Both the position numbers and the translations under genes were made by a program. Of a stretch of DNA of 64,000 nucleotides, positions 1-64,000 are shown in pieces (position 1 is the first letter of the stretch; each line of letters opens with the position of its first letter). The notes under the pieces are model-generated. The model did not search any database. It was not told the origin of the DNA and saw only the letters and a list, made by a program, of their open reading frames with translations. The DNA is from Holophagales bacterium (GTDB taxonomy: Bacteria; Acidobacteriota; Thermoanaerobaculia; Multivoradales; Multivoraceae). The stretch covers positions 310,001 to 374,000 of the forward strand of contig VXZQ01000007.1 of the NCBI GenBank assembly GCA_009845425.1, given 5' to 3'.

Positions 1-1
1 C

Positions 2-133
2 ACGATCGCGCCGGCCGAGCTGCCCGCGAACACCGCCTTTGGCGGCGATGGCAGCACGCTCTACATGACGGCGCGCTCCGGGCTCTACCGCGTCGCCACG
101 AGCACCCGGGGTCTCGTGTACCGGGGCGAGTGA
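2..133 (+). CDS. SMP-30/gluconolactonase-like protein, C-terminal end (partial)
   Basis: The window opens inside a gene. The 43 visible residues read N-T-A-F-G-G-D-G-S-T-L-Y-M-T-A followed by S-G-L-Y-R-V. This matches the last beta-propeller blade of SMP-30/gluconolactonase/LRE proteins, which hydrolyse lactones or act as propeller esterases. Only the final blade is present, so catalytic residues cannot be checked. The stop codon is 17 bp before a symporter gene on the same strand, so the two may be co-transcribed. Substrate unknown. Confidence 0.6.
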   Translation, partial: TIAPAELPANTAFGGDGSTLYMTARSGLYRVATSTRGLVYRGE

Positions 134-1811
134 TTCACTCCTAGGCCGGCATGGGCCTCGGCGGCAGCTTCGGCCTTGCCGACTGGCTGATTCTGCTGGC
201 GCTGTTCGCCGCCATCACGGTGATGGCGCGATCGCTGTCGCGGCGGCAGAGGACCGAGAGGGACTACTTCGGCGGCGCCCGGAACCTCCCCTGGTACGCG
301 GTGGCGGCCTCTCTGGTCGCGACCGAGATCAGCGCGGTCACCTACATCAGCCTGCCCTCGATCGTCCATCGGCCGGGCGGCGATCTGACCTACCTGCAGA
401 TCGGGTTGTTCGGCTACCTCGCCGCCCGTCTGCTGGTGGCGTGGTTGCTCGTTCCCGCCTACTACCGCTACGACGTGATGAGTCCCTACGACCTGATCGA
501 GCGGCGGCTGGGCACCGCGGGGGCCTCCGTGCGACGGACGGCGACCGGCATGTTCTGGCTGGGAGGCGTCCTGGCCCAGTCCGCCCGGGTCTATCTCTCC
601 GCGGTCGTGCTGGGCGTCCTGCTCCACCGGGAACTGGGATGGCTGGAACGGACGACGGGGGTGCCGCCCCACGTGGCGGCGGTGGCAGCGGTGGTCGTCA
701 TCGCCGTGGTCTGGACCTGGCTTGGCGGTATCGCCGCGGTGGTCTGGACCGACGTCGTCCTCTTCCTGCTGTTCGTGGCCGGCGTCGCGGTCAGCCTGGG
801 CGTCGTCGCGTGGGAACTCGAGGCGGGCATGGCGCCGGCGCTAACCGCCGCGTGGAGCCAAGGGAAGTTCACGTTGTTCGACCTGTCGGCGTCCCTCACC
901 GCGCCCTACACGCTCTGGGCCGCGCTGATCGGCGCCACGATCGGCGGCGTCGCTGCCTTCGGCACGGACCAGTTGATGGCGCAACGCCTCTTCTGCTGTC
1001 GCAGCGCGCGGGACGCTCAACTGGCGGTCGTGGCCAGCGGCGCGTCAGTGCTCGTCTCCCTCTCGTTCGCCTTCGTCGGGATCGGCTTGTGGGCCTACTA
1101 CGAGCAGGCGCCGCTTACAGGCGTGGCGGCCGAGATCGTGGCCGAGCAGCCCGACCGGATCTTCGCCGTCTTCGCGGTCGAGGCGGTGGCCGTCGGTCTG
1201 AAGGCGCTCGTCGTCGCCGGCGCGCTGGCGGCGGCGGTTTCCAGCCTGGACTCGATCCTCGCGGCGCTCGCGCAGACGACGTCCGCTCTCCTGCGTTCCC
1301 GCGCACGCCCGGGCAACGGCGTGCGCCTGCCGCGGCTGCTCGTGCTCGGCTGGGGTTTCGTGCTCGGACTGACCTCGCTCGCGATGGACACGGTGGCGGC
1401 ACGCTACGACGCGCTGCTCGACCTCGCGCTGGCGATGGCCGGATACACCGGAGGCGCGCTGCTTGCGGCGGTGGCGCTGGCGCTCGCTCCACTTGGCCGG
1501 GACGGGCGGGGCTTCCTCTGGTCCGGCCCGCTCTCGGCGCTCGCCGTGTTCGCCGCGGTCTGGCATCAGCCGGCGGCGGGTTGGGTCTGCCTGCTCGGCG
1601 TCATCGTGCTGCTCATCGTCTGGCTGCGCATGGACGGCCGCGGCCGCCTGGGCGCCAGCCTCTTCCTGGCCCTGGGTGGCGGCGGTGTGCTGGCTCTGTG
1701 GCGCTGGGCGGAGGGCCCCGGCGGAGAGGTCCTGGCCTGGCCGTGGTACGTGCCGCTGGGAGCTCTGGTGGCATGGGTGTGGGGGATGGGCTTGAGTGCT
1801 AGCGTCGAACG

Positions 1812-3464
<1,653 letters not shown>

Positions 3465-3477
3465 TGCGCTGCCGGCG

Positions 3478-4617
3478 CTAGGCCCTCATCGCGCGGAAGC
3501 ACTTGCGCAGCTCGTCGACGAAGACGTCCGGCACCTCGAAGGCGGCGAAGTGCCCGCCCTTGTCGAGCCGGTTCCAGTAGACGAGCTGCCGGTACCGGCG
3601 CTCAGCCCAGCGTCGGGAGGAGCGGAAGATCTCCTTGGGGAAGATGCTGCAGCCGACCGGGATCTCGACCGGATCGCCGCCACCCCTGCCGAAGCTCTCC
3701 CAGTAGAGCCGCCCGGAGGACGCGCCGCAGGCCGGCAGCCAGTACATCATCACGTTGTCGAGCAACTGGTCGCGTGTCAGCACGTTCTCCGGGTGGCCGT
3801 CGCAATCCATCCAGGACCAGAACTTCTCGATGATCCAGGCGGCCTGCCCGGCCGGTGAATCGACCAGGCCGTAGCCGAGGGTCTGCGGCCGGGTCGACTG
3901 CTGCTTGGAGTAGCCGGAATCCCAGTCCTGGTAGTGCTGGAGCCCGGCGAGTGCGTCCTTCTCGATGTCGGTCAGGTCGTCCATCGTGCTCCGGTCCACG
4001 CCCGAAGTGGGCATGTTCAGGTGGATGCCGTGGCAGTGCTCATGGTCCTGGATCGCGATCGCCGTGCTCACGGCCGCTCCCCAGTCGCCGCCCTGGGCGA
4101 AGTACCACTCGTAGCCGAGCCGCGACATGAGTTCGGCCCAGGTGTCGGCGATCTTCTCGACGCTCCAGCCGGCCTGGGTCGGTTTGTCCGAGAACCCGAA
4201 CCCCGGCAGGGCGGGAACGACCAGGTGAAAGGCGTCCTCCTCCGAGCCGCCGTGAGCGGTCGGATCGAGTAGCGGCTCGAGCACGTCCAGGAACTCGACG
4301 ATCGAGCCCGGCCAGCCGTGGGTCATCACCAGCGGCGCGGCCCCCCGGTGCTTCGAGCGCAGGTGGAGGAAGTGGATGCCCAGTCCGTCGATCTCGGTCC
4401 TGAACTGGTCGAGATCGTTCAGGCGGCTTTCCAGGCGACGCCAGTCGTAGGAGGATGCCCAGTACTCGCACACCTCCTTCGTGTAGGCGAGGGGAATGCC
4501 CTGGGTCCAGTCGTCGACCGTCTCGCGCTCGGGCCAGCGGGTGGCAGCCAGCCGGCGGCGAAGGTCCGTCAGTTCCTCTTCGTCGATCTCGATTTGGTAG
4601 GGCGTGATGTCGGTCAT
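3478..4617 (-). CDS. Epoxide hydrolase, EPHX1-like with EHN domain
   Basis: A 379-residue alpha/beta hydrolase of the microsomal epoxide hydrolase type. The first ~110 residues form the EHN domain, starting I-T-P-Y-Q-I-E-I-D-E-E-E-L. The oxyanion motif H-G-W-P-G-S is at 100-105, the nucleophile Asp178 in G-G-D-W-G and the catalytic His about 356 in K-G-G-H-F-A-A-F-E. No signal peptide, so probably cytoplasmic. These enzymes hydrate epoxides to vicinal diols or open related electrophiles. It is convergent with the amidase (13-bp gap). A second, exported epoxide hydrolase-like gene lies at 17130. Confidence 0.93.
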   Translation of the reverse strand: MTDITPYQIEIDEEELTDLRRRLAATRWPERETVDDWTQGIPLAYTKEVCEYWASSYDWRRLESRLNDLDQFRTEIDGLGIHFLHLRSKHRGAAPLVMTHGWPGSIVEFLDVLEPLLDPTAHGGSEEDAFHLVVPALPGFGFSDKPTQAGWSVEKIADTWAELMSRLGYEWYFAQGGDWGAAVSTAIAIQDHEHCHGIHLNMPTSGVDRSTMDDLTDIEKDALAGLQHYQDWDSGYSKQQSTRPQTLGYGLVDSPAGQAAWIIEKFWSWMDCDGHPENVLTRDQLLDNVMMYWLPACGASSGRLYWESFGRGGGDPVEIPVGCSIFPKEIFRSSRRWAERRYRQLVYWNRLDKGGHFAAFEVPDVFVDELRKCFRAMRA

Positions 4618-4649
4618 GCGCGGACGCTAGCACTAGCGTCGCGACCGCC

Positions 4650-5258
4650 CTAGAAGCCCAGGCGAACTCCGGCCGAGACGGTCTCGATGTCGCCGCCGAT
4701 CGACTCGAAGCGACCGACAAGACTGAGACGGCCAAGGAGCTGGAACTCTGCTCCCACGCCGTACACCAGGTCTTCCTCGTCCAGGTCGTCGAGGGTGACG
4801 TCGAAGTCGTCCAGCGCGTCCTCCAGATCGGCGCCCCACGACACGATGCCGACCTTCGCGAAGACGGAGATGCGGCCGGTGATCGCGTACTGGGGCACGA
4901 TGGCCACCGACAGGACGTTGATCTTGCCGCGGATCGGAATGTCGGAGCACGGCACGCCCTCCGCGCAGGGTCGGACCGCGCCGTCGACTTCCGACAGGTC
5001 GTGGTATGCGGCCTCCACGGCGAAGTTGTCGTTGAACTTGAAGCCGATTTCGTAGGCGCGGGAGTTGCCGTCGCCATCGAGGATCTGGTCGAGAGCGTCG
5101 TCGGCATTGACTTCGACATCCGTCCGGCCGAGGTGGAAGCCGACGTAGAACTCGCGCTCGGCGGCTGCCGGAGACGCGGTCAGCAACATCACGAGCGCGA
5201 GCGCACCGGTCGTCGCCGCGGGCAGGAAACGGGGCATCGAAGAACGGCGTTCCATCAT
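4650..5258 (-). CDS. Small OmpA-like outer-membrane beta-barrel protein
   Basis: A 202-residue secreted protein. A signal peptide spans about residues 1-33, ending A-S-P-A-A-A-E. The rest alternates short amphipathic strands, begins E-F-Y-V-G-F-H-L-G and ends in S-A-G-V-R-L-G-F with a terminal Phe, typical of 8-stranded OmpA/OmpW-like barrels. The start at 5258 is chosen because GGGAGG lies 5 bp upstream; the open frame extends further but without a signal. Two cysteines may form a loop disulfide. Function unknown, possibly an adhesion or structural porin-like protein. Confidence 0.8.
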   Translation of the reverse strand: MMERRSSMPRFLPAATTGALALVMLLTASPAAAEREFYVGFHLGRTDVEVNADDALDQILDGDGNSRAYEIGFKFNDNFAVEAAYHDLSEVDGAVRPCAEGVPCSDIPIRGKINVLSVAIVPQYAITGRISVFAKVGIVSWGADLEDALDDFDVTLDDLDEEDLVYGVGAEFQLLGRLSLVGRFESIGGDIETVSAGVRLGF

Positions 5259-5382
5259 CGTGGCCTCCCGGAAAGACGACACAGGAAGTCGTAGGCCAAA
5301 GCATACAGGAATGGCTATAGATGTTTTTGTCAGGGTCCGGCGCGCTCCTCGGCCGGATGGAATGGAGTAGCGTCGGCGGCCG

Positions 5383-6084
5383 ATGAGCGATCCTGTGTGC
5401 TTGATTTCCGGCGTCGGCCCCGGCACCGGGACGGCGCTCGCCCGGCGGTTCGCCTCCGGCGGTTACCGGGTGGCCATGCTGGCTCGCAACGAAGACCGAC
5501 TGCGCGCCCTGGAGTCCGAGATCGAGTGTTCGCGTGCCTACGTCTGCGACGTCTCGGACTCCGAGGCCGTGCGCGGGACAGTCGCCAACGTACGTGGCGA
5601 TCTCGGCGCGCCGACGGTGCTCGTACACAACGCCGTAGGCGGCGCCTTCGGCGACTTCCTGGAGATCGAGCCCGAGCAGTTGCGCGCGAACTTCGAGGTC
5701 AACGTGATGGGGCTTCTTTACCTTGCCCGCGCGCTGGCGCCGGCGATGATCGAGGCCGGGCGGGGGGCGATCATGGTCACAGGGAACACCGCCGCGCGCC
5801 GCGGCGTACCGCGTTTCGCCGGCTTCGCGCCGACCAAGGCGGGACAGCGCATCCTGGCGGAGTCGATGGCGCGAAGCCTGGGACCTCAGGGCGTTCACGT
5901 CGCGTACTTCGTGATCGACGCGGTGATCGACCTGGAGTGGACGCGGCGGCGGATGCCCGACCAGCCCGACGACTTCTTCATCAAGCCGGAAGCGATCGCG
6001 GAGAACGTCTGGTATGTGGCCCACCAGGATCCGTCTGCGTGGAGCTTCGAGGTCGAACTCAGGCCCTACGGCGAGCACTGGTAG
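5383..6084 (+). CDS. SDR-family oxidoreductase with Phe at the catalytic Tyr position
   Basis: A 233-residue short-chain dehydrogenase/reductase. The cofactor loop S-G-V-G-P-G-T-G lies at residues 9-16, and the N-N-A-G equivalent reads H-N-A-V-G near 82-86. At the active site the usual Y-x-x-x-K is replaced by F-A-P-T-K, so Phe148 stands where the catalytic Tyr should be, while Lys152 is kept. A subgroup of bacterial SDRs has this F-A-P-x-K pattern, so it looks like a family trait rather than decay. Activity as a classical reductase is doubtful. It precedes the MBL-fold lipoprotein by 42 bp. Confidence 0.85.
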   Translation: MSDPVCLISGVGPGTGTALARRFASGGYRVAMLARNEDRLRALESEIECSRAYVCDVSDSEAVRGTVANVRGDLGAPTVLVHNAVGGAFGDFLEIEPEQLRANFEVNVMGLLYLARALAPAMIEAGRGAIMVTGNTAARRGVPRFAGFAPTKAGQRILAESMARSLGPQGVHVAYFVIDAVIDLEWTRRRMPDQPDDFFIKPEAIAENVWYVAHQDPSAWSFEVELRPYGEHW

Positions 6085-6126
6085 CGGTCGGTTCCGTCGG
6101 ACCGGCGTGGTAACTTGGATCGGCAT

Positions 6127-7065
6127 ATGAGACGTTCCCTCCTGTCTCTCCTGAGCGCACTCCTGATCGCTCTGGGCGCCGCGGCCTGCGGCGGCGAGAG
6201 CACGACGCCGGCGCCGGACGAGGCTCCGGAAGCCGACGTCGCGGTCTCCGCGGACGGTGAAGACGACGGCTGGAGACTCCGGAACGACCCCGTGGCGCAG
6301 CGGGTCGAGCCGTTCCAGATCTTCGACAACCTCTACTACGTCGGCATCGAGTGGGTGTCGTCCTATCTGCTGGTGACGACGGACGGCCTGATCCTGATCG
6401 GTTCGCTCTACGGCGACTTCATCGACAACGCGATCGACGGCATCCGCGCCGTGGGATTCGATCCTTCGGATCTGAAGTACGTCCTGGTGACCCACGGCCA
6501 CTTCGACCATGTCGGCGGCGCGGCGAGGTTCCAGGAGGCCTACGGCGCACGGGTCGGCATGACCGAAGCAGACTGGGAGCTGGCTGAACAGCCGCCGAGC
6601 GACCCCCGCTACGAGATCGACGTTCCGGTGCACGACATGGTGATCGCGGATGGCGACACCCTGCAGTTGGGCGATACGGAGGTCCGCTTCTACGTAACCC
6701 CCGGCCATACCGAGGGGGTCCTTTCGATGGAGTTCCCGGTGCGGGACGGCGGGGAGGAGCACCGCGCGTTCGTCTTTGGCGGCGTGGGCCTCAACTTCGA
6801 GGGAGTCCACCGGACGAACCTCTACCTGGACAGCGTGGCCCGGATCCGGAGACTCGCCGGCGAGGAGGGGAATCCGATCGAGGTCAACATCACGAACCAC
6901 GCCGGGATGGGCAGGGTCTTCGAGCGCGCGGAGCAGTTGGCGGCGCGTGGTTCCTCGGATCCCCATCCCTTCGTCGATCCGCAGGGTTTTGTCGACTGGC
7001 TGGCGGAGCTGCAGCGAAACGCCGAGCACAAGCTGACCGTTGAACGCGAGCTGGCCGGCGAGTAG
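6127..7065 (+). CDS. MBL-fold metallo-hydrolase lipoprotein, subclass B3-like
   Basis: A 312-residue metallo-beta-lactamase-fold protein. The signal ends in a lipobox, G-A-A-A-C (Cys21), so it is probably a periplasm-facing lipoprotein. Metal ligands appear as H123-x-H125-x-D127-H128 in T-H-G-H-F-D-H-V-G-G, His194 in T-P-G-H-T-E-G and His258 in T-N-H-A-G-M. This spacing resembles subclass B3 beta-lactamases and related lactonases, but function cannot be fixed by motif alone. The start is ATG 6127; a TTG 12 bp upstream is in frame but adds nothing to the signal. The DUF4202 gene follows directly. Confidence 0.88.
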   Translation: MRRSLLSLLSALLIALGAAACGGESTTPAPDEAPEADVAVSADGEDDGWRLRNDPVAQRVEPFQIFDNLYYVGIEWVSSYLLVTTDGLILIGSLYGDFIDNAIDGIRAVGFDPSDLKYVLVTHGHFDHVGGAARFQEAYGARVGMTEADWELAEQPPSDPRYEIDVPVHDMVIADGDTLQLGDTEVRFYVTPGHTEGVLSMEFPVRDGGEEHRAFVFGGVGLNFEGVHRTNLYLDSVARIRRLAGEEGNPIEVNITNHAGMGRVFERAEQLAARGSSDPHPFVDPQGFVDWLAELQRNAEHKLTVERELAGE

Positions 7066-7083
7066 GTGAAGAGCTTCGAGTTG

Positions 7084-7680
7084 ATGCCGCGTTTCGAGAA
7101 CGCGGTGGCGGGGTTCGATCTGTTTCACCGGGAGGACCCGGCGACGGCGACGGTGGATGGCGAACAGGTGCCTCGGGAGCTGGCCTACTCGCGCCGGATG
7201 GCGGCCTGGGTCGAGCGTCTCGATCCCGACGCTGGTGAGATCCTGCTGCTCGCGGCCCACTGCCAGCACCTGCGCCGCTTCAGCCTGCCGCGGACGGACT
7301 ATCCCGATGGACGCAAGGGCTATCTCGCCTGGCGGCGCGCGGCCGCGCTGGAACATGCCAGGCTTGCGGGCGCCGTGCTGCGCGATGCGGGCTACCGCCG
7401 GGAGCAGATGGAACGGGTCCAGAACCTCGTGCTAAAGCGCGCGGGCCGGAGTGCGGCCGCGGAGATGCAGACCCTGGAGGACGCGGCCTGTCTGGTGTTC
7501 CTGGAGCACGACCTGGAGGCCCTGGCGGGCCGTTTGGGACCGGACAAGACGGTGGAAGTGCTCGCCAGGACCTGGCCCAAGATGTCGGCCGCAGGCCGCG
7601 AGGCCGCGGCGGCGCTGAAACTGAAGCCGGAACTGCGGGCGCTCGTCGACCGCGCACTGGGTGCGCCGGCGACTCCCTAG
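7084..7680 (+). CDS. DUF4202 family protein
   Basis: A 198-residue alpha-helical cytosolic protein of the DUF4202 family. Recognisable blocks are P-R-E-L-A-Y-S-R-R-M, A-A-H-C-Q-H-L-R-R-F, Y-P-D-G-R-K-G-Y-L-x-W-R and T-L-E-D-A-A-C-L-V-F-L-E. The conserved His and acidic residues suggest a metal-binding helical bundle, but no reaction is known. ATG 7084 (M-P-R-F-E-N-A) matches the usual family start; GTG 7066, abutting the upstream stop, is the alternative. Family members often sit near sulfite/nitrite reductase genes, as here. Its stop overlaps the convergent 195-aa gene through CTAG at 7677-7680. Confidence 0.85.
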   Translation: MPRFENAVAGFDLFHREDPATATVDGEQVPRELAYSRRMAAWVERLDPDAGEILLLAAHCQHLRRFSLPRTDYPDGRKGYLAWRRAAALEHARLAGAVLRDAGYRREQMERVQNLVLKRAGRSAAAEMQTLEDAACLVFLEHDLEALAGRLGPDKTVEVLARTWPKMSAAGREAAAALKLKPELRALVDRALGAPATP

Positions 7681-8264
7681 CCGGTCCTGAGGGTCAGCCG
7701 CTCGCGCGGCTCCCCTATCCGCTTCACTTCGACCGGCGCGTCGCCATCGCGGACGCCCGCTTCGGCCAGCGCCCGTTGGAAGGCGCCGGCGAGCGTCACG
7801 GCCGTCGCCTCGTCGGAGGGAAACAGCCGGTCGTTGACCCTCAACTCGAGCCGGTGGCGGTCGAAGGCGACCCGGCCGCTCAGGTTGGGCTCGGCTTCGA
7901 TCAGGTCGCAGGCGCGGAAGGCGCACTCGAGCAGCGACCTGAGCCGGTCGTCGAGGCTGCCGATTCCCTCGAGCGCCGCCCCGGATTCGTGGCGTCGGCT
8001 GTAGAGCAGGCCAGGCTCGCCCCGGCTGAGGTCGTAGGCGTAGATCGCGTCGTGGCCCACGAGCAGCACACCCGGTCCCTCGTGGACGTGGCTGTAGTCG
8101 GCGACGTCGATCAGGAGCTCCGGCAGCACGCGCTCGGTGATCCAGCGGTGGAAGACCGGAATGAACTCCTCTGCCACCACTTCCGCGGCGTCGGCCGCCA
8201 GCACCTTCAGGTCGAACTTGACCAGGGTGTCGAGGTCGGAGACCTGGGCGCTCTCCATGTCCAT
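7677..8264 (-). CDS. Conserved hypothetical protein coupled to the nitrite/sulfite reductase
   Basis: A 195-residue soluble acidic protein of no family I can name. It contains D-V-A-D-Y-S-H-V-H-E-G-P-G-V-L-L-V-G-H-D and looks alpha/beta, with no signal or membrane segment. Its ATG at 8264 overlaps the stop of the upstream reductase gene (TGATG), so translation is probably coupled. The context points to an accessory role in siroheme-enzyme maturation, electron delivery or regulation, but this is inference from position only. No cysteine pair or classical cofactor motif is visible. Confidence 0.75.
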   Translation of the reverse strand: MDMESAQVSDLDTLVKFDLKVLAADAAEVVAEEFIPVFHRWITERVLPELLIDVADYSHVHEGPGVLLVGHDAIYAYDLSRGEPGLLYSRRHESGAALEGIGSLDDRLRSLLECAFRACDLIEAEPNLSGRVAFDRHRLELRVNDRLFPSDEATAVTLAGAFQRALAEAGVRDGDAPVEVKRIGEPRERLTLRTG

Positions 8265-10564
8265 CAAGCCACTCTCGCGGCCTGGAGCTCGGAGATCCGC
8301 TGGTTGCAGGCGTGGGCCGCCTCGATGAACAACTGGGCCTCCTCGATCCGGCGGTGTGCCTCCTCGCCGGAGTCGGTCTCTGCGTCGCCGTGGATACGGA
8401 ACAGGTAGTTCGCGAACTTCGCACCGGCGTACGGGTCGAAGAAGAGCTCCGTGTCGTAGAACCGGGTGCGGAACTCGCCGACGATCTCCTCCGGAGCCGT
8501 GCCGATGTCGATGTTCTCTGTCGTGATCAGCGCGCGCGCAGCCTGGAGCATCGCCGCGTATGCCTTCTCCGCGGCGGTTTCGGCGGCGCCCCGGTCGAGT
8601 TCGAGCAGACCCTGGAAGACCTCGCGCTCGGCGGCGGAGAGACCGAACTCGACCGCCGTGACGACCTCGCCGGCGCACTCACCGACGCCGAGGTCGCCGA
8701 TCGTGTACTCGCGCGGGTCGCCCCAGTCGGAGTAGAGAGTGCGATCCTCGAGGTACGTGGGCAGCTTCGTCAGGTCGTCGAGCAGTTGCCGGATGCGGGC
8801 CTTGCCGACCCGGGCGATGAAGTTCTGGAAGCTCTCACCCTTCTCCCGCTCGGTCACGAACAGACCGGCGATCCGTTCGACCGCCTCGGGAATGCGCTTG
8901 GCCGGCACGGCGACCACGGCGAGACCGTAGGAACCCGCGTTCTCGGTCCACTGGCCGCCGAGGATGACCTGGAAGTGGGGGATGGTGCGGCCGTCGCTCT
9001 TGCGGCTGACGCCGTAGAAACCAATGTCAGCGACGTGGTGCTGGCCGCAGGAGTTGAAGCAGCCCGAGACCTTGATCCGGAGGTCCTTCACCGCCTCGTC
9101 GGCAAGCACGCCGGTGGTCTTGATGGAGGTGGCGATGCGCTTGCGGAGTTCGCCGGCGAGGCCGCGTGACGCCGAGATCCCCAGCTTGCACGTGTCGGTG
9201 CCGGGGCAGGCGGTGACGTCGACGAGGGAGGAGGCGCCGGGCTCGCCCAGGCCCTGTTCCCACAGTTCGGCGTAGAGCGCTGGCAGGTCCGCCTCGCTGA
9301 TGTTGCGGAGCAGGATGTTCTGTTCGACGGTGTTCCGCACGTGGCCGCCGTTGTACCGCCGGGTCGTGTCGGCCAGCGCCCGCAACTGGGTCGAGGTCAG
9401 GTCGCCGAGAGGCAGGTTGATCGCCACCGCGACGTAGCCGGGCTGGCGTTGCCGCTGGACGTTCGATCCCAGCCATTCGGCGAAGCCGTCGGGGCGCTCG
9501 CCGGCCTCCAGCGTTGCCGCCGGTCGAGTCGGCGCCTCGTCCGTGACCGAGAGGTCTCCCAGGTACGCGCTCCAGCGATCGTCGGGAGGCAGGATCGCCA
9601 GTTCTTCGTCGACCAGGCGGGTGAACTCCTCGATGCCCAACTTGGCCACGAGGAACTTGACCCGTGCCCGTGCCCGGTTCCGTTTCTCGCCGAGCCGCCC
9701 GAAGACGCGGCAGACGGCCTGCGCCAGGGGCAGGAGTTCGTCCTCGCGCACGAACTCTCGCAGGACCTTGGCCTGGTGCGGCACCGCGCCGAGGCCGCCC
9801 CCTACGTAGACCTTGAAGCCGCGTTCGGTACCGCTGCTCGTGCCGTTGCCGGTCGGGCGGACCTGGGCTACCGCCCCGAGGTCGTGCATGTTGGCGAGTC
9901 CGCAGGCGTGCTGTGCACAGCCGGAGAAGGCGATCTTGAACTTGCGGCCGAAGTCCTGGGCGTCCTTGTGCCCGAGCAGGAAGTGGGTCAGCGCGTGGGC
10001 GTACGGCGAGACGTCGAACGGTTCGTCGCGGCAGACGCCGGCCATCGGGCAGGCCGTCACGTTGCGCACCGAGTTGCCGCACGCTTCCTGGGTCGTGATG
10101 CCGGCGGCGGCCAGACGCCGCATGATGTCCGGGGTGTCGTCGATGTGGATGAAGTGGAGCTGGATGTCCTGGCGGGTCGTGACGTGGGCGATGCCGTCCG
10201 AGTACTCCTCGGCGAGGTCCGCGAGGACCTCCATCTGCTCCCCATTCATGGCGCCGAACGGAATCTTGATCCGCAGCATCCCGGGGGCGTCCCATACCGT
10301 GTTCGGCCCCTTCGTCAGGTCGCCGCAGGGGTACTCGAGGGCTCGGCTCGCCGTGCCGTCGTGGCGCTGGCCGTTGTCGTAGCGCTGGCCGTAGACGCCG
10401 CGTCGCAGGCGGGTCTCGGCGAAGACCTTGTCGTCGATCTTGCCCTGGCGCTTCTGCGCGATCTGGGTCTCGAAGATGTCGATCTCTTCGTCGAGGTGAG
10501 GCGGGACGCGGCCCTCGAGGCGCTGCTTCCAGGTCGCGGTGGAGTCCACGGTTAGTTGGCTCAT
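8264..10564 (-). CDS. Siroheme [4Fe-4S] nitrite/sulfite reductase with helical C-terminal extension
   Basis: A 766-residue cytosolic siroheme enzyme with two ferredoxin-like/siroheme half repeats. The second half has the canonical 4Fe-4S/siroheme cysteines: C453 and C459 in T-A-C-P-G-T-D-T-C, and C502 and C506 in S-G-C-F-N-S-C-G. The first half has a parallel set, C172/C178 (A-C-P-M-A-G-V-C) and C216/C221 (S-G-C-A-Q-H-A-C). Residues ~640-766 form an extra all-helical domain that resembles HEPN-type bundles. Six-electron reduction of sulfite or nitrite is expected; which one cannot be decided from motifs. The DUF4202 and 195-aa genes are neighbours, and an operator-like palindrome lies upstream. 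Confidence 0.92.
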   Translation of the reverse strand: MSQLTVDSTATWKQRLEGRVPPHLDEEIDIFETQIAQKRQGKIDDKVFAETRLRRGVYGQRYDNGQRHDGTASRALEYPCGDLTKGPNTVWDAPGMLRIKIPFGAMNGEQMEVLADLAEEYSDGIAHVTTRQDIQLHFIHIDDTPDIMRRLAAAGITTQEACGNSVRNVTACPMAGVCRDEPFDVSPYAHALTHFLLGHKDAQDFGRKFKIAFSGCAQHACGLANMHDLGAVAQVRPTGNGTSSGTERGFKVYVGGGLGAVPHQAKVLREFVREDELLPLAQAVCRVFGRLGEKRNRARARVKFLVAKLGIEEFTRLVDEELAILPPDDRWSAYLGDLSVTDEAPTRPAATLEAGERPDGFAEWLGSNVQRQRQPGYVAVAINLPLGDLTSTQLRALADTTRRYNGGHVRNTVEQNILLRNISEADLPALYAELWEQGLGEPGASSLVDVTACPGTDTCKLGISASRGLAGELRKRIATSIKTTGVLADEAVKDLRIKVSGCFNSCGQHHVADIGFYGVSRKSDGRTIPHFQVILGGQWTENAGSYGLAVVAVPAKRIPEAVERIAGLFVTEREKGESFQNFIARVGKARIRQLLDDLTKLPTYLEDRTLYSDWGDPREYTIGDLGVGECAGEVVTAVEFGLSAAEREVFQGLLELDRGAAETAAEKAYAAMLQAARALITTENIDIGTAPEEIVGEFRTRFYDTELFFDPYAGAKFANYLFRIHGDAETDSGEEAHRRIEEAQLFIEAAHACNQRISELQAARVA

Positions 10565-10640
10565 CGATCGGTTCTCGCTTGCTCTTCAGGGGATCGACCG
10601 TCCGCTCCAGAGTGCGAGGTGGGCGGTGGCCATCGTATTC

Positions 10641-10657
10641 GTGACCAAAGTGGTCAC
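10641..10657 (-). promoter_or_regulatory. Operator-like palindrome upstream of the nitrite/sulfite reductase
   Basis: GTGACCAAAGTGGTCAC is a perfect 6-bp inverted repeat with a 5-bp spacer. Further GGTCA half-sites occur nearby at TTGGTCATC (from 10659) and TTGGTCACG. On the minus strand the palindrome sits 77 bp before the reductase start codon and downstream of a weak -10-like TAGAAT. This position suits a repressor or activator of sulfite/nitrite assimilation. The regulator is unknown. Confidence 0.45.
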
Positions 10658-10763
10658 ATTGGTCATCATTCTACGCTTTTCCGCGTCCAACGTTGCAACC
10701 GCGTTGGTCACGGAGAGAGGACGGCGACCCCTGCTGACCGAGCCGCCGGGCCCTTCCGGTCGG

Positions 10764-11642
10764 CTACATCAGGTCGGTGAAACGGACGGGCTCAGGGAAG
10801 TCGGCGGAGGCGGCGCGGATCTTCTCGCCAATGGCCGCCACGTCCCACGGATCCTGGTCGTTCGGCCGGCTGGCGATCTCGAGCGACTGCCAGGCCAGGA
10901 GCGATACCTTGTTGCCGCCGACCGCGAAGATGCGGCCCGTGATGTCGGCGGCGTCGTCGGTGCAGAGCCAGACAACGGCCGGCGACACCTTCTCCGGCGC
11001 CAGCGGCTCGGCGGTCGTCTCCGGCATGATGTCCTCGGTCAGGCGGGACCAGGCCGCGGGAGCGAGGAGGTTGACCGTCACGCCGTACTTCGCGCCCTCG
11101 AGCGCCAGACAGCGCATGAAGCCGGCCATCCCGGCTTTCGCCGCGCCGTAGTTCGTCTGGCCGAAGTTGCCGAGCAGGCCCGAGGTCGAACTCGTCATGA
11201 TGATGCGGCCGCCGGACTCCTGCTCGATCATCTGATCGTAGGCGGCCTTGGTGACCAGGTAGGTGCCGCGCAGGTGGACATCGAGGACGATGTCCCACAT
11301 CTCGTCCGTCATGTTCTTGAAGGACTTGTCGCGCAGGATGCCGGCGTTGTTGATCGCGATGTCGAGCTTGCCGAACTCGTCGACGGCGCGCTGGACCATC
11401 GCCCGGGCGGCATCGCCGTCCGAGACCGAGCCGTAGTCGGCGACCGCCTGGCCGCCGGCGTCCCGGATCTCCTGGGCTACCTGGTCGGCCATCGTGGTGC
11501 CGGCTCCGGTGCCGTCGCGCGCTCCGCCCAGATCGTTGACCACGACCGCGGCGCCTTCCTGCGCCAGCAGGAGAGCGTGTGTGCGGCCGAGGCCGCCGCC
11601 GGCGCCAGTAACGAGTGCAACCTTTCCGTCGAGCAGACCCAT
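10764..11642 (-). CDS. SDR-family oxidoreductase, HSD17B4/3-hydroxyacyl-CoA dehydrogenase-like
   Basis: A 292-residue classical SDR. The cofactor loop T-G-A-G-G-G-L-G-R (14-22) is followed by V-V-V-N-D-L-G-G, typical of NAD-dependent peroxisomal multifunctional-enzyme type dehydrogenases. N-N-A-G, S-S-T-S and Y-G-A-A-K-A complete the active site. The C-terminal extension past the fold fits this subgroup, which oxidises 3-hydroxyacyl-CoA or related substrates. Start ATG 11642 has a GGAAGGG ribosome-binding region upstream. It is divergent from the TPR gene. Substrate not predictable. Confidence 0.88.
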   Translation of the reverse strand: MGLLDGKVALVTGAGGGLGRTHALLLAQEGAAVVVNDLGGARDGTGAGTTMADQVAQEIRDAGGQAVADYGSVSDGDAARAMVQRAVDEFGKLDIAINNAGILRDKSFKNMTDEMWDIVLDVHLRGTYLVTKAAYDQMIEQESGGRIIMTSSTSGLLGNFGQTNYGAAKAGMAGFMRCLALEGAKYGVTVNLLAPAAWSRLTEDIMPETTAEPLAPEKVSPAVVWLCTDDAADITGRIFAVGGNKVSLLAWQSLEIASRPNDQDPWDVAAIGEKIRAASADFPEPVRFTDLM

Positions 11643-11756
11643 GATGCGTATCCCTTCCTTCGTCTCTTCGTGTTTCGCTGTGCCGAAGCGCGCGAAGTCT
11701 AGCCCGACTGAGCGTCGGTTGCTGCCGCCTCCGGTGTCGTCGGGGAGGAGGGTCGG

Positions 11757-11808
11757 TGCGCCGGCCTTCTGGCCGGCATCCGGGCCGAAGCCGCGAAGCG
11801 GCGAGGCG
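11757..11808 (+). repeat. REP-like palindromic element, copy 1
   Basis: An extragenic GC-rich element between divergent genes. It contains the hairpin GCCGGCC-TTCT-GGCCGGC (11760-11777), then ATCCGGGC, then a second hairpin GCCGC-GAA-GCGGC. The same order of blocks, in reverse orientation and with a 12-bp insertion, occurs at 58811-58875. Two conserved copies in gene-free DNA argue for a dispersed REP/RAYT-type or similar repeat family rather than a simple terminator. Confidence 0.5.
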
Positions 11809-11846
11809 ATGCAGATTGTGACGCCCGTGTCAGTAGAGTCCTGTCG

Positions 11847-12599
11847 ATGAGTCGCTCGACGGTGGGACCACTTGCGGTTGGTTTGACTGCTACGTGGCTC
11901 CTCGCTGCCGCGAACGGAGTCTCCGCACGTCCGGCTCAGCAACACGACGAGCCCAGCGCGGCGATGTTGCTGCGACAGGCGAGCCTCCACGAGTCTCGTG
12001 GCGACTACGAGGCGGCCATTGCCGGCTATGACCGGGCGATCGAGGTCGAGCCTCAAAACTGGCAGCTCTACCTCCTGCGAGGATCCGCGCGGTTCAAGGC
12101 CGGGCGGATCGAGGCGTCGATCGAGGACTTCGACCAGGTCGTGGCCCTTGATGCGTCTCAAGACCCCTACCTGTGGCAGCGTGGCATCTCGTACTACTAC
12201 GCCGGCCGCTTCGAGGACTGCCGCGGTCAGTTCGAGCGCCACCGGCTGGTCAATCCGAACGATGTCGAGAACGCCGTGTGGCACCTGCTCTGCGTCGCTG
12301 TCGAGGACGGTCTGGAAGCTGCACAGGAGGCGATGCTGCCGGTCGGTCCGGATGCTCGCCGGCCGATGAAGGAGATCGACGCGCTGTTTCGAGGGGACGG
12401 CTCGGTCGAGGAGGTCGAAGCCGCGGTGGCGGCGGAAAGCCCCGGCGCGCGCTTCTACGCCGATCTGTACCTGGGCCTGTACTACGAGCTCATCGGCGAG
12501 ATGGAGAGGGCAGCAGCGGCCATCGAGCGTGCGGCTTCGCTACCGAACCGCGGCTACATGGTCGAGGTGGCGCGGATTCACCGCGATCTGACTCCCTAA
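11847..12599 (+). CDS. Exported TPR-repeat protein
   Basis: A 250-residue protein with a signal peptide (cleavage near residues 28-32, after V-S-A-R-P-A) and about four TPR units between residues ~38 and 235. The clearest is G-D-Y-E-A-A-I-A-G-Y-D-R-A-I-E-V-E-P. The layout resembles NlpI-type periplasmic TPR scaffolds, though there is no lipobox. Likely a protein-protein adaptor in the envelope. It overlaps the convergent propeller gene by 4 bp. Confidence 0.8.
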   Translation: MSRSTVGPLAVGLTATWLLAAANGVSARPAQQHDEPSAAMLLRQASLHESRGDYEAAIAGYDRAIEVEPQNWQLYLLRGSARFKAGRIEASIEDFDQVVALDASQDPYLWQRGISYYYAGRFEDCRGQFERHRLVNPNDVENAVWHLLCVAVEDGLEAAQEAMLPVGPDARRPMKEIDALFRGDGSVEEVEAAVAAESPGARFYADLYLGLYYELIGEMERAAAAIERAASLPNRGYMVEVARIHRDLTP

Positions 12600-13924
12600 C
12601 CGGTTTCCTCACCTATCGCCCACAGGTGCCCGTCGGTACGGATGTACCAGACGCCGCCGACGAGGGCTGGCGAGGCGATCGTTCGTTCGCCGATCCGGTT
12701 GACATGGAGGAGCTCGAAGTCCGGCCCTTCCTTGATGACGAAGGTCTCGCCGTTGTCGTTGGTGAAGAAGATCTTGCCGCCGAAGGCGACCGGCGCGGCA
12801 GAGAAGCCCTCGCGCATCCTCTCGCCCAGGCGTTCCTGCCACACGACTTCGCCACTCTTCGCCTCGTAGACCGTGATCACGCTGACCATGTCGTTGACCA
12901 TGTAGAGGTACTCGCCGACCAGCATCGGCGCGACGACGAAGGGCGAGCCCTTCGCCGCGGTCCAGACGATGCGGCTGTCCGTCACGTCGCCGTTGCCGCC
13001 GGGGCGGATCGCCAGGGTCGGGCCGGCGCGGCCGGAGGTGCTGAACAGCAGGTCGTGGCCGACCACGGGGCTCGGGATGACCTCGAAGGTCGTGCCGCTG
13101 GCCCGCCACAGCTCGCGGCCGTCCTCGGGCGCGTAGGCGATCACGTGGTGCTGGCTGTTGACGATGATCTCGTCGCGCTCTTCGCCGTCGTCAGTCGTGA
13201 CGGAGATCGCTGCCGGCGAACTCCAGCCGACCTGGGTGTCCCGTTCGGTGCGCCAGAGTTCCTCTCCGGTGCGGCGGTCGAAGGCGGCGATGAAGGACGC
13301 GGCGCGCTGCTGCTCTTGCACGACGATTAGCCGCTCGCCGAGCAGAAGCGGCGACGAGGCAGTGCCGTGGAAGGCGTTCAACTCGCCGAAGGACTTGTGC
13401 CAGACGATCTGGCCGTCCATGTCGAGCGCCAGCAGGCCGTGGTTGCCGAGGTAGGCGTAGACGCGCTCGCCGTCGGCGGTGGGGGTGGAGGAGGCGTGGC
13501 CGTTCTTCGGGTAGGCGCGTTCGGGAGTCGCGGCGGGCGCCGCGGTGGTCCAGAGCCTCTTGCCGATCGCCCGGTCGAAGGCGAGCACCGAGCGCCTGGC
13601 GCCGGCCGCTTCGGCGGTGGTCAGGAACAGCGCATCGCCCCAGACGATCGGCGACGAGTTGCCGTTGCCGGGAACGGCGACCTTCCAGCGCACGTTCTCC
13701 TCCGGGCCCCAGCGGTCGACGTAGCCGCTGCCCGTGACTTCGCCCTGGCCGCTCGGGCCGCGCCACTGCGGCCAGGTGGTGGCCGGGTCGGCGTCGGCTG
13801 GCGTCATCCGCGCCCGTTCATTGGCGGCGGCGGGGTCGGCGGCAAGTGCCGTGAGGAGAAAGGCGAAGGCGAACAGGCGAATCGGCGTCATGCGAAGCAT
13901 GCTTGAAGAAGTCGTGTGGCTCAT
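12596..13924 (-). CDS. Exported PQQ-like beta-propeller protein (WPQWRGP type)
   Basis: A 442-residue secreted protein. After a signal peptide it has W-P-Q-W-R-G-P-S-G-Q-G, the hallmark opening of outer-membrane-assembly/PQQ-like propellers abundant in Planctomycetes and Acidobacteria. Blades repeat patterns such as L-A-F-D-R-x-x-G-x-x-L-W. The quinoprotein PQQ ligands are not evident, so it may be a structural or binding propeller rather than an enzyme. Several in-frame Met codons near the start leave the exact start uncertain (13924, or the downstream Met codons before the hydrophobic core). Confidence 0.85.
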   Translation of the reverse strand: MSHTTSSSMLRMTPIRLFAFAFLLTALAADPAAANERARMTPADADPATTWPQWRGPSGQGEVTGSGYVDRWGPEENVRWKVAVPGNGNSSPIVWGDALFLTTAEAAGARRSVLAFDRAIGKRLWTTAAPAATPERAYPKNGHASSTPTADGERVYAYLGNHGLLALDMDGQIVWHKSFGELNAFHGTASSPLLLGERLIVVQEQQRAASFIAAFDRRTGEELWRTERDTQVGWSSPAAISVTTDDGEERDEIIVNSQHHVIAYAPEDGRELWRASGTTFEVIPSPVVGHDLLFSTSGRAGPTLAIRPGGNGDVTDSRIVWTAAKGSPFVVAPMLVGEYLYMVNDMVSVITVYEAKSGEVVWQERLGERMREGFSAAPVAFGGKIFFTNDNGETFVIKEGPDFELLHVNRIGERTIASPALVGGVWYIRTDGHLWAIGEETG

Positions 13925-13971
13925 AGCGGAATGATAGAACCTGCCGCGAATCGGAACCCACTGGGAGCAGC

Positions 13972-14970
13972 ATGGAAATGAGCGACACCTTTCGAGCGGT
14001 CGTCGTCGACAGGGTCGACGATCAGCACACCGCCGGCCTGCGTGACCTGACGCTGGGCGACCTGCCGGAGCACGACGTGCTGGTCGATGTCGAGTACTCC
14101 ACCCTGAACTACAAGGACGGCCTCGCGATCACCGGCGCGGCGCCGATCTGCCGTTCGGTGCCGATGGTCTGCGGCGTCGACCTGGCCGGGACGGTGGTGG
14201 AATCCGGCTCCGATTCGTTCTCCCCGGGCGACCGCGTGCTGGTCAACGGCTACGGCCTGAGCGAGAGCCACTGGGGCGGCTACTCCCAGAAGGCGCGGAT
14301 GAAGCCGGAGTGGCTCGTTCCGGTGCCGGACGCGTTCACCAACCAGCAGGCGATGGCGATCGGCACGGCCGGATACACGGCCATGCTGTGCGTGATGGCG
14401 CTGCAGGATCACGGGGTGACGCCGGAGAGCGGCGACGTCGTGGTCACGGGCGCGGCCGGTGGTGTGGGCTCGGTGGCCGTGGCGCTGCTGGCGCGGGCCG
14501 GTTACCGGGTGATCGCCTCCACCGGCCGCGAGGCGGAACATGACTACCTGAGCGGTCTGGGCGCCGCCGACTTCATCGCCCGCGAAACGCTGTCGGCGAA
14601 GCCGCGGCCGATCGGCCGGGAGAGCTGGGCGGGCGCGGTCGACGTCGTCGGTTCGTCGACGCTGGCGAAGCTGATCGCCCAGACCCGCTACGGCGGCTGC
14701 GTGGCCGCCTGCGGACTGGCCGGCGGCATGGATCTGCCGTCGAGCGTCTATCCCTTCATCCTGCGGGGCGTCGTGCTCGCGGGCGTCGACTCCGTCATGG
14801 CGCCGATGGATCTGCGCCGGGAGGCGTGGCGCCGGCTGGCCGCGGAGCTTCCGGCCGACCTGTTGGCCGAGATGACGACGGTCGAGCCGATGAGCCGGAT
14901 CGAGGAACTCGCGACGTCGATCCTGGCGGGCCAGACGCGCGGCAGGGTGGTCATCGACGTCAACGCGTGA
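13972..14970 (+). CDS. acuI: Acryloyl-CoA reductase-like (AcuI/YhdH family) zinc-free MDR oxidoreductase
   Basis: A 332-residue medium-chain dehydrogenase of the YhdH/YhfP/AcuI group. Diagnostic segments are L-N-Y-K-D-G-L-A-I-T-G (residues ~43-53), D-L-A-G-T-V, and the NADPH loop T-G-A-A-G-G-V-G-S-V-A. No catalytic zinc cysteines, as expected. AcuI reduces acryloyl-CoA to propionyl-CoA with NADPH, removing toxic acrylate; close relatives are generic quinone/enoyl reductases. It is 22 bp before a PQQ dehydrogenase gene. The gene symbol is by family resemblance and should be read as AcuI-like. Confidence 0.85.
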   Translation: MEMSDTFRAVVVDRVDDQHTAGLRDLTLGDLPEHDVLVDVEYSTLNYKDGLAITGAAPICRSVPMVCGVDLAGTVVESGSDSFSPGDRVLVNGYGLSESHWGGYSQKARMKPEWLVPVPDAFTNQQAMAIGTAGYTAMLCVMALQDHGVTPESGDVVVTGAAGGVGSVAVALLARAGYRVIASTGREAEHDYLSGLGAADFIARETLSAKPRPIGRESWAGAVDVVGSSTLAKLIAQTRYGGCVAACGLAGGMDLPSSVYPFILRGVVLAGVDSVMAPMDLRREAWRRLAAELPADLLAEMTTVEPMSRIEELATSILAGQTRGRVVIDVNA

Positions 14971-14992
14971 GCGACCGGGCGGGAGGAGTCGA

Positions 14993-17068
<2,076 letters not shown>

Positions 17069-17129
17069 GTTTCCGCGCGTACAATCCCTCGGGAACGTTT
17101 CCCGCACCGAGCAACGAAGGAGAACGAAG

Positions 17130-18101
17130 ATGTGGCGAGCTGGCGAACGGACGAGCCGACGGCGTTTGGCGGCTGTTGCCGCTTCCGCTTTCCTGCTGGC
17201 ATCGGTAGGGGGAGCGGCGATGGGCAGTGATCTGATGGATCGCGTGGAGCACGGCTACGCCGACTCGAACGGCGTCAAGATCCACTACGCCTCGATCGGC
17301 GAGGGTCCCCTGGTCGTGATGATCCACGGCTTCCCGGACTTCTGGTACTCGTGGCGGCACCAGATGGAGGTTCTTTCGAGCGACTTCCAGGTCGTCGCGA
17401 TCGACCAGCGCGGCTACAACAAGAGCGACCAGCCCGACGGCGACGAGAACTACGACATGCGCTACCTGGTCGGCGACGTGGCCGCCGTGATCCGGCACCT
17501 CGGTCGGGACAAGGCGACGATCGTCGGGCATGACTGGGGCGGCGCGGTCGCCTGGCAGTTCGCGTTCCACGTGCCTCAGATGACGGAGCGGCTGATCATC
17601 CTGAACCTGCCGCATCCGAACGGCATGGGTCGGGAACTCGCGAACAACCAGGAGCAGCAGCAGAACAGCGGCTACGCCCGCAAGTTCCAGGAGGGCAGCC
17701 CCACCGATCCGGACATCTTCTTCGGCATGCCGATGACGCCACAGACGCTCTCCGGCTGGGTGCGCGACGAGGACGCGAGGAAGCACTATGTCGAGGCGTT
17801 CGAACGCTCCGACTTCGACGCGATGCTGGCCTACTACAAGCGGAACTATCCGCGCGAGGGCGGTGGCGGCATCGGCCAGGCGGAGGGCCAGGAAACGCCC
17901 CGTTTGGCCATGCCGGTGCTCCAGTTCCACGGCCTGGACGACACGGCACTGCACTCGGACGGCCTGAACAACACCTGGGACTGGCTGGACAGCGACCTGA
18001 CCCTGGTCACCGTGCCGGGCGCGAACCACTTCGTCCAGGAGGACGCGGCCGACCTCGTCTCGACGACGATGAAGTGGTGGCTGCTGTCGCGGGTGGAGTA
18101 G
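17130..18101 (+). CDS. Exported alpha/beta hydrolase, epoxide hydrolase-like
   Basis: A 323-residue alpha/beta hydrolase. The start at ATG 17130 is set by AAGGAG seven bases upstream. The N-terminus carries a Tat-like R-T-S-R-R-R-L followed by a hydrophobic stretch ending G-G-A-A-M-G. Core motifs are [10 protein letters not shown] (oxyanion), G-H-D-W-G-G with the Asp nucleophile (epoxide hydrolase/haloalkane dehalogenase pattern), and H-F-V-Q-E-D with the late His. This favours epoxide hydrolase over esterase activity. Periplasmic location is predicted. It may share a transcript with the upstream quinoprotein (61-bp gap). Confidence 0.88.
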
Positions 18102-18203
18102 CGGCTAGACGGCGAAGAAGGGTCGGTCGAGGGGATGCCCGTGAGTGCGTCACGGAAGAGGGCGGCTCCAAGATCCGGTCGATGCCTACAGGAGTGAACT
18201 GAT

Positions 18204-18419
18204 ATGGCCGAGGATACGTACTTCGAGATCTACAAAGACGAGGCCGACGACTGGAGATGGCGGTTTCGCGTTGCCGGCACAAGGCAGATTGTCGGTGCAT
18301 CCAACAGGAGCTACGAGACGAGGAAGGACTGTCAGGACTCCGTTGACGTTATGAAGACCTGCCGTGGTTCCCACGTCTACGACTTGACCGAGAAGCCGCA
18401 ACAGGCCGAGATTGGATGA
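18204..18419 (+). CDS. YegP/DUF1508 family small protein
   Basis: A 71-residue protein with one DUF1508 repeat: Y-F-E-I-Y-K-D-E near the start, W-R-W-R-F-R-V, I-V-G-A-S-N-R-S-Y and a C-terminal stretch of basic and acidic residues. Family members such as E. coli YegP are small beta-rich proteins of unknown function. It opens an islet of accessory genes that continues to about 20.5 kb. Confidence 0.88.
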   Translation: MAEDTYFEIYKDEADDWRWRFRVAGTRQIVGASNRSYETRKDCQDSVDVMKTCRGSHVYDLTEKPQQAEIG

Positions 18420-18446
18420 AGTGATGGACTGGGAGGTCCAGGACGC

Positions 18447-18578
18447 TTGACAGCGATAGGGCCATCTACCGGCCCCCGCTACGTCTACCAAGCGAAGAAG
18501 TACTACCGCATGGACTTCGATGATGGGGAGCCATGGTGCGCGCACTGTCTTGGGGAGGACGACACAGTCGACTGCTAG
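18447..18578 (+). CDS. Possible 43-aa CxxC small protein
   Basis: A short open frame, TTG start, 43 residues, containing Y-V-Y-Q-A-K-K-Y-Y-R-M-D-F and W-C-A-H-C-L-G-E-D-D. The C-x-x-C next to acidic residues resembles a zinc-ribbon or rubredoxin-like knuckle, but with only one pair. It lies 27 bp after the stop of the DUF1508 gene, in the same frame. The start is weak (internal ATG 18510 is possible). It may be a fragment of a longer lost gene. Confidence 0.3.
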   Translation: MTAIGPSTGPRYVYQAKKYYRMDFDDGEPWCAHCLGEDDTVDC

Positions 18579-18667
18579 GGAGGATTCAGCAGGCCCCTTG
18601 CCTCTGCGCGCGTTCCCGGCGTATGTGCTGCGCCAGCCTGGACTAGACCGGGGACGGTGAGGGCGTA

Positions 18668-19408
18668 GTGACTCAAGAGCTGGTTCTTGCCGACATCGCG
18701 GATAGCCGCTTCTACTCGGATGGGAAAGACGGTCCAGTCGTAGAGGTGCATCAGAGACGGATGGAAGGGCCTGTCCGTCTGGTAAAGGTGACTGAGCGGA
18801 AGCACTGCCCTCGAACCACCGGGCAGGTCTTCTTGAGTGATGCGAGCTTGTTTCGGCAGGACCCGGAAGGGGACCAGCACGACTCGACTCATCCGTCAAA
18901 GCACCTCCGGGTCCGGGTCAAGTTCCCGGACGGATGGAGGGACCTGGAAGGAGTTCAGGAGACCGCTTGGCAGTACTCGCCGGGGTTCATCTACTGCATG
19001 ACCATGGAGCGCGACGTGGAGCCAAGCGTTGATCTGGGCGTGTTCGGAAGCAAGAAGGACCCCGTGGCCTCGCGTCTACTACTGGACGTGATGGACTTTG
19101 CCGCGATGGTAGGTCACTCGCTCGCAGTGGAACTTGGCCTTGAGAGGGTGACGGTGGTCCACGGCAAGGTTCGTTACTTCGACTATGAGGGGCGCGACAG
19201 CGAACTGCACAGGACCCACGTCCTTCAATCCCATGGCGGGGCGAGCCCTTCCGTTGAAGCGACCTTCATCAAGGGCCGGGCCTTTAGGCCGGAAAACGAG
19301 TACAGATTCGTGTTCCTTTGCGACCGCAAGGGCTTCGAGGGGGCCGTCCTGCCCGTCGGCCACTACGCCAGAGGCGGCGAGCCGATAACGGTCTGGGAAG
19401 CCCTCTGA
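18668..19408 (+). CDS. Hypothetical protein of the accessory islet
   Basis: A 246-residue soluble protein starting at GTG 18668. It shows blocks like P-G-F-I-Y-C-M-T-M-E, G-K-V-R-Y-F-D-Y-E and F-R-P-E-N-E-Y-R-F-V-F. This order (a central F-I-x-C-M segment and a late E-x-E-Y-R) recalls DUF2971-type accessory proteins of phage and defence islands, though the match is loose. No signal, membrane helix or catalytic motif I can name. Codon use looks less GC3-biased than neighbouring core genes, consistent with acquisition. Confidence 0.6.
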   Translation: MTQELVLADIADSRFYSDGKDGPVVEVHQRRMEGPVRLVKVTERKHCPRTTGQVFLSDASLFRQDPEGDQHDSTHPSKHLRVRVKFPDGWRDLEGVQETAWQYSPGFIYCMTMERDVEPSVDLGVFGSKKDPVASRLLLDVMDFAAMVGHSLAVELGLERVTVVHGKVRYFDYEGRDSELHRTHVLQSHGGASPSVEATFIKGRAFRPENEYRFVFLCDRKGFEGAVLPVGHYARGGEPITVWEAL

Positions 19409-19416
19409 GTTCCCCC

Positions 19417-19690
19417 ATGGCGGAGCAGTGGTTCGCACAGGGTCGATGGCCCGAGAGCGTCACGTGTCCCGAGTGCGACTCGCACAACGTTCAGGAGCGC
19501 CCCACCCGGAAGCCGCTGCCGTATCGCTGCCGTGACAGCCGAAAGGACTTCCCGGTGAAGACTGGGAACCTGGGGCTCCAGAAGTGGGCCCTGGCGATCG
19601 AAGCCACCAGCCGCGATTTGACGGCGGGCTCCGAGTGGTTGGAGACGGTGGGCCAACGAGCATGCATGCCTTGCCCTGCAAGGTCACGGC
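19417..19690 (+). pseudogene. IS1595/ISXO2-type transposase remnant (zinc-ribbon end)
   Basis: Only the N-terminal zinc ribbon and the following helix survive. Visible are G-R-W-P-E-S-V-T-C-P-E-C (Cys17, Cys20), Y-R-C-R-D-S (third Cys38; the fourth is replaced by Ser41), F-P-V-K-T-G-N and L-G-L-Q-K-W-A-L-A-I. The usual T-V-M-E-G-S before L-G is deleted and similarity fades after about residue 70. The open frame runs to 19854 but that part is not transposase-like. No terminal inverted repeats could be recognised. It abuts the 3' end of the RHH antitoxin gene on the other strand. Confidence 0.75.
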
Positions 19691-19923
19691 CAGTCGGCCA
19701 GTGCTCTGTCTACGTCCTCGCTGGTGATGGCCTCCGCGTCGGCACGGACGGCGAAGACCGTGTCGTCTCCGCCCTTTCGGACGGGAGTGAGGTTGCTGTA
19801 GCCGCGCCGAGCGAGTTCCGACAGGGCGCTGCCCAGGCTGCTGCCCCTCCGTGAAGCCAGCGCCTTGGCCGCAGCCAGCACGTCGCCGTCTATAGTCACA
19901 GTAACGCGCACGCAGCGCATCAT
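19684..19923 (-). CDS. Ribbon-helix-helix antitoxin (VapB-like), orphan
   Basis: A 79-residue protein with the RHH opening R-V-T-V-T-I-D-G-D-V-L-A-A-A-K-A-L-A, then S-L-G-S-A-L-S-E-L-A-R-R-G, as in VapB antitoxins that pair with PIN toxins. The start is set at 19923 (Met-Met). No PIN toxin follows on the minus strand; instead the gene runs into the transposase remnant. The toxin partner is therefore lost or elsewhere. It diverges from higB with a 63-bp shared promoter region. Confidence 0.75.
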   Translation of the reverse strand: MMRCVRVTVTIDGDVLAAAKALASRRGSSLGSALSELARRGYSNLTPVRKGGDDTVFAVRADAEAITSEDVDRALADWP

Positions 19924-19959
19924 GACATCAGGGAGTGGTTCGCGGTCCGGCTGCGAATT

Positions 19960-19985
19960 GTCGCAGGATGTGAGACACTTGCGAC
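19960..19985. promoter_or_regulatory. Inverted repeat between antitoxin gene and higB
   Basis: GTCGCA and TGCGAC form a perfect inverted repeat with 14 bp between the arms, ending 1 bp before the higB GTG start. Toxin-antitoxin operons are usually autorepressed through such sites, so this may be the HigA operator. No regulator binding has been shown. Confidence 0.35.
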
Positions 19986-19986
19986 G

Positions 19987-20259
19987 GTGGAGATTCGGCA
20001 CAAGGGCCTGCGCCAGTTTGCTCTGACGGGCTCGCGTCGCGGGATTCCGGCGGCAATGGCGAGCAAGTTGCGGCGCATTCTCTCCGATCTGGAGAGCGCG
20101 GGCTCGCCGACGGACTTGCCGGCGCCTGCATACCGGCTACACCGGCTGCACGGTGACCTTGCCGGCTATTGGTCGATTCGCGTCACCGGCAACTGGCGCG
20201 TCATCTGCCGTTGGAAGAACGGTGTCGCGGTGGACATTGACTTGGTGGACTATCACTAG
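19987..20259 (+). CDS. higB: HigB-type toxin (RelE/ParE superfamily)
   Basis: A 90-residue mRNA interferase. Family features: I-R-H-K-G-L-R-Q-F near the N-terminus, Y-R-L-H-R-L-H-G-D-L-A-G-Y-W-S-I-R-V, G-N-W-R-V-I-C-R-W and a terminal D-x-V-D-Y-H. HigB cleaves mRNA on ribosomes and is neutralised by HigA. Start GTG 19987. Toxin-before-antitoxin order and the 11-bp gap to higA are typical of HigBA. Confidence 0.93.
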   Translation: MEIRHKGLRQFALTGSRRGIPAAMASKLRRILSDLESAGSPTDLPAPAYRLHRLHGDLAGYWSIRVTGNWRVICRWKNGVAVDIDLVDYH

Positions 20260-20270
20260 AAGGAGAGAGC

Positions 20271-20531
20271 ATGACAACGATGGTTGATCCGGCCCATCCT
20301 GGGGAGACGCTGCGCGAGTGCATCGCCGGCGAGGGCCTCACCGTAACGGGCGCGGCGGAGAAGCTTGCCATCTCGCGCGCGACGCTTCATCGCCTGCTCG
20401 CGGGCCAGACGGGGATCACCGCCGCGCACGCGCTGTCGTTCGAGCGTTGCGGCTGGTCGAACGCCGAGTTCTGGATGCGCCGCCAAGCCGCCTATGATCT
20501 TGCCCTGGCTCGCCGCGAGTCGGCCGCCTAA
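20271..20531 (+). CDS. higA: HigA-type antitoxin (XRE HTH)
   Basis: An 86-residue HTH protein starting H-P-G-E-T-L-R-E-C-I, with the recognition helix region I-S-R-A-T-L-H-R-L-L-A-G-Q-T-G-I. The W-M-R-R-Q-A-A-Y-D-L tail matches HigA. It binds HigB and represses the operon. A purine-rich GAAGGAGAG lies before ATG 20271. Slightly shorter than the ~95-100 residues usual in the family, with an intact core. Confidence 0.93.
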   Translation: MTTMVDPAHPGETLRECIAGEGLTVTGAAEKLAISRATLHRLLAGQTGITAAHALSFERCGWSNAEFWMRRQAAYDLALARRESAA

Positions 20532-20537
20532 CCCGCA

Positions 20538-21686
20538 CTACCAGCGCGGCCGCGTGCTGACCCAGGCCGGGTCGTCCGTCAGTTGGACGACCTCGCCAGT
20601 CTCGATCTCGATCTTCCAGATCTCCCAGTTCCCGGAGCGGTCCGACTCGAAGACGATCCAGCGGCCGTCGCGGGAGAACCAGGGGTGGCCGTCGTTGGCA
20701 TCGGACACGGTGAGGCGGCGCTGGTTGGAGCCGTCGATGTCGGCCAGGAAGATGTCGTCCGTCGGTCCGGTCCGGTTCGTCTGCCAGGCGATCGTCCGGC
20801 CGTCGGGTGAGACGGCGGGCCGGCGGTGGCGATGGTCGCGGTCAGTGAGCGCGGTGTAGGTGCCCTGGCCGTAGCCGTCGAAGCGGATGATCGCGATCTC
20901 CATCCGCCGCTCGCCGTTCTCGGGCTCGTCTTCGGCCTGGAACAGAACGGCGCGCTGGAGGCCGACGCCGTTGCCGACCCGGAGCGCCGTCGTGTTCGCC
21001 GCGTCGATCTGGCGACGGTCGCTCAGCTCGAGGATCAGGCCCTGGTCGAAGCCGTCGCCGTCGGGACAGTTCCGCGCGTAGACGAGCTGCCGGGTGATCG
21101 GCGAGATGCTGGCATGGTGAACGGCGCAGCCTTCGACTTCACGAAGCACCTCGCGCTCGCCGGTCGCGAGATCCTCGCGGAAGATCCGGGCGCCGGCCTC
21201 GACGCCAGCGTCCGCGTCGGTGAACTCGGCGTAGACGACGCTCCTGAGGTCGAAGGTCAGGGAGGGATGGTCCAGGTGCTGGGGAACGCCCTTGCGCACC
21301 AGGCGCACGCCGCTGCCGTCCCCCTCCATGATCCAGATGTCGGCGCCGCCGTAGAAGCCGGGGATCGTGGGCGTGGCGCCGGTGTTCGCGAAGCGCTGGA
21401 AGACGATCGGGGCGGTGAACTCGGGCGCCGCCGCCGGCGGCGAAGCGCCGGCATCCTCGCCCGATGGCGACTCACCGTTGGCACCGCAGCCGAGCGCGGC
21501 CGTCGCGAGAACGAGATACGCGACGACGGCGGCCGGCGAGCGGTGACGTCCGACCGCCCACGGACGGGCGCTCGGACCGTGACGCTGGTGACGCGCGGAC
21601 GCGCCACCAGGGTGACATCCGACCGCCCGCGGACGGGCGCTCGGACCGTGACGCTGGTGACGCGCGGACGCGCCACCAGGGTTCAC
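20538..21686 (-). CDS. PD40/TolB-like propeller protein with repeated N-terminal extension
   Basis: A 382-residue protein. Residues ~95-382 form a TolB-type propeller with PD40 repeats: S-P-D-G-R-T-I-A-W, D-I-F-L-A-D-I-D-G-S and F-S-R-D-G-R-W-I-V-F. A hydrophobic helix at ~50-66 ending A-A-L-G-C is a likely lipoprotein signal. It is preceded by 45 Arg/His-rich residues made of two 23-residue repeats encoded by the 69-bp tandem repeat. The only in-frame start codon upstream of the signal is GTG 21686, which overlaps the upstream stop (GTGA), so the extension seems genuinely translated. Role unknown. Confidence 0.75.
   Translation of the reverse strand: MNPGGASARHQRHGPSARPRAVGCHPGGASARHQRHGPSARPWAVGRHRSPAAVVAYLVLATAALGCGANGESPSGEDAGASPPAAAPEFTAPIVFQRFANTGATPTIPGFYGGADIWIMEGDGSGVRLVRKGVPQHLDHPSLTFDLRSVVYAEFTDADAGVEAGARIFREDLATGEREVLREVEGCAVHHASISPITRQLVYARNCPDGDGFDQGLILELSDRRQIDAANTTALRVGNGVGLQRAVLFQAEDEPENGERRMEIAIIRFDGYGQGTYTALTDRDHRHRRPAVSPDGRTIAWQTNRTGPTDDIFLADIDGSNQRRLTVSDANDGHPWFSRDGRWIVFESDRSGNWEIWKIEIETGEVVQLTDDPAWVSTRPRW
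21543..21680. repeat. 69-bp tandem repeat, two copies
   Basis: Copies at 21543-21611 and 21612-21680 are identical except for two positions. The unit length is a multiple of three and both copies are open on the minus strand, adding 23 residues each to the propeller protein. Each unit contains a hairpin, GGTGACGCG-CGGA-CGCGCCACC, with one mismatch. It lies exactly at the junction with the upstream copper monooxygenase gene, so it could also act as an RNA element between the two genes. Confidence 0.9.
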
Positions 21687-22924
21687 TGGCCGGCGGGACC
21701 CGCCGGCGTCGCCGCCTTGGCGGCGCCGCTGTCGGCGGCGACGTAGTCGATGAAGCCGATCAGCATCTCGTCCGTCGACTCGGCGCCCCAGGTGACGTCG
21801 ACCGTCGGGTCGGGATTGTGCGGGTTGTCGGCCGAGTTGTCGAACGAGGCCGAGACTTCGATCCGGGTTCCGGCCGGCAACCGGAGCGGTTCGGCCAGGT
21901 CGTAGGACGTCTGCCAGTTGAAGTCGTAGCGGCTGACGCTCAGCAACTCCCGCTGCTCGCCGTTGGGCAGGAAGGCGGTGTAGGTCATCGACTTCCCGCG
22001 GTAGTGCATGTGGGGCGTGAACGAGCGGACCACGACGTCCTCGTCGAAGACGTGGGTTGCCTGAGCCCGGTAGTCCGCTTCACCGGCGGGGATGTGGAAC
22101 GTGGTGTTCAGGATCCAGAGGTTGACCAGCTCTCTCTCGACCTCCTCGGGCTCGGCGAACCAGAGGGCGACCCGGGTCCGGTCGGTCGCCGCCTCGCCGT
22201 TCGGGTGGTAGTGGAAGTCGCCGAGCAGGTTCTGCCCCTTTGGCAGCAGGCGTCCGGTGCCCGGCGGGAAGTGCTGGGGTGCGAAGCCGGCGGCCCAGGC
22301 ACCGACCCAGCCTTCCTGATCGGGGTCGTCGTCGTCACCCCGCCACAGGATGAAGTGGTGCAGCACCGAGCGATCGCCGGCCTGGACCTCGACCGCGCGA
22401 ATCCAGCGATCCTCCTCGAACCCGGTCCTGATTGGCACGTCGAGGAACTCGTCCGGGCCGTCGGCGGCGACCTCGTGGGGATCGAACTCGTACACCCAGT
22501 CCGGCTCGCCGAACGTCCACTCGCCGGCCTTTTCCGGCGTCTCGTAGACTGGCTCGTCGCCCTCGCCGCGGGGCGCGCCGTTCGCGGCCCAGCGGGTGAT
22601 CGCCTCGATCTCGTTGTCGCTCAGGCTGATGTCGTTCGCCCACGGGCCGTAGCCCGGGTCCGCATCCCACGGCGGCATGTCGCGGCTTTCGACGGCGCGG
22701 GCGATCGAACGCGCCCAGGGACGCACCTCGCGGTAGGTGCGCAGCGACATCGGCGCGAGTTCGTCGGGCTGATGGCAGGAGGCGCAGTTCTCGTGGAGGA
22801 TCGGCGCGATGTCGTCGACAAAGGTGGGCTGGTCGACGTTCACGCCGGCGGCGATGGCCGGCGCCAGCAGCAGGATTGCCGTCGAGGCGGCTGCGAGGCG
22901 GTTCAGGCGGGAGGCTCGGTTCAT
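21683..22924 (-). CDS. Cytochrome c / copper type II monooxygenase (PHM/DBH-like) fusion, copy 1
   Basis: A 413-residue secreted protein. After a signal peptide comes a c-type heme motif, C-A-S-C-H (47-51), then a two-domain copper monooxygenase like peptidylglycine alpha-hydroxylating monooxygenase. Likely CuA ligands are His189-His190 (L-H-H-F) and a His in H-Y-H (238-240). CuB ligands are H-M-H (305-307) and Met387 in S-T-D-E-M-L-I-G-F. The fusion suggests direct electron delivery from heme to copper in place of ascorbate (inference). Its paralogue lies 77 bp upstream. Substrate unknown. Confidence 0.85.
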   Translation of the reverse strand: MNRASRLNRLAAASTAILLLAPAIAAGVNVDQPTFVDDIAPILHENCASCHQPDELAPMSLRTYREVRPWARSIARAVESRDMPPWDADPGYGPWANDISLSDNEIEAITRWAANGAPRGEGDEPVYETPEKAGEWTFGEPDWVYEFDPHEVAADGPDEFLDVPIRTGFEEDRWIRAVEVQAGDRSVLHHFILWRGDDDDPDQEGWVGAWAAGFAPQHFPPGTGRLLPKGQNLLGDFHYHPNGEAATDRTRVALWFAEPEEVERELVNLWILNTTFHIPAGEADYRAQATHVFDEDVVVRSFTPHMHYRGKSMTYTAFLPNGEQRELLSVSRYDFNWQTSYDLAEPLRLPAGTRIEVSASFDNSADNPHNPDPTVDVTWGAESTDEMLIGFIDYVAADSGAAKAATPAGPAGQ

Positions 22925-23001
22925 CGGGTGATCTCCGGAACTGTTCGAGATGTCGCCCGGATTGTAGCCGCGACGCCGCCCGCCCTGCTTTCTGGACGCA
23001 G

Positions 23002-24573
23002 CTACCCGGTAGGCAGGGTGGCCGGGGTCTCGTTCTCGGCCGGCGTGCCGACCATCTCGCCCGGCCCCATGTCCATCCGCAGCGTGCCGTCGTCCTGGAT
23101 GGAACCCTTGAGTTGCATCGTGTTGCCGGGCGTCTCCGCGGTGGCGGTCACGTCGTTGCCGTCCCAGACGATGTCGACGATCGGCGCCGGCAGCACGAGG
23201 GTGCCGAACTGGACGAACCAGCCGCCCGGGACGCCGCCGCGGGGCAGGAGCATGGCTGTCGGCTCGGGCCCCTGGCCAGGCTGGCGTTGTACGTCGAAGC
23301 GCCACGCCTGGCCGGGATGGGTCTGCGCCAGTTCCGCCAGCTTGGCGAGCACCGGGCTCGCGGGCTTGGGACTGACGCCCTCGGCGGCCACGAAGTCGAC
23401 GAATCCGATCAGCATCTCGTCGGTCGAGTCGGTGCCCCAGGTGACGTCGATCGTCGGGTCGGGGTTGTGAGGGTTGTCGGCCGAGTTGTCCCAGTGCGCG
23501 GTGACTTCGATCCGGGTGCCGGCCGGCAGGGCCACCGGCTCGACGAAGTTGTAGCCGGTCTGCCAGTTGAAGTCGTAGCGGCTGACGCTGAGCAGGTCCC
23601 TCTCGTCGCCGTCGGGCAGGTGCGCGGTGTACTTCATGTCCTTGCCGCGGTAGTGCATGTGGGGAGCCAGCGAGCGGATGACGACATCCTCGGTGAACAC
23701 GTGGTTCGCGCGCGCCTCGTGGTTCGCGTCGCCGGCGGGGATCCTGAACGTGGAGTTCATGACCCAGAGGTTGATCAGTTCCTTCTCGACCTCCTCCGGC
23801 TCGGCGAACCAGATGCCGATGCGGGTCTTGTCGGTCGTGGCCGTGCCGTTCGGGTGGTAGTGGAAGTCGCCGAGCAGGTTCTGGCCCTTGGGTACCAGGC
23901 GTGCTGTGCCTGCCGGAAACTCGTTGGCCTTGGCGCCGGCGGCCCAGGCGTCGAGCCAGGCGTCCTGGACCTCGCTGTCGGGAGCGGCACGCCAGAGGAT
24001 GAAGTGGTGGACGACCTCACGGTCGCCGGGCTGGACCTCGACCGCCCGGATCCACCGGTCCTGGTCCCAGTCGGTCTCGACCGGGATCACGGCGAACTCG
24101 TCGGGCCCGTCGGCCGCGACCTCGAACGGGTCGAACTCGTAGACCCAGTCCGGTTCGCCGAAGGCCCACTCGCCGGTGCTTGCCGGAGGCTCGTAGACGG
24201 GTTCGTCTCCGTCGCCGCGAGGAGCGCCGCTGCTGGCCCAGCGGGTGATCGCCTCGATCTCCACGTCGCTCAGGGAGATGTCGTTCGAGAAGGGGCCGTA
24301 GCCCGGGTCGGCGTCCCAGGGCGGCATGTCGCGGTTCTCGACCGCCCGGGCGATCGAGCGGGCCCAGGGGCGCACCTCGCGGTAGGTGCGCAGCGACATC
24401 GGGGCGATCTCCTCCGGCTGGTGGCAGGAAGCGCAGTTCTCGTGGAGGATCGGCGCGATGTCGTCGACGAAGGTGGGCTGTTCCAGGTTCAGGGCGTGAC
24501 TCGCGGCGGGGATGGCGAGCAATGCGACGGCTGCGACCCTGGTCGCGTGGCGGAGCAGGGGAATCCGGTTCAT
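23002..24573 (-). CDS. Cytochrome c / copper type II monooxygenase fusion, copy 2 with extra C-terminal domain
   Basis: A 523-residue paralogue of the downstream 413-aa protein, highly similar over the shared ~400 residues, including C-A-S-C-H, V-V-H-H-F, F-H-Y-H, H-M-H-Y-R-G-K and S-T-D-E-M. It adds about 110 C-terminal residues (from ~405) that look beta-rich, for example I-V-W-D-G-N-D-V-T-A-T-A. They weakly recall the small lipoprotein at 52439, which may share a fold (low confidence). Tandem duplication with divergence in the tail suggests two related substrates or subunits. The start Met is followed by a clear signal peptide. Confidence 0.85.
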   Translation of the reverse strand: MNRIPLLRHATRVAAVALLAIPAASHALNLEQPTFVDDIAPILHENCASCHQPEEIAPMSLRTYREVRPWARSIARAVENRDMPPWDADPGYGPFSNDISLSDVEIEAITRWASSGAPRGDGDEPVYEPPASTGEWAFGEPDWVYEFDPFEVAADGPDEFAVIPVETDWDQDRWIRAVEVQPGDREVVHHFILWRAAPDSEVQDAWLDAWAAGAKANEFPAGTARLVPKGQNLLGDFHYHPNGTATTDKTRIGIWFAEPEEVEKELINLWVMNSTFRIPAGDANHEARANHVFTEDVVIRSLAPHMHYRGKDMKYTAHLPDGDERDLLSVSRYDFNWQTGYNFVEPVALPAGTRIEVTAHWDNSADNPHNPDPTIDVTWGTDSTDEMLIGFVDFVAAEGVSPKPASPVLAKLAELAQTHPGQAWRFDVQRQPGQGPEPTAMLLPRGGVPGGWFVQFGTLVLPAPIVDIVWDGNDVTATAETPGNTMQLKGSIQDDGTLRMDMGPGEMVGTPAENETPATLPTG

Positions 24574-24751
24574 GTCTGGTCCTTGAGAGCGGGTTTGAAC
24601 GTGTTCGCGGAAACAAGACGGCCGCCGGATGCGTTTACGACTCAGGGCGTTGCACTCCGTGACCGTGATGGTTTCGACAGTACCCGACTATACGGCGCTG
24701 GTGCCTTCGGGTTGCGGCTTTCGGGGAGATCGCGGTGCTACGCTCGATGGC

Positions 24752-25582
24752 ATGTTTCGGGTTGAATCGGCACTCAGGCGATGCTTCCTTCCGGCGGCGA
24801 TTCTCCTCGTGTCGAGCCTCTGGTGGGCCGACGGTCTGGCGGCCCAGAACGTGCTCTCCAGGGCGCTCCAGGAACGCGTTCAGGAGAATCCGCACACGAC
24901 CGAAGCGGACGTCGAGGCCGGAGCGCGCGTGTTTCGTCGCAGTTGCTCGCTCTGTCACGGCGCCGACGGCACCGGCGGCGACGGCCCCGACCTGACCCGG
25001 GGCGTGTTCCGCCATGGCAGCAGCGATGCCGCGCTGTTCCGCAACATCCTGACCGGCATCCCCAACACCGGCATGGGCGGCATCTACCAGCCGGACAAGT
25101 CGATCTGGCAGGTGGTTTCCTACGTGCGCTCGCTCAGCCGGGGCGGCGGCGAGGAAGAGGTGCGGGGCGATCCGCGACGTGGACGGATGCTGTACCGGAC
25201 CCGCGGCTCCTGCTCCGACTGCCACCGCCTGAACGGCTCGGGAGGCCGGCTCGGTCCCGATCTGTCCGATCTGGGCTGGCGGCGGGCGCCGGACCACATC
25301 AGCGCGTCGATCACAGATCCTTCCGTGGCGATGGACGCCGACTATCGGACGGTCGAGGTCAGGACGGACGAGGGCAACGTCGTGCGCGGTCTGTTGCGGA
25401 ACGAGGACCGCTTCTCGATTCAGCTCCTCGACGAGTTCGAGAACCTCAGGTCCTTCGAGAAGACGGATCTGGCGGCCATCGACAAACCCGAGGAGTCGTT
25501 GATGCCACCCCTCGCCAGCTTCTTCCGCGGCCGGGATCTCGACGATCTCGTCGCCTACCTCTACTCACTGCGGCCGGAGTGA
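24752..25582 (+). CDS. Diheme cytochrome c, exported
   Basis: A 276-residue periplasmic protein. A signal peptide (residues ~10-31) is followed by two heme c sites: C65-S-L-C68-H69 and C154-S-D-C157-H158. The second domain continues with G-P-D-L-S-D-L and L-M-P-P-L, typical of cytochromes that accept electrons from quinoproteins. The PQQ dehydrogenase starts 2 bp after its stop, so it is the probable electron acceptor of that enzyme. It is divergent from the copper monooxygenase genes. The start was placed at ATG 24752 because the upstream open frame lacks a signal. Confidence 0.9.
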   Translation: MFRVESALRRCFLPAAILLVSSLWWADGLAAQNVLSRALQERVQENPHTTEADVEAGARVFRRSCSLCHGADGTGGDGPDLTRGVFRHGSSDAALFRNILTGIPNTGMGGIYQPDKSIWQVVSYVRSLSRGGGEEEVRGDPRRGRMLYRTRGSCSDCHRLNGSGGRLGPDLSDLGWRRAPDHISASITDPSVAMDADYRTVEVRTDEGNVVRGLLRNEDRFSIQLLDEFENLRSFEKTDLAAIDKPEESLMPPLASFFRGRDLDDLVAYLYSLRPE

Positions 25583-25584
25583 CG

Positions 25585-27201
25585 ATGACGATCAAACGGA
25601 AGACCGTGGTTCTCGCCGCGGCGTTCCTGCTTGCGGCTGGCAGCCTGTCCGCTCAGGGCGGGGTTTCCTACGAGCAGTTGAAGGACGCGGCGGACGACCC
25701 GGGCAACTGGCTCATGTACTCGGGTGAGTACAACAGCCAGCGTTTCAGCCGCCTCGTCGAGATCGACCGTTCGAACGCCGCGGAGCTCCAGCTTCGCTGG
25801 GTCCACCAGATGCCGACGCTGGGACGGCTGGAGACGACACCGCTGGTCGTCGACGAGGTGATGTACGCAACGACACCCGACAACGTCGTGCGGGCTCTCG
25901 ACGCGCGCACCGGCCGGCAGTACTGGTCCTACGCTCACGAATTGCCAGATCACCTCGCCCTCTGCTGCGGCAAGCAGAACCGGGGAGTGGCCATTCGAGG
26001 CGACCGGCTCTACATGGGCACGGTCGATGCGCACCTGGTCTCCCTGGACGCCAAGACCGGCGCGGTGATCTGGGACACGGAGGTGGGCAACCCGCGCACA
26101 GGGCAGTCGATCACGGCGGCGCCGATGGTTGTCCGCGATCTCGTGATCACCGGAATCGGCGGCGGCGAGTACGGCATTCGGGGCTTCCTCGACGCCTACG
26201 ACGCGGACACGGGTGAACTCCGCTGGCGCACCTACACGATTCCGGGACCGGGCGAACCAGGCAACGAGACCTGGGAGGGCGACTCCTGGAAGACGGGGGG
26301 CGCGCCTACCTGGATGACGGGCTCCTACGACCCCGAGCTCGATCTCCTCTACTGGGGAACTGGCAATCCGGGGCCTGACTGGAACGGCGAGGTCCGCGAG
26401 GGCGACAACCTGCACTCGGACTCGGTGCTGGCGATCCGGCCGGACACGGGCGAGATCGTCTGGACCTTCCAGTTCACGCCGCACGACGTCCACGACTGGG
26501 ATGCCTGCCAGGTACCGATTCTGTTCGACGCGGAGTACGACGGCGAGCAGCGCAAGTTGATGGCCTTCGCCAACCGGAACGCCTTCTTCTACCTGCTCGA
26601 CCGCGAGACCGGGGAGTTCCTGTTCGCGCGCGAGTTCGCCCGGCAGACCTGGGCCGAGGGGATCGACCAGGACACCGGCCGGCCGATCCGGGTGCCCAAC
26701 ATGTTCCCCAGCGAGGAGGGCACCCTCGTGGCGCCGACGATCGGCGGCGCCGCGAACTGGTTCTCTCCCACCTACAGCCCCGACACCGGCCTGTTCTACA
26801 TCCAGGCCTACGACGCGGAGATGCTCTACTACATGGCCGAGGCCGAGTACGAAGAGGGCGAACTCTTCGTCGGCGGCTACGGCAAGCCGGCGGGGCCCGC
26901 CGACCAGTACGTCAGCGCGGTACGGGGGATCGATCCGCTCACTGGAGACCGGAAGTGGGAGTACCAGGTGCAGCCCCGGTCCACGTCCGGCCTGCTCGCC
27001 ACGAAGGGCGGCCTGGTGTTCGGCGGCAGCGTGGCGGGCATCTTCTACGCCCTCGACGCCGAGACCGGCGAGGAGCTCTGGCACCGGCGCCTCGGCGGCA
27101 ACGTCTTCGCGGCGCCGATTAGCTATGAGGCGGGTGGGCAGCAGCATGTGACGATCGCCGCCGGCCGGGCGCTGTTCACGTTCGCGTTGCCTGCGGAGTA
27201 G
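25585..27201 (+). CDS. PQQ-dependent alcohol dehydrogenase-like quinoprotein
   Basis: A 538-residue periplasmic quinoprotein. A signal peptide ends L-S-A-Q (~24), then W-L-M-Y-S-G-E-Y-N-S-Q-R-F-S. The vicinal cysteines Cys127-Cys128 in L-A-L-C-C-G-K-Q-N-R-G mark the ring disulfide near PQQ seen in quinoprotein alcohol dehydrogenases. G-D-S-W and repeated A-x-D-A-x-T-G-E blades complete the eight-bladed fold. No heme c domain is fused; the adjacent diheme cytochrome c probably takes the electrons. Substrate could be an alcohol or aldehyde. Confidence 0.9.
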   Translation: MTIKRKTVVLAAAFLLAAGSLSAQGGVSYEQLKDAADDPGNWLMYSGEYNSQRFSRLVEIDRSNAAELQLRWVHQMPTLGRLETTPLVVDEVMYATTPDNVVRALDARTGRQYWSYAHELPDHLALCCGKQNRGVAIRGDRLYMGTVDAHLVSLDAKTGAVIWDTEVGNPRTGQSITAAPMVVRDLVITGIGGGEYGIRGFLDAYDADTGELRWRTYTIPGPGEPGNETWEGDSWKTGGAPTWMTGSYDPELDLLYWGTGNPGPDWNGEVREGDNLHSDSVLAIRPDTGEIVWTFQFTPHDVHDWDACQVPILFDAEYDGEQRKLMAFANRNAFFYLLDRETGEFLFAREFARQTWAEGIDQDTGRPIRVPNMFPSEEGTLVAPTIGGAANWFSPTYSPDTGLFYIQAYDAEMLYYMAEAEYEEGELFVGGYGKPAGPADQYVSAVRGIDPLTGDRKWEYQVQPRSTSGLLATKGGLVFGGSVAGIFYALDAETGEELWHRRLGGNVFAAPISYEAGGQQHVTIAAGRALFTFALPAE

Positions 27202-27219
27202 GGACCCTTCCAGCCGGCG

Positions 27220-28602
27220 ATGAAGGTCTTCCCCGAACTGCTGATCGAGGATCTTCGTGCGGAGATCGAGCCGGAGCGGTTGGGACGTCAGGCGGGAGAG
27301 CGCGGCATGCCGCCGCTGAACGCGACGGACGACCCGGGCCAGACGGAGATCGAGGAGTTCGTCGAGGCGAAGAAGAACGACGCGGTGCGGATCCGCGACG
27401 AGCAGCTCGAACAGGTCGACAATCACCTGGACCAGCTCGACCAGGCGGTCCTCGCCGGCGATCTGGAGTCGGCGGCGCGCAAGGCCGCGACCGAGTTCAG
27501 GGAGGTCGAGCAGAGTGAACTGCAGGCGCTCAAGGCAAGCCTGCACGAGTTCGAGCGGAAACGACGGGACTTCTTCGACTTCAAGCACCGCAACGGACTG
27601 GACCGCGAGCCCGACTACGTGAGTCAGCGGACGACCCTGTTGCTGGTTGGGCTGATCGTCCTGCTGTTCGTGATCGAAAGCGGCTTGAACGGGGCCTTCC
27701 TGGCGGTCGGCAGCGAGGGCGGTCTGGTGGGCGGATGGGGTCTGGCGCTCGGCTTCAGCGTCGTGAACCTCGTTCTGCCGGCTCTGTTCTTCGGCCCTGT
27801 GAGCCGCTACGTGAGCCACATCCACGTGCTCCTGAAGGCTGTGGGAGTGCTGGCGATCCTGGGGTGGCTTGCGACCGCCCTCGTGCTCAACCTGGGACTC
27901 GCGCACTTCCGGGACGCCTCGGCCGATCTGATCGAGAACATCGGCGCCGAGGCGCTGAGTCGCTTCCAGGCCTCGCCGCTCGGACTGCAGGACGCGGAAT
28001 CGTGGCTTCTCTTCGTGCTCGGTTTCTTCTTCTCCGGCGTCGCCTTCTTCGACGGCCGCAAGCTGTTCGGCGATTCCTATCCCGGCTACTCCCGGAAGCA
28101 CCGCAAGATGGAGGACGCGCGCGCCGACTACGACGACCTCTGGCAGGACGTGGTGGAGCAGTTGCGCACGATCCGGGAAGACGGTCTGGACGCGATTGGG
28201 CGTACCGCGCACCAGGCGAAGAGCCAGCCGGTCGAGCGGCGCCGCGCGCTCGAGAGCGAGACGAAACTCCTGGCCGCGTTCGATGCCCACGTTGAGCAGT
28301 TGCAGCGCTCCGGGACGATGCTGATCGAGGAGTACCGGGAGGCGAACCGCTCAGTGCGTTTCGACCGCGGTACGCCCGAGGCGTACAGCAGGCCCTGGAG
28401 GATGGATCCGTCGCCGCCCCACCGCCGGCGCCGCGAGCCGGTTGCGGTCGAAGACGTGGATCTGGACGGATTGAACGAACAGTACGAGTCCGCGCTGGGC
28501 CGCGTACACGGGGAGTGGGAACAGACCCGGGCGCGATTGGACCTGGAGGGCTCGATGTCCGATCCGGCGGAGGCCGTTTCCGCGAATGGCGGCGGCTCGT
28601 AG
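27220..28602 (+). CDS. Uncharacterised 4-TM coiled-coil membrane protein (first gene of a motor-like operon)
   Basis: A 460-residue protein with no family I can name. Residues ~45-120 are a charged heptad-rich coiled coil. Four hydrophobic segments follow at about 138-162, 172-192, 203-228 and 261-278. A second long helical region (300-380) leads to an Arg- and acid-rich tail. No signal peptide. It starts the tightly packed set that includes a VWA-like protein, a MotA-like protein and a MotB-like protein, and overlaps the next gene by 17 bp. A structural or regulatory subunit of that complex is likely (inference). Confidence 0.75.
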   Translation: MKVFPELLIEDLRAEIEPERLGRQAGERGMPPLNATDDPGQTEIEEFVEAKKNDAVRIRDEQLEQVDNHLDQLDQAVLAGDLESAARKAATEFREVEQSELQALKASLHEFERKRRDFFDFKHRNGLDREPDYVSQRTTLLLVGLIVLLFVIESGLNGAFLAVGSEGGLVGGWGLALGFSVVNLVLPALFFGPVSRYVSHIHVLLKAVGVLAILGWLATALVLNLGLAHFRDASADLIENIGAEALSRFQASPLGLQDAESWLLFVLGFFFSGVAFFDGRKLFGDSYPGYSRKHRKMEDARADYDDLWQDVVEQLRTIREDGLDAIGRTAHQAKSQPVERRRALESETKLLAAFDAHVEQLQRSGTMLIEEYREANRSVRFDRGTPEAYSRPWRMDPSPPHRRRREPVAVEDVDLDGLNEQYESALGRVHGEWEQTRARLDLEGSMSDPAEAVSANGGGS

Positions 28603-29431
28603 GCGGCGGCGCCGCCGTTCGCGGCGGGGTGACCTCTCACCGAGGGATCTGGCGATCGGCGGCGGTATCGCGGTCACAGTACTCGTGCTGCTTGTCGTGG
28701 CCGCGCGCTTCACGGTGTTCGCCCCGAAGCCGCCGGATCGAGACCCCGAGACGGGTTGTCCCGAGGCGGGGCCCGCGGCCCTGACCGCGATCCTGATCGA
28801 TGTCACGGACCAGATCGGCCCGGTCAGCCGCGCCGACGTGCTTGCGCGCCTCGACGAGTACGTAGCAGACAGCCGGGAGGATGAGATGGTCCTGGCCTAC
28901 GAGGCCGAGCCGGTGGGGGACGAGATCGGGGCCCCGCTGCTCTCGGTCTGCCATCCCGGCGACCCCGACGAGGCCAGCGAGTGGACGGAGAACCCGCGGT
29001 TGATCCGGCGACGCCTGGAGCAGCGCTTCGAGCAGCCGCTCGAGCATCTCTTCGCCGAGTTGCTCGGCCGGGACGCGGCGCCGACTTCGCCGCTTATGGA
29101 GAGCGTGCAGAGCGTGGCGGTATCGGTTCTGGGCCGGCATGAGTACGCGGATCTTCCGAAACGTCTGATCCTGGTTTCCGACCTGATGCAGAACACGCGC
29201 AACCTTTCCTTCTTCCGCCAGGCGGTCGACTACGAGGCCTTCGCCGCGACGAACGGCGCCGGAGCGCTGGGCACGGACCTTCGGGGAACCGCGGTCGAGG
29301 TCCTGTTCGTGCAGCGGACGGCCCACCAGCGCCTGGACGGCACCCGCGGCCTGATCGACTTCTGGCAGCAGTGGATCGAGGACCAGGGAGGCACCCTGAA
29401 CCGGGTCGTACGCGTCGACGGCGTGAACTGA
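28586..29431 (+). CDS. Membrane-anchored VWA-like protein
   Basis: A 281-residue protein. A very basic N-terminus (poly-Arg) precedes one membrane helix (~22-42), and the rest probably faces the periplasm. The domain opens I-L-I-D-V-T-D-Q-I, a D-x-T-x-x start like a degenerate MIDAS, with S-P-L-M-E-S-V and L-I-L-V-S-D-L-M-Q-N-T further on, as in von Willebrand A folds. It may bind a partner in a metal-dependent way. Its TGA overlaps the start of the next gene (TGATG), indicating translational coupling. Biological role unknown. Confidence 0.72.
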   Translation: MAAARRRRRRRSRRGDLSPRDLAIGGGIAVTVLVLLVVAARFTVFAPKPPDRDPETGCPEAGPAALTAILIDVTDQIGPVSRADVLARLDEYVADSREDEMVLAYEAEPVGDEIGAPLLSVCHPGDPDEASEWTENPRLIRRRLEQRFEQPLEHLFAELLGRDAAPTSPLMESVQSVAVSVLGRHEYADLPKRLILVSDLMQNTRNLSFFRQAVDYEAFAATNGAGALGTDLRGTAVEVLFVQRTAHQRLDGTRGLIDFWQQWIEDQGGTLNRVVRVDGVN

Positions 29432-30063
29432 TGCCCGTCGACTCGCGGCAGCGGTCGATGGATGCCGAGCGGAGCGGCCGGGGGCTGTTCCTGGCGTTCT
29501 TCCTCGGCGGGGGCGTCCTCATCCTGCTGATGAAGTCGTTGACGGCGAGCCCGCTTCTCGCCGTGCTGCTGCCGATCGTCCTGATGGGCAGCTACGCCTG
29601 CCTGCTCGTGGAGTGGCCGGACCTGCGGCCGAGGTATGACTTCGCGGGCGACAACTTCTACTACCTGGGCTTTCTCTACACGCTGATCTCGCTGGCCATC
29701 TCGCTGTACCAGTTCAACACCGAGGGGGCGACGAGTTCCATCATCACGAACTTCGGCCTGGCGCTGACCAGCACGATCCTCGGTCTGGCCGGACGCATCC
29801 TCCTGAACCAGCCGCGGGACGAGGAAGAGGCGGAAGCCAGGGCGCGCGAAGACCTGGCCCGGGCGAAACCGCCGTCTGCGGGCCGAGATGGAGTACTCGA
29901 TCGACGAGTTCCAGCAGTTCCGCGTGGAAGCGAAGCGAGTGTTCGAGCAACTCGATCGGGGGGTAGCCGCCGCGCGCGTCGCGCTGCAACGTCAGCTCGA
30001 ACACCTGGAGAGCAGTGCCGCCCGGTTCGGGGCCCTCCGGCAGCGCGTCGCCGAGGTCGATGA
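29431..30063 (+). CDS. MotA/ExbB/ZorA-like membrane protein, N-terminal part before a frameshift
   Basis: The first ~145 codons encode four hydrophobic segments (about 19-34, 41-60, 77-95, 104-124). The last, I-T-N-F-G-L-A-L-T-S-T-I-L-G-L-A, resembles the A-L-x-T-T-x-x-G-L helix of MotA/TolQ/ExbB proton channels. After position ~29860 this frame turns into an Arg-rich off-frame peptide, while the natural coiled-coil continuation is in frame +1 (see 29888). The start ATG 29431 overlaps the previous stop. The gene is therefore either a frameshifted single gene or affected by a base error in the G run at 29861. Confidence 0.65.
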   Translation: MPVDSRQRSMDAERSGRGLFLAFFLGGGVLILLMKSLTASPLLAVLLPIVLMGSYACLLVEWPDLRPRYDFAGDNFYYLGFLYTLISLAISLYQFNTEGATSSIITNFGLALTSTILGLAGRILLNQPRDEEEAEARAREDLARAKPPSAGRDGVLDRRVPAVPRGSEASVRATRSGGSRRARRAATSARTPGEQCRPVRGPPAARRRGR

Positions 30064-30625
30064 AGCCGCCGCCGGGGCGGTCCGGGACGTCCAGGCGCAA
30101 CGGGAGCGCTTCGTCTTCGAGTCGCAGGCGGTAAGCGACTCCCTTCAGAAACTGCTCGCGAGCTTCCGTTCGGTGGACTTCCGGCGGGAGTTCATCGAGG
30201 AGTTGATCGAGCCGACGTCGGAGCAGTTCCGGGGATTGACGCGGGAGTTCCTGTCCGTCGCGGAGGGTCTGCGGCGCATCGAGGGGAGCCAGTTGCGGGT
30301 CATGGAGCAGAACCAGAGCGCGCTGGCGCGCCTCGCGGAGATCCTCGAGGAGAATTGCCGCCTTTCCCAAGCGAACGCCCGGGCGGAAAACGGCTTCCGG
30401 AATGCGACCGACGCCCTGGTCTCTCTGCGGGCGCAGATTGACCGGTACAGCGAGGGCACGCGGGCGGTCGTCGGCGAACTTTCAGCGGCGCGGCGGCAGT
30501 TACACGACGCGCCGGAGCGGATGGAAGCGATGAACAGGTCGCTGCTGCGCATGGCGGACCGACTCGACTCCGTCGCGGAGGAGGGCGGCCGGCGGCGCGA
30601 GTTGCAGCGCTGGGGTCTCTGGTGA
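29888..30625 (+). CDS. Coiled-coil tail of the MotA/ZorA-like protein (frame +1)
   Basis: A 245-residue, almost wholly helical, charged protein starting M-E-Y-S-I-D-E-F-Q-Q-F. Upstream codons in this frame (N-R-R-L-R-A-E before the Met) read naturally as a continuation of the membrane part ending E-D-L-A-R. Removing one G from the GGG at 29861-29863 fuses the frames. ZorA of Zorya systems also joins MotA-like helices to a long cytoplasmic coiled coil. An independent start at 29888 is possible but has no clear ribosome-binding site. The stop overlaps the MotB-like gene (GTGA). Confidence 0.65.
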   Translation: MEYSIDEFQQFRVEAKRVFEQLDRGVAAARVALQRQLEHLESSAARFGALRQRVAEVDEAAAGAVRDVQAQRERFVFESQAVSDSLQKLLASFRSVDFRREFIEELIEPTSEQFRGLTREFLSVAEGLRRIEGSQLRVMEQNQSALARLAEILEENCRLSQANARAENGFRNATDALVSLRAQIDRYSEGTRAVVGELSAARRQLHDAPERMEAMNRSLLRMADRLDSVAEEGGRRRELQRWGLW

Positions 30626-31401
30626 CGGAGCGTGGCCGGACGTTCCCGCGCGGCCTGGTCCTCGGCCTGACAATGGCCGAGATCGCCATCCTGATCATCT
30701 TCGTTCTGCTGCTCGCCGTTGCCGCCCTGCTCGCGCGCGAGGCGGACAGGCGGCAGGCCGCCGAACGGGAACTCGTGCGCTTCGAGCAGATCGAAGCGCT
30801 GTTCGAGGCGCAGGCGCTGCCGGAGGACCCGGCGGCGCTCGGCGCGGTCTTGCGTGAGCGGGTGGACGATCACCGGGACGCGGACAATTGGCGCGAACTC
30901 GTGCGCGAGATCGAGACGACGCCGGGCGAGCTGCGCGAGATGGCCGAAGCGATGAACGCGGCCGTCCAGCGGGGCATGTCGCCGGCTGAGGTGCGCGACG
31001 CGATCGAGAGCCGGCAGGTCGGTGGCGGCTCGGACCATCCGAGCTGCTGGTACGACCGCGACGGCACGGTCGCCTACCTCTTCGACGTGGCGCTCGTTGC
31101 CAGAGGCTTCGTCTTGGACCTGGCGAGAGCGCCCCAGCATGAGGCCGAGCGCGCTTTGCTGCCCCTCGACCTCGTGCTGACCGGAAGCGTGGTTTCCCAG
31201 GCCCAGTTCCTCCGCCAGACCCGTCCGGTGTACGAGTGGAGCGTCGAGCGCGGGTGCCGTTTCTTCGTTCGCGCCTTCGACGTGACGGCAGCAGATCAGA
31301 AGGACGTCTATAAGCGCCGGATGGGCGCCCTCGAGTCCCGGTTCTACAAGAACGCGAACCCGACCGGCGGTTTGCCGCCGGGTCTTCGCGCCGCGCGGTG
31401 A
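30622..31401 (+). CDS. MotB/ZorB-like single-TM membrane protein
   Basis: A 259-residue protein with one N-terminal membrane helix (~18-38, L-T-M-A-E-I-A-I-L-I-I-F) carrying Glu20, where MotB/ExbD/ZorB proteins have an essential acidic residue. A helical linker is followed by a C-terminal domain with C-W-Y-D-R-D-G and C-R-F-F-V-R-A-F-D. It does not match the OmpA peptidoglycan-binding motif clearly. It starts at GTG 30622 within the previous stop. By position it is the stator partner of the MotA-like protein. Function as an ion-driven complex is inference. Confidence 0.68.
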   Translation: MTERGRTFPRGLVLGLTMAEIAILIIFVLLLAVAALLAREADRRQAAERELVRFEQIEALFEAQALPEDPAALGAVLRERVDDHRDADNWRELVREIETTPGELREMAEAMNAAVQRGMSPAEVRDAIESRQVGGGSDHPSCWYDRDGTVAYLFDVALVARGFVLDLARAPQHEAERALLPLDLVLTGSVVSQAQFLRQTRPVYEWSVERGCRFFVRAFDVTAADQKDVYKRRMGALESRFYKNANPTGGLPPGLRAAR

Positions 31402-31429
31402 GAGCGGGTTCGAAGTCGGGCAGTCGACG

Positions 31430-31936
31430 TCAGTCTGGCGGGCTCGAGCCGCCGACCACTTCGCCCCACAGGCCTCTCCGGTTGTCCCGGGCCTCGCGCT
31501 CGAACTGCCGGAACGCTTCAATGTGGCGGAATGGAAACCGCGTGTAGGCGTGGCCGTAGCCGCGGCGGATGATCTCAGCGTTCACGAATGTGCCGTCGAT
31601 CAGGTACACGTAGGCCAGGGTGCGGCCGTACCGGTCCTGCCGTTCCTGGTCGTACTCGAGCCGCACCCGCTTCCCTTCGAGCAGCCCCTTCGTGAAGGCG
31701 CTCGCTTCCTTGCCGAAGAACTCGACCGGTCGGCTCGGATGCACGGTCTCCGGCGTGTCGACGCCGATCAGGCGGACACGGCCCACGCCTTCGACGATGA
31801 TCGTGTCGCCGTCGACGACTCGCTCCACCAACTGGCCCGGCGCCGCAGTGGCGGCCAGGACCCCGAACAGGAACGCAAGTCCGCGGCGGACGGCGACGGG
31901 ATGGCGGAGCAGGGGGCGCACTTCGCGAGGGCGCAC
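31430..31936 (-). CDS. Thermonuclease-like SNase-fold nuclease, exported
   Basis: A 168-residue nuclease with an N-terminal hydrophobic signal (R-G-L-A-F-L-F-G-V-L-A-A-T-A-A). SNase signatures are V-D-G-D-T-I, R-L-I-G-V-D-T-P-E (catalytic Arg and Glu region) and D-R-Y-G-R-T-L-A-Y-V (second catalytic Arg). It cleaves DNA and RNA in a Ca2+-dependent way in the family, most likely in the periplasm or outside. Start GTG 31936 is tentative. It is convergent with the MotB-like gene (28-bp gap) and not clearly part of that operon. Confidence 0.88.
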   Translation of the reverse strand: MRPREVRPLLRHPVAVRRGLAFLFGVLAATAAPGQLVERVVDGDTIIVEGVGRVRLIGVDTPETVHPSRPVEFFGKEASAFTKGLLEGKRVRLEYDQERQDRYGRTLAYVYLIDGTFVNAEIIRRGYGHAYTRFPFRHIEAFRQFEREARDNRRGLWGEVVGGSSPPD

Positions 31937-32137
31937 CGACGGCGTCCATGCGGAACGCTGCCGCCGACGAGCCCGAAGTCAAGGACATTTGACGTGTGGA
32001 CCGGTGCATTCTGCAAGCCGGCAAGGTGCTTTGTCCAGGCCGCGCAGCGCGCTCGCACGGGCTGCCGCCGCGGCTTTCCGTCCATGTCAGAAGGGGGATT
32101 GGCGGACTGGGCCGCCGTCTCCTGACGTGGATTGGCG

Positions 32138-32986
32138 CTACTCCGGGTACTCGGTGAAGCAGGGGATGCTCTCGTCGAGAGCGCTCCAGGGCGCCCTGGA
32201 GCCGACGAAGATGTTCACGGCCGGCTTGACTTCCGGGTCGCCGTCAAGCGATCCGGCCGGAATCTGCATCCCGCCGGGATCCCGGAGCCGGGGCACCAGG
32301 CTGCCGCAGTGGCGGCAGAACGCGGTGCCCTTGACGTCCGCTTCCGGCATCTTGTAGCCGACGACCGATTCGCTCCCAGTCAGCCAGCTGAAGGCGTCCT
32401 CGGCGACGAAGACGAACGTGCCGTAGGCGGCGCTCGTCTGGCGGCGGCACCGGGAGCAGTGGCAATTCACCATGCGATCCGGTGGGCCGTCGAACTCGTA
32501 GGTCACGACGCCGCAGAGACAGCTACCGAGCGTGGCGCCGCGTGTGGCAGGCTCCCGAACCGGCTTCTCGATGCCGGGCGGAGCCCCCCAGTCGGGCGGG
32601 TACTCGTCGTGCTGCGGCAGATCGTCGACGATCGTGTGCCAGGGCGCCTTCGAGCCCGCGAAGATGTGCAGTGTTGGTCGGATGCCCGGGTCCTCGGTGA
32701 CGCTGCCCATGGTGACGAGCGCCACGGGGCCGCCTTCCGGGTTGGCCGGCGCGGCGGAGCCACAGCGCGGGCAGAAGTGGCGGAACCCGTGCTCTGACGA
32801 CTGGTAGTGGACGATCTTGTCCTGGCCGCGCGTCCAGCGGAAGAACTTCGGGTCGACCGCGCCGAAGGTGGCGTAGGCCGAACCGTGGAACTTCCTGCAC
32901 ACGGAGCAGTGGCAGTGGGCGATCTCCAGCAGGTCGCCATCGACCTCGAATGCGACGTCCTCGCAGAGACAGGTGCCCGTGAGCAT
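32138..32986 (-). CDS. Tandem GFA-domain protein (CENP-V/GFA zinc fold)
   Basis: A 282-residue cytosolic protein with two GFA domains, residues ~1-130 and ~150-280. Each has the zinc ligand set: C-L-C near the start, C-H-C-S-x-C-R, and F-C-x-x-C-G-S. GFA enzymes act on glutathione-formaldehyde adducts or related thiol adducts, but most family members are untested. The duplication in one chain may give an internal dimer. It is flanked by intergenic DNA of ~200-240 bp on both sides with no other gene seen. Confidence 0.9.
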   Translation of the reverse strand: MLTGTCLCEDVAFEVDGDLLEIAHCHCSVCRKFHGSAYATFGAVDPKFFRWTRGQDKIVHYQSSEHGFRHFCPRCGSAAPANPEGGPVALVTMGSVTEDPGIRPTLHIFAGSKAPWHTIVDDLPQHDEYPPDWGAPPGIEKPVREPATRGATLGSCLCGVVTYEFDGPPDRMVNCHCSRCRRQTSAAYGTFVFVAEDAFSWLTGSESVVGYKMPEADVKGTAFCRHCGSLVPRLRDPGGMQIPAGSLDGDPEVKPAVNIFVGSRAPWSALDESIPCFTEYPE

Positions 32987-33226
32987 GACTCAGCGATCCG
33001 TGCCGCGCGGTCGGTTCTCGGTCAACAGACTGTGGAGTGCGTGTGTTGCCTCGTCGCGAAAGCCGGGGTGGGAGCCTGCGAGCGTACTCCGTTCACCAGC
33101 GTGGTGACCCGACTCCGCTACCGAAGCAGTGGCGCACCTTCCCCGGGCAGACACGAGGGCTGCCCGCAAGGGGCATATGGAAGCTGCGCCGCCTGGAAAG
33201 TTAGCACGCTACGGTAGGTTCCCTCC

Positions 33227-34804
33227 ATGCGGCGTGGAGTTCTAGTGGCGGCCCTGGCCGCGGCCTGTCTGCTGCCGCTGCCGCTTGCAGCCGAGGATGG
33301 AGACGCTGCGGCCGACGCCCACGTCACAGTCGCGTTCGCCGCGGAGCCGACCCAGATCGACCCCACGCGGACTTCGGCGGGCGTCGACCAGTACTTCATG
33401 GCGCTGTTCTACGAGCAGTTGCTGACGGCGGGGCCGGACCTCAGGCAGCGCAACTGGCTGGCCGAGTCCTGGCGGCTGTTCGAGCGCGACGGAGTGTGGC
33501 TGATCGGCGTCGAGTTGCGGCGGGGCGTCCGGTTCCACAACGGCGACGAACTGACCGCGCACGATCTCCGGTACTGCTATCTCCGGCAGCGGGATCCGGG
33601 CCTGTCGCGTCAGGCCGGGCGTTGGCGGCACGTGGCCGACGTCCGCGTGCTCGGCGACTACGAGCTGGAGATCGTCTTCGAGGGGCTGCCGGACTCGGCG
33701 CTGCTGCCCCTCAATCTCGATCTCTGGGCGATCCCGCGCCGCTACTACGAGGAGGTCGGGAACGAAGGCGTGCAGGCGCATCCGATCGGCACCGGGCCGT
33801 GGAAGTTCGTGTCGCGCAGCGTGCGCGAGGAGATCGTCGTCGAACGCTTCGACGACTACTGGGACGCCGATTCGCTGCCGGGCATCCGCCGGCTGACGAT
33901 CAAGATCATCCCCGAGGACACGACCCGGGTCGCCGCCTTCAAGACGGGCGCCGTCGACTGGATCGACGCCGTGCCGCCGGCCCAGGTCGCCGACTTCGAG
34001 CGCACGCCTGGCGTGGAGGTCGCGTCGCTTCCGACCAGCAACAACCTGTTCCTGGCGCTGAACGCTCTCGACCCGAGAAGTCCGCTGGGAGATGTCCGCG
34101 TGCGACAGGCCGTGGCGCACGCGATCGACTTCGACGCGATCATCCGGTACATCCTCCATGGGCAGGGCATCCGGACGGTTCAGGTGACGCCGGGGGCGCC
34201 GGGGCACGACCCCGCGCTGAAGGCGTACGCCTTCGATCCGGACCGTTCCCGCGAGTTGCTGCGGCAGGCCGGCTACGGCCGCGGCATCAACGTGAACTGC
34301 TATAACCTGACCACGCCGCGCGAGCCGTACCTCAAGGAAGTGGGCGAGGCGATGTTCGCCTACCTGACCGCCGCGGGCATCCGCTGCCGGATCGTGCAGC
34401 TCGAGTACGGCGCCTGGATCAACCTCGGCCGCCGGGACGCCCGACCCGAGATGGACGGCATCGCGAGCTGGATGTGGGGCCACGGCGCGCTCGGCGATCC
34501 GACCGACCCGTGGGGTGGCCACCTGCACTCGTATGGCGACGGCTGGGGCTGGTACTCGTACCACGACGACCCGGAACTGGACGGCATGGTCGAGACCCTG
34601 CGCGTCACGGTCGAGCCGGACGCGAAGGAGGCGCTGATCCGCGAGATCGCGCGGCTCAAGCACGAGCGGGTGGCCGGCGGCGTGCCGACCTACCGGCCGC
34701 TCGTCACGCTGGCCTGGCGCGACACGTTGCGCTTCGTGCCCTGGCCGCAGGCGAATTGGCGCATGATGCGGGACATCGGCCCGGCGGACTCGCCGGTCCC
34801 TTGA
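33227..34804 (+). CDS. Peptide/nickel-type ABC transporter substrate-binding protein
   Basis: A 525-residue periplasmic binding protein of the SBP_bac_5 (DppA/OppA) family. A signal peptide ends L-P-L-A-A-E. It has L-R-R-G-V-R-F-H-N-G-D-E-L-T-A-H-D and N-L-F-L-A-L-N-A, with R-Q-A-V-A-H-A-I-D, all typical of the family. It is expected to bind peptides or other polar solutes and deliver them to the permeases encoded just downstream. No ATPase gene is adjacent. Ligand not predictable. Confidence 0.93.
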   Translation: MRRGVLVAALAAACLLPLPLAAEDGDAAADAHVTVAFAAEPTQIDPTRTSAGVDQYFMALFYEQLLTAGPDLRQRNWLAESWRLFERDGVWLIGVELRRGVRFHNGDELTAHDLRYCYLRQRDPGLSRQAGRWRHVADVRVLGDYELEIVFEGLPDSALLPLNLDLWAIPRRYYEEVGNEGVQAHPIGTGPWKFVSRSVREEIVVERFDDYWDADSLPGIRRLTIKIIPEDTTRVAAFKTGAVDWIDAVPPAQVADFERTPGVEVASLPTSNNLFLALNALDPRSPLGDVRVRQAVAHAIDFDAIIRYILHGQGIRTVQVTPGAPGHDPALKAYAFDPDRSRELLRQAGYGRGINVNCYNLTTPREPYLKEVGEAMFAYLTAAGIRCRIVQLEYGAWINLGRRDARPEMDGIASWMWGHGALGDPTDPWGGHLHSYGDGWGWYSYHDDPELDGMVETLRVTVEPDAKEALIREIARLKHERVAGGVPTYRPLVTLAWRDTLRFVPWPQANWRMMRDIGPADSPVP

Positions 34805-34817
34805 ATCCGACGAGGCC

Positions 34818-35735
34818 ATGCGCGCCTACCTGATCCGCCGGCTCTGGCAGGGCGCGGTGGCGGTTCTCGGCGCGCTCCTGATCGTCTTCGTGGCGCAACG
34901 TCTGGCCGGAGACCCGGTCGCTCTGCTGCTGCCGATGGACGCTTCGGAAGAGGACTTCGCGGCGATGCGCGAAGCCCTGGGGCTCGATCGGCCGCTGCCG
35001 ATCCAGTTCCTCGTCTTCCTGCGTGACGCGTTCACCGGCGACTTCGGTGAGTCGTACCAGTGGCAGGCGCCGGCGATGGCGCTGCTGCTCGAGCGCCTGC
35101 CGGCGACCCTGGAACTGGCGCTGGCGGGGCTGGCCTTCGCGTTGCTCCTCGCCGTGCCGCTGGGTGTGATGTCCGCCGTCTACCGGGGCCGGTGGGTCGA
35201 CCGTCTGGCGAAGGTGCTGGCGCTTCTGGGCCAGGCCATGCCGGGATTCTGGGTAGGCCTCCTGCTCATCCTGTTCCTGGCCGTGAGGCTCCAGTGGCTG
35301 CCAGCCTTCGGCCGCGAGGGACCGCTTCATCTCGTCCTGCCCGCGGTCGCCCTCGGCTGGTATCCGGTTGCCGCGATGACGCGCACCCTGCGCTCCTCGA
35401 TGCTCGACATCCTGGACAGCGACTACATCCGCACCGGCCGCGTGATGGGCCTGCCGGAACGCACCGTCATCTGGCGCTACGCGCTGCGCAATGCCGCCGT
35501 GCCCCTGGCGACGATGATCGGCGTCTACTTCGCGAACATGCTCGGCGGCGCGTTCGTCATCGAGGTCGTGTTCGCCTGGCCTGGCGTCGGTCGGGCGGTG
35601 GTCGACGCCGTCTTCGCGCGGGACTTTCCGGTCGTGCAGGCCGGTGTTCTGCTGTCGGCGGTCATCTTCGTCGTCGTGAACCTCCTCGTCGACCTGAGCT
35701 ACGGCCTGATCGATCCGAGGATCCGCCATGGCTGA
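34818..35735 (+). CDS. ABC transporter permease, DppB/OppB type
   Basis: A 305-residue inner-membrane permease. The N-terminal R-R-L-W-Q-G-A-V-A helix is followed by the periplasmic loop G-L-D-R-P-L-P-I-Q-F and five further membrane segments. The cytoplasmic EAA loop R-T-L-R-S-S-M-L-D-I-L-D-S-D-Y-I-R-T, with R-x-x-G next, contacts the ATPase. It starts 13 bp after the binding-protein stop and overlaps the next permease by 8 bp, so the three form one transcript. Confidence 0.93.
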   Translation: MRAYLIRRLWQGAVAVLGALLIVFVAQRLAGDPVALLLPMDASEEDFAAMREALGLDRPLPIQFLVFLRDAFTGDFGESYQWQAPAMALLLERLPATLELALAGLAFALLLAVPLGVMSAVYRGRWVDRLAKVLALLGQAMPGFWVGLLLILFLAVRLQWLPAFGREGPLHLVLPAVALGWYPVAAMTRTLRSSMLDILDSDYIRTGRVMGLPERTVIWRYALRNAAVPLATMIGVYFANMLGGAFVIEVVFAWPGVGRAVVDAVFARDFPVVQAGVLLSAVIFVVVNLLVDLSYGLIDPRIRHG

Positions 35736-36558
35736 GCGGCGTGTGCCCGTCGTGTCCTGCCTGGTTCTCGGTCTGGTCCTGCTGTGCGCGGTCGCGGGAC
35801 CGTGGTTCGCGCCTCACGAGGCCTCCGAGATCGCGCTTGCCGAGTCGATGACGCCGCCGTTCTGGCGGGCCGGCGGCAGCCTCGACTATCCGCTGGGAAC
35901 AGACATGCTGGGCCGCGACATCCTGAGCCGGATCATCGCCGGCGCCCGCGTCTCGGTGACGGTGGCGATCTACGCCATTGCCCTCTCCGGCGGCATCGGC
36001 GCCGCGTTGGGCATCTCGGCGGGCTACTTCGGCGGGATCGTCGACGCCGTGATCTCGCGGTTGATCGACATCCAGATGTCGATCCCGGCGATTCCGCTCG
36101 CGATGCTGTTCGCCGCCGTGCTGCCGCCCGGCGAAGGAATGGTGATCACGATCATCGTTCTGACCTACTGGACCTGGTATGCGCGGATCGTCCGCGGCGA
36201 GGTGCTCAGCCTGCGCGAGCGGGACTTCATCACCGTCGCCAGGGTGGCCGGAGTCTCCAACCCGATGATCCTGATCCGGCACCTGACCCCGAACGTCCTG
36301 AACACGCTCCTCGTTCTGGCGACGCTCCAGTTCGGCAGCGTGATCGTCTTCGAGGCGGGGCTGAGCTTTCTTGGTCTCGGCATCCAGCCGCCCCAGGTGT
36401 CATGGGGCGGGATGCTCGCCGACGGCCGCAACTTCATCGAGGTCGCCTGGTGGTTGATCACCATGCCGGGCCTGGCGATCATGGCTTCGTGTTTGGCCTC
36501 GAACCTGCTGGGCGACTGGTTGCGGGACACGTTCGACCCGAAACGGCGGTTGACGTAG
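35728..36558 (+). CDS. ABC transporter permease, DppC/OppC type
   Basis: A 276-residue permease. It has the N-terminal segment before H-P-L-G-T-D-M-L-G-R-D-I-L-S-R-like L-G-T-D-M-L-G-R-D-I-L-S-R, the DppC/OppC signature, and the EAA loop V-L-S-L-R-E-R-D-F-I-T-V-A-R. Six membrane spans are expected. Its stop overlaps the start of the rsgA gene (TAGTG), an unusual link to ribosome assembly. No DppD/DppF ATPase gene is present in this window, so the ATPase must be encoded elsewhere. Confidence 0.93.
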   Translation: MAERRVPVVSCLVLGLVLLCAVAGPWFAPHEASEIALAESMTPPFWRAGGSLDYPLGTDMLGRDILSRIIAGARVSVTVAIYAIALSGGIGAALGISAGYFGGIVDAVISRLIDIQMSIPAIPLAMLFAAVLPPGEGMVITIIVLTYWTWYARIVRGEVLSLRERDFITVARVAGVSNPMILIRHLTPNVLNTLLVLATLQFGSVIVFEAGLSFLGLGIQPPQVSWGGMLADGRNFIEVAWWLITMPGLAIMASCLASNLLGDWLRDTFDPKRRLT

Positions 36559-37658
36559 TGGCTGGCGTGAACGAAGCCGGACTGGAAGCCTGGGGTTGGG
36601 CGCCCGACTTCGCCGAGGCCTGCGGCCGGTTTCTGGAGTCAGCGGGTGCGCCGGAGCACCTGTTCCCGGCGCGCGTGGTCTCGATATCGCGAGGCGTTTT
36701 CCACGTTGCCGCCGCGGAGGGTGAGATCGACGCCCGGGTCCTGAAGCGTGTGCGGACCTCGGCCACTGGCGCGCCGGCGGTCGGCGACTGGGTGGTGGTC
36801 GAGACATCGTCCATTCCAGGCGTTGACCCGCGGATCGTCCAGGTACTCGACCGGCGCAGCCGGCTGTCGCGCAAGGCGGCGGGTGCACGGACGGAGGAGC
36901 AGGTCGTGGCCGCGAACCTGGACGCCGTGTTCCTGGTGATGGGCCTCGACGGCGACTTCAATCTGCGGCGCCTCGAGCGCTTCGTCGCCATGGCCACGGA
37001 GAGCGGCGCCGAGCCGGTCGCGGTCCTGACGAAGGCGGACCTCGCCGCCGATCCGGAAGCGATGCGCGAGCAGGCGGTGGAGGCGTCGCCGGGTACGACC
37101 GTCGTCGCGGTCAACGCGCTGGCTGGCGAGAACCTGGAGCCCCTGGCGCTTCACCTCGCGCCCGGCCGCACGGTGGCCATGGTCGGTTCGTCCGGCGCCG
37201 GCAAGTCGACCCTGCTCAATGCACTCTGTGGCGAGGAAGTGATGCGCACTGCACCGGTCCGGGAGGGCGACGATCGTGGGCGGCACACGACGACCCATCG
37301 GCGCCTCGTCCAGTTGCCCGGCGGCGGCCTCCTGATCGACAACCCGGGTATCCGCGAACTCCAGCTCTGGGCCGAAGACGAGAGCAGCCTCGAGGAGACG
37401 TTCGACGACATCGAGGAACTCGCCCTCGAATGCCGCTTCCGCGACTGCGGCCATGGCCGCGAGCCCGGCTGCGGCGTTCGGGCGGCGATCCGGGACGGCT
37501 CGCTGGATCCGGCGCGGCTGCGCAACTACAACGACCTCCGGGAAGAACAGCGCAGGCTCGAGCAGCGCCGCGACGAAGCGACCCGTCGCGCCGGGGAGCG
37601 AAAGCTGGGCGCCTTGTACAAGTCGGTCCAGCAGGCGAAGAAGGACCGGCGCTGGTAG
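36558..37658 (+). CDS. rsgA: Ribosome small-subunit-dependent GTPase A (RsgA/YjeQ)
   Basis: A 366-residue GTPase with circularly permuted motifs: an OB-fold (~30-110), then G4 L-T-K-A-D-L, G1 G-S-S-G-A-G-K-S-T, and G3 D-N-P-G. The C-terminal zinc site is C-R-F-R-D-C-G-H-G-R-E-P-G-C, then a helical tail ending K-K-D-R-R-W. RsgA helps late 30S subunit maturation and is cytoplasmic. The start is GTG 36558, overlapping the permease stop; GTG 36567 is an alternative. Length fits the family (about 340-360). Confidence 0.95.
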   Translation: MAGVNEAGLEAWGWAPDFAEACGRFLESAGAPEHLFPARVVSISRGVFHVAAAEGEIDARVLKRVRTSATGAPAVGDWVVVETSSIPGVDPRIVQVLDRRSRLSRKAAGARTEEQVVAANLDAVFLVMGLDGDFNLRRLERFVAMATESGAEPVAVLTKADLAADPEAMREQAVEASPGTTVVAVNALAGENLEPLALHLAPGRTVAMVGSSGAGKSTLLNALCGEEVMRTAPVREGDDRGRHTTTHRRLVQLPGGGLLIDNPGIRELQLWAEDESSLEETFDDIEELALECRFRDCGHGREPGCGVRAAIRDGSLDPARLRNYNDLREEQRRLEQRRDEATRRAGERKLGALYKSVQQAKKDRRW

Positions 37659-37676
37659 CCGCGGGTGGACCGCCGC

Positions 37677-38414
37677 CTACCAGGACGCGAGGCGGCGGCG
37701 GACGACGGGTTCGGTCAGCGTGGACAGGGACTCCCTCTGGACGCCGTCCGCGTCGAAGTTGCCCGGCGCGAGCCAGCGCTCGTAGCAGGAACGCAGTTCT
37801 TCCCAGTCCCGGTCGATGATCGCGAACCACGCCGTGTCGCGGTTCCGTCCTCGGAAGATCGTGGCTTGCCGGAACACGCCTTCGAATGTGAAGCCGAGCC
37901 GCTCGGCGGCGGCGATGGAGGCCGCGTTCAGGCGGTCGCACTTCCATTCGTAGCGCCGGTAGCCGAGTTCGAAGGCGTTCCGCATCATCAGGACCATCGC
38001 CTCCGTGGCGGCCGTGGTCCGCTGCAGACGGGGCGGATAGCAGATGTTCCCGACCTCGATCGAGCCCGCGGCGGGGCTGACTCGCAGGTACGACGCAACG
38101 CCGGCCGCTCGCCCGTCCGCTTCGTCCACAATGGCGAAGAAGAGCCGGTCTTCGCGTTCCGCCGCGGCTTCTGTCCATGACCGGAGGTCGGCTCGTGAGC
38201 CGAACGGACCGTAGCTGAGGTAGGTCCAGATCCGGCCTTCGACATCGGCGGCGGTCGCTTCGTACAGGTCTTCGGCGTGGCGCGCGGGATCGAGGGGCTC
38301 AACGCGACAGTGGCGTCCCACCAGCGAACTGCGGGAGGGAGGCGGCGGGGCGTTCCAGCCGTCGAGCGCGAGCCCGACCGGCTGGCCGAGAGGATTCAGG
38401 TTCGACTGGCTCAT
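37677..38414 (-). CDS. GNAT-family N-acetyltransferase (RimJ/RimL-like)
   Basis: A 245-residue acetyltransferase. R-V-E-P-L-D-P-A-R-H-A-E-D-L opens the fold, the acetyl-CoA region reads Y-P-P-R-L-Q-R-T-T-A-A-T-E-A, and N-A-A-S-I-A-A-A-E-R-L-G-F-T-F-E-G-V-F-R is the diagnostic RimJ/RimL end. Substrates include protein N-termini and small amines; not predictable here. Convergent with rsgA, 18-bp gap; a symporter gene lies 5 bp upstream on the same strand. Confidence 0.88.
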   Translation of the reverse strand: MSQSNLNPLGQPVGLALDGWNAPPPPSRSSLVGRHCRVEPLDPARHAEDLYEATAADVEGRIWTYLSYGPFGSRADLRSWTEAAAEREDRLFFAIVDEADGRAAGVASYLRVSPAAGSIEVGNICYPPRLQRTTAATEAMVLMMRNAFELGYRRYEWKCDRLNAASIAAAERLGFTFEGVFRQATIFRGRNRDTAWFAIIDRDWEELRSCYERWLAPGNFDADGVQRESLSTLTEPVVRRRLASW

Positions 38415-38419
38415 CGGTG

Positions 38420-39853
38420 TTACCCGAACAGCCCCTTCGCCGCCTTCGCCTCCGGCGCCAGCCAGGCCGCGGCGCAGTAGGCGGCAAAGGAGATCGCCAT
38501 CGCCGGGAACACCGCGTGCATGCCCTGGATGTCGAGCAGCATCCAGAGCCCGAGCGTCACGCCGCCGGCGGTGAAGGACCAGAGCGCCGCCGCGCCATTG
38601 CCGCGGCGCCAGGTCAGGCCCAGAGCGAGGGAGGGCAGGAAGCAGGCGGCGTAGAGGGCGCCGGAGAAGGAGGTCAGTTCGACGATGCCGCCGGGCGGGT
38701 CGATGGCGAGCACGGCGGTGATGGCCGCGAACAGCACGACGCAGATGCGGGTGTTGCGGACGGCGTGACGGTCGTCGGCGGGCACCAGAAGGCCGAGCAG
38801 GTCGCGCTGGAAGGTCGACGCCATCACGAGGAGGACGCTGTCGAGTGAGGACATGGCGGCGGAGACCAGGGCGAGGAACAGCAGTGCCTGCACGACCGGC
38901 GGGAAGATCGCAGGGTCGCTGAGCATCATCGGGATGACCTGGTCGGTGTCGGCGATCCCCTGACCGACGACGAAGTGCGCGTAGAGACCGAGCGGCGCCA
39001 GCAGGCTGAACACGATGAGGAAGCTCAGGGTCGAGACGACCAGGCCGCTTCTGGCGGCGCCCTCGGTCTCCAGGGCGTAGAAGCGCGAGAGCTGGCGCGG
39101 TTCGACGATCAGCTTGACGGTGGAAGCGAAGACGACGCCGATCAGCATCCCGAGTGGCTGCGCCGTGTCCCAGCGGACGAGAGAGCCGTCGCCGATCTGC
39201 GCCAGATCGGCGAGGCGGCCGATGCCGCCGGCGGCGCGGGTGATCAGGAAGAACATGAGTAGCGCCGCCATCGTCATCAGCATGCCCTGGACGAAGTCGG
39301 TCCGGGCCACGGAGTGGAAGCCGCCGATCATCGTGTAAAGACAGACGATCAGGACGACGACGAAGAGCGACAGGCCGTAGCTCAGGTCCAGGAGTTCGAC
39401 CAGCAGCGAGCCGATCCCCTTGAACACCGCGGTCATGTACAGGAAGCTGGAGAAGATGACGATCAGGGCGGCGGCGAAGCGGGCCGGTCGGCTGTTGAAG
39501 CGGAAGCCGATGTAGTCCGGGATGGTCACCGAGCCGAGAGTCTCGGTGACACCGCGCAGGCGCGGCGCCAGCCACGCCCAGGCGACGAACGAGAGGATGA
39601 CCGCGGTGGGGATGATCAGGAGCCAGGCGATGCCCGAGGCGTAGGCTCTGCCGGCGAAGCCGATGAAGCTGTTCGTGCTGGCGTAGGTGGCGAAGAAGGA
39701 GACGCCCAGGATGATGCCGCCGAGCGACCGGCCGCCGACCAGGAAGTCGGCCAGATCTCGCGTCCGGCGCTGGCCGATCAGTGCGTGGTGGACCAGAACG
39801 CCCGTGTAGAGGGCGAACAGGACGAGGATCAGCGCGTGCTCACGGAGCCACAT
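38420..39853 (-). CDS. Sodium:solute symporter (SSS family)
   Basis: A 477-residue polytopic membrane protein with about 13 helices. Family features: F-L-V-G-G-R-S-L-G, A-S-T-N-S-F-I-G-F-A-G, and S-A-A-M-S-S-L-D-S-V-L-L-V. It differs from the symporter at 151 and is closer to prolines/solute symporters. It sits beside a Rieske oxygenase and a TonB receptor, so it may import the substrate of that catabolic locus. GNAT follows 5 bp downstream on the same strand. Confidence 0.9.
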   Translation of the reverse strand: MWLREHALILVLFALYTGVLVHHALIGQRRTRDLADFLVGGRSLGGIILGVSFFATYASTNSFIGFAGRAYASGIAWLLIIPTAVILSFVAWAWLAPRLRGVTETLGSVTIPDYIGFRFNSRPARFAAALIVIFSSFLYMTAVFKGIGSLLVELLDLSYGLSLFVVVLIVCLYTMIGGFHSVARTDFVQGMLMTMAALLMFFLITRAAGGIGRLADLAQIGDGSLVRWDTAQPLGMLIGVVFASTVKLIVEPRQLSRFYALETEGAARSGLVVSTLSFLIVFSLLAPLGLYAHFVVGQGIADTDQVIPMMLSDPAIFPPVVQALLFLALVSAAMSSLDSVLLVMASTFQRDLLGLLVPADDRHAVRNTRICVVLFAAITAVLAIDPPGGIVELTSFSGALYAACFLPSLALGLTWRRGNGAAALWSFTAGGVTLGLWMLLDIQGMHAVFPAMAISFAAYCAAAWLAPEAKAAKGLFG

Positions 39854-39912
39854 GGGCGTTCTTCAGCCTCGATGCTCGCGCGGCGGAGTGCACCGCGGCC
39901 GGCGTCGCCGGC

Positions 39913-40998
39913 TCACAGGCCCATCTGGTCCAGGTACCAGCCGTCGAAAACCTGGATGCAGGCTTCGCTCTCTTCGAAGGCGGTGGGGCGATAGCCGCGC
40001 GACGAGACGCCCAACTGCGTGCGGGCGCAGATCTCCCAGTCCTGGCTGTTGACGAGGTGCCAGAAGTCCACGGCGTCGCTGGGGTCGAAGCCGGGGGCCG
40101 CGACCGTGTCGGGGTCGAACAGCCACTCGCAGACGACTCGCGTGCGATCGGCGGCGATCGGCCAGAGCGTGTGGGTCACGACGTAGTCCCGGTGCAGACT
40201 GATCAGCAGGTTCGGGTACACGTTGTAGTACTGAACCGAGGTCCGGTCGGCCACTTCGATCGCCGGAAGGTCGGGCCGTCCGCTGCGCCCCGTCGCCGTC
40301 ATCGAGTTGCAGCCGTCGTTGAGGGTCATCGGGCCGCCGACGAAGAAACGGCCGGTCTCCAGGTTGCCGCCGTTCCGGTAGTCGGACACCCGGTTCAACT
40401 CCGGGTGGACGACGGCGCAGTGGTAGCACTCGTTGTAGTTCTCGCAGAGGATCTTCCAGTTCGCCTGCGCTTCGTATTCGTGGCGGTCGCCCCGGACCAG
40501 CCGGCCCAGGGTGAACCGCGACAGGTCCGGCAGGTCGGCGGCGACCTCCGCAAGCGGCGGCCCGTTGGCCGCGAGCGACAGGTAGAAGAAGCCATGCAGC
40601 GCGTCGATCCGCACCGGCACGAGGCCGGCGCTGTTCGGATCGAAGTCCTGACCCATGTGCGGTGCGCCGATCAGCCGTCCGTCGAGACCGTAGGTCCAGG
40701 CGTGGTAGGGGCACTGGAAGACGTTGGCCCGGCCGGCGCACTCGTCGACGACGCGCGAACCCCGGTGGCGGCAGACGTTGAAGAAGGCGGCCAGTCCGTT
40801 CGCGGCCGTAGTCCGCACCGCGATCACCGACTCGCCGCCGATCTCGCGAGTCACGTAGCGCCCCGGTGCGTCCAGCTCCTCGAGCCGTCCCCCGCACACC
40901 CACATGCGCGAGAAGATGCGCTCCATCTCGTCGCTGAAGACGCCGGGGTCGGTGTAGAGGCGGCCGTCCAGCGGCCGGGGAGCCTTGCGCGGCGTCAT
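39913..40998 (-). CDS. Rieske-type ring-hydroxylating oxygenase, alpha subunit-like
   Basis: A 361-residue Rieske non-heme iron oxygenase. The [2Fe-2S] ligands are C76-x-H78 (V-C-R-H-R-G) and C96-x-x-H99 (C-P-Y-H). The mononuclear iron region is E-N-Y-N-E-C-Y-H-C-A-V-V-H-P-E, giving His193 and His198. Length and the N-x-E-C-Y-H-C pattern match the group that includes choline monooxygenase and betaine/carnitine/stachydrine demethylases, more than aromatic dioxygenases. A reductase partner is not adjacent. Likely oxygenative demethylation or hydroxylation of a quaternary amine (inference). Confidence 0.88.
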   Translation of the reverse strand: MTPRKAPRPLDGRLYTDPGVFSDEMERIFSRMWVCGGRLEELDAPGRYVTREIGGESVIAVRTTAANGLAAFFNVCRHRGSRVVDECAGRANVFQCPYHAWTYGLDGRLIGAPHMGQDFDPNSAGLVPVRIDALHGFFYLSLAANGPPLAEVAADLPDLSRFTLGRLVRGDRHEYEAQANWKILCENYNECYHCAVVHPELNRVSDYRNGGNLETGRFFVGGPMTLNDGCNSMTATGRSGRPDLPAIEVADRTSVQYYNVYPNLLISLHRDYVVTHTLWPIAADRTRVVCEWLFDPDTVAAPGFDPSDAVDFWHLVNSQDWEICARTQLGVSSRGYRPTAFEESEACIQVFDGWYLDQMGL

Positions 40999-41019
40999 GG
41001 GCGAATCCTAGCGCTGTTG

Positions 41020-43599
<2,580 letters not shown>

Positions 43600-43611
43600 G
43601 AGCGGCGGTCC

Positions 43612-45123
43612 TTGCCGCGGCGGGCTCCGCAGGGAACGCAGGCCGTTCAGCGCGCGCTGGGGCTGCTCCGCTCGTTCACGCCCGAGGCGCCGGAGCACCG
43701 CCTGTCGGAGCTCGCGGCGGCGCACGGGCTCCATCCGTCAACGACGCATCGCCTGCTCGGCGTACTGGAGGCGGAGGGTCTGATCGGCCGCAGTCCGGAC
43801 AGCCAGGCCTACCGATGGGTGCCGGGCGCGCCCGGCGCCGGAGATGCCGAGCCGTCTTCGCGCCAAAACGGTCTGCGGCCGCTCGAACCCTTGCGGACGC
43901 CGTTTCACCGGCGGACGTCGGCTCGGTGCGAGAGCGGCGCGTGGCGCGACTGGTCGGGCTACACGTGCGTCGAAACCTACGAGCCGACGCCTGAACGTGA
44001 GTACTGGGCGATCCGCAACGCGGCCGGCCTGATCGACGTGTCGCCGCTGTTCAAGTACGAGTTCAGCGGCGCGGACGCCGAACGGCTGCTGGGTCGCCTC
44101 ATGACGCGGGACTTCTCGAAGAGCCGCACGGGCCGGGTGATGTACACGTCGTGGTGCAACGAGGAGGGGCACCTGCTGCAGGACGGCAACGTGCAGCGCC
44201 TCGCGCGCGAGCGCTTCCTGGTCAGCGCGGCGGAGCCCTGCCTGCGCTGGTTCGAGGACTGCGGCTGGGGCATGGACGTCGAGGTTCGGGACGTCTCGGA
44301 AGAGATCGGCGTGCTGGCGCTCCAGGGACCACGGGCGCGGGCGGTAGCCGAGGCGACCACCACCGGCATCGACTTCGGCGCGATGCGCTACTTCGACCTT
44401 GCGGCAGGCGCGGTCGGCTCAGGCGCCGGCGCCGCCCCGGTGACGGTGACCCGCACCGGCTACACGGGCGACCTCGGCTACGAGTTCTGGGTGGCCGTCG
44501 AGCACGCGGAGGTGCTGTGGGACGCTCTCGTCGAGGCGGGCCAGGACCACGGGCTGCTGCCCGCGGGGCTCCTTGCGCTCGACATGGTGCGGGTCGAAGC
44601 CGGACTGGTGCTGATCGATGTGGACTACGTGTCCGCGTCCCACGCCGAGATCGAAGTGCTGAAGGTGACACCGGCCGAGGCGGGACTCGGGTTCACCGTG
44701 AAGCTCGACAAGCAGGCCGACTTCGTAGGCCGCCGCGCGCTCGAACTGGAGCACGAGCGCGGACCCGCCTGGGCAATGGTCGGCCTCGAGGTCGACTGGT
44801 TCGAGCTGGAGCGGTTGTGGTCCGAGATCGACCTCCGCCCGCAGGTCGTGGGCCAGCCGGCGTCCAGGGAGCCGACGCCGGTGTTCGCGCCCGGAGGATG
44901 GCAGGTTGGCCAGTGCACGAGCCGGTTCTTCTCGCCTCTGCTCAAGAAGTACGTGGGCCTCGCCACGGTGCACGCCGACGCGGCCGCCCCGGGGACAGAG
45001 CTCGACGTCGAGGTCGCCGTCGGCTACGGCCGGCGCCGGGCACGGGCGCGAGTCGTCCGGCGGCCGTTCTTCAATCCGCCGCGCAAGACGGCAGTCGATG
45101 CGACGCCCGGAGTCGACGAATGA
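43612..45123 (+). CDS. IclR-type HTH fused to an aminomethyltransferase (GcvT)-family protein
   Basis: A 503-residue continuous frame from TTG 43612. Residues ~10-62 match the IclR DNA-binding domain: V-Q-R-A-L-G-L-L-R, S-T-T-H-R-L-L-G-V-L-E-A-E-G-L. The IclR effector domain is missing. From ~95 a GcvT fold begins: R-T-P-F-H-R-R-T, A-A-G-L-I-D-V-S-P-L-F-K-Y, M-T-R-D, T-G-Y-T-G-D-L-G-Y-E-F-W. GcvT-like domains bind tetrahydrofolate and take one-carbon units from methylamines, sarcosine or dimethylglycine. Internal GTG 43818 could alternatively start a normal GcvT. ATGA overlap with the next gene shows coupling. Confidence 0.8.
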   Translation: MPRRAPQGTQAVQRALGLLRSFTPEAPEHRLSELAAAHGLHPSTTHRLLGVLEAEGLIGRSPDSQAYRWVPGAPGAGDAEPSSRQNGLRPLEPLRTPFHRRTSARCESGAWRDWSGYTCVETYEPTPEREYWAIRNAAGLIDVSPLFKYEFSGADAERLLGRLMTRDFSKSRTGRVMYTSWCNEEGHLLQDGNVQRLARERFLVSAAEPCLRWFEDCGWGMDVEVRDVSEEIGVLALQGPRARAVAEATTTGIDFGAMRYFDLAAGAVGSGAGAAPVTVTRTGYTGDLGYEFWVAVEHAEVLWDALVEAGQDHGLLPAGLLALDMVRVEAGLVLIDVDYVSASHAEIEVLKVTPAEAGLGFTVKLDKQADFVGRRALELEHERGPAWAMVGLEVDWFELERLWSEIDLRPQVVGQPASREPTPVFAPGGWQVGQCTSRFFSPLLKKYVGLATVHADAAAPGTELDVEVAVGYGRRRARARVVRRPFFNPPRKTAVDATPGVDE

Positions 45124-46847
45124 CGGTGGAGCCGATGGCGGTGGACGGCGTCGTCAGCGGCACACCCTCGCGCGGCGGCGGCCGCTTCGATGCGATCGTG
45201 GTCGGCGCCGGCCACAACGGCCTGGTTGCCGCGGCTTATCTCGCCCGAGCCGGTCTCGACGTCGTGGTGCTGGAGTCCTCTCCCGAGATCGGCGGCGCCA
45301 CCCGCAGCCAGGAGGCCTTCCCGGGCTTCCGGTTCAGCGTGTTCTCCTACCTCGTTTCGCTGTTGCGGCCGGAGGTCATCCACGAACTCGACCTGGTGCG
45401 CCACGGCCTGCTCCTCGTTCCTACCGCGAGCACCCTGAACCCCTTGCCGGGGGGCGACTGCCTGTTCCGCGAGGCGGATCCGCAACGGACCTATCGCCAC
45501 ATCGCCCGCCACTCCCGGCGCGATGCCGAGGCGCTGTTCGAGTACAAGCTCGAGATGCGCCGGATGGGCCACCTGATGTACCGGCTCCAGCGTGCGGCGC
45601 CCGACGAACTGGCCGCGGCGATAGGTGACCGGGTCGCCGAGAGTGCGGAGCACCTGGACGTCGAGGTGTCGGCGGAGGTCGCCGACATCGCGCGTTACTT
45701 CCTCGACCTTTCGCCGGTCCGGTTGCGCTCCTTCGTGCAGATGCTGACAATGAGTTCCGCCGACTTCCTGGGCCAGTGGTTCGAGTCCGACGTCCTGAAG
45801 GCCGCGCTCTCGAGTTCCAGCATCATCGGCTCCATGCTGTCGCCCCGCACGCCGGGCTCCGCGTACGTACTCCTGCACCACTACATGGGAGAGATCGACG
45901 GGGCCTACCGGGAGTGGGGTTTCCAGAAGGGTGGCACCGGCGCAGTGGCGGCGACGATCGCCAGGGCGGCGCGGAGCCACGGCGCCGAGATCCGGACGCA
46001 CAGCCCCGTTGCGAGAGTGCTCGCCCGTGACGGCCGCACGGCGGGCGTGGTGCTGGCGAACGGCGACGAGTTGCGGGCCGGCGTCGTCATGTCGTCCGCC
46101 GCGCCGCAGATCAGCCTCGGCCGGCTGCTCGATCCCGAGGATGTCCCGGGCGGGGCCGGCGCCGGACTCGTCGAACGGGCGGCTCGGTGGCAGAGCGGCG
46201 GCTGCGCGGGCAAGGTGAACCTCGCGATCTCCGGCCTGCCGCGCTTCGAGTGCATGCCGGAGCCCGGCCCCCACCTCTCGGGCGGGATCACGATCGCCCC
46301 GGGCCTCGACTACGTCGACCGCGCCTACGACGACGCGAAGTACGGCGGCTTCTCGGAACGACCGTTCATCGACATGATCATCCCGTCCGTCCTCGATCCG
46401 GACATGGCGCCGCCGGGCAAGCATGTTCTGTCCTGCTTCGTGCAGTACGCGCCGTACGAACTGGCGGCGGGCTCCTGGAACGAGGGTCAGCGCGAGGCGT
46501 TCGGCGATGCCGTGGTGCGTACCCTCGCCGAGTACGCGCCTGGTATCGAGGACCAGATCCTCCACCGGCAGGTGCTCGTGCCGCCGGACATCGAGGCGAT
46601 CGCCGGCATCCCCGGGGGCAACATCTTCCACGGCGAGCTGCGGCTGTCGCAGCTCTTCCTGTTGCGCCCGGACCCGGCCGCGGCATCCTTCCGGACACCG
46701 CTGCCCGGCTACTACGTGTGCGGCTCGTCGACGCAGTTCGGCGGCGGCATTTCCGGCGGTCCCGCTCGGCTGGCCGCGCTCCGGGTGCTCGACGATCTGC
46801 GCCGGCCCGAGACAGCCGGCGACGGCGGGGGAGCGGAGACGCCTTGA
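45120..46847 (+). CDS. FAD-dependent oxidoreductase, PYROXD2/phytoene-desaturase-like, copy 1
   Basis: A 575-residue flavoprotein. The Rossmann motif V-V-G-A-G-H-N-G-L-V-A-A-A-Y-L-A lies near residue 26-43 and G-G-I-S-G-G-P near the end. H-N-G-L in place of the plain G-x-G-x-x-G is the mark of PYROXD2-type relatives of carotenoid desaturases. Its ATG overlaps the upstream stop (ATGA) and its stop overlaps the next start (TTGA), so three genes are coupled. It likely oxidises an unsaturated or amine substrate; which is unknown. Confidence 0.88.
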   Translation: MTVEPMAVDGVVSGTPSRGGGRFDAIVVGAGHNGLVAAAYLARAGLDVVVLESSPEIGGATRSQEAFPGFRFSVFSYLVSLLRPEVIHELDLVRHGLLLVPTASTLNPLPGGDCLFREADPQRTYRHIARHSRRDAEALFEYKLEMRRMGHLMYRLQRAAPDELAAAIGDRVAESAEHLDVEVSAEVADIARYFLDLSPVRLRSFVQMLTMSSADFLGQWFESDVLKAALSSSSIIGSMLSPRTPGSAYVLLHHYMGEIDGAYREWGFQKGGTGAVAATIARAARSHGAEIRTHSPVARVLARDGRTAGVVLANGDELRAGVVMSSAAPQISLGRLLDPEDVPGGAGAGLVERAARWQSGGCAGKVNLAISGLPRFECMPEPGPHLSGGITIAPGLDYVDRAYDDAKYGGFSERPFIDMIIPSVLDPDMAPPGKHVLSCFVQYAPYELAAGSWNEGQREAFGDAVVRTLAEYAPGIEDQILHRQVLVPPDIEAIAGIPGGNIFHGELRLSQLFLLRPDPAAASFRTPLPGYYVCGSSTQFGGGISGGPARLAALRVLDDLRRPETAGDGGGAETP

Positions 46848-48358
46848 ACGAACGGATCGCGATCGTCGGCGGCGGCCACAACGGCCTGGTCGCCGCGGCG
46901 CTCCTGGCGCGATCGGGGCGCGACGTCGTTCTGTTCGAGGCACGCCCGGAGCTCGGCGGGCTGGCGTCGACGCGGGAGCTCATTCCCGGCCACCGGGTCG
47001 ATGCGGGCAGCAACGACCTGGGAATGTTCCGTCGTTCCGTGATGGAGGAACTGGAGCTCGGCGCGCATGGGTTGGAGTTGATCGAAGCTCCGGCGGTAGC
47101 CGCCGTTCCGGCGACCGCCGGTTCGAGCGCGGTCGTGCTCTGGCCCGAAGTCGGGCGCACCGTGGAGGGGCTGGGCGGGGTGAGCCGTCGGGACGCGGCT
47201 GCCTGGCCCGGATTCGTGTTCGAGCTGGCTGAGCGCGCGGCGGCGCTTGAGCCGCTCCTCTCCAGGCCACTGGAGCTCGGCGACATGGGGCGTCTCCTCA
47301 TCGCGCCGGAAGTCCTGCGGGCGCTGTCCTCGTCGCTAGACGAGTCGCTGCGCGAGCGGTTCGAGAACCCTTCGTTGCTGGCCGGGCTCTGCGGAGTGGC
47401 GCTACCTGCGACCGGTCTGGGACCTCGCGCCAACGGGACCGGCTGGCCGTTGCTCTTCCACTGCGCTCTGGGCGGTTCCGATCGACTGGCGCCGGTGGTC
47501 CGCGCTCAGGGCGGCGCTGGAGCGCTGGCCTCCGCCCTGGCCGCTTCGGCCGCGGCGTCGGGTGCGGAGATCCGGACCGGCGCTTCCGTCTCCCGGATTC
47601 TGGTGGATTCAGGCCGCGTCGCCGGCGTGCGGTTGACGGACGGCGAACGGATCGAGGCGGGGGCCGTCATCTCGACCGCGACGCCGTCCGTCACCTTCCT
47701 CGATCTGATCGGCGCGCCGCTTCTCGAACCTGGCTTCGTGCGGCGGCTGCTCAACGTCAAGTACCGTGGCGCCGCGGCGAGACTTGCCCTGTCGCTCGAC
47801 GGGCTGCCGGCGTTCCGCGGGCTGGAGCGGCCGGCGCTGACCGGCCGGATCGTGCTCGCGGAGCAACCGGACGACATCGAGCGGGCGGCCGACGCCGCGA
47901 AGTACCGCCGACTGCCGGACCGTCCGTGGATCGAGGCGGCGCTGCCGACGGCTCTCGATCCGTCGCTGGCGCCCGCGGGGCGGCACCTGTTGCTGGCGAC
48001 GGTGCACCACCTGCCGTTCGACCTGGAGGGCGGCTGGGACGCGGGTCGTCCGCAGCTCCTGGCCCGGGTGGCGGACGAACTCGAGCGGTGGGCCCCCGGT
48101 ATCGGCGGCCTCGTGAGAGAGCACGCGCTGCTGCTGCCCACGGACTTCGAGGCGGACTACGGCGCTACTGCCGGCGGGCTCCATCACGGCGAGATGAACC
48201 CGTCCCAGAGCCTGTGGCTTCGACCGTCGGCGTCTGCCTGGACGGGCGAGCCGCTGCCCGCCTCTGGCCTGTGGCTGGGCGGCGCCGGCTGCCATCCCGG
48301 CGGCGGTCTGACCGGCTTGCCGGGAACGATCGCTGCGGTCTCCCTGCTCAGGGGATAA
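46844..48358 (+). CDS. FAD-dependent oxidoreductase, PYROXD2/phytoene-desaturase-like, copy 2
   Basis: A 504-residue paralogue of the upstream flavoprotein, starting at TTG 46844 inside its stop. It opens I-A-I-V-G-G-G-H-N-G-L-V-A-A-A-L-L-A and ends L-W-L-G-G-A-G-C-H-P-G-G-G-L-T-G. Similarity to copy 1 is clear in the FAD-binding ends and weaker in the middle, so the two may form a heterodimer or act in sequence. Cytosolic. Confidence 0.85.
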   Translation: MNERIAIVGGGHNGLVAAALLARSGRDVVLFEARPELGGLASTRELIPGHRVDAGSNDLGMFRRSVMEELELGAHGLELIEAPAVAAVPATAGSSAVVLWPEVGRTVEGLGGVSRRDAAAWPGFVFELAERAAALEPLLSRPLELGDMGRLLIAPEVLRALSSSLDESLRERFENPSLLAGLCGVALPATGLGPRANGTGWPLLFHCALGGSDRLAPVVRAQGGAGALASALAASAAASGAEIRTGASVSRILVDSGRVAGVRLTDGERIEAGAVISTATPSVTFLDLIGAPLLEPGFVRRLLNVKYRGAAARLALSLDGLPAFRGLERPALTGRIVLAEQPDDIERAADAAKYRRLPDRPWIEAALPTALDPSLAPAGRHLLLATVHHLPFDLEGGWDAGRPQLLARVADELERWAPGIGGLVREHALLLPTDFEADYGATAGGLHHGEMNPSQSLWLRPSASAWTGEPLPASGLWLGGAGCHPGGGLTGLPGTIAAVSLLRG

Positions 48359-48388
48359 CCTCGCGCGACCTGAACCTGGAGATCATCG

Positions 48389-48925
48389 ATGAAGAACTTC
48401 CTTCCCTTCGTGTTCGCGCTCGGCACGGCGCTCTGCTGGGGCCTCTACGGTCCGGTCCTGGGCAGGGCGCGTCTGGTGGACGAGTCCATGTCGCCGTTCA
48501 AGCCCTATGTGGGCATCGGCATCGCCTATCTCGTCATTGCGATCGTCGGAGGGCTGATCGGCATGCGAGTGATGGGCGACAGCTTCGAACCGACCGGACC
48601 GTCGGGAATCTGGGGTCTCTACGCGGGCACCCTCGGCGCGCTGGGAGCGCTCTCGCTGACGCTCGCCATGTTCAGCGGCGGGGCGCGGATTCCGTACGCC
48701 GTGATGCCGGTCGTGTTCGGCGGCGCGGTGACGGTCACGGCGCTCTTCACGCTGTACCGCGGCCGGGGCCAGCTCGAGGTGAGTCCCCTGCTCTGGGTCG
48801 GCATCGGCGGCATGCTGATCTCGGTCATCCTGATCACGACGAACACGCCGCACCCCGGCCCGCCGGGCGACGGCCACGGCGAGCAGACGGCGGTGAGCGA
48901 GGGGGAAAGCGAAACAGGACAATGA
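48389..48925 (+). CDS. Small integral membrane protein, EamA/drug-metabolite-transporter-like
   Basis: A 178-residue membrane protein with about five hydrophobic segments. It begins L-P-F-V-F-A-L-G-T-A-L-C-W-G-L-Y-G-P, like the first helix of EamA/GRP transporters, but has half the usual number of helices and would need to dimerise. The hydrophilic tail is rich in Glu, Gly and Ser. It is 30 bp after the FAD gene and overlaps the next ATG (ATGA). Substrate unknown. Confidence 0.65.
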   Translation: MKNFLPFVFALGTALCWGLYGPVLGRARLVDESMSPFKPYVGIGIAYLVIAIVGGLIGMRVMGDSFEPTGPSGIWGLYAGTLGALGALSLTLAMFSGGARIPYAVMPVVFGGAVTVTALFTLYRGRGQLEVSPLLWVGIGGMLISVILITTNTPHPGPPGDGHGEQTAVSEGESETGQ

Positions 48926-49863
48926 GACGAGGGCGGGGAGGCGGATGGACGCGGCGCGCGGCATTTACGGTCGCGTGCGCCTTCGCGGCAGGAGGTCTCG
49001 GGGCGGAGGAGCGGAAGGGCTTCTATCTGAGCAGCGGCATGGGGGTCCACGCCGCGCCGGGGGTCTTTCTCGTCGGCCACAGCGACGATCGAGCGAGTCG
49101 CTGCGACGAGTTCATCAATCCGCGCTACGCCGAGGTGGAAGGCTGCACGACGCCCGATCGCGGCTCCGGCGCCGGCTGGCGGACGTCGTTCGACAGCGCC
49201 CGCGGTCTGTTCGCCGGCGCCGCCCTGGGCTATGACTTCGGCGGCCGGCTGCGCCTGGAAGCGGAGTACTTCCACCGCGACTCGAAGGTCGACCAGTCGG
49301 CGCCGGTTGCCAGCGCCACCGGCGCCACGTTCGCCAAGCTGGGCGGCGAGATCCAGGTTGCGGAAGAACGGATCAACAGCGTCACGTCGGACAGCGTCTT
49401 CGCGAACCTCTACGTCGATTTCGGCGGTGACGGGCGGTGGAGTCCCTACGTCGGCGTCGGCTTCGGACTCGGCGCAACCGAGATCGACTACGGCACCCTG
49501 TGGGCGCGGAACACGGACCCCGACTCGATCACGACCGCGGCCGGTTTGCCCAATGAAGAGGAAGTGCGCCGAAACCTCGCCGGCACGGTCACCAGCGAGA
49601 CGACGACGCTCGACGACGAGCTCACGGGTTACCAGGTCATCGCGGGCCTGAACTACGCGCTCGGCGATCGCGTCAGCCTCGATTTCGAAGCGCGCTGGAC
49701 CGACTTCGACGGCTTCTACTCGCTTGACGAGGACGGCTGGCGTCGCCTTCGCAGCCATCCGTCCCAGCTCCGGCTCGACGGCAGCGAGCCCGTGTCCTAC
49801 TGGATGGAAACCGAGGACACGGATATCCGGGTTGTGAGCGTCAGCCTGCGCTACGACTTCTAG
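48922..49863 (+). CDS. OmpA-like outer-membrane beta-barrel protein
   Basis: A 313-residue exported protein with a signal peptide ending G-G-L-G-A and a barrel of alternating strands: F-Y-L-S-S-G-M-G-V-H, A-L-G-Y-D-F-G-G-R-L-R-L-E-A-E-Y, and a terminal V-S-V-S-L-R-Y-D-F ending in Phe. It has an extra-long acid- and Thr-rich loop (~190-230). Start ATG 48922 overlaps the upstream stop. Its 3' end overlaps the convergent cytochrome-like gene by 23 bp. Function unknown. Confidence 0.78.
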   Translation: MRRGRGGGWTRRAAFTVACAFAAGGLGAEERKGFYLSSGMGVHAAPGVFLVGHSDDRASRCDEFINPRYAEVEGCTTPDRGSGAGWRTSFDSARGLFAGAALGYDFGGRLRLEAEYFHRDSKVDQSAPVASATGATFAKLGGEIQVAEERINSVTSDSVFANLYVDFGGDGRWSPYVGVGFGLGATEIDYGTLWARNTDPDSITTAAGLPNEEEVRRNLAGTVTSETTTLDDELTGYQVIAGLNYALGDRVSLDFEARWTDFDGFYSLDEDGWRRLRSHPSQLRLDGSEPVSYWMETEDTDIRVVSVSLRYDF

Positions 49864-50290
49864 GAGCGAGCGCGGCCCGGAGCGGCCTTACCATGTGGGC
49901 GCCGTAGCCGATGAGAAACAGCGCCGAGGCAGTCAGGTGCAGTGCGATCCAGGTCTGCCGCCAGAGGTCGCCGACGGCGGTCTGGATCAGGTAGCCGGAG
50001 ACGATCATCGGGGCACAGCCCAGCAGCAGGGACAGTCCGCTCCGGCGACGGTCGCGGACCCGGCGCCGATAGTGGCGCCAGACGTGGTCGCGCCAGATCA
50101 GGCCGACGGCGAATACGAGCAGGGGCGCCGTCCAGAGGTGCAGGTGCTGGACGTGCGGCTGCCACGGGTGGCCGACGACCGCGAACTCGTCGGCCGGCTG
50201 CGTGAAGTAGCGCATCCAGGCATAGACGAGACCCGTACCGCCGACCAGCAACGTCGACGTGTGAACGGTCCAGGCGGTCAGGCGGTTCAT
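49841..50290 (-). CDS. Four-helix cytochrome b-like membrane protein
   Basis: A 149-residue membrane protein with four helices. Histidines sit in likely heme-binding positions: His10 in T-V-H-T-S-T, H-V-Q-H-L-H-L-W-T-A before the second helix, and H-L-T-A and H-M-V in the fourth. This resembles the DUF4405/cytochrome b561-type group. It overlaps the FMN-binding gene start/stop by ATGA, so the two are coupled and probably pass electrons across the membrane to or from a flavinylated periplasmic partner. Specific role unknown. Confidence 0.72.
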   Translation of the reverse strand: MNRLTAWTVHTSTLLVGGTGLVYAWMRYFTQPADEFAVVGHPWQPHVQHLHLWTAPLLVFAVGLIWRDHVWRHYRRRVRDRRRSGLSLLLGCAPMIVSGYLIQTAVGDLWRQTWIALHLTASALFLIGYGAHMVRPLRAALAPRSRSAG

Positions 50291-50865
50291 GGCACGAGTT
50301 CGCCGTCCCGGAACGGCTTCTTCCTGAGCACCTGATCGAGCGCCAGGATCCTCCGCACCGCGTCCGTCGTGGCGCGGGCCGTCAGAGTGGCGCCCGTCAC
50401 AGCGTGGATCGACCGCTTCAGGCGCAGCCTCGAATCGAGCCGCAGTTTGAGGAACTGGTCGTACCAGCTCCGGCGAGGGATGTACTCCTCCGGTTCGAGG
50501 AAGGACATGACCTCCAGGCGTGCGACCCGGCCTTCGGCGTCGACCACGACCATCACCGTCTCGGCCAGCGTGCGGACCCGATGGACATCGAAGTAGGCGA
50601 CGCCTCCGCAATCGGAGCGGTAGCGAACGACGAGCCGTGAGTCGACCCTGGCGCCGGCCAGGTCGGCGGCGCGTCGTCGTTCGTCCTGGGTCAGGTAGAG
50701 GGTCTCGCGATCGACCTCGCAGTCCGGGAAGGCGAGTTCAAGCGCTTCGTCGCGGGTCAGGAACACGCCGCCGGCGGCCGGCTGTGGGGCCCACAGCGAC
50801 AGCGCGAGGGTGCCGGCTGCCGCGGCCACGAGTGAGGCCCGGCGGCTGGTCGCGTCGAAACTCAC
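50287..50865 (-). CDS. Exported FMN-binding domain protein
   Basis: A 192-residue periplasmic protein with an R-R-A-containing signal and an FMN_bind domain. The flavinylation motif appears as T-G-A-T-L-T (157-162), where FMN is covalently attached to a threonine by an ApbE-type transferase. No ApbE gene is visible here. Such proteins (RnfG/NqrC/NosR-type) carry electrons outside the cytoplasm. It is coupled to the 4-helix cytochrome and lies 27 bp downstream of a porin-like gene, hinting at an extracytoplasmic redox system. Confidence 0.85.
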   Translation of the reverse strand: MSFDATSRRASLVAAAAGTLALSLWAPQPAAGGVFLTRDEALELAFPDCEVDRETLYLTQDERRRAADLAGARVDSRLVVRYRSDCGGVAYFDVHRVRTLAETVMVVVDAEGRVARLEVMSFLEPEEYIPRRSWYDQFLKLRLDSRLRLKRSIHAVTGATLTARATTDAVRRILALDQVLRKKPFRDGELVP

Positions 50866-50892
50866 GACGTTCCGTCTCTGCTCCGCAGACTC

Positions 50893-52284
50893 CTAGAAGA
50901 GGTAGCCCATGGCCAGGTTCCATTCGTCGAACCCGGTGCCGCCGGGGTTGGTCCAGTCCTGGTAGCCGACCTTGAAGACGAGCCGGTCGATGGGTTGCCA
51001 GGCGGCGCCCCAGGTCAGGATCTCGCGATCGAAGATCGGGTCGCTCTCGAATCCGGCCGGCACGCGGACCTGGGTGTCGATCGACTCGATTCGGACGAAG
51101 GGCGACAGCGAAGCGCGTCCGCCGCGGCGGGCGAGAACGTCGTAGGCCAGCTCGAGGTAGTGCCCCTCCAGGCGTTCGCCGATCGAGTTGCTGCCGGTGA
51201 TGCCCAGCGCCGCGTTCAGGCGGGCCGTGTCGCCGACATCGCCCTGGGCCCACAGGCCGCGCAACCGGAAGCCTCGGTGACTCCAGTCGAAGTGGAAGTC
51301 CAGGATCTCGGTGCGGGCGTCGATCGTGGCGCCCGAGGGGTCGAGGAGTCCCTGGCCGGAGTTCCCGACGTAGGCGGAGACGCCGACGATCAGCCCAGGC
51401 GTCGCGGTGTAGTCGAGTCGCCCAGTCCAGGCGAAGTCTTCCGCTTGGGCCTTGGCCCCCTTCTGGCGCCCGCCGCGGAGGCCGTTCGACGTGAATCCGG
51501 CGCCCTTCAGGCCGTTGACCACGTAGCTCCGGTAGGAGAAGGGGCCCACGTCGCCGAAGATGCCGGCGCCGTTCTCGCGCCAGGTGCTGGGGATCAGGAC
51601 CTGCTCCACGTAGGGACGCTCCGCGCTCGGGAAGAGGGTGGGCTCGTGCAACTCGTTGAGCCAGCCCATGGGGAGCAGCAGGATTCCCGTGCGGAAGTTC
51701 AACTGCGGCTTCCACAGGTAGTCGAGGTACGCGAACTCCACCGAGGCGCTGCCGGATTTGGACGTCGAAGCGTGCTCGAACTCGATCTCCGAGTTGAACA
51801 CCCAGCGATCGTCGAACTTGTAGCCGACGTAGACGATGGCGCGCAGGAAGTCGATCGTGTCGCCGAAGCCGGTCGGTTCGCCGCCTTCGCGTTTGCTGGC
51901 GTAGCTCTCGAAGACCATCTCGCCGTAGCCTCCGATCGACAGGCCTTCCTCTACCCGGTAGACCTTCGAGGCGGCGATGCCCAGACCGTAAAGGCCTTCG
52001 GTGGCTTCAGCTCCCTCGGCCGCCGCGGGGCCGAGGTTTAGCTTCTCGATCTCCTCGGAGAGGACCTCGATCTGCTGTTCGAGTTCGGCCACGCGCTCGT
52101 CGGGCGCCTGGGCGGCCATCTCGGCGATCGCCCTGCGCAGGGTCTCGATCTGCTCCTCAAGCGTCGCGATGCGGTCCTCGGTGGAGTCCTGTGCCGCCGC
52201 AGGGACGGCATACAGGACGAGGGCCGCCAGTGCCATGAACAGCACCAGTGATCCCGTTCCGGCCATTCGGGAGTTGGTCTTCAT
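50893..52284 (-). CDS. Porin-like outer-membrane protein with coiled-coil N-terminus
   Basis: A 463-residue exported protein. After the signal peptide (ends A-A-A-Q) comes a heptad coiled coil (R-I-A-T-L-E-E-Q-I-E-T-L) of about 50 residues that would trimerise under the membrane, then a barrel of ~16 strands ending W-N-L-A-M-G-Y-L-F. The start at ATG 52284 (M-K-T-N-S-R) is chosen for a proper signal. It resembles phosphate-selective O/P and related porins, but specificity is unknown. Likely the outer-membrane entry for the adjacent FMN/cytochrome module (inference). Confidence 0.78.
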   Translation of the reverse strand: MKTNSRMAGTGSLVLFMALAALVLYAVPAAAQDSTEDRIATLEEQIETLRRAIAEMAAQAPDERVAELEQQIEVLSEEIEKLNLGPAAAEGAEATEGLYGLGIAASKVYRVEEGLSIGGYGEMVFESYASKREGGEPTGFGDTIDFLRAIVYVGYKFDDRWVFNSEIEFEHASTSKSGSASVEFAYLDYLWKPQLNFRTGILLLPMGWLNELHEPTLFPSAERPYVEQVLIPSTWRENGAGIFGDVGPFSYRSYVVNGLKGAGFTSNGLRGGRQKGAKAQAEDFAWTGRLDYTATPGLIVGVSAYVGNSGQGLLDPSGATIDARTEILDFHFDWSHRGFRLRGLWAQGDVGDTARLNAALGITGSNSIGERLEGHYLELAYDVLARRGGRASLSPFVRIESIDTQVRVPAGFESDPIFDREILTWGAAWQPIDRLVFKVGYQDWTNPGGTGFDEWNLAMGYLF

Positions 52285-52438
52285 CCGGTTCGTCCGTCCT
52301 CCAGTTTCGCCAGGCAACGATGCTGCCTTTCGACGAGTCGGGGATAGTGGATTGAACTGGTCCTATTTGTCAAGGACCGACCAGGCGAGGGCCGGATTGC
52401 TTGCCGGCTCTACGGTGCCGGCGTGGGCGAAAGGAGAG

Positions 52439-52843
52439 CTACTCGACGACGCGGGTGGCGTTCGCTTCCATGTCGCCGAAGTCGCTGGCGAAGCTGCCGG
52501 TGAGGCTGTCGCCGTCGACAGTGCCGGAGAACGTCAGGCTGAGCGACTGTCCGCCGGCGTCGATGTCCATGGTGAAGCCGAGCGTGCCGTCGTCGTTCCA
52601 GGTTACGTCGGCGAGCTCAACGTCACCCTGGGGCGAACTCATCGTTCCCATCAGGCCGCTGGCGTCGCCGGACACGATCAGGGTGGGTTCCTGGGTGCCG
52701 AGGGGAGTCTCGATCGTCATGTTCCAGGAACCTACGGCGGCGGGCAGGGCCGGCGCGCCATAGCCGCTGCAGGCGAATGTAAGCAGGGCGGCGACGAGGG
52801 CCAGGAGCAGTGTGTTGCGGAGTTTCCCGGTTTGGGGGGTCAT
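52439..52843 (-). CDS. Small lipoprotein of unknown function
   Basis: A 134-residue lipoprotein with lipobox L-T-F-A-C (Cys about 25) and a mature part of short beta strands: G-S-W-N-M-T-I-E-T-P, G-T-M-S-S-P-Q-G-D-V-E, L-T-F-S-G-T-V-D-G-D-S-L-T-G-S. This repeating strand pattern is like small periplasmic beta-sandwich or lipocalin-like domains. It loosely resembles the C-terminal extension of the copper monooxygenase at 23002. No neighbour defines its role; it is 122 bp from the PPK2 gene. Confidence 0.7.
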   Translation of the reverse strand: MTPQTGKLRNTLLLALVAALLTFACSGYGAPALPAAVGSWNMTIETPLGTQEPTLIVSGDASGLMGTMSSPQGDVELADVTWNDDGTLGFTMDIDAGGQSLSLTFSGTVDGDSLTGSFASDFGDMEANATRVVE

Positions 52844-52965
52844 TGTGGCCTTTCCGGTCCCCGTCGGGACCCGTGTCGTTCGAAGCGTTGCCTGGAGCGT
52901 CGGATCGCTCCGTAGTCAGGATCGCGTAGGCGGCGAATGATAGCCGAGGAACGGGTTCGGCGGCG

Positions 52966-53871
52966 CTACTCGTTCTCCAACTGGCGGCGCATGTCGTCGA
53001 ACATGGCCAGGTCGGCGAGCGACGGTTCCGGGTTGTGCAGGTCGAGGCTGGCGAGCCTGTCGCGCACGATGTCGGCGACCGCCCAGCGCATGTACGGCTT
53101 GCTGTCGGCGGGAATCGCGTACCACGGCGCGTGGCTTCTGGTGGTCGAGCGAATCGCCTCGCCGTAGGCGCTCATGTACTCGTTCCAGAACCCCCGTTCG
53201 CGGACATCGCTGATGGCGAACTTCCAGTGCTTGTCGGGGCGGTCGAGGCGGCGCAGGAAGCGCGCCTTCTGCTCGTCGCGGGAGATGTTCAGGAAGAACT
53301 TCAGGATGACGGTGCCGTTGCGCGCCAGGTGCCGCTCGTGTTCGACGATCGATTCCATGCGTTGCTGCCACAGGCCGTTCGGGTCCAGGTGGGGCAGGTT
53401 CTGCTTCTCCAGCAACTCGGGATGGACGCGTACGACGAGAACCTCCTCGTAGTAGCTGCGGTTGAAGACGCCGATGCGGCCGCGCTCGGGCAGGCTGCGG
53501 GCGGTGCGCCAGAGGAAGTCGTGATCGAGCTCTTCGCTTGAGGGTTGCTTGAAGTTGAACACCTGGCAGCCCGCCGGGTTGACGCCGGTAAGCAGGGCGT
53601 TGATCGTGCTGTCCTTGCCGGCGGCGTCCATGGCCTGGAAGACGAGCAGCAGTGCGTAGCGGTTCTCGGCGTAGAGCAGCCTCTGCAGGCGGCTGATGTC
53701 GCGCACGGCGCGCCGGCGCAACTTGCGCAGTTCGTTGTGGCCGGGCGCGTCCGGCGGTGGCGCCGTGGCCCATTCCCGCGGATCGAAGCGTTTCGTCCCC
53801 TCGGGGACCAGGTAACGCTGAGCCGGCTTCGCGGTCTCGTGGAGAACGCCTTCGGGGCCGTCTGTGGACAT
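52966..53871 (-). CDS. ppk2: Polyphosphate kinase 2 (PPK2)
   Basis: A 301-residue P-loop phosphotransferase of the PPK2 family. Walker A reads M-D-A-A-G-K-D-S-T (81-89), and F-N-R-S-Y-Y-E-E-V-L-V-V-R-V-H-P and W-K-F-A-I-S-D-V-x-E-R are family blocks. PPK2 uses polyphosphate to phosphorylate ADP or GDP (class I), AMP (class II) or both (class III); the class is not settled by motifs here. Cytosolic. It faces the sulfatase gene on the other strand. Confidence 0.93.
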   Translation of the reverse strand: MSTDGPEGVLHETAKPAQRYLVPEGTKRFDPREWATAPPPDAPGHNELRKLRRRAVRDISRLQRLLYAENRYALLLVFQAMDAAGKDSTINALLTGVNPAGCQVFNFKQPSSEELDHDFLWRTARSLPERGRIGVFNRSYYEEVLVVRVHPELLEKQNLPHLDPNGLWQQRMESIVEHERHLARNGTVILKFFLNISRDEQKARFLRRLDRPDKHWKFAISDVRERGFWNEYMSAYGEAIRSTTRSHAPWYAIPADSKPYMRWAVADIVRDRLASLDLHNPEPSLADLAMFDDMRRQLENE

Positions 53872-53907
53872 GAAGCGCCTAGGATACTCGCACGGATGGG
53901 CCGGATC

Positions 53908-53913
53908 AGGAGG
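53908..53913 (+). promoter_or_regulatory. Strong ribosome-binding site of the first sulfatase
   Basis: AGGAGG followed by TGATC and GTG at 53919. The perfect anti-16S match at 5-bp spacing decides for GTG 53919 over the in-frame GTG 53913, which lies inside the site. Confidence 0.75.
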
Positions 53914-53918
53914 TGATC

Positions 53919-55475
53919 GTGACGAAGCGAACCCATCGACGGGAGTTCCTCAAGACCGTAGGGGCGGCGACGGCAGGCGTGGCAGTCGCGTGCAGCCTGC
54001 GGTCCGAGCGGGATCTGGACCGGATGCCCAACGTCGTCTTCATCCTGGCCGACGACATGGGCTACGGCGACATTACCGGTCTGAACCGCGACTCGCAGAT
54101 TCCGACCGCGAACATCGATCGCCTGATCCGCGAGGGCCGGTACTTCACCGACGCCCACTCGCCTTCGGCTCTGTGCACGCCAACCCGCTACGGCGTGCTC
54201 ACCGGCCGCTACTGCTTCCGTACGCGAGTGAAACGCAGCGTGCTCTGGGGCTACAGCCGCCACCTGATCGAACCCGAGCGCACGACGGTCGCTTCGCTTC
54301 TGAAGGAACGCGGCTACCGGACCCACTGCATCGGCAAGTGGCACCTGGGGATGGATATGCCGGCCCGCGGCGGCAGCGGTTTCCCCGAGGGCGACGAAGT
54401 GGTCGACCAACGCTCCTACACCGGCGACGTCGACTGGGCGGGCCGGATCGAGAACGGACCGGTCGCCAACGGCTTCGACACGTTCTACGGCATCTCGGCT
54501 TCGCTCGACATGCATCCCTACATCTACATCGAGGACGATCACTTCGTGGGGGAGTGCACGGTCGAGAACGACCTGCTCTTCACGACGGAGGACACCCGTG
54601 AGGAGCGCTACGGCGACAACCTCGGTCCGGCCCACGCGGACTTCCGTGCCGATGAGGTGATGCCGAAGCTGACCCGGCGCACCGTGGAGACGATCGAAGC
54701 CCAGAACGCCGATGAACCCTTCTTCGTGTTTCTGGGGCTCACCGCTCCCCACATCCCCATCGTGCCGTCGGAGAGGTTCCGCGGATTGAGCGAACTCGGG
54801 CCCTACGGCGACTTCTGTCTCGAGGTCGACGACACCGTGGGGCAGGTGCTCGACGCCCTGGATCGCGCGGGACTCGCCGACGACACCCTGGTCATCTTCA
54901 CCGCCGACAACGGGTGCGCGCCCTACATCGGGGTCGAGGAGATGAACGAGCAGGGGCACTACCCAAGCTACGTCTACCGGGGCTACAAGTCGGACATCTA
55001 CGAGGGCGGCCACCGCATTCCGTTCGCCGCCCGCTGGCCGCGTCGGATCCCGGCGGGAACCCGCTCCGACGAGATCATCTGCCTGACGGACCTGCTCGCG
55101 ACCTGCGCCGGCATCACCGGCACGAGGCTCGGAGAAGATGCCGGCGAAGACAGCTACGACATTCTCCCGGCGCTCCTCGGCGAACCTCTGTCCGCACCGA
55201 TCCGTGAGGCGACCGTGTACCAGGCGGGCGACGGCTCGTACGCGATCCGGCAGGGCCGCTGGAAGCTGGAGGACACACCGAGCTCCGGCGGCTACTACCG
55301 CGTGTCACGCGAAGAGGCCCGCGAGGCCGGCCTGCCCGAGATCCAGCTCTACGATCTGTTCGCGGACATCGGGGAACGCACGAACGTCTACGCCGAGCAT
55401 CCCGACGTCGTGGAACATCTGACGGCCCTGCTCGAGAAGTACAAGCGCCAGGACCGCAGCGCACCCGTGCTGTAG
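53919..55475 (+). CDS. Arylsulfatase A-type sulfatase, Tat-exported
   Basis: A 518-residue sulfatase. The signal has R-R-E-F-L-K (twin arginine). The active-site Cys86 in L-C-T-P-T-R (C-x-P-x-R) is converted to formylglycine by FGE-type or radical SAM maturases, neither of which is in this window. Metal residues appear in I-L-A-D-D-M-G-Y-G-D and T-A-D-N-G-C. It hydrolyses sulfate esters, probably of algal or host polysaccharides. Cys near the end of the signal could allow lipidation. Confidence 0.92.
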   Translation: MTKRTHRREFLKTVGAATAGVAVACSLRSERDLDRMPNVVFILADDMGYGDITGLNRDSQIPTANIDRLIREGRYFTDAHSPSALCTPTRYGVLTGRYCFRTRVKRSVLWGYSRHLIEPERTTVASLLKERGYRTHCIGKWHLGMDMPARGGSGFPEGDEVVDQRSYTGDVDWAGRIENGPVANGFDTFYGISASLDMHPYIYIEDDHFVGECTVENDLLFTTEDTREERYGDNLGPAHADFRADEVMPKLTRRTVETIEAQNADEPFFVFLGLTAPHIPIVPSERFRGLSELGPYGDFCLEVDDTVGQVLDALDRAGLADDTLVIFTADNGCAPYIGVEEMNEQGHYPSYVYRGYKSDIYEGGHRIPFAARWPRRIPAGTRSDEIICLTDLLATCAGITGTRLGEDAGEDSYDILPALLGEPLSAPIREATVYQAGDGSYAIRQGRWKLEDTPSSGGYYRVSREEAREAGLPEIQLYDLFADIGERTNVYAEHPDVVEHLTALLEKYKRQDRSAPVL

Positions 55476-55484
55476 CGCCTTTGG

Positions 55485-56888
55485 CTACTCCACGTTCGTG
55501 GTGGGAAGGAACCCTGCGAGTTCGTCTACAACGGGTGCGTACTCCGGCACGGAAGCCAGGTTGGTCCACTCGTTCGGGTCTGCGTCGTGGTCATATAACT
55601 CCTGACCGCCGTCGTGGTACTCGATGTAGCGCCAGCGTTCGCTGCGGACGGAGTGGTTCCCGTATCCGTAGGTCGTCAGCACGGGTCGTGGCCATGCCGA
55701 CTCGGGGTCCTCGAGCAGGGGCACGAGGCTCTGGCCGTCCAGCCCGTTTCGGGCGGGGACTCCGGCAAGCTCCACCAGGGTCGGGTAGAGATCGACGAGG
55801 CTGACGGGGCGTGGACTCGTGGCGCCGCGCCGCGTCGCCGCCGGCGAGGAGATGATCAGCGTCGTACGGGTGGTCACCTCCCAGAGTGCGTGCTTCCGCC
55901 AGTGCCGCTTCTGGCCGAGATGCCAGCCGTGATCGCCCCAGAGCACGACGATGGTGTTGTCGGTGTGCTCGCTAGCGTCCAGAGCGTCCAGCAGGCGGCC
56001 GACATGCGCGTCGACGAAGCTGATCGTGGCCAGGTAGCTCTGCACCGCCCGGTGCCACTGGTCGTGCTTCAGCACCATCGCGTGGTCCTCGCCGTGCCTG
56101 CTGAAGTTGCGGGAGTCGGAGACCGCGTACACCTCCGCCGCGAGTTTCTTCCCGAACGCCGGAAGGTCGTCCCGGTCGTTGTCCAGGGTCGCCGGCAGTT
56201 CGACTTCCTCCAGTGGGTGCATGTCGAAGTACTTCCTCGGCACGTACCAGGGCAGGTGGGGCTTGGTGAAGCCGCACGCCAGGAAGAAGGGCTTCTCGTG
56301 CGCCTTGTTCAGCTCGCCGATCGTCCAGTCCACGATCTTGACGTCGAACATCTCGGAGTCGTCCATGTCGAGCGGTCCCCAGGGTGCCCACGCGGACTCC
56401 GGGACATGCTCCTGCCGTTCCCCGATGTGCCGGGCGCCCCTCGGCCGCGCCGGCGTGTAGTACTCGTCCCAGGAGTCCGGATCGCCGGCGCGCGTTCCAT
56501 GGAAGATCTTGCCGCCGCCCCGCGTGGAGTAGCCGTGCGCTTTCAGGTGCTGCATCAGGGTCACGGCGTCGGGCAGCTTCTCGCGAAACCGCTCGCGGTT
56601 GCCGTAGACGCCGGAGTTCGACGGCAGGACGCCCGACAGCAGGCTGACCCGGGAGGGGTTGCAGAGGGGCGCGGGCGCATAGGCCCTCGTAAACGATACG
56701 CCGCGACGCGCCAGGCGATCGATGTTCGGCGTGCTCGCCTGGGGATGGCCGGCCAGGTGGCCGACCCAGTCGTTCAGGTCGTCGACAGCGATAAAGAGGA
56801 TGTTGGGAGGCCGGTCCTGCGCAAGCGTCGGCGCGGCGACGAGCACCGCCAGAGCGATGAGCAATGCAGCGACTGGGAACCTGTGCAT
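55485..56888 (-). CDS. Iduronate-2-sulfatase-like sulfatase, secreted
   Basis: A 467-residue sulfatase with a Sec signal ending L-A-Q. Formylglycine site Cys76 in L-C-N-P-S-R-V-S-L-L-S-G, metal residues in V-D-D-L-N-D-W, and W-G-D-H-G-W-H-L-G, typical of the iduronate sulfatase branch. It is convergent with the upstream sulfatase (9-bp gap) and divergent from the third. Likely part of a sulfated-glycan degradation set; the substrate is not determined. Confidence 0.92.
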   Translation of the reverse strand: MHRFPVAALLIALAVLVAAPTLAQDRPPNILFIAVDDLNDWVGHLAGHPQASTPNIDRLARRGVSFTRAYAPAPLCNPSRVSLLSGVLPSNSGVYGNRERFREKLPDAVTLMQHLKAHGYSTRGGGKIFHGTRAGDPDSWDEYYTPARPRGARHIGERQEHVPESAWAPWGPLDMDDSEMFDVKIVDWTIGELNKAHEKPFFLACGFTKPHLPWYVPRKYFDMHPLEEVELPATLDNDRDDLPAFGKKLAAEVYAVSDSRNFSRHGEDHAMVLKHDQWHRAVQSYLATISFVDAHVGRLLDALDASEHTDNTIVVLWGDHGWHLGQKRHWRKHALWEVTTRTTLIISSPAATRRGATSPRPVSLVDLYPTLVELAGVPARNGLDGQSLVPLLEDPESAWPRPVLTTYGYGNHSVRSERWRYIEYHDGGQELYDHDADPNEWTNLASVPEYAPVVDELAGFLPTTNVE

Positions 56889-56953
56889 CCTGCCTCCCGA
56901 CGTTCGAGAACCCGCCCTACTATAGGGCTGGATCGAGCCGCTAGAGTCATGGC

Positions 56954-58432
56954 GTGAGGCAGACCCGTCGTACCTTCCTGGCCTCTTCCGCTTCGATTCT
57001 GAGCGCCGCGGCCCTGCCCGCCGCGCGACCGCAGGCGGGCAGGGCTCCGAACATCCTGCTCTGCATCTCCGACGACCAGTCCTGGTTGCACACCGGTGCG
57101 GGAGGCGATCCCGTCGTGCGCACTCCGGGCTTCGACCGGGTGGCTTCGGAGGGGGTTCTCTTCACGCAGGCCTTCTGCGACGCGCCGACCTGCGGGCCCT
57201 CGCGGAGCGCGCTCCTTACGGGTCAGCCGATCTGGCGCCTCAAGGAGGCCGGGAACATCCACAGCACCCTGCCGGCGAAGTTCGCCACCTACACGGAGAT
57301 GCTGGAACAGGCCGGCTACGCCATCGGCCACACCCTGAAGGGCTGGGGTCCGGGACGGCTGGAGCCGGGTGGCAGGACGCGGAACCCGGCCGGAGACAGG
57401 TTCGGAGGTTTCGAGGAGTTCCTCGGTGCGCGGGATGGGGAGCAGCCGTTCTGCTTCTGGCTTGGCAGCTACGACCCGCACCGGCCGTACACGGCGGGAT
57501 CGGGGCAGGAGTCGGGCAAGGATCCGGCGAAGGTCGACGTCCCGCCACACCTCCCGGACCATCCCATCGTGCGCGACGACATCCTCGACTACTACGTCGA
57601 GGTGGAGCGCTTCGATGGGAGGGTCGAGGCCGCGCTCGCGCTCCTCGAGCAGGCGGGAGAACTCGAGAACACCCTGGTCGTCGTCACCAGCGATCACGGC
57701 ATGCCGTTCCCGCGGGCCAAGGCCAGCCTGTACGACTACGGCAGCCGGGTGCCCCTGGCGGTTCGCTGGGGCGAGGCGATTCCCGGCGGTCGGGTGGTCG
57801 ACGACTTCGTCAGCCTGAGCGACCTGGCGCCGACCTTCCTCGAGGCGGCGGGACTCGAGCCGGCGGCGGAGATGACGGCGAGTAGCCTGTTGCCGTCGCT
57901 TTCGTCTTCGGCCGGCGGCCGCGTGGAGCCGGACCGGGACGCCGCCTTCATCGCGATGGAGCGGCACGACGGCTGCCGCCGCGGCGGCAAGGGCTACCCC
58001 TGCCGGGCGATTCGTACCGAGAGCCATCTCTACATCCGGAACTTCGAGCCGACGCGTTGGCCTTCTGGCTCGCCGAACGCGAAGGACTGCGCCCGGGGAA
58101 TCCCCTACGGCGAGATCGATTCGTCGCCGACCAAGACCCTGATGATGGAGTCGCGAGACGAACCGGGAATCGATCATCTGGCGGAGCTTTCCTTCGGGAC
58201 CCGGCCCGAGCACGAGCTCTACGACCTGCGAAGCGATCCGGGCCAGTTGAACAACCTCGCGAGCGACCCGTCGTCGCGGCCGATCCTGGAGCAGTTGCGG
58301 GATCGCCTGATGGACCATCTCGCAGCGACCGGCGATCCGCGCGCCCTGGGCCTGCCCGCGCCCTGGGACTACTACCCCTACTACGGCCGGAGAGTGAACG
58401 AGGACTGGGAGGTCGACGCACCACCGGGCTAG
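56954..58432 (+). CDS. Sulfatase, Tat-exported (heparan N-sulfatase-like)
   Basis: A 492-residue sulfatase starting at GTG 56954 with R-R-T-F-L Tat motif. Formylglycine Cys80 in C-G-P-S-R-S-A-L-L-T-G, metal residues in C-I-S-D-D-Q-S and S-D-H-G-M-P-F. The C-G-P-S-R variant and W-x-x-K-Y-like C-terminal region fit the sulfamidase-like branch (inference). A probable selenoprotein gene follows 30 bp downstream on the same strand. Confidence 0.9.
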   Translation: MRQTRRTFLASSASILSAAALPAARPQAGRAPNILLCISDDQSWLHTGAGGDPVVRTPGFDRVASEGVLFTQAFCDAPTCGPSRSALLTGQPIWRLKEAGNIHSTLPAKFATYTEMLEQAGYAIGHTLKGWGPGRLEPGGRTRNPAGDRFGGFEEFLGARDGEQPFCFWLGSYDPHRPYTAGSGQESGKDPAKVDVPPHLPDHPIVRDDILDYYVEVERFDGRVEAALALLEQAGELENTLVVVTSDHGMPFPRAKASLYDYGSRVPLAVRWGEAIPGGRVVDDFVSLSDLAPTFLEAAGLEPAAEMTASSLLPSLSSSAGGRVEPDRDAAFIAMERHDGCRRGGKGYPCRAIRTESHLYIRNFEPTRWPSGSPNAKDCARGIPYGEIDSSPTKTLMMESRDEPGIDHLAELSFGTRPEHELYDLRSDPGQLNNLASDPSSRPILEQLRDRLMDHLAATGDPRALGLPAPWDYYPYYGRRVNEDWEVDAPPG

Positions 58433-58462
58433 AGTTGCGCCAACCCACTGAAGGAGAAACAG

Positions 58463-58792
58463 ATGAGCAGAGTCGACTGGTACTACCACCGAAACGGCTG
58501 AACAAGCTGCAAGAGAGCGTCCAAGTTGATGGACGCACGCGGCGCGGAGATAGCGGACAGGACTCCGGCGAGCCGGAAGTTGGGGAGGGCCGACGCGGAG
58601 GCGCTGCTCGCCGACGCGCAGACTCTCTACGTGGCCAAGGGCCGCAAGCAGACGGAGCTGCCGGCGTCCGACCCGGGCGCGGCCGACCTGATGCTTGGCC
58701 CGACGGGCAACCTGCGGGCGCCGGTGGTCAGGGTGGGCCGCACGCTGATCGTGGGCTACCACGAAGAGGCCCTGAGCAGGGCCTTGGGTTGA
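58463..58792 (+). CDS. Probable selenoprotein: thioredoxin-fold (ArsC/glutaredoxin-like) UxxC protein
   Basis: A 109-residue protein if UGA at 58499-58501 is read as selenocysteine (residue 13). The N-terminus reads D-W-Y-Y-H-R-N-G-Sec-T-S-C-K-R-A, a redox UxxC motif (Sec13, Cys16) at the head of the first helix of a thioredoxin fold. Near the end G-N-L-R-A-P-V-V-R-V-G-R resembles the cis-Pro loop. AAGGAG sits 6 bp before ATG 58463, so translation starts upstream of the UGA; the frame stays open on both sides. A perfect hairpin follows the UGA (58517-58536). A gene caller would report only 58526-58792 and lose the active site. Confidence 0.82.
58517..58536 (+). promoter_or_regulatory. Candidate bacterial SECIS hairpin
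   Basis: GCGTCCA-AGTTGA-TGGACGC: a perfect 7-bp stem with a 6-nt loop, inside the coding region. The loop begins 22 nt after the UGA and has G at its second position followed by U, matching bSECIS expectations (stem plus small apical loop with an early G, 16-37 nt from UGA). SelB would bind it to bring Sec-tRNA to the UGA. Confidence 0.75.
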
Positions 58793-58810
58793 GCGCCCCG
58801 GCTGGCGACT

Positions 58811-58875
58811 CGGGCTCGCCGCTTCGCGGCGTCGCCCGGATCGCGGGCCAGAAGGCCCGCGCAACGGCCGGCGCA
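58811..58875 (-). repeat. REP-like palindromic element, copy 2
   Basis: Located between the selenoprotein stop and the lon stop (convergent genes). It contains GCCGC-TTC-GCGGC, CGCCCGGAT and the perfect hairpin GCGGGCC-AGAA-GGCCCGC (58843-58860). On the minus strand the block order equals copy 1 at 11757-11808, with about 12 extra bases between GCCGGCC and the TTCTGGCC part. It may also act as a bidirectional terminator, though no T-run follows. Confidence 0.5.
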
Positions 58876-58883
58876 CCCAGTGG

Positions 58884-61466
<2,583 letters not shown>

Positions 61467-61533
61467 GAGTCGAGTGCCTCTCGGTTCGGGGCGGTTGTCG
61501 TGCTTGTGTCCGCCGGAACGGAGCTGCCGCGGG

Positions 61534-61562
61534 ATCTTACTCCATTTCGCTTAGGTTGTACA
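61534..61562 (-). promoter_or_regulatory. Possible sigma70-type promoter of lon
   Basis: On the minus strand TGTACA (-35-like, 4 of 6) and TAAGAT (-10-like, 4 of 6) are separated by 17 bp, about 70 bp upstream of the lon ATG. The match is modest and no heat-shock operator was recognised. Confidence 0.35.
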
Positions 61563-61577
61563 CATCTTAGTGCGTCT

Positions 61578-62450
61578 TCATAAAGATCGGCGAGCCAGCG
61601 ACTCCTCCTTGCGTCGCCAGCGGTCGTTCAGCCATTTCGTCACGTCGCCCGGTTTGACGGCAGCTATCGGGATCGTCTCCCACGCCACCTCCACCGACCC
61701 GGCGGCGCCGCCGAGGAACTCCCAGAAGGTGGAGGGCCGCGGGTAGGCGAGCGTCAGGTCCACGATCGAGCCGCCGCCGGGGGCGAGCGCCTCGATCAAC
61801 GCGGCGAGGCCGCCGGCGCGGGGCGGCAGCAGGTGCTGGTATTGCGGAGCAATCCCGGACGCTCCCTGCCTGTCGCCGGCAACGCGCCTGTTCGCATCCC
61901 GCTTGGCGACGGTGAAGCGCGTTCCCTCGGCGAAAGAGAGGATGGCCGCGGGGGACTCGAGCAGGACCGCGGCCGCTTCGGTCACCCGGCGGCGGTCGTC
62001 GCCGTGCCGGCTCCCGGCGTCGACCCCGCGCTGGGCGCGGCGACGGAGAACCGGGAAGTCGAAGGCGAGGATGATCAGGCCGAAGATCGGCACGTAGAGG
62101 AGTTCGCGCTTGCACAGGAACGTGACGATCGGGCCACGTGTGGCGATGAGACTCTGGACCATCAGGACGTCGGCCCAGGAACGGTGGTTCGAAAGGACGA
62201 TGTGAGGCCGCGTTGGGTCGAGGCTCAATGCGTGGACGCGCCAGGAGGCGCGGGAGATGCGCCGCAGCAGCACGTTGTCGACACGCACGGCGGCGCGGTA
62301 GATGCGCGCGGCGGCTCGCCGGAACCACGGTCGCGTCCGCGGCGCCGCCTTGGCGGGCAGCAGGACGAGCAGCAGCAGGACCCAGACGGTCAGGTTCAGC
62401 GTGATGGCGGCGAGGCAGATCGCCGCCCTCAGGTGCTGCGACGCCGTCAA
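61578..62450 (-). CDS. 1-acylglycerol-3-phosphate acyltransferase-like (PlsC family)
   Basis: A 290-residue membrane-associated acyltransferase with an N-terminal hydrophobic helix (~15-32). The catalytic H-x4-D motif is N-H-R-S-W-A-D, and F-A-E-G-T-R-F is the glycerophosphate-binding E-G-T-R block. These enzymes add the second acyl chain in phospholipid synthesis or act on related acceptors. It overlaps the DUF1295 gene by 4 bp; both are probably lipid or sterol-related. Confidence 0.9.
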   Translation of the reverse strand: MTASQHLRAAICLAAITLNLTVWVLLLLVLLPAKAAPRTRPWFRRAAARIYRAAVRVDNVLLRRISRASWRVHALSLDPTRPHIVLSNHRSWADVLMVQSLIATRGPIVTFLCKRELLYVPIFGLIILAFDFPVLRRRAQRGVDAGSRHGDDRRRVTEAAAVLLESPAAILSFAEGTRFTVAKRDANRRVAGDRQGASGIAPQYQHLLPPRAGGLAALIEALAPGGGSIVDLTLAYPRPSTFWEFLGGAAGSVEVAWETIPIAAVKPGDVTKWLNDRWRRKEESLARRSL

Positions 62451-63319
62451 GTCCCGCGCGGCGGCCAGAGCAGCAGCGTGTTCGTGCGGCGGACGTAGTC
62501 GCGGTAGCCGGGATCGTCACGCCATTTCCGGTTGGCCCGCGCTTCGAGCATCCGTACGCCGCTGATCCTGGTCAGGAGCAGCCAGACGAAGACCGGCGAC
62601 ACCAGCGTGGTCAGTTGCCAGGCCTCGAGCGCCGGCGCCGCGATGACCGCGATGCCGATCCACAGCACGATCTCGCCGAAGTAGTTCGGGTGGCGCGACC
62701 AGGCCCAGAGCCCCGACGTGATGTAGCGGTCCCGGTTCCCGGGCACGGCGCGGAAGCGGGTCTTCTGGGCGTCGGCGGTCACCTCGACCAGGAAGCCGAG
62801 AATCCAAAGGGCCAGCCCGGTTGCGAGGGTCCAGTCCGGCGGCGTGCTTTCGGTCGCGAGCAGCGCCGCCAGCGCCGGGGCGGCGGTCAGGGAAACCCAC
62901 AGGCCCTGGAGGGTCCAGGTCATCAGGAAGACGGGGAAGTTCGGCTTGATCTGCCGGAAGCGGCGATCCTCGCCGTCCCGGCGGACGCGCAGGAAGAGGA
63001 AAGGACCCAGCCGCAGGGCCCACACCGCGATTGCCACGGCGATGACGAGCGATCGCGGGTCGAAGCCGCCGCGGATCAGCAGGGCGCCCGCGGTCAGGAC
63101 CAGGAAGGTGATGCTCCCGGTCAGGTCAAAGAAGCGCTCCGTCTGGAGGAACCAGGCCGGAATGAACGCGATCCACTGGACGGCGAAGGCCGCGGCGACG
63201 ACGACCGCGAAAGCCGGCAGGCCGCCGACCTCCACGCCGCGGCTGCCGCCGGCCGCCGCCATCAGCGCCCCGGCGACGAGCGCCCCGGCGATTGCCAGGT
63301 AGGGAAGGGACTTCGGCAC
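62447..63319 (-). CDS. DUF1295/steroid 5-alpha-reductase-like membrane protein
   Basis: A 290-residue polytopic membrane protein with seven or so helices. The signature near the C-terminus is W-S-R-H-P-N-Y-F-G-E, as in DUF1295 and steroid 5-alpha-reductase/ICMT-type enzymes that bind NADPH or SAM at the membrane. Substrate unknown. It is translated together with the acyltransferase (4-bp overlap). Confidence 0.9.
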   Translation of the reverse strand: MPKSLPYLAIAGALVAGALMAAAGGSRGVEVGGLPAFAVVVAAAFAVQWIAFIPAWFLQTERFFDLTGSITFLVLTAGALLIRGGFDPRSLVIAVAIAVWALRLGPFLFLRVRRDGEDRRFRQIKPNFPVFLMTWTLQGLWVSLTAAPALAALLATESTPPDWTLATGLALWILGFLVEVTADAQKTRFRAVPGNRDRYITSGLWAWSRHPNYFGEIVLWIGIAVIAAPALEAWQLTTLVSPVFVWLLLTRISGVRMLEARANRKWRDDPGYRDYVRRTNTLLLWPPRGT

Positions 63320-63347
63320 GGAGGGAACCTAGCAGCCGGAGTCCGCC

Positions 63348-63713
63348 CTAGTACGGCATGTCGTCGTCGCCGAGACCGAAGTGGTGTCCGAGCTCGTGGA
63401 CCAGGGTGTCGCGGACTTCGCGCACGACGTCCGCCTCCGTGTCGCAGATCCAGAGGATCGGCAGCCGGTAGATCACGACCCGGTCGGGCAGCGAGCTGTA
63501 GCCGCTGCCGCGTTCGTCGAGCGGCACCCCGTGGTAGAGCCCCAGCAGGTCGTCCTCCTCCGGGTCGAGCCCCACGAGGCGCAGATCCTCCTCGCTCGGT
63601 TCTTCTTCGACGACGACCGCGACATTGTCGATCAGCTCGGCGAACGCCGGAGGCAGCGTGTCCAGGGCACGCGACAGCAGGTACTCGAACCGCGGCAGGT
63701 CGACCTCGATCAT
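63348..63713 (-). CDS. Zincin-like metallopeptidase family protein
   Basis: A 121-residue soluble protein with the zinc-binding helix H-E-L-G-H-H-F-G-L (H-E-x-x-H) near the C-terminus, followed by D-D-D. It matches the short zincin family once known as DUF1025, whose members are putative proteases without known substrate. The acid-rich loops E-E-E-P-S-E-E-D and D-P-E-E-D-D are typical. Confidence 0.88.
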   Translation of the reverse strand: MIEVDLPRFEYLLSRALDTLPPAFAELIDNVAVVVEEEPSEEDLRLVGLDPEEDDLLGLYHGVPLDERGSGYSSLPDRVVIYRLPILWICDTEADVVREVRDTLVHELGHHFGLGDDDMPY

Positions 63714-63774
63714 GGGGCGGCTAGCCTGTCAGGCACCGTGCCGGACTGCTAGGGTCCCGCCCGAAAGAGGCTCC

Positions 63775-64000
63775 GTGACCGATCCCAGACGACGCCCGAA
63801 CATGAGCGCCGACCCGCTGGCGCCGGGAGAAGCGGCCAGGAACGCTCTGACCCTCCACGAGCTCGTTGTCGCCGCCCGCCGGAACCTGGACGGCAACGTC
63901 TGGGACTACCTGGTCGGCGGCGCCGAGACCGAGACGAGCGTCAAGCGCAACCGGCAGGCGCTGGACTCCGTCGCCTTCCGGCCGCGCGTCCTGACCGACG
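63775..64000 (+). CDS. FMN-dependent alpha-hydroxy-acid oxidase, N-terminal part (cut by window end)
   Basis: The first 75 residues. After a short leader it reads L-T-L-H-E-L-V-V-A-A-R-R-N-L, W-D-Y-L-V-G-G-A-E-T-E, R-N-R-Q-A-L-D-S-V-A-F-R-P-R-V-L, the opening of lactate/glycolate/mandelate-type oxidases and dehydrogenases. Start GTG 63775 or ATG 63802. Substrate and catalytic residues lie outside the window. Confidence 0.85.
   Translation, partial: MTDPRRRPNMSADPLAPGEAARNALTLHELVVAARRNLDGNVWDYLVGGAETETSVKRNRQALDSVAFRPRVLTD

Follow-up and report, generated by a model that had tools for sequence, protein, structure and literature searches.

The locus examined here raises the question of how one codon is read: a UGA twelve codons downstream of an ATG start codon, in a short open reading frame of the window (the whole stretch of 64,000 nucleotides that was analysed). 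The frame starts with the ATG at 58463, runs for 12 codons to the TGA at 58499-58501 and continues with 96 sense codons to a stop TGA at 58790-58792. The original prediction was a selenoprotein with Sec as the first residue of a UxxC motif, and all signals it described (Shine-Dalgarno sequence, ATG, 12 codons, in-frame UGA, UxxC and 96-codon frame) are present:

58451 to 58456, forward strand: Shine-Dalgarno sequence AAGGAG, 6 nucleotides ahead of the ATG, read from the sequence
58463 to 58792, forward strand: predicted Sec-containing ArsC-like gene with its ATG at 58463, 109 amino acids including Sec13, followed by the stop TGA
58499 to 58510, forward strand: predicted UTSC active-site motif, with the Sec codon UGA at 58499-58501 and the partner Cys16 at 58508-58510

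A purine-rich site similar to AAGGAG is also found 5' of the start codon of most homologues. A mechanical open reading frame call takes TTG 58526 as the start and loses the active site, just as had been anticipated for ordinary annotation. Other frames stay open far longer, one of them for 276 amino acids across the same DNA, and long frames are common in this GC-rich window. An open frame with a hairpin could occur by chance in GC-rich DNA; the single sequence is thus suggestive only, and the relatives have to decide.

The simplest reading is that the UGA is a true stop codon or the product of a sequencing or assembly error, and that the locus is either a pseudogene or a gene starting at TTG 58526, exactly where the mechanical call begins. 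The relatives argue strongly against this. Matches to the family were found in 55 of 99 related genomes and each of these 55 has exactly one in-frame TGA; likewise, every match above 51 bits in a sample of the phylum has the TGA. A public genome set contained 532 stretches coding for a relative, and the best 80 of these, all separately assembled, have TGA at the Sec position without exception (80/80). The residues that follow the TGA in these best 80 are TSC (70), TGC (5), TTC (4) or STC (1), and the record names are from Acidobacteriota, Myxococcota, Gamma- and Deltaproteobacteria, Gemmatimonadetes and Entotheonella. Because the UGA is at the same codon in the 80 best relatives, from several phyla, a sequencing error is excluded. 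Moreover, Y8 and R10, both encoded ahead of the UGA, are invariant, and a hairpin downstream of it covaries (see below). Reading the codon as a stop or an error, with or without a pseudogene, is refuted by the TGA in the 55 matching genomes and in the best 80 of the 532 stretches, together with the covarying hairpin, and has practically no probability left. The nearest named relatives are metagenome-assembled genomes labelled Acidobacteriota, Thermoanaerobaculia, Holophagales or Candidatus Multivorans, many of them presumably of sponge origin.

A search of the homologues for Cys at the Sec position, suggested with the original prediction, found the Sec/Cys pairing: UGA is present in the near relatives (the best 80 of 532) and Cys in the distant ones, with CSTC or CTTC in each of the seven stop-free distant relatives whose sequence was read (ArsC/Spx/YffB). 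The distribution of the UGA form also follows that of SelB: in the phylum sample, SelB is over the cut-off in 43 of the 45 genomes that carry the UGA form, versus 9 of 36 genomes that have stop-free relatives only (Fisher p 1e-11). The two UGA-form genomes with no SelB match over the cut-off are both fragmented assemblies. Among relatives up to class level nearly all genomes (92/99) have SelB over the cut-off, and it is instead the phylum sample that is informative.

Two variants were seen among the homologues. One homologue (L080:977-1333, minus strand) has UTSS: it keeps the UGA but has Ser where the partner Cys would be. In addition, the same class has a second, Spx/YffB-like ArsC lineage with an in-frame TGA (KPSUTSCRKA), which matches NF041106 weakly:

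L060:1489-1833 and L061:1483-1821: loci of the second ArsC lineage

The source genome (4.3 Mb in 17 contigs, 98% complete) has the complete set of genes for bacterial selenoprotein synthesis, for which the original prediction had proposed a scan (selA, selB, selC and selD): SelA (442.7 bits), SelB (358.7 bits, with winged-helix domains), SelD (249.9 bits) and a tRNA-Sec with the anticodon UCA (72.6 bits). A second selenoprotein family that was tested, NF041114, is absent from the genome, and neither an Rfam scan nor a tRNA search of the window gave a match. The machinery also bears on whether the UGA might encode Cys or Trp, either through a suppressor tRNA or through a reassigned code. Cys at the UGA position of distant homologues would fit such a reading, but TGA serves as the stop codon of the very same gene (58790), as it does in most congeners, the Sec machinery is complete and accompanied by a SECIS at the right spacing, and the next-best matches to the tRNA-Sec model that were examined in the genome are tRNA-Ser; decoding as Cys or Trp is therefore very improbable. 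Three findings had been named in advance that would speak against a selenoprotein, namely lack of the machinery, random residues at the Sec position of homologues, or a sequencing error; all three were tested and none held.

Two features of the machinery genes are recorded here as side observations. The 3' half of the tRNA-Sec gene is present as a perfect direct repeat of 54 nucleotides, 30 nucleotides past the 3' end of the gene, and resembles an attachment-site scar or a local duplication. SelD forms the C-terminal part of a fusion whose N-terminal part is a pyridine nucleotide-disulfide oxidoreductase domain.

L002:1413-1466 and 1497-1550 (genome contig C12, near 459757): copies of the tRNA-Sec 3'-half repeat
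L009:1393-3759, minus strand (genome contig C17, near 135423): fused SelD gene

The next question is whether the mRNA has a signal for Sec insertion. A hairpin is found shortly downstream of the UGA:

58517 to 58536, forward strand: putative bSECIS hairpin GCGUCCA-AGUUGA-UGGACGC, loop at 58524-58529, early loop G at 58525

The hairpin is present as it had been described, with a perfect stem of 7 bp (GCGUCCA/UGGACGC, 58517-58523 with 58530-58536) and a loop of 6 nucleotides (AGUUGA) that has G at loop position 2, followed by U. Published criteria for a bSECIS are a stem of 4-16 bp, a loop of 3-9 nucleotides with G within the first two loop bases, a loop start 16-37 nucleotides after the UGA and an MFE <= -7.5 (PMC13188914). 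The hairpin falls within all of these: the stem has 7 bp, the loop 6 nucleotides with G at position 2, the loop starts 22 nucleotides after the UGA and the hairpin has -10.7 kcal/mol. Synonymous recoding yields an equally stable hairpin about 10% of the time (p ~0.1; single sequence), and codons within and outside the hairpin do not differ significantly in invariance among 8 diverse members (Fisher p 0.27), a point that the larger set described next decided.

Covariation was examined in 68 distinct sequences with the same type of hairpin as this gene. In these sequences 94.7% of the cells are paired, versus 88% in shuffles and 24-40% when partners are slid. Changes on both sides of a pair were seen 25 times, versus at most 16 times in 2000 shuffles, which make no correction for kinship, and at most 6 times in slid controls, which keep kinship. 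The third base of codon 20 (C) and the third base of codon 21 (G) are invariant in 68/68 sequences; this G is base 2 of the apical loop, at which the bSECIS model needs G. The pair 21-36, formed by the third positions of Ala19 and Asp/Glu24, switches among G-C, C-G and A-U and is mismatched in about one fifth of the sequences. The family has three forms of the hairpin, which differ slightly in position and all keep an early loop G: the form of this gene, a second form (GCACC-CGUGA-GGUGC) with the loop 18 nucleotides after the UGA, and a third form (GCGCAGGA-GUU-UCUUGCGC) with changes on both sides at three pairs. The claim of a bSECIS at the expected distance is thus borne out by the published criteria and by covariation in 68 distinct sequences. 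The case for a selenoprotein rests on comparison of sequences, namely on UGA conservation in the best 80 of 532 stretches and on the covarying hairpin, and the UGA is almost certainly read as Sec in a small redox protein with a thioredoxin fold.

What kind of protein is it? It matches the NCBIfam family NF041106 (ArsC_rel_Se_1, 'ArsC family (seleno)protein') with 96.8 bits (E 1e-27; cut-off 85) and has Sec as the first residue of UxxC (UTSC), as in the family alignment. The Pfam ArsC domain (PF03960) is found with 26.2 bits (cut-off 24). In an alignment of 38 diverse members Y8, R10, Sec13, G60, G79, G82, R85, A86, P87, G92 and G98 are invariant and Cys16 is near-invariant. With regard to the arsenate-binding Arg triad of ArsC, the invariant Arg residues noted are R10 and R85. 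A search of the PDB by sequence gave no match of weight. The AlphaFold model has a mean pLDDT of 96.1 and, compared with solved structures, is nearest in fold to Spx (Z 9.4, rmsd 2.6 over 87), an ArsC-related protein (Z 8.9, rmsd 2.8 over 89) and YffB (Z 8.7, rmsd 2.6 over 85), followed by NrdH-type redoxins (Z ~8), which is consistent with the thioredoxin fold of the original prediction. These Z values, even the best of 9.4, are little above the level that a common arrangement could explain; the assignment to ArsC also has the support of the sequence families PF03960 and NF041106.

With this family assignment, the protein could be a Sec-using true arsenate reductase (ArsC): it has the ArsC-family domain, and the fold comparison also matched arsenate reductase structures (Vibrio, Z 7.8; E. 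coli, Z 6.6). Its fold is nearer to Spx and YffB, though, and its UxxC layout is like that of Spx, YffB and Grx and unlike that of E. coli R773 ArsC, which has a single catalytic Cys. Furthermore, the neighbours of the gene outside the genus, judged by eye, appear unrelated to arsenic, and we consider a true arsenate reductase unlikely. The high rank of Spx, with several of the matched structures bound to the RNA polymerase alpha C-terminal domain, could instead point to a regulator that senses redox state through Sec and acts on RNA polymerase. If so, gene regulation would be coupled to the selenium supply by way of SECIS-dependent translation. Identity to Spx is just 18-23%, the Spx/MgsR family model TIGR01617 reaches only 19.1 bits (far below its cut-off of 75.05) and a fold in common shows no function; a Spx-like regulator is highly unlikely.

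UGA conservation, SECIS covariation, Sec machinery, membership in NF041106 and fold prediction all favour the selenoprotein, and it is very probable that the gene product is an NF041106 selenoprotein, a UxxC thiol-disulfide oxidoreductase with Sec13 directed by SelB and the hairpin. In the proposed mechanism, SelB with Sec-tRNA(Sec) (anticodon UCA) would bind the hairpin, which starts 15 nucleotides downstream of the UGA at 58499-58501, and Sec would be inserted at residue 13 during translation. Sec13 would be the attacking and Cys16 the resolving residue of the UxxC couple, so that the product would work as a small thiol-disulfide oxidoreductase of the glutaredoxin or ArsC type. A small Sec-Cys thiol-disulfide oxidoreductase, with a predicted redox chemistry, is the most likely and best-supported function.

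The gene lies between a sulfatase and a Lon protease:

56954 to 58432, forward strand: sulfatase (PF00884), upstream neighbour, ending 30 nucleotides before the gene
58884 to 61466, minus strand: Lon protease (Pfam Lon domains), convergent downstream neighbour

Within the genus, the gene is mostly found between these two. The upstream sulfatase is absent or interrupted in some congeners, and neither sulfatase nor Lon was found beside the homologues outside the genus. Upstream of the homologues at L030 and L020, the sulfatase is fragmented or rearranged, and another sulfatase-like fragment points the opposite way. The original prediction had placed the gene next to a sulfatase operon; a functional operon with the sulfatase was rejected, because the sulfatase is broken or absent in some congeners and the synteny stops at the genus. 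The gene acts as a unit of its own.

The original prediction held that this could be an undescribed family, which is not supported: the NF041106 cut-off is passed and the family is listed in the literature. A 2026 review has NF041106 as 'Arsenate reductase-like protein, UxxC', gives MDE3003982.1 as its representative and credits the 2008 Global Ocean Sampling (GOS) paper (PMC13188914), and this 2008 GOS survey has 'Arsenate reductase 2, cd03032, UxxC' with 42 sequences (PMC2398784). This protein and NF041106 are the same family by curated cut-off, UxxC motif and length, and nothing of substance differs; with about 89-97 bits, this lineage falls short of the best-scoring members seen (about 130 bits). 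Arsenate reductase 2 is also an ArsC/Spx-like UxxC selenoprotein, known from metagenomic reads and likened here by its description, while Arsenate reductase (ArsC) 1 of the same survey (pfam03960; PMC2398784) is an ArsC-family selenoprotein too, but with UxxS instead of UxxC. Spx, YffB and E. coli R773-type ArsC share with this protein the thioredoxin fold, the place of the active residue and the Arg-containing loop before a Pro; they differ in having Cys instead of Sec and somewhat longer chains, with 14-23% identity.

The gene product thus belongs to a described selenoprotein family and presents no new family or mechanism. The finding speaks for UGA being decoded as Sec in this lineage of acidobacteria, it shows that a standard open reading frame call truncates such a gene, and it provides a clean natural data set of covarying bSECIS elements within one family.
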